Shown here: positions 1 to 38,495 of the stretch, piece by piece
How the letters are laid out: every line of letters starts with the position of its first letter
Numbering within the stretch: the stretch's first letter is position 1
Source: Anaeromyxobacter sp. RBG_16_69_14
GTDB taxonomy: Bacteria > Myxococcota > Myxococcia > Myxococcales > Anaeromyxobacteraceae
Length of the DNA: 38,495 nt
Direction of reading: 5' to 3'
Assembly (NCBI GenBank): GCA_001768075.1
Contig: MEMX01000095.1
Span: forward strand, 119,194-157,688
The notes under the pieces: generated by a model
The model's database searches: none
Told to the model about the DNA's origin: nothing
What the model saw: the letters and a program-made list of their open reading frames with translations, nothing else
Made by a program: the position numbers and the translations under genes

Positions 1-1
1 C

Positions 2-1102
2 ATCGAGGACGTGAACCAGTCCCTCGTGAAGCTGACCGGCCGCCGCGAGTACGACCTGTGCGGCCACCCTGTCGTGGACCTCTTCGCGGACGAGGCCTCG
101 CGCGAGCAGGCGGCCCGCACGTTCGTGCACCCGACCGGCGAGACCGTGCACGAGCTCGAGTTGCAGCTCCGCGCCGCGGACGGGGGAGCCATGGCCGTTT
201 CGCTCAACGGGACCCCACGGCACGGCGCGTCGGGCAAGCTCCTCGGCATGGTCGTCACCGGTCGCCCGGTCGGCGAGCTGCGGCGCGCGTACCACGCCCT
301 GCGGCAGGCGCACGACGATCTGAAGCGCACCCAGCAGCAGCTCCTGCACTCGGAGAAGATGGCCTCCCTCGGCCGGCTGGTGGCGGGCGTGGCGCACGAG
401 CTCAACAACCCGATAAGCTTCGTGCTCGGCAACGTGCACGCGCTGCAGCGGTACGCCTCGCGGCTGGCGCGGTATCTGGAGACGGTCCACCGCGGCGCGC
501 CGGCGGAGGAGCTGAAGTCGCTCCGGGCCGAGCTCCGCATCGATCGCATCATAGGGGACCTGCAGCCGCTCATCGAGGGGACCGTCGAGGGCGCCGAGCG
601 CACGCGCGATATCGTGGACGGGCTGAAGCGCTTTTCCGCGGTTGACCGCGACGAGCAGCAGCGCTTCGATCTGGTGGCCGTCGTGCAGCGGGCGGTGCAC
701 TGGGTGGGGAAGGCGATCTCGGGTGGGTTCCGCGCGAACCTGAGCCTGCCCCGGACGTTGATGGTGGTGGGATCGCCCGGTCAGATGCAGCAGGTGGTCA
801 TGAACCTGGTGCAGAATGCGCACCACGCTACGAGCGGTCAGGTGTCGCCGCGGGTCGACGTGATCGCCAGGCTGGAGGACGCCTCGGTCGTGCTCGAGTT
901 CCACGACAACGGGCCCGGTATCGATCCAGACAACCTGCCGCGCATCTTCGATCCGTTCTTCACCACCAAACCCGTCGGGAAGGGCACCGGCCTCGGCCTC
1001 GCCATCAGCTACGGCATCGTGGAGCGTCACGGTGGCCAGCTCACGGCCGCCAATCACGCCGAGGGCGGCGCCGTGTTCACGCTGCGCTTGCCCGTGGTGT
1101 GA
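2..1102 (+). CDS. PAS-sensor histidine kinase (5' truncated by window edge)
   Basis: Open from the left edge; H-box '[25 protein letters not shown]', G boxes '[35 protein letters not shown]'; PAS-like N-terminus. Confidence 0.93.
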
Positions 1103-1126
1103 CGACGGTCCCGGAGCTACGTCCCC

Positions 1127-1774
1127 GTGCCGGGACCTCCCTCTCCATCGCGTGCCGAGCGGAAGGAGGCTGCGCGCCGCCTGCTCGCGGACTTCGACCT
1201 CGAGGCCATCCGCGGCTGGGCCGCCGCCGAGCCGCAGGCTGTGCGGTCGCTGCAGTCGCTGCTCTACGACGAGGACGAACTCGTGCGTTGGCGGGCGGTG
1301 GAGGCGCTCGGCCTGGTCGCCGCGGTGCGCGCGCGGGGGGGCCTGGAGCCGGTGCGCGAGCTGCTCCGGCGCACGCTGTGGCTGATGAACGACGAGTCGG
1401 GAGGGCTTCTCTGGCACGGGCCCCAGGTGATCGGCGCGGTGCTGGCCAACGTGCCGTCGCTGTGCAGCGAGTTCACTCCGATCGTGGCGAGCTTCCTCGA
1501 GGAGGACCCCTTCCGCGTCGGCACGCGCTGGGCGCTGTGGCGCCTGGCGGAGGTGCGCCCCGACCTGCCAGCGGGAGTCGCCGTTGCCCTGACCGCATCG
1601 CTCGCCGACCGGGACCCGGCCGTTCGTGGCCACGCTGCGCTTGCGCTGCTCGCCGCGCGCGGCGACGATCTCGAGGCGCTCGCTCGAGACGAGGCGCCGC
1701 TCGCCGTGTTCGACCACCGCACGGGCACGCTGCGCGCGACGACCGTCGGGGCCGCCGCCCGAGGTCTACTCTGA
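1127..1774 (+). CDS. HEAT-repeat-like protein (DVU0298-like family)
   Basis: 'LLYDEDELVRWRAVEALGLVA...LWLMNDESGGLLWHGPQVIGAVLANVP' resembles DVU0298-type HEAT proteins; good coding composition. Confidence 0.75.
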   Translation: MPGPPSPSRAERKEAARRLLADFDLEAIRGWAAAEPQAVRSLQSLLYDEDELVRWRAVEALGLVAAVRARGGLEPVRELLRRTLWLMNDESGGLLWHGPQVIGAVLANVPSLCSEFTPIVASFLEEDPFRVGTRWALWRLAEVRPDLPAGVAVALTASLADRDPAVRGHAALALLAARGDDLEALARDEAPLAVFDHRTGTLRATTVGAAARGLL

Positions 1775-1949
1775 CCCGCCTCTCGCCGTTTTTCGTGCGC
1801 GCCCACGGCAGACCCCCGCCGAAAGCGCAGCGCGAGTAGCGAAAGGCGAGTCCCACACTCCTGGTCGGGCGGGAAAGCGGCGGCAGATTGTCGCATTACC
1901 TGCCTGACGGGCTCGGCCGGGGCAGTGAGGGATATATGATAGTTGGAAG

Positions 1950-2282
1950 ATGGGTTTGACGGTTGATATCGGTCACTTGCTGGAGGATGGCGACCTCCCG
2001 TCCAAGAACTTGCGCCGTCGTTGCTCCGCGCTTCGCATCGTGCGTTTCATCGAGTACGGCGGCCCGCTCAAGCGGCTCCAGGGCCGCGAGACGCTCATCG
2101 AGTGCAAGCAGCACCAGCGCCGCAAGGCGTGCCTCGGGCTCATGTGGGTCACGAAGAGGAGCGACAACCTGCTCGCGGTCTTCTGCTCCCGGTGCCACAA
2201 GGTGGAGGCCGTCATCTCCGGGTGGGAGGCGACCGTCTGGGCAGACGGGCCGATGCGGCCGCTGCCCATGACGGAGGACTGA
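1950..2282 (+). CDS. Small conserved-looking hypothetical protein with a CxxC pair
   Basis: 110-aa ORF with SD-like ggaag and TATGAT box just upstream; 'CSRCHKVEAVISGWEATVWADGPM'. Confidence 0.6.
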   Translation: MGLTVDIGHLLEDGDLPSKNLRRRCSALRIVRFIEYGGPLKRLQGRETLIECKQHQRRKACLGLMWVTKRSDNLLAVFCSRCHKVEAVISGWEATVWADGPMRPLPMTED

Positions 2283-2291
2283 ACCCGTAGA

Positions 2292-2310
2292 GCGAGCAGC
2301 GCGTGCTCGC
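2292..2310 (+). terminator. Terminator-like hairpin without T-tract after the 1950-2282 gene
   Basis: GCGAGCA-GCGCG-TGCTCGC, 7-bp perfect stem, 10 nt after the stop codon. Confidence 0.35.
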
Positions 2311-2430
2311 GATGGCCGTTCACGACCTCGCCGCCCCGATTTCAGGCGCGCGAGGTCGCATTTCGTCCGGACGCCTCGCGCGCGCCAGAAGCGATGGTGC
2401 CCACCTCCTGCTCCGGTTAGGCCAGCAGGG

Positions 2431-2745
2431 ATGCCAGAGGACGTCTGCCAGTACTGCGGCTGCGACCTCGACGCGCGTCCGCCGGGCCGCGACACGGGGT
2501 TTCTCTACGGCGTCGAGTGCAGCCGCTGTCCGCCCGGGAAGAGGCAATCACACGTGCTCGCGCGGCCGGAGCGCGTGGACGCGCTCACCTGTCCCGACTG
2601 CGGCGCCACCATCGCGCCCGCCGAGGCGCACCCGGACGTGCTGGTGGTGAAGGAAATGGTGTACGACGTGTGCCCCGACTGCGGCGCGCGCTGCGGCGTC
2701 GCGGGCGTGCGCAAGCTGCGCGACGTGGGTGGCGGGACGATGTAG
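2431..2745 (+). CDS. Zinc-ribbon protein (multiple CxxC)
   Basis: CQYCGCDL, CSRCPPGK, CPDCGATI, CPDCGARC motifs in a 104-aa ORF. Confidence 0.6.
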   Translation: MPEDVCQYCGCDLDARPPGRDTGFLYGVECSRCPPGKRQSHVLARPERVDALTCPDCGATIAPAEAHPDVLVVKEMVYDVCPDCGARCGVAGVRKLRDVGGGTM

Positions 2746-2771
2746 TTCACCTCGGGTCCTCTCTGCCCCTG

Positions 2772-2857
2772 GTGTGCCGACCCTCACCCCCGGCCCTCTC
2801 CCTCCCAGGGAGAGGGTGACGAGATCACGCCCTCTTCCTCTGTGGAGCGAGAAGGGG
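2772..2857. repeat. Dispersed GC-rich palindromic repeat, copy 1
   Basis: gtgtgccgaccctcaccc..ggccctctccctcccagggagagggtgacgagatcac...gagaagg; core hairpin ccctctccc/gggagaggg; same unit at 7445 and 7591. Confidence 0.8.
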
Positions 2858-2891
2858 AGCGCGACGCTCCTGCTATAGTGGGGTTAATCCG

Positions 2892-4568
2892 ATGCTCCAT
2901 TGCGCCAAGTGCCATCGCGACGTGACCGCGGGAGCGCTGTACTGCGCAGCGTGCGGGGCGGCGATCGTGCCGGAGCAGGCGCCCGGCGAGGCGGCGGATC
3001 CATACATCGGGCGGACCTTCAAGGGCATGTACTTCATCGAGTGCCGCGTGGGCAGTGGCGGCATGGGCGACGTGTACAAGGCCGTGCACGTGAACCTGGG
3101 TGCGCCGGTAGCGCTCAAGATCCTGAAGAAGTCGCTGCTCGCGGATCCGGCGGTCGCTCGGCGCTTGCACCAGGAGGCCCGCGCCGCCTCGCGGCTGCGA
3201 CACCACAACGTGATCAACGTGACCGACTTCGGACAGACCGACGACGGGACGCTGTTCATGGCGATGGAGTACGTGGCCGGCAGGAGCCTGGCGCGCGTCA
3301 TCGCGGAGGGCTTTCCGCTGTCGGAACAGCGCGTCGTGCGCATCGGAGGTCAGATCCTCGCGGCGCTCGCCGAGGCGCACGCTGCCGGGATCCTGCACCG
3401 GGACCTGAAGCCCGAGAACGTCATGATCGAGCGGTGGCGGGACGAGCCAGACTCGGTCAAGGTGCTCGACTTCGGGATCGCGAAGATCCAGTCGGCGGGT
3501 GACGAAGGCGAGGGCCAGCCGACGCTCACGCAACCAGGGCTGGTTTGTGGCACGCCGGCGTACATGAGCCCGGAGCAGTGCAACGGCGAGGACCTCGACG
3601 CGCGCAGCGACCTCTACTCTTTCGGTGTGCTGCTGTACGAGATGCTCACGGGCAAGCGGCCGTTCGACGCGCAGACGCCCATGGAGATGGCGCGCAAGCA
3701 CCTCACGGAGCAACCGATCCCGCTGGCCCAGCAGTGGGGAGGCCACGCGGTCTCCGCCGATCTCGACGCGCTCGTCATGCGAGCCTTGTCGGCGAGTCGC
3801 GACGATCGGCCTGCCAGCGCCGATCAGATGCGAGCGGATCTCCTCGCGTGCGTCCTGCGTCCCGAGTCTGCGAAGAACGAAAACCCGGGCACCCCCACCA
3901 CCACGGTCGTGCTTCCCTCCTCGCGAACGCCGCCAGGACGGTCGCTGACACCGGCCGCAGCACGACAAGGGAACACGCCCCCGCCACAGGGCCGCAAGGT
4001 CCCCTTCAGGGTGGCGGGGGCAGCCGTCAGCGTGCTGGCGATCGTGGCCATCGGCTATGCCTCGCTGCGCGGAGCAGGGACGAAGAACCCAGAACCTGTT
4101 CTGTCGCCTGTCCCGGCGCAGTACGCAGATGCCGGGTTCGCTGAAGAGTCGGTGCCGGAGCCCGAGCCGGAGCCAGTGCGGGAGCCCGAGCCGGTGCCGG
4201 TGCCGGTGCGGGAGCCGGTGCGGGAGCCGGTGCGGGAGCCGGTGCGGGAGCCGGTGCGGGAGCCGGTGCGGGAGGTGAAGCCCAAGTCAAACCACTGCGC
4301 GCGGCCGCTTCACTCGGAGCACGGCGTGGAGAAGATATCGACGCCGGCCGCCGGTACGGGGGACGGCGTGCTCGTCGTCTTGGCTCTGCCCTGGGGCGAG
4401 GTCTCCGTGTGCGGCGCTCCTTACGGCGAGGCGCCGGTCGAGCTTCGCGTCCGCGCGGGCACGTACGCGGTGCTCGTGGAGCACGCGTCCGGGTCCGAGC
4501 CGCAGACGGTCAGGGTGAACGCTGGATCGCGTTCGTTTGTCCGAGTCAACTTCGCGAAGAACAGGTGA
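2892..4568 (+). CDS. Zinc-ribbon Ser/Thr protein kinase with TM segment, VREP linker and C-terminal PEGA-like domain
   Basis: N-term 'CAKCHRDVTAGALYCAACG'; kinase motifs 'VGSGGMGDVYKA', 'ILHRDLKPENVM', 'VLDFGIAK', 'GTPAYMSPEQ'; TM 'VAGAAVSVLAIVAIGYASL'; C-term 'GEVSVCGAPYGEAPVELRVRAGTYAVLVEH'. Confidence 0.95.
   Translation: MLHCAKCHRDVTAGALYCAACGAAIVPEQAPGEAADPYIGRTFKGMYFIECRVGSGGMGDVYKAVHVNLGAPVALKILKKSLLADPAVARRLHQEARAASRLRHHNVINVTDFGQTDDGTLFMAMEYVAGRSLARVIAEGFPLSEQRVVRIGGQILAALAEAHAAGILHRDLKPENVMIERWRDEPDSVKVLDFGIAKIQSAGDEGEGQPTLTQPGLVCGTPAYMSPEQCNGEDLDARSDLYSFGVLLYEMLTGKRPFDAQTPMEMARKHLTEQPIPLAQQWGGHAVSADLDALVMRALSASRDDRPASADQMRADLLACVLRPESAKNENPGTPTTTVVLPSSRTPPGRSLTPAAARQGNTPPPQGRKVPFRVAGAAVSVLAIVAIGYASLRGAGTKNPEPVLSPVPAQYADAGFAEESVPEPEPEPVREPEPVPVPVREPVREPVREPVREPVREPVREVKPKSNHCARPLHSEHGVEKISTPAAGTGDGVLVVLALPWGEVSVCGAPYGEAPVELRVRAGTYAVLVEHASGSEPQTVRVNAGSRSFVRVNFAKNR
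4206..4274 (+). repeat. 12-bp tandem repeat (gtgcgggagccg, ~5.75 copies) encoding VREP
   Basis: Five exact gtgcgggagccg units followed by gtgcgggag; translates VREPVREPVREPVREPVREPVRE. Confidence 0.95.
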
Positions 4569-4594
4569 CAGAATTGCAAGCCATTCAGCGACTG

Positions 4595-5944
4595 CTACTC
4601 CACGGTCATCCTCCGGATGGTGCTGTTCTCCGAATCCACCACATAGATATTGCCGCGCCCGTCTACCGCCACGGCCGTGGCAGCATTGAACCGCGCGGTG
4701 GTGCCGATTCCGTCGACGCTGCCCGACTGCCCTGCCGCCCCCGCCAGAGTGCTCACCACCCCCACCGGAGTGATCCGCCGAACGGTATTGGAATCTGTCA
4801 CGTAGATGTTTCCGGATCCATCCAGGGCCAACCCGGCGGGCCTGCTGAACAGTGCGGCGGTGCCGGTCCCGTCGGTGCTGCCCGGCTGCCCTGGCGTTCC
4901 CGCCAACGTGCTCACCACTCCCGCCGGCGTGATCTTCCGAATGGTGCTGTTGCCCCAATCCGCCACATACACGTTCCCTGACACGTCCACGGCCACGGCG
5001 CCGGGGCTGTTGAATCGTGCAGCGGGGCCCGTGCCATCGGCGCTGCCCGGCTGCCCCACCGATCCCGCGAAGGTGCTCACCACCCCCGTCGAGGTGATCC
5101 TCCGGATGGTCTCGTTGCCACGATCCGTCACATAGACGTTCCCGGACCTGTCCACGGCGACGCCCCAGGGCCAGTTGAACCGCGCGGAGGCGCCCGTGCC
5201 ATCGGCGCTGCCCGACTGCATTGCCGTTCCCGCCAACGTGGTCACCGCCTGGTCCACGGTGATCTTCCGGATGGTGTTGGCGCCGAAATCCGCCACGTAG
5301 ACGTTCTCGCCCGCGTCCACGGCCACGCCGATAGGGTTGAGGAACCGTGCGTCGGCGCCCGTCCCGTCGACGATGCCAACTTGTTCTGCCGTTCCCGCGT
5401 AGGTGTCCACCACCCCCGCCGGCGTTGTCTTCCGGATGGTGGCGTTGCCCATATCCGCCACAAAGACGTTCCCGCCCGCGTCCACAGCCACGCCGAGGGG
5501 ATCGTTGAACCGCGCGGAAGCACCTCTGCCATCGGAGGTGCCAGGCTGCCCTGCCGTTCCCGCCAGCGTGCTCACCACCCCTGTGACGAAGGACGCGGTG
5601 ACCTCGCGGTCGCCATCCAGAATGACCCCGCACGTCTCGGCGCTCCCATAGTTGCAACCCGTGAATTCTGCGAACGACGACCCCTGATCAGCAGTCGCGG
5701 CGAGGTAGACGGTGCTCCTGGCCAGAAGCGGAAGAGCGCAGGTGCTGCCGCAGTCGATGTCGGAACCAGCCACTTTTCCGGAACCTCTGCCTGCTTTCTT
5801 GACGGATATCGTGTGGCACTCCCCCGAGGGGAAAGGACAATCGTCGCCTATGTTGCCTGGCCTGGTGCCGCAGCTCACGCAGGTCGTCATCAACGCGACC
5901 GCGAACATGGACCTGCACCAGAACGACCCATGCTGGCTGGTCAT
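4595..5944 (-). CDS. Secreted/lipoprotein NHL-repeat six-bladed beta-propeller
   Basis: Signal with candidate lipobox 'MTTCVSC'; six ~55-aa repeats 'VVSTLAGTxGQxGxxDGTGxxARFNxPxGVAVDxxGNVYVADxxNxTIRKITPAG'. Confidence 0.9.
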   Translation of the reverse strand: MTSQHGSFWCRSMFAVALMTTCVSCGTRPGNIGDDCPFPSGECHTISVKKAGRGSGKVAGSDIDCGSTCALPLLARSTVYLAATADQGSSFAEFTGCNYGSAETCGVILDGDREVTASFVTGVVSTLAGTAGQPGTSDGRGASARFNDPLGVAVDAGGNVFVADMGNATIRKTTPAGVVDTYAGTAEQVGIVDGTGADARFLNPIGVAVDAGENVYVADFGANTIRKITVDQAVTTLAGTAMQSGSADGTGASARFNWPWGVAVDRSGNVYVTDRGNETIRRITSTGVVSTFAGSVGQPGSADGTGPAARFNSPGAVAVDVSGNVYVADWGNSTIRKITPAGVVSTLAGTPGQPGSTDGTGTAALFSRPAGLALDGSGNIYVTDSNTVRRITPVGVVSTLAGAAGQSGSVDGIGTTARFNAATAVAVDGRGNIYVVDSENSTIRRMTVE

Positions 5945-6305
5945 GGACGCCCCCCCCCCAAAGAGGCGGTCTGCCAGGGCTCAGGCGCATCGAACATCTC
6001 CGGCGCACGGAGGCGCACGGCGACGTTCACTGCAGCTTTCGAGTTGCCCGAGAAGCCCTCTGTTTGCGCAAGGATGCCTGACTTCTCCCCACGGTGCTTC
6101 GTCAGACGACCTCAGCTGGTCTCTCTAGCACACGTTCGCGCGCACAGGACAGAACGTTTGGCCTCGAAGGCGCCTGCGTGCGCACCTCCAGGGCCTCCGG
6201 AGTCGCCTTGGCCGCGCGGGTCGATCAGCTCCGCGCCCCCGTCGCCGTCCCGGCACCACTGATAGCGCATGCCACATGAACTGACGCTCGAGATGGGGGG
6301 CGCGG

Positions 6306-6413
6306 GGGGAGAGTTTCTCCCCTCCGCTTGAGGCGCCGCAAGGCGCCGGACATCAGCTCACAGCGGCGACGGTGACGCTGGAGACTCACATCAACTGGTC
6401 GCCGCTGTGAGCT
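6306..6413 (-). terminator. Array of three hairpins spanning the 3' end of the lipid operon
   Basis: AGCTCACAGCGGCGAC/GTCGCCGCTGTGAGCT (16-bp perfect, 6355-6370 and 6398-6413), GGCGCC-gcaa-GGCGCC (6332-6347), GGGGAGA-gtt-TCTCCCC (6306-6322). Confidence 0.55.
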
Positions 6414-7422
6414 CGGCGATCGTGCCGGGAGCCTTGCGTCCTTTGCCACGGAAGCGGCGGTCGAGCCAGGCGACCGTCTCGTAGAGCGTCTCCTGCGGAT
6501 CGCGCGCGGCGAAGCCGAGCTCGCGCCCGGCCTTGGCGCTGTCGACGTAGAACCAGTGCTCGCCCATCTCGACCTCTTCGGTTGCGAGGGGCGCCTCGCT
6601 GCCGCGCCAGGCGTGGAACTTCTCGAGCAGTCGCGCGCCAGCGATGTTCACGGTCGACGGCAGGCGTACCACGGGCGGCGCGACGCCGGAGATGCGGGCC
6701 AGGCGGCCGAAGAGCTCCGCGAAGGTCATGTTCGCGCCACCGAGCAGGTACCGCTCGCCGGGGCGCCCCCTGGAGAGCGCCGCCGCGAAGGCCGCCGCCG
6801 CGTCGCGCACGTCGACGAAGGAGAGCCCGCCCGTCGGCATGGCCGGCACGCGCCGCTCCAGGAATTTGAGCACGACGTCGGTGGACGAGAGGCGCGCGTC
6901 GCCAGGGCCGAGCAGGAGCGACGGGTTCAGCACCACCACCGGGAACCCCGTGTCGCGGTGGAAGCGGAGCGCCGTCTTCTCCTGGAAGATCTTGGAGAGG
7001 TAGTAGGGCCAGCGCGCGACCACGCGGATCGGGTGGTCGTCCTCCTCGCTGTGGACCTTCTCCTCCCTCGAGATGCCGATGGTCCCCGAGCTGGAGGCGA
7101 GCACGAACCGCTTCACGCCGGCCGCGTGCGCGTCCTCGAGCAGCGTGCGCGTGCACTCCACGTGGAGCCGGTACAGCGCGGCCGGATCCCCGGGATCGAA
7201 GGAGACCCGGCCGGCGAGGTGGTAGACGGCCTCGATGCCCTGGAGCGAGCTCCGTACGGCCGCGCGATCTTCGAGTGGCGCGCGCAGGACCTCGGCCCCC
7301 AGCGCCTCGGCTGCGGAGGCGTCTCCGCGCACGATGAGGCGGATGCGATGGCCACTCCGGGCGAGGAGCGGTACGAGCGCCGAGCCGAGGAAGCCGGTGC
7401 CGCCGGTGACGAGGAGGTTCAC
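6391..7422 (-). CDS. NAD-dependent epimerase / extended SDR reductase
   Basis: '[17 protein letters not shown]' Rossmann motif, YYLSK catalytic motif; GTG start overlaps upstream stop (GTGA). Confidence 0.9.
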   Translation of the reverse strand: MNLLVTGGTGFLGSALVPLLARSGHRIRLIVRGDASAAEALGAEVLRAPLEDRAAVRSSLQGIEAVYHLAGRVSFDPGDPAALYRLHVECTRTLLEDAHAAGVKRFVLASSSGTIGISREEKVHSEEDDHPIRVVARWPYYLSKIFQEKTALRFHRDTGFPVVVLNPSLLLGPGDARLSSTDVVLKFLERRVPAMPTGGLSFVDVRDAAAAFAAALSRGRPGERYLLGGANMTFAELFGRLARISGVAPPVVRLPSTVNIAGARLLEKFHAWRGSEAPLATEEVEMGEHWFYVDSAKAGRELGFAARDPQETLYETVAWLDRRFRGKGRKAPGTIAELTAATS

Positions 7423-10400
7423 GATTCGTCCTCGCGGCCCCTGGCGTGCCGACCCTCACCACGGTCCTCTCCTTTCCAGGGAGAGGGTGACGAGAGCACT
7501 CCCCCTTCCTCCGCGGGACGAGAAGGTGACGAGATACCCTCTCCCTCCGCGGGACGAGAAGCCGGCGTAGAAGGATCGCTGGTGATCGAGGTGTGCCGAC
7601 CCTCACCCCGGCCCTCTCCCTTCCAGGGAGAGCGTGACGAGATCACTCCCGCTGGCTTCCCGATGGATCGAGAAGGCGTTGCCGAGACGGCCAGGTTCCG
7701 GACCGCCCGCTCCATGATCCTGGTCGCCTCCTTGTGCGCCTCGCCCTTGGGCAGCTCCGCCGTTCGGCGGCGCAGGTCCTCCACGCGGATGGGTTGCCCG
7801 ATGATCACCTCGAGCTTCGCCGATCTCGGCAACACGCTCCCCGCTGGCAGTGCCTGGAAGGTGCCGTGGATGTACACGGGCAGGGTGTCGACGCTGCAGT
7901 GGAGCGCGAGGTAGCCGGCCGTCGGCTTGAACTCCGCCATGGCGCCATCCCGGGAACGCGTACCTTCCGGAAACACGAGGACGTGCATGCCGCGCCGGAG
8001 CGTCTCGACGGCGGCGCGAAGGCTCTTCCTGACCGAGCCCTCCCGGTCCATCGGGATGAGGTTCGTGAAGTTCTCGAAGTAGGCGCGCTTGAGGGGCGTG
8101 TCGAAGAAGTAGTCGGCGGCCGCCAGCGCGGTGAGCTTCTCGCCTTGATCCCCCAGCGCTACCTTCACGAGGCCCATGTCGAGGTGGCTCGCGTGGTTCG
8201 CCACCACCAGGAAGTTCCGATCGCGCGGGATATGGGCTCCGCCGCGCACCGTCGTGTCGTAGAGCTCGCGGTAGAGGAACCGCTGGCCTGCGCCGAGCAG
8301 CTTTCGCCCGAGCGCCGCCAGCGGCTGCGGGACGGCCACGTCGCGCTCGGCCTCGGCGGGTGGTGGGTCCCGCGGTTTCGCCTCGGACTCCGGACGCCGC
8401 CTGGCCGCCGACACGACGCGCGAGAGCTCGGCCACGGTCTCGAGCTGGTGCAGCCCGTCGGTCGCGCTCGCGGGGACGCCCGCCTCCTCCAGCGCGGTGG
8501 CCAGCTCGGTGAGCATGAGAGAGTCGAAGCCGAGGTCGGCCGCGAGCTGGCTATGGTGCGCGACCTCGCCGCGCGGGCGCCTCGAGATCTCCGCCACCAG
8601 GTCGAGCAGCCACCCGTCCGATCGGCCGTCGCGCGCCGCCTCGCGCACCTTGGCCCCCTGGTGCGCGGCCGTCTCGAGCCGCTTGAGCTCCTCCACCACC
8701 CAACCCCGCTTCACCTTGCGGGTGGAGGTCCTGGGCAGCTCCTGCTCGGTCGTGTGCCAGACCTTGACGCGCTTGTGGAACGGCAGCGACGCGGACACTT
8801 CACGGACGTGCCTCTGGAGCAGCCGGCGCACCTCGCCGCGGTCGCGTTCCCTCCAGGCCGGAACGACCAGCATGGCTACCCTCTCGCCGTTGGCGTCGGG
8901 CAGGCCGACGACCGACAGCTCCTTCACGAGGTCGTCCGACCGGTACAGCTCCTCGATCTCGTCGGGGTACGCGTTCTTCCCGTCGGCGTCGATGACGACG
9001 TCCTTCTTGCGGCCCACCAGCGTGAGGCGACCGTCCGCGTCGAGCTTCCCCAGGTCGCCGGTGCGGAGCCAGCCGTCGACGAGGACGCTCCTCGTGAGGT
9101 CGCGATCGACCTCGGGCTCCCGCGCGCCAGCCTTCCAGTAGCCGAGCATCACGTTCGGCCCGCGCGCCCACACCTCGCCCACGCCGTTGGCGCCGGGCTC
9201 GTGGATGCGGAGCTCGATGCCAGGTAGGGGCGCGCCGACGCTGCCGACCCCGTCTTCAGGGGACGAGACCGCCAGCACCGGCGCCGCCTCCGTGAGCCCG
9301 TACCCCTCGTACAGGTCGAAGCCCAGCTCGTGGAAGGCCTTCTGCACCTCCGGGGAGAGGGCCGAACCGCCCGAGACGAGGATGCGTAGCCGCCCGCCCA
9401 TCCTTCGATGCACGGGCCAGAAGAGGAGCTTGCCCAGGTTCGCGCCCCACTCGTCGCGGAGCCAGGCGTTCGCGCCCATGAGCGCCTTGGCCGCGCTCTC
9501 CACCAGGCCGGGTCGCGCCGCGAGCTCCTGCGTGACGCGCCGGTGCAGGAGCGACCACAGCGCGGGGACGCCGATCATGGCGGTGACGCGACCGCTCTCG
9601 AGCGCGTCGCCGAGCGCGTCGGCGGTGAGCTCGTCCAGGTACTCGATCTCGGCGCCGCGCGCGAGCGGGACGAGCAGCCCACAGGTGAACTCGAAGGTGT
9701 GATGGAGAGGCAGCACGGAGAGGAGTCCGTCGCCGGGTCCTAGATCGAAGAGGGCGGCCAGCTTCGCCACCAGACTCGTGAAGTTGCGGTGCGCGAGCAT
9801 GACGCCCTTGGGCGTCCCGGTGGTGCCGCTCGTGAAGATGATCGACGCCACGTCCTCCGGCGCCGCGGCGTGCCCTGGGGCGCGTGTGGGATCGCCCGCG
9901 AGCGCGTCGGCGAGGAGCGCCGGCCGGGGGCCGTCGCCCGAAGCCCAGGCGCGTACGAGCTCCGGCACGCGCTCCGCCACCTCCTCCGAGAGCAGGGCGG
10001 CCCTGGCGCCGGCGCTGCGGGCGAGGTTCGCGAGCTCCGCCGGTGAGAGCTGCGCGTCGACCGGCACCGCCACGCCGCCCGCCAGCAGGATCCCGAAGAA
10101 CGCGATCGCCCACTCCGGCCGGTTCTCGCTGGCGAGGAGGACGCGGTCCCCGCGGGCGATGCCGCGCCCTGCGAGGAAGCCGGCCACGCGTTCCGCGAAG
10201 GCGCGCAGCTCGGCGTAGGTGAAGCGGTCCTTGCGCTCACCGCTCATGCGCAGCGCCACCCGCGTCCGGTGCGTCTCGCAGGTCGCGTGGAAGAGCTCGA
10301 GCAGGTCGCGGTGCTGCCGCACCGAGTGGACCTTCTTCCTCGCTTCCTCCTCGAGGGCGGGGAACACCCACTCCTCGAGGCCTTTCATGTGGACGTCGAG

Positions 10401-12101
10401 CCAGTACTCGCGCCAGTCGAGCTTCTCGGGATCCCAGGGCAGCCTGGCCTGGTCCGCCGGGGCCATGCGCGCGTACAGGTCGCGGACGTTGGCGCAGCGG
10501 AAGACGTACCGGTTGTCCCAGACGAACGGCATGAACAGCTCGAACAGCAGCTTCGTCTGGGCGAGCTTGCTCTCCACCTCGTCGAGCTTGTCGGCCGCCT
10601 GCGCGGCCAGGGCGGAGACGCGCGGAGCGCCCCAGCTCGGCGCCTCGTCGCGGAGCAGACGGCTGGCGGCGCGCGCCAGCTTCTCGAAGGCGGGGGCGCT
10701 GAAGGTCTCGTAGTGGCGTCGCGAGACGGGATAGGTCTCGCAGCGCGCCAGCAACGCGTTCAGGACCTTGTTGCCGTCCTCGCGCTTCTTGTAGAAGCGG
10801 CGCCGGTAGAGCCCCACCAGCTCGATGGTCCGGCGGCTGTAGAACGGGTTCACGTCGCCGGATGCCAGGTGATAAACGCGCTCGGGCGTGCCGGTGATCG
10901 CCTCGGCGGCGACGGCGATGGTGCCTGCCGCGACCAGGTCCACCGGGACGAGGTCGAGGATGGCGCGCTCGCCTATTGGGTAGACCCGGTGGCCCTTCAG
11001 ACCCAGGAAGGCGAGGGGTGCGCTGGTGGTGAAGCCCTCGTTCCAGCCGGGGAACGGGTAGCGCAGCGCCGTCTCGACGATGGAAGGGCGCACCACCGCG
11101 TACTTCACGCCGCCGCGCGCGATGGCTTGCTCGCCCAGGCTCTTCGTGTACGTGTAGGTGTTGGGCCAGCCCCAGTGGCGGGCGCGGTCCATGCCCAGCT
11201 CGACGAGGCGCTGCGAGAGCCACAGCCGCTTCTCGCGGCCGAGCGCGATCCGCTCGGTGCGGTCGTCTCCCGTGCCGCGGCCGCGCCCCTCCGCGCGGAG
11301 CCGCTCCTGCGCGCGCGCCCGCAGCCCCGAGAGGAGCGCCGCGTCCTCGGCGTCCTCGCGGATGCGCGCGATGCGCTTCTCGCAGTCGGCGAGCTCGCGG
11401 TCGAGGTCGAAGTCGCGCGCGTCGAGCGTCCCCGCGGTCGGACGGTCCTCCACGCCCTCGCGGCGCGGGAAGTAGCCCGCGATCTCCTCGTCCTCGAAGA
11501 CCACGCCGCTGCGGTTCCCCGCGACGAAGCAGGTCGAGACGTGCACGAGCGCGGCCCCGGTCGCGCGGCAGACGTCGACCGCGTGCTGCGCCCCGCTCAC
11601 GTTCACGCGGAGGGCCAGCTCGAGCGAGGGGTTGAAGTCGACCAGCCCGGCGCAATTCACCAGGGCGGCGAGCCGCGACATGATGGCGAGGTCCCTCTCC
11701 GACAGCCCGAAGAGCGGGACCGAGACATCACCGGGGACGGGGATGCACTTCTCCCGCATGAACGCGGCGAAGCGTGAGCCGTGCTGGGCGCGGAGGGGGT
11801 CGAAGGGGCGGCTCATCGCTACCTTGCCGAAGAAGCGCGCCTCCGCGGTGCCGCCCGTCCCCGGGCGCACCAGGACGAAGACCTTTCCCACCTCGGGGTA
11901 GCGGTGGAGCAGCATCGAGAGCGTCACCTTCCCGACGAAGCCGGTGGCGCCGGCGATCAGGATGGTGCGGCCGCGCAAGGCGGCGGCGACGTCGAGGATG
12001 TTCGTCTTTGGGCGAGGGGAGGGGGCGGCGGGACGCTCTCCGGGGCCCTGCGGCACGAGCGCGCCGTTCGGTTTCCCGTTCTTTCCGTGTCTGCCGTTCA
12101 T
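7419..12101 (-). CDS. elbD: Multifunctional fatty-acyl reductase - AMP-ligase - acyl carrier - PlsC acyltransferase (ElbD-like ether-lipid enzyme)
   Basis: Start MNGRHGKNG at 12101 overlapping the upstream stop (ATGA). Domains: '[35 protein letters not shown]' + 'YTYTKSLGE'; '[19 protein letters not shown]'; '[17 protein letters not shown]'; 'NHASHLDMG' + '[10 protein letters not shown]'. Symbol assigned by recalled similarity of domain order to M. xanthus ElbD; not searched. Confidence 0.85.
7445..7561. repeat. Dispersed palindromic repeat, copy 2, with internal partial tandem duplication
   Basis: gtgccgaccctcaccacggtcctctcctttccagggagagggtgacgag...; 'gtgacgaga..ctccgcgggacgagaag' block occurs twice in tandem. 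Confidence 0.8.
7591..7676. repeat. Dispersed palindromic repeat, copy 3
   Basis: gtgtgccgaccctcaccccggccctctcccttccagggagagcgtgacgagatcactccc...gagaagg; matches copies at 2772 and 7445. Confidence 0.8.
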
Positions 12102-13711
12102 CGGAGGTTCTGCGTCATGACGATCGGCGGGTGGTGGAGCATCGCGATCTGCGCCCCGCGGCCGTGAACCGCTCGAGCCATGTCGATCGCGTCCGAGAGC
12201 CGCTCCGCGCTCTCCCAGCCCATCAGGCGCGGCACGTGCTCGTTGTCGGCGCCCACGGCGATGATGCGCCCGAGGTGCTGCCGCCCGTTCTCGCCCCAGT
12301 ACCACATGAAGAACGGGTGCGCGCCGTGGTAGGCGTTCCCGGTCCGGTACATGTGCACGTAGCTCGGGTTCTCGGCGAGCTCGCGCTCGTACTTCGCCTC
12401 CAGCACCTTCGCGTCGCGCGTCTCGGGCAGGAGCCGGTGGAAGAACTCGATGTAGCTCGGGTGGTGGTCGGGGTCGAACTCGTCCGAGCAGGGGTGGGTG
12501 ATGATGAGCGTGCCGCCCTTCTTCACCAGAGGCTTGCCCCGGTAGAAGTTGAAGAAGTACCCGCAGGCCATCACCTGGACCAGGAGCGGGTTCAGGATGG
12601 AGTTGACGTTGTAGGGCGAGATGTACGGGATGCCCATGATGCCGATGTCGGCCTGGAAGTCGACGTCGACCGCGTACTGCTCCCAGCTCCTGGCCAGGAT
12701 CTTCCGGTGGGTGGGCTCGGTCTTGCCCGCGTGCACCGCGATCACCTCGTACGCCGCCGGGACCGCCTGGAAGATCTTCCTCTTGGCGGCGCGCGGTAGG
12801 TTCCGGAGCGCCGCGCGCATGCCGAAGAGCTTCAGCCGGTCCACCTCGGTCCACGCGTCCTCGCGCCTCATGAGGAAGTCGAGCGGGCCGTCGAACATGC
12901 GGTTGTTGATGGTGGTCTCCACGTGGAAGACGCAGAGGTGCTGGTCGATGACGCGTCCGATGCGCCCCACCGAGCGGTGCAGCTCCGAGTGCTCCGTGTC
13001 CATGTACGAGTCGCTCTTGCGGATGTGCTCCGGCGTGTGGTGCGCCTTCACCCCCTCGTAGTTGGTGAGCCCGGTGCCGACCGACTTGTGGCCACCGTCC
13101 ATGGGGACGAGGTTCACGTTCACGTAGACGAGGAGGTCCGACTCGGCGGCGCGGCGGTTCACCACCACCGGCTCTCCGTGCGCGGTCGTCCCCAGCGAGA
13201 CGAGGCCGTCGGGGTCCTCGGCGTCGTGGTTGTAGTAGCGGTCGGGGTAGAAGGCGTCGAAGATCCTGGAGCCCACCATCCGCCTCATCTCCGCTTCGGT
13301 CATGCGGCGGTGGAGGGAGATGGCGATGACGAGGTGCACGTCGTCCACGCCCGAATCTGCGAGCAGCTCCAGCAGGATCTCGAGCACCTGCTGGCGGACG
13401 TCCGGCGTCTTCATGGGCGGCAGCGGCAGCGAGATGTCGTCGAGGGCGATGGTCACCTTCATCCCCGGTACGAGCTGCGCGTGCAGCGGGTCGCAGCCCT
13501 CCGGGTGGTTCAGCGCCCAGCGGATGGCGGACTTCACGTTGGGCAGGCCGGCGATGGGCGGCTTCGGGTAGATGACCTTCGTGCCCACGGGGAGGTTCTC
13601 AAGGAGGAGGTCCTCGCCCGAGAACATCACGCGCGGCGCGGAGTCCTTGTCGATGGTGACGATGGGCTCCGTCTGCTCGTAAAGCCGGCTGAGGCGGGAG
13701 ACGGGGCGCAT
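12098..13711 (-). CDS. LarA-like / DUF2088 (lactate racemase N-terminal domain) protein
   Basis: 537-aa ORF from [13 protein letters not shown]; '[56 protein letters not shown]' is typical of the LarA N-terminal domain; '[24 protein letters not shown]'. Confidence 0.82.
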
Positions 13712-13793
13712 GGCTAGTGCTCCTTCGCACGTCGCGGGATCGAGCTCGGGTCGCGCGCGCACCATGCCAGGTCGATGGTCGTCATGCGCCGGG

Positions 13794-14483
13794 CTATCCC
13801 GTCGTGTCGAGGATGGGCCACTCGTAGGCGCGGGCCACGTTGCGCAGGCGAAGATCAGGGTTCACCGCGGCGGGGTGACCCACCACGGCGAGCATCGGGT
13901 AGTCGGAGAAGCTGTCGGAGTAGGCGTGGCTCTGGTCGAGCGCGAACCCCTCCCGCCCGCAGTACTCGCGGACGATGAGCGCCTTGTGTGCGCCCTCCAC
14001 GATGGGCGGAACCACGCGACCGGTCGCGACCCCCTCCACGAAGTGCATGCGGTTCGCGATGAGGTCGTCCGCGCCGAGGTGGCGCGCCAGCTCGCGAACG
14101 GTGAAGTCCAGCGCTCCTGTCACGAGGACGATGCGGCAGCCGGCGCGGCGCGCCTGCGCCAGGAGCTGCGGCGTCCCCGCGTGGATCGCGGGACGGAGCA
14201 CCTCGTCGAAGAGCTCGTGCGCCAGCTCCACCAGGCGGTCCTCCGAGATACCGCGGTAGGAGTCGTAGAAGACCTCGTTGAAGACCTTGCGGTTGACCTT
14301 GTCGAGCGCCCAGTAGAGCGGCGCCCCTGCCAGGGTCCTCGCCGTTCGCCAGGCGGTGCCGAAGATGCTCCCCTGATTCATCGCATAGAACGCGAAGGCG
14401 TGGACGATGTTCGTCCGTAGGAGGGTGCCGTCCACGTCGAAGAACGCGGCTCGGTTCGCTTGGGCCATGGGCTCTGCTGGCAT
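13794..14483 (-). CDS. HAD-IB family (SerB-like) phosphatase
   Basis: '[14 protein letters not shown]' motif I, '[38 protein letters not shown]', '[13 protein letters not shown]' motif. Confidence 0.9.
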
Positions 14484-14537
14484 TATTCCACTGTGCGTGC
14501 TGCTGTCAAAGAGAAGGATGCCCCATAGGGGCCGGCT

Positions 14538-15509
14538 TCAGACCAGCCCGTGCTCGCGATAGTAGCGCGCAGCGCGCGCGACCGACTCGGCGAGTGGGGT
14601 GGGAGCCGAAAAGCCCAGCAGCCGCTGGGCCTTGTCGGTGCAACAGGTCCAGCCGGGTGCAAGCAACTGGCGCGCCAGCTTGCGGTTGAGGGGAAGCCTG
14701 TGACCGCTGGTGTTCGAGACGGCATCGGCTGCCCAGGCCAGCCCGGTGAGGACCGCGGGCGGCACCGGCAGCGTGCGCGGCCTCACCCCGAGGGCTCGCG
14801 CCACCTCGCGCTGCAGTTGCTCGAAGGCGGTGCGCTCGCGCGAGGCGAGGAAGAAGGTCTCGCCCACCGCCTCCGGCCGCTCGCCGAGGAGGACGAAGCC
14901 GCGCGCGCAGTCGTCCACGTCGATCCAGGACAGGGGCCGCTCGGGGCCGAGGATGCGAAGGGCGATCCCCCTTGCCACGATGCGGAAGAAGAAGAGGTTC
15001 TCCCGGTCACCTGGGCCGATGATACGCGGCGGCCTTCCGACCGCCACCGGCAGCCGATCCGCGAACGAGCGCGCGATGCGCTCCGCCTCCGCCTTGGACT
15101 CGCCATACCACTCCGCGGGGGCGAAGGCCTCCTCCTCTCGCTTGCCGTGGCGTGACGGGCCCATCGAGGCGAGCGAGCCGGCCAGGACGAAGCGCTGCCG
15201 CGCGGCGCCGCCGGCGAGGCAAGCTGCGAGGAGGAGCCTGGTCGAGCCGGCATTCACGGACAAGAATGCCTCCCGATCGGAGGCCCGCCGGACCCCGGCC
15301 AGGTGGTAGACGAGCGGACAGCCCTCGACCGCCCGGCGCAGCGCGACAGGGTCCATGGCGTCCCCGCGCACGACCTCCACCCCCCGATCGAGCACGGACG
15401 CGTCGCCGCTCTCGCGGATCAGCGCGCGAACGCGGTGGCCGCCCGCGAGGAGCTCGCGCACCAGCGCCCGACCCAGGAAACCGCTGGCGCCCGTGACGAG
15501 CGCTGTCAT
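14538..15509 (-). CDS. NAD-dependent epimerase / 3beta-HSD-like SDR
   Basis: Start MTALVTGASGFLGRALVREL; catalytic 'WYGESK'; 'GRPPRIIGPGD'. The longer ORF to 15707 has an implausible N-terminal extension. Confidence 0.88.
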   Translation of the reverse strand: MTALVTGASGFLGRALVRELLAGGHRVRALIRESGDASVLDRGVEVVRGDAMDPVALRRAVEGCPLVYHLAGVRRASDREAFLSVNAGSTRLLLAACLAGGAARQRFVLAGSLASMGPSRHGKREEEAFAPAEWYGESKAEAERIARSFADRLPVAVGRPPRIIGPGDRENLFFFRIVARGIALRILGPERPLSWIDVDDCARGFVLLGERPEAVGETFFLASRERTAFEQLQREVARALGVRPRTLPVPPAVLTGLAWAADAVSNTSGHRLPLNRKLARQLLAPGWTCCTDKAQRLLGFSAPTPLAESVARAARYYREHGLV

Positions 15510-15757
15510 GCGCCGCAGTGGGCCAGAAGGGGCGGTGAGGGTCAATGGTCGAGTTCCGGTGACCCTGGCCGCGCTCGTATCGTGGCCGTCCTCGGCGGCC
15601 GGGGTCGCGACGGCGGTCCCGAGCAGCAGCCGGGTCCGTACGCGGCACGACGGCCTCGAAGCCCCCGAGGAGGCCCGAGACGGGATGCAGCACCTCTTGG
15701 CCTCCAACGTCCGAAAGACAGCCCATCACTCCCGATCGAAGGCGTGGTTCCCGAACT

Positions 15758-16390
15758 TCACTGAGGGTTCCGACCCCGAGCTGGCAGTTGTTGCTGCGGC
15801 TTCACGAGAGCGCGGGCCCAGGTGGGCACGCGCTCCCCGACGCTGACGCGGGAGCCGTCGACGAACATCGCGACAGGCTCGAACGGGCGGGTGGTGTCGC
15901 TGTTGTCATACATGACGACGTACGGGAGCTCGCGAAGCGCCCGCCGGAGGTTCTCGAGCGTGCGCGGGAACCGCGCCGTGAGCTTTTCCGTCGGTACGTC
16001 GTGGCCGCCGGTGGCGACGCGCTGCGCGACGCGAGCTTCCGACTGGTCGGCGTCTGCGAGGCCGATGAAGAGGAGGACGACGGTGTAGTCCCTGGTGACG
16101 GCGTCGCGAAGAAACGCGAGCTTCTCCCCTGCGGGGTCGGAGAAGACGGTCTCGAAGATGAAGCTCTCGCGGTCGTCGACGAGGGCCGTTCGCGCCTGCG
16201 CAGCGAGCGCCGCAGCTTCGTACGGGGCCGCGTCGAGTTCGCGAGCGAGGTCGTCGGCGTTGACGTAGGGGAGGTCGAGGTCCTGGAAGTAGGCGCGGTA
16301 CAAGCTGGTCTTCCCGGCTCCGTTCGGACCGGTGATCGCGATCATGAGCGGGCGCCGGTCGAGCGGCAGGGCGTCGACGAACGAGGTCAT
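15758..16390 (-). CDS. Zeta-toxin-family P-loop protein (putative toxin)
   Basis: Walker A 'ITGPNGAGKTS', 'ADDLARELD', 'ESFIFETVFSDPAGEKLAFLRDA'; directly downstream of the ParD-like gene. Confidence 0.8.
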   Translation of the reverse strand: MTSFVDALPLDRRPLMIAITGPNGAGKTSLYRAYFQDLDLPYVNADDLARELDAAPYEAAALAAQARTALVDDRESFIFETVFSDPAGEKLAFLRDAVTRDYTVVLLFIGLADADQSEARVAQRVATGGHDVPTEKLTARFPRTLENLRRALRELPYVVMYDNSDTTRPFEPVAMFVDGSRVSVGERVPTWARALVKPQQQLPARGRNPQ

Positions 16391-16415
16391 GGCGAGAGCG
16401 GCCGGCGGCCGGAGA

Positions 16416-16784
16416 TCAGTGGTTCTTCACCGCGGTGAAGGTCCGCTTGATGAAGCGGCCAGTCGTGCGCGTGCCGTCCTCGTCGATCTTCACGAGGAGC
16501 CCAGGCCGCCCGGGTACCGCCTCGAAGTGCGGGTACGGCCCGGACGCGAGGAGCGCCTCAACGCGGGCTCGACCGGCGGGGGTCCCGATCTCGCGAAACC
16601 GCTCCGCGAGAAGGGCGCTGCGACGCTTCAGCTTGAGCGCCGTCGGAGGACGAATCACGGCCTCGATCGAGCGCCCCAGGCGCGCCCAGTGCTCCACCTG
16701 ACCGGCGAGGGAGCGCTGCGACTCCTCGGCGACGAGGCGGGCATCGAGCATGAGGTTGTCGGAGAGCTTCACAGGCTGCCCCAT
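16416..16784 (-). CDS. ParD-like antitoxin
   Basis: Start MGQPVKLSDNLMLDARLVAEESQRSLAGQVEHWARLGRSIE (RHH ParD-like pattern); precedes toxin with 25-nt gap. Confidence 0.75.
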   Translation of the reverse strand: MGQPVKLSDNLMLDARLVAEESQRSLAGQVEHWARLGRSIEAVIRPPTALKLKRRSALLAERFREIGTPAGRARVEALLASGPYPHFEAVPGRPGLLVKIDEDGTRTTGRFIKRTFTAVKNH

Positions 16785-16793
16785 GGAGTAAAA

Positions 16794-16808
16794 GTAGCAC
16801 CATGCTAC
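16794..16808. promoter_or_regulatory. Operator-like palindrome upstream of antitoxin
   Basis: GTAGCA-CCA-TGCTAC perfect 6-bp arms, 9 nt upstream of the antitoxin ATG; overlaps candidate promoter TTGCAG-17 nt-TACTTT. Confidence 0.6.
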
Positions 16809-16879
16809 CTCAGCTGCAAGGGCCCCGATCTCGGGGGCCCCGTTGAAATGCATGGGCCGGCCGAGCAGGATGCCGGATC

Positions 16880-18901
16880 GTGTCCGCGCTCCATCGCTCC
16901 ACCTGCCCGCATGACTGCCCCGACGCGTGTGGCCTCCTCGTCGAGGTGCAGGACGGTCGAGCGGTCGCCGTGCGCGGCGATCCCGACCACCCGTGGTCGA
17001 AGGGATCGCTCTGCCCCAAGGTGACGCGCTACCACGCGACGGTGCACGCGCCGTCGCGGCTCCTCACGCCGCTCCTGCGGGACGGGCCGAAGGGGTTGGG
17101 CGCGTTCCGCCGGGCGAGCTGGGACGAGGCCATCGAGGCCATCGCGGCACGCTGGAGGCTCATCCTGGGGGAGCACGGGGCGGAGGCGATCCTGCCGTAC
17201 TCGTACGCGGGCACCATGGGGCTCGTGCAGCGCAACGCCGGGCATGCCTTCTTCCATGCGCTCGGCGCCTCGCGGCTCGACCGGACCATCTGCTCGCCGG
17301 GGCAGGACGCGGGCTGGAAGGCGCTGATGGGTGACACGGTCGCCGTCGATCCCGAGGAGGCGAGCGAGAGCGATCTGGTGGTGCTGTGGGGCATCGACGC
17401 GGTGGCGACCAACATCCACTTCATCGCGCGCGCCAAGGCGGCGAGGGCGCGCGGAGGGCGCATCCTGCTCGTCGAGACCTACGCCACGCCCACCGCGGCG
17501 GTGGCGGATCGGGTCTTCCTGGTCCGGCCCGGATCGGACGGTGTCCTGGCGCTCGGTGTCATGCACGTCCTCGCGCGCGAGGGCTGGGTGGACCGAGCTT
17601 TCGTCGCGGCGCACGTGCAAGGTTACGAGGATCTGGCGCGCGAGGTGCTCCCGGAGTGGACGCCGGAACGGACCGCGGAGGCCACCGGGCTCACCCCGGC
17701 GGAGGTGATCGCGCTGGCGACCGAGCTGGGCCGCGCCCGCGCGCCGTTCCTGAGGGTGGGGAGCGGCCTCTCGCGGTACGGGAACGGCTCGATGAACGTG
17801 CGCGCCATCGTCTGCATCCCAGCCCTGCTCGGCGCCTGGGCCAAGCGAGGCGGCGGGGCTCTCTGCAGCACCTCGTCGAGCCAGGCCTTCGACACGTCGG
17901 TCGTCACGCGGGAGGACTTCCAGCCCCGCCCGACCCGGCTCGTCAACATGTGCCGGCTGGGCCATGCGCTCAACGAGCTCGACGGCCCGCGGGTCATGTC
18001 GCTGTACGTGTACAACTCGAACCCGGCCGCCGTGGCGCCGGACCAGAACGCGGTCCTGGAGGGCCTGGCGCGCGAGGACCTGTTCACGGTGGTGCACGAG
18101 CGCTTCCCGACCGACACGGCGCGCTTCGCCGACGTGGTGCTGCCCGCCACCTCGACGCTGGAGCACTCCGATCTCTTCCGGTCGTACGGCCAGTATGCCG
18201 TGCAGCGGACGCGCGCCGTGATCCCGCCCGTCGGCGAGGCGAGGCCGAACTGGGAGGTGTTCCAGCTCCTCGCGCGCACCATGGGCCTCGACCATCCCTT
18301 CTTCCGGCTCTCCGCCGACGACCTCGTCGATCTCTTGCTGGCGAAGCCGGCGCCACTTCGAGAGGGGCTCGACCGCGCCGCCCTCGAGCAGGGGAGGGCG
18401 GTGTCGCTCAGGCTACCCGAGGGCGCGAAGACACGTTTCCGCACGCCTTCGGGGAAGATCGAGATCCTGAACCCCCGGCTCCGGCATCCGCTGCCTCGGG
18501 CGCTTCCGACGCACGTCGAGGCCTCGCGCACGCAGTATCCGCTCCGGCTCCTCACCGCCCCGTCGCTGCACGGGCTCAACTCTTCCTTTCTGCAGGAGCG
18601 CGAGGATCTGCGGAAGAGGGCCGGGCCGATGGTCCTGAGAATGAGCCCGAGCGACGCGGCGGAGCGCGGGCTCGCCGACGGCGATCTGGTGCAGGCCTGG
18701 AACGAGCTCGGCGAGGTGGCCTTCACCCTCGAGGTGACGGGAAACGTCCCCGCGGGCGTCATTGTCGCGCCGGGCGTGCGCCGCCTGGATGACGCGCGCG
18801 GCCCTCGCACCGTGAATGCGCTCACCTCGCAGCGCCTCACCGACGAGGGTGCCGGAAGCACCTTCTACGACAACGCGGTGGACGTCCGACGGGCCCAATA
18901 G
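16880..18901 (+). CDS. Molybdopterin-dependent oxidoreductase (formate-dehydrogenase-like, COG0243)
   Basis: 4Fe-4S motif 'CPHDCPDACGLLVEV...GSLCPK', 'TICSPGQDAGWKALMG', C-terminal molydopterin-binding 'MVLRMSPSDAAERGLADGDLVQAWNELGEV'. Confidence 0.93.
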   Translation: MSALHRSTCPHDCPDACGLLVEVQDGRAVAVRGDPDHPWSKGSLCPKVTRYHATVHAPSRLLTPLLRDGPKGLGAFRRASWDEAIEAIAARWRLILGEHGAEAILPYSYAGTMGLVQRNAGHAFFHALGASRLDRTICSPGQDAGWKALMGDTVAVDPEEASESDLVVLWGIDAVATNIHFIARAKAARARGGRILLVETYATPTAAVADRVFLVRPGSDGVLALGVMHVLAREGWVDRAFVAAHVQGYEDLAREVLPEWTPERTAEATGLTPAEVIALATELGRARAPFLRVGSGLSRYGNGSMNVRAIVCIPALLGAWAKRGGGALCSTSSSQAFDTSVVTREDFQPRPTRLVNMCRLGHALNELDGPRVMSLYVYNSNPAAVAPDQNAVLEGLAREDLFTVVHERFPTDTARFADVVLPATSTLEHSDLFRSYGQYAVQRTRAVIPPVGEARPNWEVFQLLARTMGLDHPFFRLSADDLVDLLLAKPAPLREGLDRAALEQGRAVSLRLPEGAKTRFRTPSGKIEILNPRLRHPLPRALPTHVEASRTQYPLRLLTAPSLHGLNSSFLQEREDLRKRAGPMVLRMSPSDAAERGLADGDLVQAWNELGEVAFTLEVTGNVPAGVIVAPGVRRLDDARGPRTVNALTSQRLTDEGAGSTFYDNAVDVRRAQ

Positions 18902-19137
18902 GGGCGGAGAGATCGTCCCTCGCGCCGTTGTCAGCAGGCGCCGCATTCCCCAGACAAAATCATCGTGCGGTTTGGCGACGCACGCCTGCGGCACTCGGCT
19001 GACATCGGCGCGCGAATAGTGTAGGAGATCGTAGTCTGCCTGCTCGGCAACCGCCCGAGCGGACTCGCTTCTTTCAAGGTTTCGCCCGCTGCGGCTCACC
19101 GCCAGCGGAGCCCGTTCCTGACTCGAAGGAGACGACC

Positions 19138-21687
19138 GTGATCGACGCTTATCTGAAGCATGAGGCGGAGCGCAAGGCGCAGGGCATTCCCGCGAAGCCG
19201 CTCGACCCCGACCAGACTCGCGACCTGTGCAAGCTGCTCGAAGACCCGCCCGCAGGCAAGGAGGCGTTCCTCCTCGGCCTCCTCGAGAACCGGGTATCAC
19301 CTGGCGTGGATCCCGCCGCCGAGGTGAAGGCCTCGTTCCTGGCCGACGTATTGGCCGGCAAGCGCCGCTCGCCGCTCGTCGCCAAGAAGGACGCGGTGCG
19401 CATCCTCGGCACGATGATGGGCGGCTACAACGTCGAACCGCTCATCGGGGCGCTCTCCGTGCCCGACCTCGCCGACGAGGCCGCGCGCGCCCTCAGCTTC
19501 ACGACCCAGGTGTACGACAGCTTCGACAAGGTGGTCGAGCTCTCGAAGTCCAACGCGGCCGCCCGCAAGGTGCTCGAATCCTGGGCCAAGGCCGAGTGGT
19601 TCACCGCGCGGCCGGGCGTCCCATCCGAGGTGACCGTCAGGGTCTTCAAGGTCGACGGCGAGATCAACACCGACGACTTCTCGCCTGCCGGTGACGCCTC
19701 CACGCGCCCCGACATCCCCCTCCACGCGCTCGCCATGGGCAAGACGCGCTTCCCCAGCGGCCTCGCCACGATCGCCGAGTTCCGCGCGGCCGGGTCCCCG
19801 GTCGCCTTCGTGGGCGACGTGGTGGGCACCGGCTCCTCCCGCAAGAGCGCGTGCAACAGCGTGCTCTGGCACATCGGCGAGGACATCCCGTTCGTGCCGA
19901 ACAAGCGCCGCTATGGCCTCATCCTGGGCGGCGTCATCGCCCCCATCTTCTTCAACACGGCGCAGGACTCGGGCGCGCTGCCCGTCAAGACGGACGTCAC
20001 GAAGCTCAAGACGGGCGACGTCGTCGTCATCGACACCAAGAAGGGCGAGGTCCGGACCGAGGCCGGCGAGGTGCTGTCCACCTTCAAGCTCGCTCCCAAC
20101 ACGCTCGCCGACGAGTACCGCGCCGGCGGGCGCATCCCGCTCTTCATCGGCCGCGCGCTCACCGACCGCGCGCGCAAGGCGCTCGGCCTGCCGCCCACGG
20201 ATCTCTTCACCCTGCCGGTGAATCCGAAGCCGAAGCAGGGCCAGGGCTACTCGCTGGCTCAGAAGATGGTGGGTCGCGCCTGCGGCATGCCGGGCGTTCT
20301 CCCGGGCACCGCCTGCAATCCGAAGATGACCACCGTCGGCTCGCAAGACACGACCGGCCCGATGACGTCGGACGAGCTGAAGGAGCTCGCCTGCCTGAAG
20401 TTCACCGCGCCCATGTTCATGCAGTCGTTCTGCCACACGGCGGCCTACCCCAAGCCCGCCGACGTCAAGATGCACAAGACGCTCCCCGCCTTCATTCAAG
20501 AGCGCGGCGGCGTAGCGCTCAAGCCCGGGGACGGCGTCATCCACTCCTGGCTCAACCGGCTCCTCCTGCCCGACACGGTCGGCACCGGCGGCGACAGTCA
20601 CACCCGGTTCCCCATCGGCATCAGCTTCCCGGCCGGCTCGGGCCTCGTCGCCTTCGCGGGGGCGGCCGGGTTCATGCCGCTCGACATGCCGGAGAGCGTC
20701 CTGGTGCGCTTCAAGGGCAAGCTCCGGCCCGGGATCACCCTCCGTGACGCGGTGAACGCCATCCCGTACTGGGCCATCAAGCAGGGACTCCTTACGGTGC
20801 CCAAGAAGAACAAGAAGAACATCTTCAACGGCCGGATCCTCGAGATGGAGGGTCTCCCTGGCCTCACCGTGGAGCAGGGCTTCGAGCTCACCGACGCCGG
20901 TGCTGAGCGCAGCGCCGGCGCCGCCTGCGTCGATCTCTCGGTGGAGAGCGTGGCAACCTACCTGCGCTCCAACACCGCGCTCATGGGGAAGATGATCGCG
21001 GACGGCTACGGGCACCGGGCCACGCTCGAGAAGCGCATCGCCGACGTGGAGGCGTGGCTGGCCAAGCCCGAGATGTTGCGCGCCGACAAGAATGCGGAGT
21101 ACGCGGCGGTGATCGAGATCGACCTCTCGGAGATCGAGGAGCCGATCCTGGCCTGCCCGAACGACCCGGACGACGTGAAGCTCCTGTCGGAGGTGGCGAA
21201 CACCCCGATCAACGACGTGTTCCTGGGCTCGTGCATGACGAACATCGGCCACTTCCGCGCCGCGGGCGAGATCTGGAAGGGGCAGAAGTTCAACCCGGCC
21301 GTGCGCACCTGGATCTGCCCGCCCACGCGGATGGACCAGCAGGAGCTGAAGGACGAGGCCTACTTCTCCGTCTACAGCGCCATCGGGGCCCGCATCGAGA
21401 TCGCGGGCTGCTCGCTGTGCATGGGCAACCAGGCGCGCGTGCCGGACGGTGTGAACGTCTACTCCACCTCCACGCGCAACTTCGACGATCGCATGGGGAA
21501 CGGGGCCAAGGTCTTCCTGGGCTCGGCGGAGCTGGGAGCGGTCGCCGCGATCCTCGGCCGCCTGCCCACGCCCGCGGAGTACTTCGCCCAGTATCAGGAG
21601 AAGATCGCGCCGCGGGCGAACCAGGTGTACCGCTACCTCCAGTTCGACGAGCTGGCGGAGTACAAGGGGTTGCGCACCGTCGCCTGA
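19138..21687 (+). CDS. acnB: Aconitate hydratase B
   Basis: '[27 protein letters not shown]', '[24 protein letters not shown]', '[16 protein letters not shown]', '[11 protein letters not shown]'. Confidence 0.97.
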
Positions 21688-21699
21688 TGACGCTCCCGG

Positions 21700-21733
21700 T
21701 CGCCCTCGCCGCCGGCCCCGGCGGCGAGGGCGA
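21700..21733 (+). terminator. Terminator-like hairpin after acnB
   Basis: TCGCCCTCGCCGCCG-GCCC-CGGCGGCGAGGGCGA, 15-bp perfect stem starting 12 nt after the stop; no T-tract. Confidence 0.6.
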
Positions 21734-21927
21734 TACGGGACGTGGGTGGTCCAGCACGCGCGCCGAGCGTGCGCCGCGCCGCACTGCGCGAGCGCAGACG
21801 CGATGCGCTGCTCGCACCTCGCACGGTCGCGTGGGCGGCGGCGCTTCGGCCGACCTGCTGGAGCTCACGGCGGCGCGGGCCTACGACCTGGAGCCCGTGA
21901 CCCTGCGGGCGATCCATCGGCGAGATG

Positions 21928-22668
21928 CTATTGCGCGGCGCGGACCGTGATCGTGAGGTCCTCGTCGGCGGGGTCTACGTCTCCGTCGTCGAACCGGAGC
22001 ACCCACGGCGGGCCACCGCTTTCCGCGACCACGAGCGACGGCGGAATGACCTGGTGCAAGGCTCCGGAGAGCACTTGCAGGCTGATGGGCGTTCCGGCCG
22101 GGAACGGGTTACCGCTGTTGGTGATGGTGAATTTCGTGCCGAGCTCGGGCGCGTAACACCCGTCGGTGAAGAGCGTCACCTGCACCGGCTGGACGAGGAT
22201 CAGCGTGTTCCCCGTGGCGTTGCACTCGCGGGACGTGAGCTCGATCTCGATCTTGGCCGGATCCTGGAGCGTCAACGCGCAGTCGACGCCGCCGGGGTCC
22301 TGCGCTCTGTGGCACTGTGCCGGCGGCGAGACCTGGAACGTCTTCGACGCGACCGCCTGAGCGCCGTCGTCGTCCTTCACCGTGAGCTCGACCGTGTACT
22401 GGCTGAGGGCACTCGCGGTGTAACCGTGCGACGGGTTCGTGTCGGTCGACGTTGCACCGTCGCCGAAGCTCCAGGCACGCGACGTGATGTTCCCGTCCGG
22501 GTCGGTGCTCTGATCTTCGAACGTGCAGGTGAGCGAGCTGCAGGCCACGGCGAAGGTGGCGGTAGGAACCTCGTTCGTCTTGTTGCTGCTGCTTGTGTTG
22601 CTATTGCCTCCGCAGGCCCCTGTTCCGACGGCGAGAACCAGGAGTGCGACCAGGTGAGATACTTTCAT
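21928..22668 (-). CDS. PKD-domain lipoprotein
   Basis: Lipoprotein signal 'MKVSHLVALLVLAVGTGACGG'; PKD-like 'CTFEDQSTDPDGNITSRAWSFGDGATSTDTNPSHGYTASALSQYTVELTVKD'. Confidence 0.88.
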   Translation of the reverse strand: MKVSHLVALLVLAVGTGACGGNSNTSSSNKTNEVPTATFAVACSSLTCTFEDQSTDPDGNITSRAWSFGDGATSTDTNPSHGYTASALSQYTVELTVKDDDGAQAVASKTFQVSPPAQCHRAQDPGGVDCALTLQDPAKIEIELTSRECNATGNTLILVQPVQVTLFTDGCYAPELGTKFTITNSGNPFPAGTPISLQVLSGALHQVIPPSLVVAESGGPPWVLRFDDGDVDPADEDLTITVRAAQ

Positions 22669-23298
22669 GCAGATGCTCTTTCGATCCAGCGATGCGCGAG
22701 CACGCTCGCAGAGCCGGCCCTCGGCCGGAGCAGGGCCCTTGTGAGTGCTGCCCGGAGCCTCTCACACCTCGAGGGGGCCCGGTATGGGGTGTTTGTGGGA
22801 CATGCAAATCCATGTCGCGGCGACCTCGCGTAAGGGGCCGTCCCCGCCCATGCACGGCGGGATTTACGGCAAAGGACCCACGCTCTACCTGAAGGCCGCT
22901 GAAGCGGACCGGTGCGTGCACTCCTGGCACAGCATTTCTCGGGAGGACTTTCAGTCGAGAGCAGGGCGGCGGCGGCGCAACCCAAGGCTCGACGGCCCGC
23001 GGTTCTGCCCCGGTTGCGCACCGTGGCCTGACGCGGTGCGCAGCGGCCACCTCACGACGGTCGTTGCCTCTCCGGCTGCTGGTCTCTAGCTTTTGGTCGA
23101 GGGGGTAAGCGATCCCGAGGGACCGGTGGAGCGGGCCTACGGGCGGAACCGGGACATCGTGGGAAGGTTGCCCGGGACCGCTCTTCCCACTATTCGGGTC
23201 GGGGACCATTCCTCGGAGTGGCCCCCGGCCACCGGTGGCAGGAGCATGAGCCGCCGGTGAATGGCGCGCGCGCGCGGTTCAGGTGTTATTCATCGGCG

Positions 23299-24042
23299 AT
23301 GACGCGCATCGCCGAGATCGAGATCATCGAGGACCGCACCACTGCCTCTCGCTGTGACGAGGGGTTCCTGCGCCTGAAGCGACTCCGCGCGCGCAATCGG
23401 CGCACCGATGGCTCGGAGTCTACCGAGTATCCCATCGACCTCATCGACCGACCCACGCTCGACGCGGTCGCGGTGTGCCTGTGGGCGCGCGGCCCGAGGG
23501 GGGTCGAGGTGCTGACGCGTGGCGGGCTGCGGCCGGCAGCCTACTTCCGCCGCGGCAAGGTGACGGTGTTGCCGGAGCGCGAATACCTGTTAGTCGAGGA
23601 GTTGGTGGCGGGCGTGCTCGAGCCGGGTGAGCTGGGATTCGACGCGCTGCGCCGGCGGGGGGCTGACGAGGTGCGGGAGGAAGCGGGCCTGGAGGTGGAT
23701 CCGGGGCAGCTCGACCCTCTTGGCGCGCCTTTCTTCATGCTCCCGGGGATCGCCTCCGAGAAGATCCACCTCCTCGCCGGAGAGGTGCCACGCGGCTCGG
23801 GGCCGGCGGCGTGGCCCGCGCCCGAGACCGGGGACGGCTCGCCGCTCGAGGAAGGCGCAGAGCTGCGCTGGCGTCCGCTCGCCGAGGCCGTCGAGGCCTG
23901 TGAGCGAGGCGAGATCGAGGACGCCAAGACCGAGATCGCGCTGCGACGGCTGGCGGCGCGCCTGGGCGAGCGGCTTCGCCGCGCCACCAGTGAGGACGAG
24001 CCCTCGTCCGACCGGTCCGGCGCTCGGAGGGGGATCCCATGA
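23299..24042 (+). CDS. NUDIX hydrolase-like protein
   Basis: Start MTRIAEIEIIEDRTTASRCDEGF; Nudix-like 'GVLEPGELGFDALRRRGADEVREEAGLEV'; stop overlaps next ATG (ATGA). Confidence 0.8.
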   Translation: MTRIAEIEIIEDRTTASRCDEGFLRLKRLRARNRRTDGSESTEYPIDLIDRPTLDAVAVCLWARGPRGVEVLTRGGLRPAAYFRRGKVTVLPEREYLLVEELVAGVLEPGELGFDALRRRGADEVREEAGLEVDPGQLDPLGAPFFMLPGIASEKIHLLAGEVPRGSGPAAWPAPETGDGSPLEEGAELRWRPLAEAVEACERGEIEDAKTEIALRRLAARLGERLRRATSEDEPSSDRSGARRGIP

Positions 24043-25460
24043 AAGCGAGACGCGTCGTCAGGCCCTCGGGGCCCACCCGCCACGAGCGCGACACCATGGG
24101 CGAGATGGTGGTTCCAGCGGACGCTCTGTACGGCGCGCAGACAGCGCGCGCGGTCGAGAACTTCCCCATTTCGGGGCTCCGCGCGCACCCGTCGTTCATC
24201 GACGCCACGGTGAGGGTGAAGCTGGCCGCTGCGCGCGTGAACGGCCGGCTCAGGCTCTTGCCCGCCGGGAAGGCGAAGGCCATCGAGCGCGCGGCGCGCG
24301 AGGTGCTTGATGGGCGCTGGCGCGATCAGTTCGTGGTGGACGTCTATCAGGCGGGCGCCGGCACCTCGCACAATATGAACGTGAACGAGGTCCTCGCGAA
24401 CCGCGCCTGCGAGCTCCTCGGCGGGCGCCGCGGTGACAAGGACCTCGTCGATCCCAACGACCACGTGAACATGGCGCAGTCCACCAACGACGTCGTCCCT
24501 ACGGCGATGCGCCTCGCCGCCCTCGACCTGGCGCCGGCCGCGGTGGACGCGCTGCGCGGCCTCGCGGAGACGTTCGAGGCGAAGGCGAGCGAGTGGGAGG
24601 AGATCGTCAAGTCGGGCCGCACGCACCTCATGGACGCGACGCCGATCCGACTCGGACAGGAGATCTCGGGCTGGGCCGCGGCGCTTCGGTCGGCGGCCGT
24701 GCGCATCCTCAATGCGCTCCCGGAGATGGGGGCGATCGGGATCGGCGGCACGGCAGTCGGGACGGGCCTCAACGCCGACCCGCGGTACCCGAAGCTCATG
24801 GTCGAGGAACTGTCGCGCCTCGTCGGCGCGCCGCTCGTGCTGGCGCCGAACCCGTTCTTCGCCATGCAGTCGCTGGCGCCCTTCGCTGGGCTGTCCGGGA
24901 CCCTGCGCACGGCGGCGCTGGAGCTGCTCCGCATCGGAGGCGACGTCCGCCTGCTCGGCTCGGGTCCGAACTGCGGGCTGGGCGAGCTGAAGCTGCCACC
25001 GGTCCAGCCCGGTTCGTCGATCATGCCGGGGAAGGTGAATCCCTCCATGGCGGAGATGGTCGCCATGGTCAGCTACCAGGTGATCGGCCTCGACGCCGCC
25101 ATCGCCGCAGCCTCCTCGGGCGGACAGCTCGAGCTGAACGTGATGATGCCGCTGGTCGCGTTCGACCTCTGCCACGCGCTCACCATCCTGGCCAACGCCG
25201 TACGCGTCTTCGACGAGCGCTGCGCGCGGGGCCTGGAGGCGGACGAGGCGCGCTGCCGGCACTACGCCGAACGCACGGTCAGCCTCGCCACGGCGCTCGC
25301 GCCGCGCGTCGGCTACGCGGCCGCAGCCACGATCGTGAAGGAGTCGATGCGCAGCGGGCGGTCGATCCTGGAGCTGGCTGCGGAGAAGGGAGGCCTCGGG
25401 GCCGCCGAGGCGCGCCGCGCTCTGGACCCCGCCAGGATGACGCGCCCCGGGCGCGCTTGA
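24039..25460 (+). CDS. Aspartase/fumarase superfamily lyase (aspartase-like)
   Basis: Signature 'GSSIMPGKVNPSMAEMV'; 'FVVDVYQAGAGTSHNMNVNEVLANRA' and 'DPNDHVNMAQSTNDVVPTA' closer to aspartase than FumC. Confidence 0.88.
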   Translation: MKARRVVRPSGPTRHERDTMGEMVVPADALYGAQTARAVENFPISGLRAHPSFIDATVRVKLAAARVNGRLRLLPAGKAKAIERAAREVLDGRWRDQFVVDVYQAGAGTSHNMNVNEVLANRACELLGGRRGDKDLVDPNDHVNMAQSTNDVVPTAMRLAALDLAPAAVDALRGLAETFEAKASEWEEIVKSGRTHLMDATPIRLGQEISGWAAALRSAAVRILNALPEMGAIGIGGTAVGTGLNADPRYPKLMVEELSRLVGAPLVLAPNPFFAMQSLAPFAGLSGTLRTAALELLRIGGDVRLLGSGPNCGLGELKLPPVQPGSSIMPGKVNPSMAEMVAMVSYQVIGLDAAIAAASSGGQLELNVMMPLVAFDLCHALTILANAVRVFDERCARGLEADEARCRHYAERTVSLATALAPRVGYAAAATIVKESMRSGRSILELAAEKGGLGAAEARRALDPARMTRPGRA

Positions 25461-25538
25461 ATGCAGTGTCGAGGTCCACCAGGAAACGCGGTCTCCCCGA
25501 AGAAAGCGCTCGCGCGCGGGTCGATCCAAGCCCAGCGA

Positions 25539-26438
25539 CTATCCGAAGATCTTCTCCCGCGCCTCCTGGCTGATGGCGACCACGGTGGGGTGCTTGAGCT
25601 TGCGTTCGACCGAGATCGCGTAGAAGCGCTCGCGCACCTCTTCGAGCCTGCCGACCAGCCGGACCCGGTACTGGCCCCGGACTTCGTCCACGATGACCGA
25701 TGGAGCCGGGAAGATGCCGAGCCCCGTCTGACCAAACTCCTTGAGGAGGGCGCTGTCCTCGAACTCGCCGACCACGCGCGGACGGATGTCGTGGGTCGTG
25801 AACCACTGATCGAGGGACCGCCGGAGCGCCGTGTTCTCGGTTGGCAGAAGGAGCGGCGCGCCGTCCAGGGATCTGGGGAAGCCCCGTCGATGGGTCGCCG
25901 CGAGCTTCGGAGCGGCGAGGAAGACGACGTCGCACTCCCCGAGGAGGTGGTTGAACGCTCGGACTCGCAGTGACGGACTGACGGGCGCGTCCGCCAGGAC
26001 GATGTCGAGCTCGTGCACGGCGAGCTCGGCGAGCAGCCGATCGGGCTTGTCCTCGCGGCACACCAGGTGAACAGGTTCGGACACCTTGAGCGCGGGCTCG
26101 AGGAGACGCCGCGCGATCAGCTTCGGCACGACGTCGGCGACGCCCACCACGAGGGTCAGCGGCCTGCCGACCGGCGCGCCCTTGAGGGTGTCCTGAAGCT
26201 CCCGGCCGAGAGCGAAGATCTCTTCAGCGTAGCGAAAGACGACGCGGCCGATCTCGGTGAGCTCGAGGTTCCGTCCCTTCCGGGCGAACAGCTTCTCGCC
26301 GAGGACCTCCTCGAGGCGGTGGATCTGACCGCTGATGGTCGGCTGCGCCAGCCGCAGCTCCCTGGTCGCTCGCGCGATGCTCCCCTCCTTCGCGACGACC
26401 CAGAAGTAGAGCAGGTGGTGGTAGTTGAGCCATTCCAT
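25539..26438 (-). CDS. LysR-family regulator, NhaR-like
   Basis: 'MEWLNYHHLLYFWVVAKEGSIARATRELRLAQPTISGQIHRLEEVLGEKLFARKGRNLELTEIGRVVFRYAEEIF' resembles NhaR. Confidence 0.9.
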   Translation of the reverse strand: MEWLNYHHLLYFWVVAKEGSIARATRELRLAQPTISGQIHRLEEVLGEKLFARKGRNLELTEIGRVVFRYAEEIFALGRELQDTLKGAPVGRPLTLVVGVADVVPKLIARRLLEPALKVSEPVHLVCREDKPDRLLAELAVHELDIVLADAPVSPSLRVRAFNHLLGECDVVFLAAPKLAATHRRGFPRSLDGAPLLLPTENTALRRSLDQWFTTHDIRPRVVGEFEDSALLKEFGQTGLGIFPAPSVIVDEVRGQYRVRLVGRLEEVRERFYAISVERKLKHPTVVAISQEAREKIFG

Positions 26439-26452
26439 GTCGTCAGGTCACA

Positions 26453-26469
26453 CATCGATTTTAACGATG
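26453..26469. promoter_or_regulatory. LysR-type T-N11-A inverted repeat in NhaR-like/TerC intergenic
   Basis: CATCG-ATTTTAA-CGATG; T(cgattttaacg)A spacing = 11. Confidence 0.55.
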
Positions 26470-26544
26470 CTTTACAACCGAACTTCCTATTTGTCGATGG
26501 GTCAGTCACGACGCAAGATCACCTCCCTGGACGAGGAGTTGACC

Positions 26545-27519
26545 ATGGGCGTTGAGAGCATCGGCTCGCCGGCTCTGTGGGGCGGCTTCACCGCGTTCGT
26601 GCTGGCCATGCTGGCCCTCGACCTCGGCGTCTTCCATCGCAAGGCGCACGAGGTCCGTGTCCGAGAGGCTCTCATCTGGACGGGGGCCTGGGTTTCCCTC
26701 GCCCTGGTGTTCAACCTTGGCGTGTACTTCTGGTTCGGCTCGGAGCGCGCGCTCGAGTTCCTCTCCGGCTACGTCATCGAGAAGGCGCTGTCGGTCGACA
26801 ACATCTTCGTCTTCATCGTCGTCTTCTCCGCGTTCGCGGTCCCGGCCAAGCTGCAGCACCGGGTGCTCTTCTGGGGCATCCTGGGCGCGCTTGCCTTGCG
26901 CGCCGTCTTCATCGTGCTCGGCGCGGCAGTGCTCGAGAGATTTCACTGGGCGATCTACGTCTTCGGGGCCTTCCTCGTCTTCACGGGTATCAAGCTGCTG
27001 GTGCAGCGAGGGGACGAGGTCCATCCCGAGCGGAACCCCCTCTTCCGGCTGTTCCGGCGATTCGTCCCCTCCGTCAGCGAATACCGCGGCGGGCGCTTCA
27101 CCGTGGTCGAGGCCGGAAAGCGGTGCGCGACACCATTGCTCCTGGTGCTGGTCGCCATCGAGGCCACGGACATCGTCTTCGCCATCGACTCCATCCCGGC
27201 CATCTTCGCGGTCACGACGGATCCCTTCATCGTCTACACGTCGAACATCTTCGCCATCCTCGGTCTGCGGGCGCTCTACTTCGCGCTCGCCGGGGTGATG
27301 GGTAAGTTCCAGTATCTGAAGATCGGGTTGTCGGTCGTCCTCGTGTTCGTCGGGGCGAAGATGCTCCTGGCTGGGCTCTACAAGATCCCCGTCCTGACGT
27401 CCCTCGTGATCATCGTCGCCGTCCTTGCCGGCTCGATCGCGGCCTCGTTGCTGCGCCGGCCAACCGGGCCGTCGCTTCCGGTGTCGCTCCCTGACCAGCG
27501 TGCCGAGGCGAAGCCATGA
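26545..27519 (+). CDS. TerC/Alx-family integral membrane protein
   Basis: 'GYVIEKALSVDNIFVFIVVFSAFAVP', 'VAIEATDIVFAIDSIPAIFAVTTDPFIVYTSNIFAILGLRALYFALAG'; SD gaggag upstream of ATG 26545. Confidence 0.95.
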   Translation: MGVESIGSPALWGGFTAFVLAMLALDLGVFHRKAHEVRVREALIWTGAWVSLALVFNLGVYFWFGSERALEFLSGYVIEKALSVDNIFVFIVVFSAFAVPAKLQHRVLFWGILGALALRAVFIVLGAAVLERFHWAIYVFGAFLVFTGIKLLVQRGDEVHPERNPLFRLFRRFVPSVSEYRGGRFTVVEAGKRCATPLLLVLVAIEATDIVFAIDSIPAIFAVTTDPFIVYTSNIFAILGLRALYFALAGVMGKFQYLKIGLSVVLVFVGAKMLLAGLYKIPVLTSLVIIVAVLAGSIAASLLRRPTGPSLPVSLPDQRAEAKP

Positions 27520-27631
27520 CGGCCGCGGACAGAAGACGGGCGCTGCTGGGGCACAGCGCGATGAAGCCCTTCGGCGCGTGCGGTGCAACGTGCGCCGCGC
27601 GCCTCGAGCCACTCGACGCTATGATGCGCGG

Positions 27632-29299
27632 GTGAACGTCGGCCTCCTTCTCCTGATCACCTTGCTGGGCGCCGGTCCCAACCCTCCTACCCGCCCGCCG
27701 CCGCGGCCCCCCGGCGTGATCGGCGTGCTCCGGCACACCGGCTGTGCCACCTCGCCCGCCGGCGCCATCGTGTCCGTCATCGGGCGTGACGCGACCGCAA
27801 CCGCCGATGCGGAGGGACGTTTCAGCGTGAGCTTGCCGGCCGGGACGTACTCTCTCGTCATCGGTGGACCCGGGCTCGTGTCCGGCCAGCGAGTCGACGA
27901 CGTGAACGTCGCTGCGGGGCAGACGCGGGATCTGGGCGTCGTCGAGGTCTGGCCCGAGGGGCGGCCGCCTGGTTGTGTCACCGGCACGCCCGTCTCTCCC
28001 GCGCCCTCGGCGGTGGTGGCGACTGCCCCCGACACGCCAGCGCTCGATCTGCCGGGTGCGACCGTGGCGCCTGCGGTCGCCTCGCCGGAGCAGATCTGGC
28101 TGCGCGGCAGCGGCGGCGCCGGCCCTGGACAGTTCGGGTTGCAGGGCAATCCCGCTCATGACGACGAGGACGCACTCGGCCCGCCCAGCTTTGCGCTCGG
28201 GCCGCGCGGCTCGCTCTGGGTGCTCGACGCCCTGAATGGCCGCGTGCAGCGCTTCGACGGGCGCGGTCAGGCAGGGGGGAGCTTCTCCGTCGGGCACCGC
28301 GGCGAGGAGCCGACGGTCGAGGCTGACATCGCCGTCACCGAGGAGGGGCACGTCTTCCTGTTCACGCAGAACGACCCCGCCACGCTCGCCGAGCACGACG
28401 CGAGCGGACGGCTCCTCGTCGTCAGCGCGCTCCCGCCCTCGTTCAAGGGCGTCGACCTGCTCTTCGCCGTCCGGCAGCGGCCGGTGTTCCTCATGCAGAA
28501 CGGTCAGGCCGTGCGCGCGGACCTCAGCTGGGGTGGCGTGCGCGCCGAAGGACCGCTCCCTGGCCTGCCCGCAGGTAACCTCTACGTCTACGCCGACCGC
28601 ACCGACCGATGGCGGGCGGTGGTGACGCTCTCCACCGGCGACGGGCGGGTGAAGCGCAGCGTGCAGCTCCATTCGTACGTCCCCATCGCCGGCGTGCGTC
28701 TGGTCGGCATCGACAGGCGCGGCGAGATCGTGCTGGCGGTCGACCGCGCCGAAGCCGGCGACGAGGACACTCCGCGCGCGGAGGTGCTGCTCCTCGCCGT
28801 GGACCAGCACGGACACCTGGCCGGCACGGCCCGCGCGCCGCCGGGCGGCCGCCGCTTCGAGTTCCGCGAGTTCGCGCTTGCGTCGGACGGCTCGGTGGTG
28901 CAGATGCAATCCGACGTCAGAGAGGTGCGCTTCGTGCGCTGGACGCTGCGCCCGCCGCCGCGTGAGGCGATCGCTGGCGAGGGACTGGTGCGAGGGCGCG
29001 TCGTCGGTCCTGGCCGCCCCATCTCCGGCGCGAGCGTCACGGTGGGACGCCTGCACCGCAGCGTGCCGGTGGCTGCCGACGGCACCTTCGAGGTCCGCCT
29101 GCCTGCCGGCACCTGGGTGGTCTCGGTTCGCCGCACGCCGATCGCCGGATCGCTCGAGGCGCTGCCGCCCGTGGAGCTCAAGGTGGCGGTCGCGCCAGGC
29201 GCCACGGTGGACGTGGGAAGCGTCTCGTTGCCGCGACTGCCCCAGCGCCCGGCGCTGCCCCTCCCCGACGGCGGGATGCCCGCTGACGTGAAGCCCTGA
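27632..29299 (+). CDS. Secreted protein with carboxypeptidase-regulatory-like domains and an NHL/propeller-like middle
   Basis: Signal 'VNVGLLLLITLLGAGPNPP'; 'GAIVSVIGRDATATADAEGRFSVSLPAGTYSLVIGG' and C-terminal 'GASVTVGRLHRSVPVAADGTFEVRLPAGTWVVSVRRTP'. Confidence 0.8.
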   Translation: MNVGLLLLITLLGAGPNPPTRPPPRPPGVIGVLRHTGCATSPAGAIVSVIGRDATATADAEGRFSVSLPAGTYSLVIGGPGLVSGQRVDDVNVAAGQTRDLGVVEVWPEGRPPGCVTGTPVSPAPSAVVATAPDTPALDLPGATVAPAVASPEQIWLRGSGGAGPGQFGLQGNPAHDDEDALGPPSFALGPRGSLWVLDALNGRVQRFDGRGQAGGSFSVGHRGEEPTVEADIAVTEEGHVFLFTQNDPATLAEHDASGRLLVVSALPPSFKGVDLLFAVRQRPVFLMQNGQAVRADLSWGGVRAEGPLPGLPAGNLYVYADRTDRWRAVVTLSTGDGRVKRSVQLHSYVPIAGVRLVGIDRRGEIVLAVDRAEAGDEDTPRAEVLLLAVDQHGHLAGTARAPPGGRRFEFREFALASDGSVVQMQSDVREVRFVRWTLRPPPREAIAGEGLVRGRVVGPGRPISGASVTVGRLHRSVPVAADGTFEVRLPAGTWVVSVRRTPIAGSLEALPPVELKVAVAPGATVDVGSVSLPRLPQRPALPLPDGGMPADVKP

Positions 29300-29845
29300 A
29301 TGGGCGCGACGCTCCACTACTTCATGCTCCCCGCGGACGAGGTGGCCCTGTTCCGCTTCCTGGGCCACCAGGGGCTGACGCTCTACCCGGAGCTCGTGCC
29401 ACCGGGCTACACCGCCCCGGGCGCGAACGAGCAGGTGCTGGCCGGCCTCGGGGACAGCGCGTACTACCTCGCTGCCGAGCGGCTCGGTCCCGTCGTCGTG
29501 CAGGCCGTGAAGCGGGGTCCGAACAAGGGGCTCTTGGCCATCGAGGAGGTGCCGTCGCCGGTGCTCCACTACGAGCGCTCGACGCGCAACGACGCGGGCG
29601 AGCTCGTGGCAGGGCGCCTCTGGGCGGAGCTCGACGTCACCGACGACCCCACCTCGAAGTTCGGAAAGCATCGCGGGCTGCGTTCGATCTTCGAGGAGAT
29701 CCACGCCTGGCTGCGCAAGAGCTTCCGGCGGAGCGATCCCAAGGGCTTCTGGGTGGGTCCTGCTGCGGCGCGCGCCTGGAAGGGCGATGAGCTGGTGCTG
29801 CGCGAGGCGGGCCACAAGGGCCGAAGCATCGGGGTCTGGGGATAG
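29300..29845 (+). CDS. Hypothetical protein
   Basis: ATG immediately follows the upstream TGA; coherent 181-aa globular composition. Confidence 0.65.
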   Translation: MGATLHYFMLPADEVALFRFLGHQGLTLYPELVPPGYTAPGANEQVLAGLGDSAYYLAAERLGPVVVQAVKRGPNKGLLAIEEVPSPVLHYERSTRNDAGELVAGRLWAELDVTDDPTSKFGKHRGLRSIFEEIHAWLRKSFRRSDPKGFWVGPAAARAWKGDELVLREAGHKGRSIGVWG

Positions 29846-30027
29846 ATCTTTCGAAGCCCGGAGGAGAAGCTCGCCCGCGAAGGCGACGGCGAGGGAAGCT
29901 GACCGAATGCCGAAAACCGCGTGCCTCGAACGCGGAGCTGCAAGTAGAATGCGCCGCCACGAAGCTCTACCCCCAACATGCCGACGACACGCTGACGGCT
30001 GCCATCGCGCAGGACGAGGAACGGTAC

Positions 30028-31485
30028 ATGATCGATTTCGGGAAGCGCATCCTGTTCGTAGGCTATGGCGCGGTGGCGCAGTGCACGTTGCCGATACTGA
30101 TGAAACAACTGCGCGTCTCCCCGAAGAACATCACGGTCATGGACTTCGAGGATCGGCGGCCGGTGCTCAAACCCTGGCTGAAGCGCGGCGTGACGTTCGC
30201 GCGCAAGCGGATCACGCCGGCGAACCTCACCCAGGTCCTGGGTGCGCACCTAGGCGAAGGCGACGTGCTCATCGACCTGGCCTGGAACATCGAGGCCTGC
30301 GAGATCCTCCAGTGGTGCCACGACCACGGCGTGCTGTACGTCAACACCTCGGTCGAGGTCTGGGATCCTTACGCCGGCGCGGAGAACAAGCACCCCACCG
30401 AGCGCACCCTGTACTGGCGGCACATGAACGTGCGCCGCATGACGGCGGGATGGTCCGAGCCAGGACCGACGGCGGTGCTCGAGCACGGGGCCAACCCCGG
30501 TCTCATCTCGCACTTCACCAAGCAGGGTCTCCTCGACATCGCCAGGAAGGCGCTCGCGGACAAGAAGTTCGAGGGTGCAGCCGCCGACGAGGTGAGGCAG
30601 CTCGCCGCCGAGCGCGTCTTCAACAAGCTCGCCTGGAAGCTCGGGGTGAAGGTGATCCACTGCAGCGAGCGCGACACCCAGATCACCGATCAGCCGAAGA
30701 ACGTGGACGAGTTCGTCAACACCTGGAGCGTCGAGGGGTTCCGCGAGGAGGGCACGACGACCGCGGAGCTGGGGTGGGGCACCCACGAGAAGGAGCTGCC
30801 GCCGCTCGCCTACGAGCATCAGGAGGGGCCGCGCAACCAGATCTGCCTGGCGCGGATGGGCATCAACACGTGGGTCGCGTCGTGGGTGCCGAACTTCTGC
30901 ATCCACGGCATGGTGGTGCGCCACGGCGAGGCCTTCACCATCTCGGACAAGCTGACCGTGTGGGAGGACGGCAAGGCGGTCTACCGGCCCACTGTTCACT
31001 ACGCTTATTGCCCGGCCGACGTCGCGATCGCCTCGCTCAACGAGCTGCGCGGCTACGACTATCAGCTCCCGAAGAAGCAGCGCATCATGAACGACGAGAT
31101 CAGCAGCGGGTCGGACATCCTCGGCGCCCTCCTCATGGGCCACCCCTACAACTCCTGGTGGATCGGGAGCGACCTCAGCATCGAGGAATCGCGGCGCCTG
31201 ATACCCCACCAGAACGCCACCACCATGCAGGTGGCCGTTTCGGTCGTTGCGGCGGTGAGCTGGATGATCGAGAACCCGGCGCGCGGGGTGGTCGTGCCGG
31301 ACGATCTTCCCCACGAGTACGTGCTCAAGATCGCGAAGCCCTATCTCGGAAAGTTGATCTCCAAGCGCTCCGACTGGACACCGCTCAAGCACTACACCAA
31401 CGCCTTCAAGGGCCACAACAACCCGGCGATCGATCGGGACGACCCCTGGCAGTTCAAGAACTTCCTCATCACGGACGGTGACTGA
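30028..31485 (+). CDS. hss: Homospermidine synthase
   Basis: 'ILFVGYGAVAQCTLPILMKQL', 'DVLIDLAWNIEACEILQWCHDHGVLYVNTSVEVWDPY', 'EHGANPGLISHFTKQGLLDIA'. Confidence 0.93.
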   Translation: MIDFGKRILFVGYGAVAQCTLPILMKQLRVSPKNITVMDFEDRRPVLKPWLKRGVTFARKRITPANLTQVLGAHLGEGDVLIDLAWNIEACEILQWCHDHGVLYVNTSVEVWDPYAGAENKHPTERTLYWRHMNVRRMTAGWSEPGPTAVLEHGANPGLISHFTKQGLLDIARKALADKKFEGAAADEVRQLAAERVFNKLAWKLGVKVIHCSERDTQITDQPKNVDEFVNTWSVEGFREEGTTTAELGWGTHEKELPPLAYEHQEGPRNQICLARMGINTWVASWVPNFCIHGMVVRHGEAFTISDKLTVWEDGKAVYRPTVHYAYCPADVAIASLNELRGYDYQLPKKQRIMNDEISSGSDILGALLMGHPYNSWWIGSDLSIEESRRLIPHQNATTMQVAVSVVAAVSWMIENPARGVVVPDDLPHEYVLKIAKPYLGKLISKRSDWTPLKHYTNAFKGHNNPAIDRDDPWQFKNFLITDGD

Positions 31486-31537
31486 TGTTCGGCCAGGTTC
31501 GGCGTGTCCTCCCGGGCACGGTTCGGCGGGGACTTCC

Positions 31538-32680
31538 ATGCTGAGCAAGTCCGCTCTCGCGAGGCTGGCGAAGGAGCACGGCACGCCGCTGTTCGTGGTG
31601 GATCACGACGCTCTCCGGAAGAACTACCGCACGTTCAAGAAGTACCTGCCGCGCGTCCAGGCGTACTACGCGGTCAAGGCCAACTCGGATCCGGCCATAG
31701 TCAAGACGCTCTACGACGCCGGCGCGAGCTTCGACGTCGCGTCGTTGCCGGAGTTCATGGTCGTCTACGAGTGCATCAAGGACATGCCGGACAAGCAGCG
31801 CCAGGACTGGATCTGGGACAAGATCATCTACGCCAACCCGATCAAGGCCAACGGGACGCTCCAGGCGCTCAATCAGTACAAGCCGCTCGTGACGTACGAC
31901 AACCACGAGGAGATCCGGAAGATCAAGAAGCACGCCCCCGACGCAGGCGTGGCCCTGCGCCTCAAGGTCCCCAACACGGGCGCGATGGTCGAGCTGTCCT
32001 CGAAGTTCGGCGCGGCGCCCGGCGAGGCGGTGGACCTCATCCTCGCTGCGCACGAGCAAGGGCTGGTGATCGAGGGGCTGAGCTTCCACGTGGGGAGCCA
32101 GACGACGAACTTCCAGAACTACGTGCAGGCCATCAACCTCGCCGCGAACATCTTCAAGGAGGCCAGGGACCGCGGGTACGCCAAGATGAACCTGCTCGAC
32201 ATCGGTGGAGGCTTCCCCGCGCCCTACGACGCGACCGTCAAGCCATTCCGGGAGCTGGCGAAGATCCTGAACCGGGAGCTCGATCGGTTGTTTCCGGAGG
32301 ACGTCCAGATCCTCGCCGAGCCTGGCCGGTTCCTGGTGGCCACGGCGGGGATCGCCATCTCGACGATCATCGGAAAGGCGATGCGCGACGGCAAGCTCTG
32401 CTACTACATCGACGACGGTGTCTACCACACCTTCTCGGGGGTCATCTTCGACCACTGCCAGTACCACTTCAATTCGTTCAAGAAGGGCGCCACGCAGGTA
32501 TGCTCCGTGTTCGGACCGACCTGCGACGCGCTCGACGTGGTGTCGATGACCGAGGAGCTACCCGGCGAGCTCAAGCTGGGTGACGTGCTGTACAGCGAGA
32601 ACATCGGCGCTTACAGCCACGCCTCGGCGACGCGCTTCAACGGCTTTCCGCCGGCCAAGGTCGTCCACGTCAACCAGTGA
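31538..32680 (+). CDS. Fold-type III PLP decarboxylase (ornithine/lysine/DABA decarboxylase type)
   Basis: 'YYAVKANSDPAIVKTLYDAGASFDVAS' PLP-lysine, 'LSFHVGSQTTN', 'LLDIGGGFPAPY', 'AEPGRFLVATAG', 'CSVFGPTCDALDVV'. Confidence 0.92.
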   Translation: MLSKSALARLAKEHGTPLFVVDHDALRKNYRTFKKYLPRVQAYYAVKANSDPAIVKTLYDAGASFDVASLPEFMVVYECIKDMPDKQRQDWIWDKIIYANPIKANGTLQALNQYKPLVTYDNHEEIRKIKKHAPDAGVALRLKVPNTGAMVELSSKFGAAPGEAVDLILAAHEQGLVIEGLSFHVGSQTTNFQNYVQAINLAANIFKEARDRGYAKMNLLDIGGGFPAPYDATVKPFRELAKILNRELDRLFPEDVQILAEPGRFLVATAGIAISTIIGKAMRDGKLCYYIDDGVYHTFSGVIFDHCQYHFNSFKKGATQVCSVFGPTCDALDVVSMTEELPGELKLGDVLYSENIGAYSHASATRFNGFPPAKVVHVNQ

Positions 32681-32744
32681 CCAGGCTGTGCGGCAGGCCC
32701 CGCCGTTCAGGGCGGGGAAGGACGATGCGATGCCACGCGTGCCT

Positions 32745-32984
32745 TCAGGCCGCCTGGCGCCTTTGCTCGACGTAAGCCGCCATACGTGCAATGGAGTCGA
32801 AGTTCTCGGGGATCAGGTGAGCATCAGGCACCTTGCTGCCGAGCTCGGATTCGATGAACGAGACGAGCTGCATGACTCCGAGCGAGTCGATGATACCGCT
32901 CCCCAGAAACGACTCGTCGTCGGGGACCTCGTCGACGAGGAAGCTGTCCTTGATGAACTGCCTTACGCGATCCTGGACGCGCAT
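32745..32984 (-). CDS. Free-standing acyl carrier protein
   Basis: 79 aa; 'FLGSGIIDSLGVMQLVSFIESELG' with DSL phosphopantetheine serine. Confidence 0.85.
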   Translation of the reverse strand: MRVQDRVRQFIKDSFLVDEVPDDESFLGSGIIDSLGVMQLVSFIESELGSKVPDAHLIPENFDSIARMAAYVEQRRQAA

Positions 32985-33350
32985 GTCGCATTCCCCTGAG
33001 AAGGAGTGAACCCCGGACGGGGTCGAATCGACCGTCCCTCGACGGTCGGCAGGAGCCCCTGGCGCCCGCTCCCCGTGGCGGACCACTCAACAGAGTTGTC
33101 CACGGCGCAATCTGTGACCGGGCTCACGCCGCGAGGGGTCGAGACTATCGGGCGTCCACGGAGGCTTGACCCGTTTTCGGTCCTGTGGCCTTCCCCTCCT
33201 TGCCAGGGGGCTCCCTCGCGGGATATTCCGCCTCCGCGCGACTCATGAGGGTGCGCATGCGCCAGGACCGTGGCGAGAACGACGCGAACTTGTCACGGTG
33301 CGTCAGAGTCTCGTAGTGCACGATCTCGACGACCAGCAAAGGAGAGACAA

Positions 33351-33743
33351 ATGGACGAGTCGACGATGGACGCCGAGGTGCGGACGTTGAGGATCGCGGA
33401 GGCCGGAGTGCTCATGACCATGGTGACGTCGAGCGCAAATCTCACGGAGAAAGCCATCGGGGGCAGCTTCGACGTGATGAAGGCGGTGCGCGGCGAGCTG
33501 TTCCGCGCGAGCAACGCCGGGATCGACTGGGTCGAGGGGCTGCAGCAGTCGTCGTTCAGGATCGCGCGCGAGGTGGTCCTCCGCGTTGACAAGCTGTCGC
33601 AGGAGACGGTCGAGGGCTTCGAGGCGGTGGCCATGTCCGTCTCCAGGGCCATTCGCGGATCTGGTGAAGCGGCGAGCGAGATGGTCTCGAGGACGGCCGA
33701 ATCCCTGGTCGGCAAGAGAGCGTCCTCCGCGAAGGCGGCCTGA
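33351..33743 (+). CDS. Phasin-like protein
   Basis: SD aaaggagaga before ATG; 'VRGELFRASNAGIDWVEGLQQSSFRIAREVVLRVDKLSQETVEGFEAVA' amphipathic helices. Confidence 0.6.
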   Translation: MDESTMDAEVRTLRIAEAGVLMTMVTSSANLTEKAIGGSFDVMKAVRGELFRASNAGIDWVEGLQQSSFRIAREVVLRVDKLSQETVEGFEAVAMSVSRAIRGSGEAASEMVSRTAESLVGKRASSAKAA

Positions 33744-33800
33744 ACCGGGCCGGGTTGGGTCGGATCGGAGAGTGTCCGCGGAGGGAGCCCTTCATCTGCC

Positions 33801-34883
33801 CTACCCAGCGCATCCTTTCCGGGTCAGGCGATCGACGACGTCGTCGAATTCCTGCTGCTGCGGCCGCGCGAAGTCCGCTTCGCCGAGGGTGTGGAGCGTC
33901 CTCATCAGGCGCGGCCAGCTGTGGCCGCACGCCTTCAGGAGCCGCTCGAAGGCAGGGATTCCCGCCTGGTAGGTCTTGTATCCCGAGAGCGCCGCGTTGT
34001 TGAGCGGCCGGACGAGATGGAGCTCGTCGCGTACGGCGGTGAGGATGCGCGCCTTCCCGGCGCGCTTTTCCGGGTCGTCCGCGTCCGATCGGTACAGCGC
34101 CTCGAGCTCGACGTACGCCTGGTGCAAGCGCTCCACGCGGGCCCGATGGTGAGCCTGCGCGGTGACCCAGGCCTTGGTCTCGGGCGCGTCCGGTCCGAGC
34201 GTGCCGACGAGCCAGGGGAGGGTGAGCCGGTCCGCGACGAAGCTCGCCAGGCTCTCGTCGAAAGCGGACTGGTCGTTCACGTACAGCGTGGCGTGGACGC
34301 TCTCGTGAAGGACGATGTTGGCGAGCTCCCCCAGCGCCTCGTCGCCGTCCCCGATCATCGTGGACAGGACCGGATCGTGAAACCAGCCGAGCGTCGAGAA
34401 TGCGCTGGCGTCTCGAACGTAGACGTCGAGCCCTTCCTTCTGCGACAGCGATTCGGCATACGATCGCGCGGCGACCCTGTCGAAGAAGCCGAGGTACGGG
34501 ATGCTCCCGACCAGAGGGAAGCGCCAGTGCCGCACGTCGAAGGCGAGCGGGGCGCAAGCCTGGACGACCCAGACCGCCGCGGGCCGGTGGAGGTCGGCGT
34601 AGCGGTCGTAGTTCCTCGTGGGCTTGAGTCCCTGCCCCTGGCCATAGGCCTTGACGGCCCGGACGCTCAGGAGAAGGCGCGCGATCCTCGACGGGACCTC
34701 CTGGTCCGCGACGACCTGCGGGATGGACCGCGCCGCGTGGAGGATCTCGAGCTCGCCGCGCGCCGCCTGGGCGAGGTACCCGGCCGAGAAGCAACCCTGC
34801 GACAGCAGCGCCGCGGCGGCGAGAGGGAGGAACGCGCGCTTCGAACCGTCGCGCGACCGAGGCGCGGGGCCAGCGGTCCTCAT
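33801..34883 (-). CDS. Predicted aminopeptidase lipoprotein (COG4324-like)
   Basis: Lipobox 'LLSQGC'; zinc motif 'VLHESVHATLY' with downstream 'FDESLASFVADR'. Confidence 0.85.
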   Translation of the reverse strand: MRTAGPAPRSRDGSKRAFLPLAAAALLSQGCFSAGYLAQAARGELEILHAARSIPQVVADQEVPSRIARLLLSVRAVKAYGQGQGLKPTRNYDRYADLHRPAAVWVVQACAPLAFDVRHWRFPLVGSIPYLGFFDRVAARSYAESLSQKEGLDVYVRDASAFSTLGWFHDPVLSTMIGDGDEALGELANIVLHESVHATLYVNDQSAFDESLASFVADRLTLPWLVGTLGPDAPETKAWVTAQAHHRARVERLHQAYVELEALYRSDADDPEKRAGKARILTAVRDELHLVRPLNNAALSGYKTYQAGIPAFERLLKACGHSWPRLMRTLHTLGEADFARPQQQEFDDVVDRLTRKGCAG

Positions 34884-34962
34884 GGTGAGAATGCCTGACC
34901 GAAGGTATTCCACAGGCGACCATCTCGGACGCGAACGATCCAGGGTTTCGGGGAGCGGGCCT

Positions 34963-35970
34963 TCAGCGGGCCACGCCGGCCCGGCCCTGCGTCATGCGTG
35001 TCCAGAGCGAGGTGCCGCTCACCACGAGGCGATCGGCGACCCAGCGAACCGTGCGCGTCGATTGAGCTCGGTGGACGATCCGGGCCGGCGCGCCTTCCGG
35101 ATTCGCCCCGAGGTCCAGGACCACCACCTGCTCCTCGATGGCGAGGTGCGTGCCACCGAAGCTCAGCGAGGCGCCGAGCTCGAGGCGTTCCCGACGCGTC
35201 TCGCTGCGCCGCTGCTCCTGGTGGGAGAGGTCGAACCAGGCCGGCGACAGGCACTTCCCGTCTGTCCCGAGGAGCGGTTCGGACACGAAGCGGTCGTCGC
35301 GCAGGGGCACCAGCCGGGCCGCTCGCACGCAGCTCGCCGGTTCGGCCGAGGAGCAGAGCTCCCCCTCCGCCACCAGCACCTTCCTTTCGCCCAGCGCCTC
35401 CAGGCGCAGCCGCGCGTGCTGCGGATAGGCACGCAGCGGGCCGAGAGCCAGGACCCGGAGGCGGGATCCCACCGCCTCGACCAGGGCCACGGGCCCGAGC
35501 GCGTCGCCGCTCGCGAAGCGGCTGGTCGGGATCCAGACGAGCGTCCTTGTGGGCGAGACCGGCGTCGCGAGCACGTCCGTCGTTGCGAGCGGCCGATCGG
35601 GGAGCGCTGCGCGGGCGACGGCGCCGTCCTCGCAAGCGAGCGCTGGTCCGTTCCAGCGCACCTGTGCGCCCGTGCAATCGAGGGCGGGCACGGTGACGTG
35701 GCGGGTCTCGGCGTCGTATCCGCGAAGGAGTAGCGCGATCCAGGTCGCACCCTCCGGCGAACCGGCGCCCGCTCCCCGATCGAGCTCGCAGAGCGCGGGT
35801 GGTGGTGGCGGTGGTGGCGGCTGGGGTGCAGGCGGCGCAGCCGGAGGCGGCCGCTTCGCGCACCCCGCAGCCAGGATGGCAGCAGCCAGCAGGAATGCTG
35901 CTCTTTCCGCCAGTCTCCGCCTTGGGCTCGGCCCCTCTGCGTCGCTCACCATCACACCCGCCCATCGCAT
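34963..35970 (-). CDS. Proline-rich hypothetical lipoprotein
   Basis: Lipobox 'LLAAAILAAGC' then 'AKRPPPAAPPAPQPPPPPPPPA'; starts 1 nt after upstream stop. Confidence 0.75.
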   Translation of the reverse strand: MRWAGVMVSDAEGPSPRRRLAERAAFLLAAAILAAGCAKRPPPAAPPAPQPPPPPPPPALCELDRGAGAGSPEGATWIALLLRGYDAETRHVTVPALDCTGAQVRWNGPALACEDGAVARAALPDRPLATTDVLATPVSPTRTLVWIPTSRFASGDALGPVALVEAVGSRLRVLALGPLRAYPQHARLRLEALGERKVLVAEGELCSSAEPASCVRAARLVPLRDDRFVSEPLLGTDGKCLSPAWFDLSHQEQRRSETRRERLELGASLSFGGTHLAIEEQVVVLDLGANPEGAPARIVHRAQSTRTVRWVADRLVVSGTSLWTRMTQGRAGVAR

Positions 35971-35971
35971 G

Positions 35972-37366
35972 TCAGCGCTCCGGTTCCGGTTCCGGTTCGG
36001 ATTCGTGTTCGGGCTGTCGCTCCGGGTCGAACCTGGTAGGCCCCTCGCCATCGGGCTCGCCTTCAGGCGCCTGCTGGCCTACCATTGCCGAGTACGCTCG
36101 CGCGAACTCCTTCCCGAAGAGGATGGCGGACACCGCACGGTCCTCGTCGGCGATCTCGTGAAAGCGCTCCTCGTAGGCCTTCCAGAGCGCGGGTGCGCGC
36201 GAGCGCCAGGCGCTCTGCCGCACGCGCGTCGAGATGGCCGCTGGACTGAGCTGCGCGACCAAAGCCTGCGCACCCTCCACCACGCCCCGCAGCAGGGCCA
36301 CCTGGTGGATCATGAACTCGGCGAAGGCGCGCTGGAGCTCGCCATCGCGCCCTTCCCCGCGCGGGTCGAGCACGTAGGCGAGCAGTTGCCGGGCGTCGCG
36401 CGCCCGGTACAGCGCGCCTTCGCCGTGGACCGTGCGCACCCCCATCTCCTTGCCGAATTCCTCGTAGCCTTGCCGCAGCTCGACGAAGGACCGGCCGAAC
36501 GCCTCGAAGCCCGCGGCGAGGCGCCCCAGCACCGTCTGGATCTCCGCGCTGGTGGCGAGGTCGGGGGTGACCGGGAGGTAGGATTCACAGAAGGTGCGCA
36601 GCTGCAGGAGGGCGTCGGCGCCGGGGCCGCGGATCGGTGAGATTCCCGCCGGGGGCGGCCGAGGAGGCCCGGCGCGGCTCGACGGCGCGGTACCCGCCAT
36701 CCCGAGGAGCGTCAGGAACTGCGGCTCGGTCATCAGCGCGGGATAGCGCGCCCCCATCCGCTCCAGCGCCGCCTGACGGGCCGGGCCCTCGAGCCCGGCG
36801 ACGAGCCGCTCCAGCGCGGCCCGCAGGTGCTCCCAGGTGCCGCGGTAAGACGTGTAGTAGAGGTCGAGGTCCACCATCGCGCCCGCGAGCGCTTCTCCTG
36901 CCGCGATAGCCGCATCCAGGCTGGCGGGCCCGCCGGCGGCCTCTTCGGAGGGCGCAACCGGCAGGGCCCCTCCGCTATCGTCCGAGATCAGCCTCACCGA
37001 GGAGGCGGCCTTCATTTCGAAGGCGGTCATGTGCCGCGGTGGGACGAGGTGTTCCGGGTGGGATCTCCTCTCGAACGTCAAGCAGAACGTTCCTATGCGA
37101 ACCTCGGCCCCAGGCCCGAGCAGCGCCGGGGCGTTTTTCTGGACGGTTTCGCCGTCGAGGAGAGATCCGTTCAGGGAGCCCAGGTCGACGTAGCGCGCCT
37201 CGTGCTCGTCGAACTGGATGAGGCCGTGGTACGTGGAGACGAAAGGCTCCTGCAACGCCAGGTCGTTCAGCTCGCCGCGGCCGATCCGCACGGGCGACTT
37301 CATGAACGCCAACCGCTCCGTGCGCGACGACCCCTCCTCGGTGACGGTCACTACGAGCGCGATCAT
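35972..37366 (-). CDS. FHA-domain protein with C-terminal T6SS TagH/ImpI-like region
   Basis: FHA 'VRIGRGELNDLALQEPFVSTYHGLIQFDEHEARYVDLGSLNGSLLDG'; C-term 'LWKAYEERFHEIADEDRAVSAILFGKEFARAYSAMV' resembles TagH. Confidence 0.83.
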   Translation of the reverse strand: MIALVVTVTEEGSSRTERLAFMKSPVRIGRGELNDLALQEPFVSTYHGLIQFDEHEARYVDLGSLNGSLLDGETVQKNAPALLGPGAEVRIGTFCLTFERRSHPEHLVPPRHMTAFEMKAASSVRLISDDSGGALPVAPSEEAAGGPASLDAAIAAGEALAGAMVDLDLYYTSYRGTWEHLRAALERLVAGLEGPARQAALERMGARYPALMTEPQFLTLLGMAGTAPSSRAGPPRPPPAGISPIRGPGADALLQLRTFCESYLPVTPDLATSAEIQTVLGRLAAGFEAFGRSFVELRQGYEEFGKEMGVRTVHGEGALYRARDARQLLAYVLDPRGEGRDGELQRAFAEFMIHQVALLRGVVEGAQALVAQLSPAAISTRVRQSAWRSRAPALWKAYEERFHEIADEDRAVSAILFGKEFARAYSAMVGQQAPEGEPDGEGPTRFDPERQPEHESEPEPEPER

Positions 37367-37568
37367 GGATCGGATCCTGGCGCGGTTCTGATGGTCACCC
37401 GGCCCGTTCCTGATGGTCTCGACGTGAGCGCATGCGCGGGCTCTGCAACCTGGGAGCTTCTAGCCGGCGAAAGCCACACCATGCCCAGGCAGGTGGGGGC
37501 TCGGAGCGAGGGATCCCTGAACGGGTCTGGCTCCTCACGCCGGACGTCGTACATCGCTATGATGCGCC

Positions 37569-38138
37569 GTGTCCGTCGAATCGCACGTCCGCGGGCTGTT
37601 GGAATCGGGTGACCTGCCCGGTGCCGCGACCGAAGCCATCCGCGGCCTCGGTCCCGACATCCTGAGGTATCTCCGCTCGATCCTGCGCAACGAGGAGGAC
37701 GCTGCGGACGCCTTTTCCCAGTTCGCTGAGAACCTCTGGAAGGGGCTGGCGAGCTTCCGCGGGCAAGCGACGCTGCGTACCTGGGCGTTCCGGATCGCAT
37801 GGAACGTCGCCCTGAACTTGCGCAACGAGCCGTGGAACCGGCGCGGACGCCGGCTCCTTACCGGTGAGGCGTCGGGGCTGGCCGAGGAACTCCGCACCAA
37901 GACGGTCGTCCGCGTCGCGCGCCAGCAGCAGGCTCTCGACAAGTTGCGGCAGTCGTTGTCCCCGGAGGACCAATCGCTGCTGGCGTTGCGCCTCGATCAG
38001 CAGTTCTCCTGGGAGGAGATCGCTGAGGTCTTCTCCCGATCGGGCAAGCCGATCCGGGCGGCTACCCTGACGAAGCGGTTCGAACGGCTCAAGGACCGGC
38101 TGGCGCAGATGGCGAGGGAACAGGGGCTCGTGGACTAG
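37569..38138 (+). CDS. ECF-like RNA polymerase sigma factor
   Basis: Region 2-like 'LRYLRSILRNEEDAADAFSQFAENLWKGLASFRGQATLRTWAFRIAWNVALNLRNEP'; region 4-like 'SLLALRLDQQFSWEEIAEVFSRSGKPIRAATLTKRFERLKDRL'. Confidence 0.88.
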   Translation: MSVESHVRGLLESGDLPGAATEAIRGLGPDILRYLRSILRNEEDAADAFSQFAENLWKGLASFRGQATLRTWAFRIAWNVALNLRNEPWNRRGRRLLTGEASGLAEELRTKTVVRVARQQQALDKLRQSLSPEDQSLLALRLDQQFSWEEIAEVFSRSGKPIRAATLTKRFERLKDRLAQMAREQGLVD

Positions 38139-38170
38139 TTGTATTTTGACCAACCAGGGGCGCTCGGGCG

Positions 38171-38495
38171 CTACTCATCGCCAAAGGACGGTCCCGGAGC
38201 TGACCGCCGGAAGTGCTCCCGATCCGCCTTGCTCGGGATCTCGAGCGACAGCAGTTCGTAGAGTTCTTCGGGATCGCGCGCCCTGGAGCAGGCGCGCTGT
38301 ACGACGAGGCGCGCGAGCGACCCCACATGGACGGCGAGGTCGCGCCTGGCGCGCTCGAGCAGGGCGGGATCCCAGGCGACGCCAGTCGGCGTCCTCGGGG
38401 CCGGCTTTCCGCCCGCCGACCGTGGCGCGATCAGCGGATCGGCGTGGCTCGCTTCCAGGAATGCCTTCCGGTCCTTCCCGGACGGGATGTACGTC
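38171..38495 (-). CDS. Probable Ser/Thr protein kinase C-terminus (5' part beyond window)
   Basis: Open frame without start in the window: '...TGVAWDPALLERARRDLAVHVGSLARLVVQRACSRARDPEELYELLSLEIPSKADREHFRRSAPGPSFGDE*', like the C-terminal tail found on many myxobacterial/proteobacterial STPKs. Confidence 0.6.
   Translation of the reverse strand, partial: TYIPSGKDRKAFLEASHADPLIAPRSAGGKPAPRTPTGVAWDPALLERARRDLAVHVGSLARLVVQRACSRARDPEELYELLSLEIPSKADREHFRRSAPGPSFGDE

Follow-up and report, generated by a model that had tools for sequence, protein, structure and literature searches.

The window analysed here is a stretch of 38,495 nucleotides from Anaeromyxobacter sp. RBG_16_69_14, whose genome comprises 5.64 Mb in 157 contigs. 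Between positions 6391 and 15509 it holds five co-directional genes on the minus strand. The initial annotation had described them as SDR, HAD-IB, LarA-like, fusion, and SDR genes, and both the open reading frames and the domain HMMs agree with this description. From the first gene to the last, the operon reads as follows.

14538-15509, minus strand: elbA orthologue, an extended SDR of the NAD-dependent epimerase/dehydratase family (Pfam Epimerase, 1.8e-31)
13794-14483, minus strand: elbB orthologue, a HAD-IB phosphohydrolase (TIGR01490, 135.8 bits, cut-off 98.3; Pfam HAD, 2.1e-36)
12098-13765, minus strand: elbC orthologue, LarA superfamily, LarAH14/15/16 type (NF052592; Lar_N, 6.1e-36)
7419-12101, minus strand: elbD orthologue, a FAR / acyl-CoA (ACP) ligase / ACP / PlsC fusion of 1560 residues (Pfam)
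6391-7422, minus strand: elbE orthologue, an extended SDR (Pfam Epimerase, 5.7e-36)

The stop and start codons overlap at ATGA (12098-12101) and GTGA (7419-7422), as had been noted before, and the remaining intergenic gaps are 28 and 54 bp. The true start of ElbC is probably Met19 (about 13711), because of its alignment with relatives. An elbA orthologue was found at the matching place in locus L048 and in the Myxococcus and Corallococcus loci. For ElbE, the nearest curated model is HpnA, and its score of 251 bits lies under the HpnA cut-off (367.65). Directly upstream of elbA and on the same strand, there is a Zeta-toxin-like P-loop kinase (15758-16390, Pfam Zeta_toxin 2.9e-12), and a molybdopterin oxidoreductase is encoded on the plus strand at 16880-18901. 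Downstream of the operon and outside it, an NHL-repeat protein with 165-bp tandem units is encoded on the minus strand (4595-5944).

The domains of ElbD are arranged in the order FAR, ACS, ACP, and AGPAT-like, which is the elb-type order according to Pfam matches and motifs.

10926-11957, minus strand: FAR (thioester reductase, NAD_binding_4), residues 49-392 (Pfam 1.9e-43; GATGFVGK at 51, YTKS at 318)
9135-10289, minus strand: AMP-binding (adenylation) domain, residues 605-989 (Pfam 1.1e-83; a ten-residue motif at 757)
8415-8612, minus strand: acyl-carrier domain, residues 1164-1229 (PP-binding 4.8e-9; GFDSLML at 1191)
7869-8252, minus strand: PlsC acyltransferase, residues 1284-1411 (Acyltransferase 1e-22; NHASHLD at 1302, FPEGTR at 1377)
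7419-7691, minus strand: variable C-terminal tail of about 90 residues, derived from a dispersed repeat (repeat family D4)

The motifs for all four activities are intact, among them the ACP serine, NHASHLD, and FPEGTR. The FAR, ACP, and PlsC domains, on which the initial annotation depended, were all matched by their models; the Pfam Sterile match lies under its cut-off. ElbD is 55.8% identical to its L048 orthologue over 1463 residues, and its homology to relatives ends near residue 1470. Two D4 copies lie inside the tail (7443-7515 and 7590-7662), and a third copy is found at 2772-2844. The D4 repeat is GC-rich and reads as a run of 12 residues. In a congener (G001), ElbD has a different low-complexity tail that ends in the same GTGA overlap.

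The elbA-elbE operon of Myxococcus xanthus reportedly goes back to work by Lorenzen et al. in 2014. Its genes, elbA (SDR), elbB (HAD), elbC ("unknown"), elbD (FAR-ACS-ACP-AT), and elbE (SDR) (PMC9131029), stand in the same order as those of the window, where all five share one strand. Orthologues were found in the named Myxococcus loci L067, L068, and L070, and the identities, measured against these loci and not against the M. xanthus sequence itself, are about 52-66% (about 53% for ElbA, about 64% for ElbB, 66% for ElbC, about 55% for ElbD, and about 56% for ElbE). In addition, gene content and order are conserved, as far as the contigs reach, in L048 and in the named loci of Myxococcus, Pyxidicoccus, and Corallococcus. 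Identity to the window's genes across these loci is about 64-66% for elbC and about 55% for elbD. The likeness to the M. xanthus ElbD domain set that had been noticed at first thus goes beyond resemblance. Gene order, domains, and the Myxococcus orthologues indicate that the window locus is almost certainly an orthologous elb operon.

Relatives of ElbC are encoded in at least 578 matched stretches of GTDB species genomes, and elbC is adjacent to elbD, beyond what chance would give, in nearly every relative's locus with a readable downstream side. Among 34 well-covered loci (at least 9 kb on either side of elbC), elbB lay no more than 10 kb from elbC in 33, elbD in 28, elbE in 26, and elbA in 9. 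By this measure of gene neighbourhood, the elb core is elbB-C-D-E and elbA is restricted, which fits the observation that elbA insertions left the ether lipids of M. xanthus unaffected (PMC9131029). Furthermore, elbD was found elsewhere in the genome in six of the six genomes without a linked copy. It was not found in two ElbC-negative genomes (G006 and G037), nor in one ElbC-positive draft (L094). On the basis of synteny and 17 genomes or loci, two pairs of which look like one genome each, ElbC tracks ElbD even when the genes are unlinked. The neighbours of the unlinked ElbC copies (L054, L059, and L094) gave no hint of an alternative pathway. From this genomic association, we consider it rather likely that ElbC acts in the ether-lipid pathway.

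In M. xanthus, ElbD is the chief requirement for alkyl-ether lipids, most of which depend on it, and ElbE also matters; in vitro, only the ACS and ACP activities of ElbD have been shown (PMC9131029). There the AGPS homologue plays a minor part, ElbD has no known ether-bond-forming domain, and the elbC product was left as "unknown" (PMC9131029). Insertions in elbB, the effects of which were ascribed to polarity, were partly rescued by expression of elbD alone (PMC9131029); ElbC is therefore perhaps not an absolute requirement. No paper linking LarA or the nickel-pincer nucleotide (NPN) to elb was found in our literature search, outside which lay the original elb paper and most subscription papers.

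The CarF and AGPS routes to ether lipids were sought in the source genome (G000). CarF (PF10520) is absent from it and from every genome searched of its family, and is present in eight other genomes of the order; CarF-dependent plasmalogen synthesis was therefore rejected here. The FAD-oxidase_C proteins of the source genome have EHG(V/I)G where a C-terminal motif is readable; the match on contig C147 gave no motif, and one weak sixth match was left out. The AGPS signature SHHHGVG was seen in none of the FAD-oxidase proteins read, and AGPS-type ether synthesis was likewise rejected on the matches read. A second strong FAR was not found in this genome. AGPS-type FAD proteins with SHHHGVG do occur in other families of the order (L173 in G024 and L175 in G030). 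Because CarF is absent and no AGPS-type protein was seen, plasmalogens are unlikely in the source organism. Alkyl-ether lipids are possible, and if they or other ether lipids are made here, the gene content points to elb as the likeliest of the known routes.

The operon might instead yield fatty aldehydes, fatty alcohols, or another modified acyl lipid in this host. Ether lipids were undetected in Pontiella, which has elbD homologues (PMC11868695), M. xanthus needs ElbD for an iso-15:0 aldehyde (PMC9131029), and we found no report of ether lipids for Anaeromyxobacter in the literature. However, the orthology with the Myxococcus operon is one-to-one and full-length with conserved order, and the whole elb operon also occurs in several genomes of Acidobacteria subdivision 4, a group with ether-linked lipids (PMC10087280). 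We regard such a product without ether lipids as very unlikely.

The third gene had been called LarA-like, and ElbC indeed scores 850 bits against NCBIfam NF052592 ("NPN-dependent hydroxyacid isomerase, LarAH14/15/16"; cut-off 740). Seven elb-type ElbC homologues from Myxococcota and Acidobacteriota were tested against this model, and all lie above the cut-off. The AlphaFold2 model of ElbC (pLDDT 87.4, pTM 0.87) has as its best PDB match in Foldseek 9q3k (E 1.8e-32, TM 0.86 by target), a holo LarA-like NPN enzyme with a single catalytic histidine, which ranked above every other PDB entry. Thus ElbC is a LarA-superfamily protein by its predicted fold and the curated family model. A diverged LarAH14/15/16-type paralogue with about 30% identity is encoded at 9116-10609 of L051 (340.7 bits, under the NF052592 cut-off). 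The locus of this L036/L051 paralogue is not elb, and its neighbours gave no hint of another pathway. Second copies resembling it are also found in G098, G099, and G102.

The putative active site was mapped by profile alignment to 6c1w, 2yjg, and 9q2u, with the numbering of Lactiplantibacillus plantarum LarA.

13037-13438, minus strand: putative NPN-site region of ElbC (profile alignment; conservation in sets A1 and A2)
13436-13438, minus strand: D110, aligned with LarA D72
13427-13429, minus strand: L113, at the position of LarA R75
13310-13312, minus strand: H152, aligned with LarA H108 (catalytic histidine)
13112-13114, minus strand: N218, at the position of LarA H174 (second catalytic histidine)
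13085-13087, minus strand: K227, aligned with LarA K184 (cofactor lysine)
13037-13039, minus strand: H243, aligned with LarA H200 (nickel ligand)

D110, H152, N218, K227, and H243 are invariant in 69 of 69 ElbC homologues (set A2). This set was retrieved with the motifs N[LF]VPM[DN]GG and HP..MWY, and conservation within these two motifs is therefore in part built in. The mapped sites are kept too in 14 relatives from a protein search that were selected without motifs (set A1), and the lysine, the nickel-ligand histidine, the aspartate, and the first catalytic histidine are invariant in them. At position 113, all 69 homologues have Leu, Val, or Met and never Arg. From these alignments together with the predicted fold, we consider it quite probable that ElbC binds NPN.

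By its aligned residues, ElbC is not classed as a racemase, because the H174 position is occupied by N218 and only H152 of the two catalytic histidines is present. In a LarA-like subfamily with the same Asn substitution, two-way acid/base catalysis is lost (PMC12611868), and LarA homologues (LarAHs) without H174 have been suggested to be capable of another hydride-mediated reaction (PMC7583248). ElbC fits this class, and its predicted site is more hydrophobic. In LarA Ip, R75 binds the NPN phosphate and the substrate carboxylate (PMC12611868). The hydrophobic residue at this position in all homologues argues for a non-carboxylate substrate, perhaps a lipid; alternatively, the loss of R75 could mean weaker NPN binding.

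ElbC might be a conventional NPN isomerase of a 2-hydroxy fatty acyl thioester, or of a free 2-hydroxy acid, which supplies or edits the acyl chain and has no part in the ether bond. All characterised LarA-family enzymes are 2-hydroxy acid isomerases (PMC7583248, PMC11770544), NCBIfam named NF052592 after this activity, and a thioester substrate would do without the lost carboxylate-binding arginine. However, two-way inversion is unlikely with Asn in place of the second catalytic histidine in every homologue, and LarAH14 from Frankia was inactive on the hydroxyacids tested (PMC7583248). The linkage to ElbD and ElbB also speaks against an isomerase, and we noticed no hydroxylase gene that recurred at the loci. 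We therefore take this explanation to be unlikely.

The genes for NPN supply were surveyed in 156 genomes of Myxococcota. Of the 122 genomes that encode full-length ElbC, 119 also have LarB, against 23 of the 34 that do not encode it (Fisher p 2.8e-6, uncorrected for phylogeny). Outside the window's order, the counts are 10 of 10 ElbC-positive and 16 of 27 ElbC-negative genomes, again uncorrected for kinship. The three ElbC-positive genomes without LarB above the cut-off are G027, G068, and G137. In nine genomes (G000, G026, G029, G030, G033, G035, G036, G038, and G039), ElbC is the sole Lar_N protein, and LarC and LarE are present. Four other genomes (G006, G011, G015, and G037) keep LarC and LarE and have no Lar_N protein, so the NPN genes need not mean a partner in ElbC. 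For the same reason, the presence of LarB, LarC, and LarE alone was rejected as proof of NPN use. Searches of 83 elb or ElbC loci found no lar genes, and lar genes inside elb loci were accordingly discarded as direct evidence for NPN.

In the source genome, a larE-larB-larC cluster lies on contig C126 (L047, 7306-10251). Its LarC stops where LarC2 should begin, and the C-terminal half is missing; LarC2 is retained in nine relatives and in G006. Three LarE matches in this genome exceed the cut-off, two of them on contigs other than C126, and most of the relatives listed have one. The C126 cluster may be an acquired, decaying, foreign, or contaminant copy. Because LarC ends before LarC2, NPN supply in the source genome is uncertain.

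These observations bear on whether ElbC has kept NPN chemistry at all. It could be a structural or regulatory partner of ElbB and ElbD, with the ether bond made by ElbD and ElbE alone. The partial rescue of polar elbB mutants by ElbD fits such a role, and so do the loss of both R75 and H174, the three ElbC-positive genomes without LarB, and the truncated LarC. A further point against an NPN-using ElbC is the view of Desguin et al. that NPN is not used by the LarAHs of group 16 (PMC7583248). Nevertheless, the cofactor lysine, the nickel-ligand histidine, and the catalytic histidine are invariant across Myxococcota and Acidobacteriota, a pattern that would be difficult to account for had the site not been under selection, and LarB is kept in nearly all ElbC-positive genomes. 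Loss of the chemistry is thus quite unlikely in our judgment. Our proposal is an elb operon in which ElbC works in the ether-lipid pathway as an NPN enzyme, and we put the probability of this reading at roughly 55%.

The initial annotation also suggested activation and reduction of fatty acids on an internal carrier, acylation of glycerol, and removal of phosphate, and these roles are plausible for the window operon. In the proposed pathway, an iso-branched fatty acid would be adenylated by ElbD and then loaded on its own ACP. The FAR domain would reduce part of the acyl chains to aldehyde or alcohol, and the PlsC domain would acylate a glycerol(-phosphate) acceptor. ElbC with its NPN might remove a hydride from the alcohol at C2 of the acylated glycerol and return it later. 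Such an oxidation would give a dihydroxyacetone-like intermediate in which alkoxyl could replace acyl, much as in the flavin-dependent reaction of AGPS on acyl-DHAP; the AGPS exchange has a ketone substrate and leaves net redox unchanged (PMC3509576). Alternatively, ElbC might deliver a hydride to an aldehyde-derived intermediate and so allow ether formation. ElbE would reduce a keto intermediate, and for the synthesis of neutral ether lipids ElbB would remove the phosphate. The NPN cofactor is open to attack by sulfite at a carbon, and the NPN of LarA-Sp carried an apparently covalent ligand (PMC12611868). It is conceivable that ElbC itself makes lipid ether bonds by acting on the glycerol backbone or an aldehyde-derived hemiacetal, with NPN serving as hydride acceptor and donor or as an electrophilic scaffold. 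We hold this specific ether-forming hydride chemistry to be doubtful.

The operon itself is of the already known elb type, and the new point that we propose is ElbC as a candidate NPN enzyme; elbC may be the most informative gene of the operon. The conversion of fatty acids to glycerol ethers in aerobic bacteria has a gap, to which ElbC offers a specific candidate. If the ether-forming reading is true, aerobic bacteria would have a nickel-dependent route to ether lipids, and ElbC would be, to our knowledge, the first NPN enzyme other than a racemase or epimerase. If ElbC is an NPN enzyme, an orphan branch of LarA without a known substrate would gain a pathway. Furthermore, the elb genes have been discussed as the origin of the ether bonds of Acidobacteria and of branched GDGTs, lipids that serve as climate proxies (PMC10087280, PMC11868695).

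Among known systems, AGPS (alkyl-DHAP synthase) and the PlsA/Ger ester reductases are alternative enzymes that form lipid ether bonds. We know of no sequence relation of AGPS or PlsA/Ger to ElbC or ElbD. Compared with elbA-elbE of M. xanthus (MIBiG BGC0000871), the window locus agrees in gene content (five of five), gene order, strand, and ElbD domain order. However, CarF is missing from the window's host, no AGPS operon was seen there, and its ElbD has a repeat-derived C-terminal tail. With LarAH groups 14/15/16 (NF052592; PMC7583248), ElbC shares a score above the model cut-off. Compared with LarA-Sp and LarA-Bw (PDB 9q2u/9q3k and 9q3j; PMC12611868), it has the same fold, cofactor lysine, nickel-ligand histidine, single catalytic histidine, and Asn in place of the second histidine. 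The identity is about 20%, and the loop preceding GGxK has one residue fewer in ElbC than in LarA. Those two enzymes have Arg or Lys at the R75 position, where ElbC is hydrophobic, and their genomic context is carbohydrate, whereas that of ElbC is lipid.
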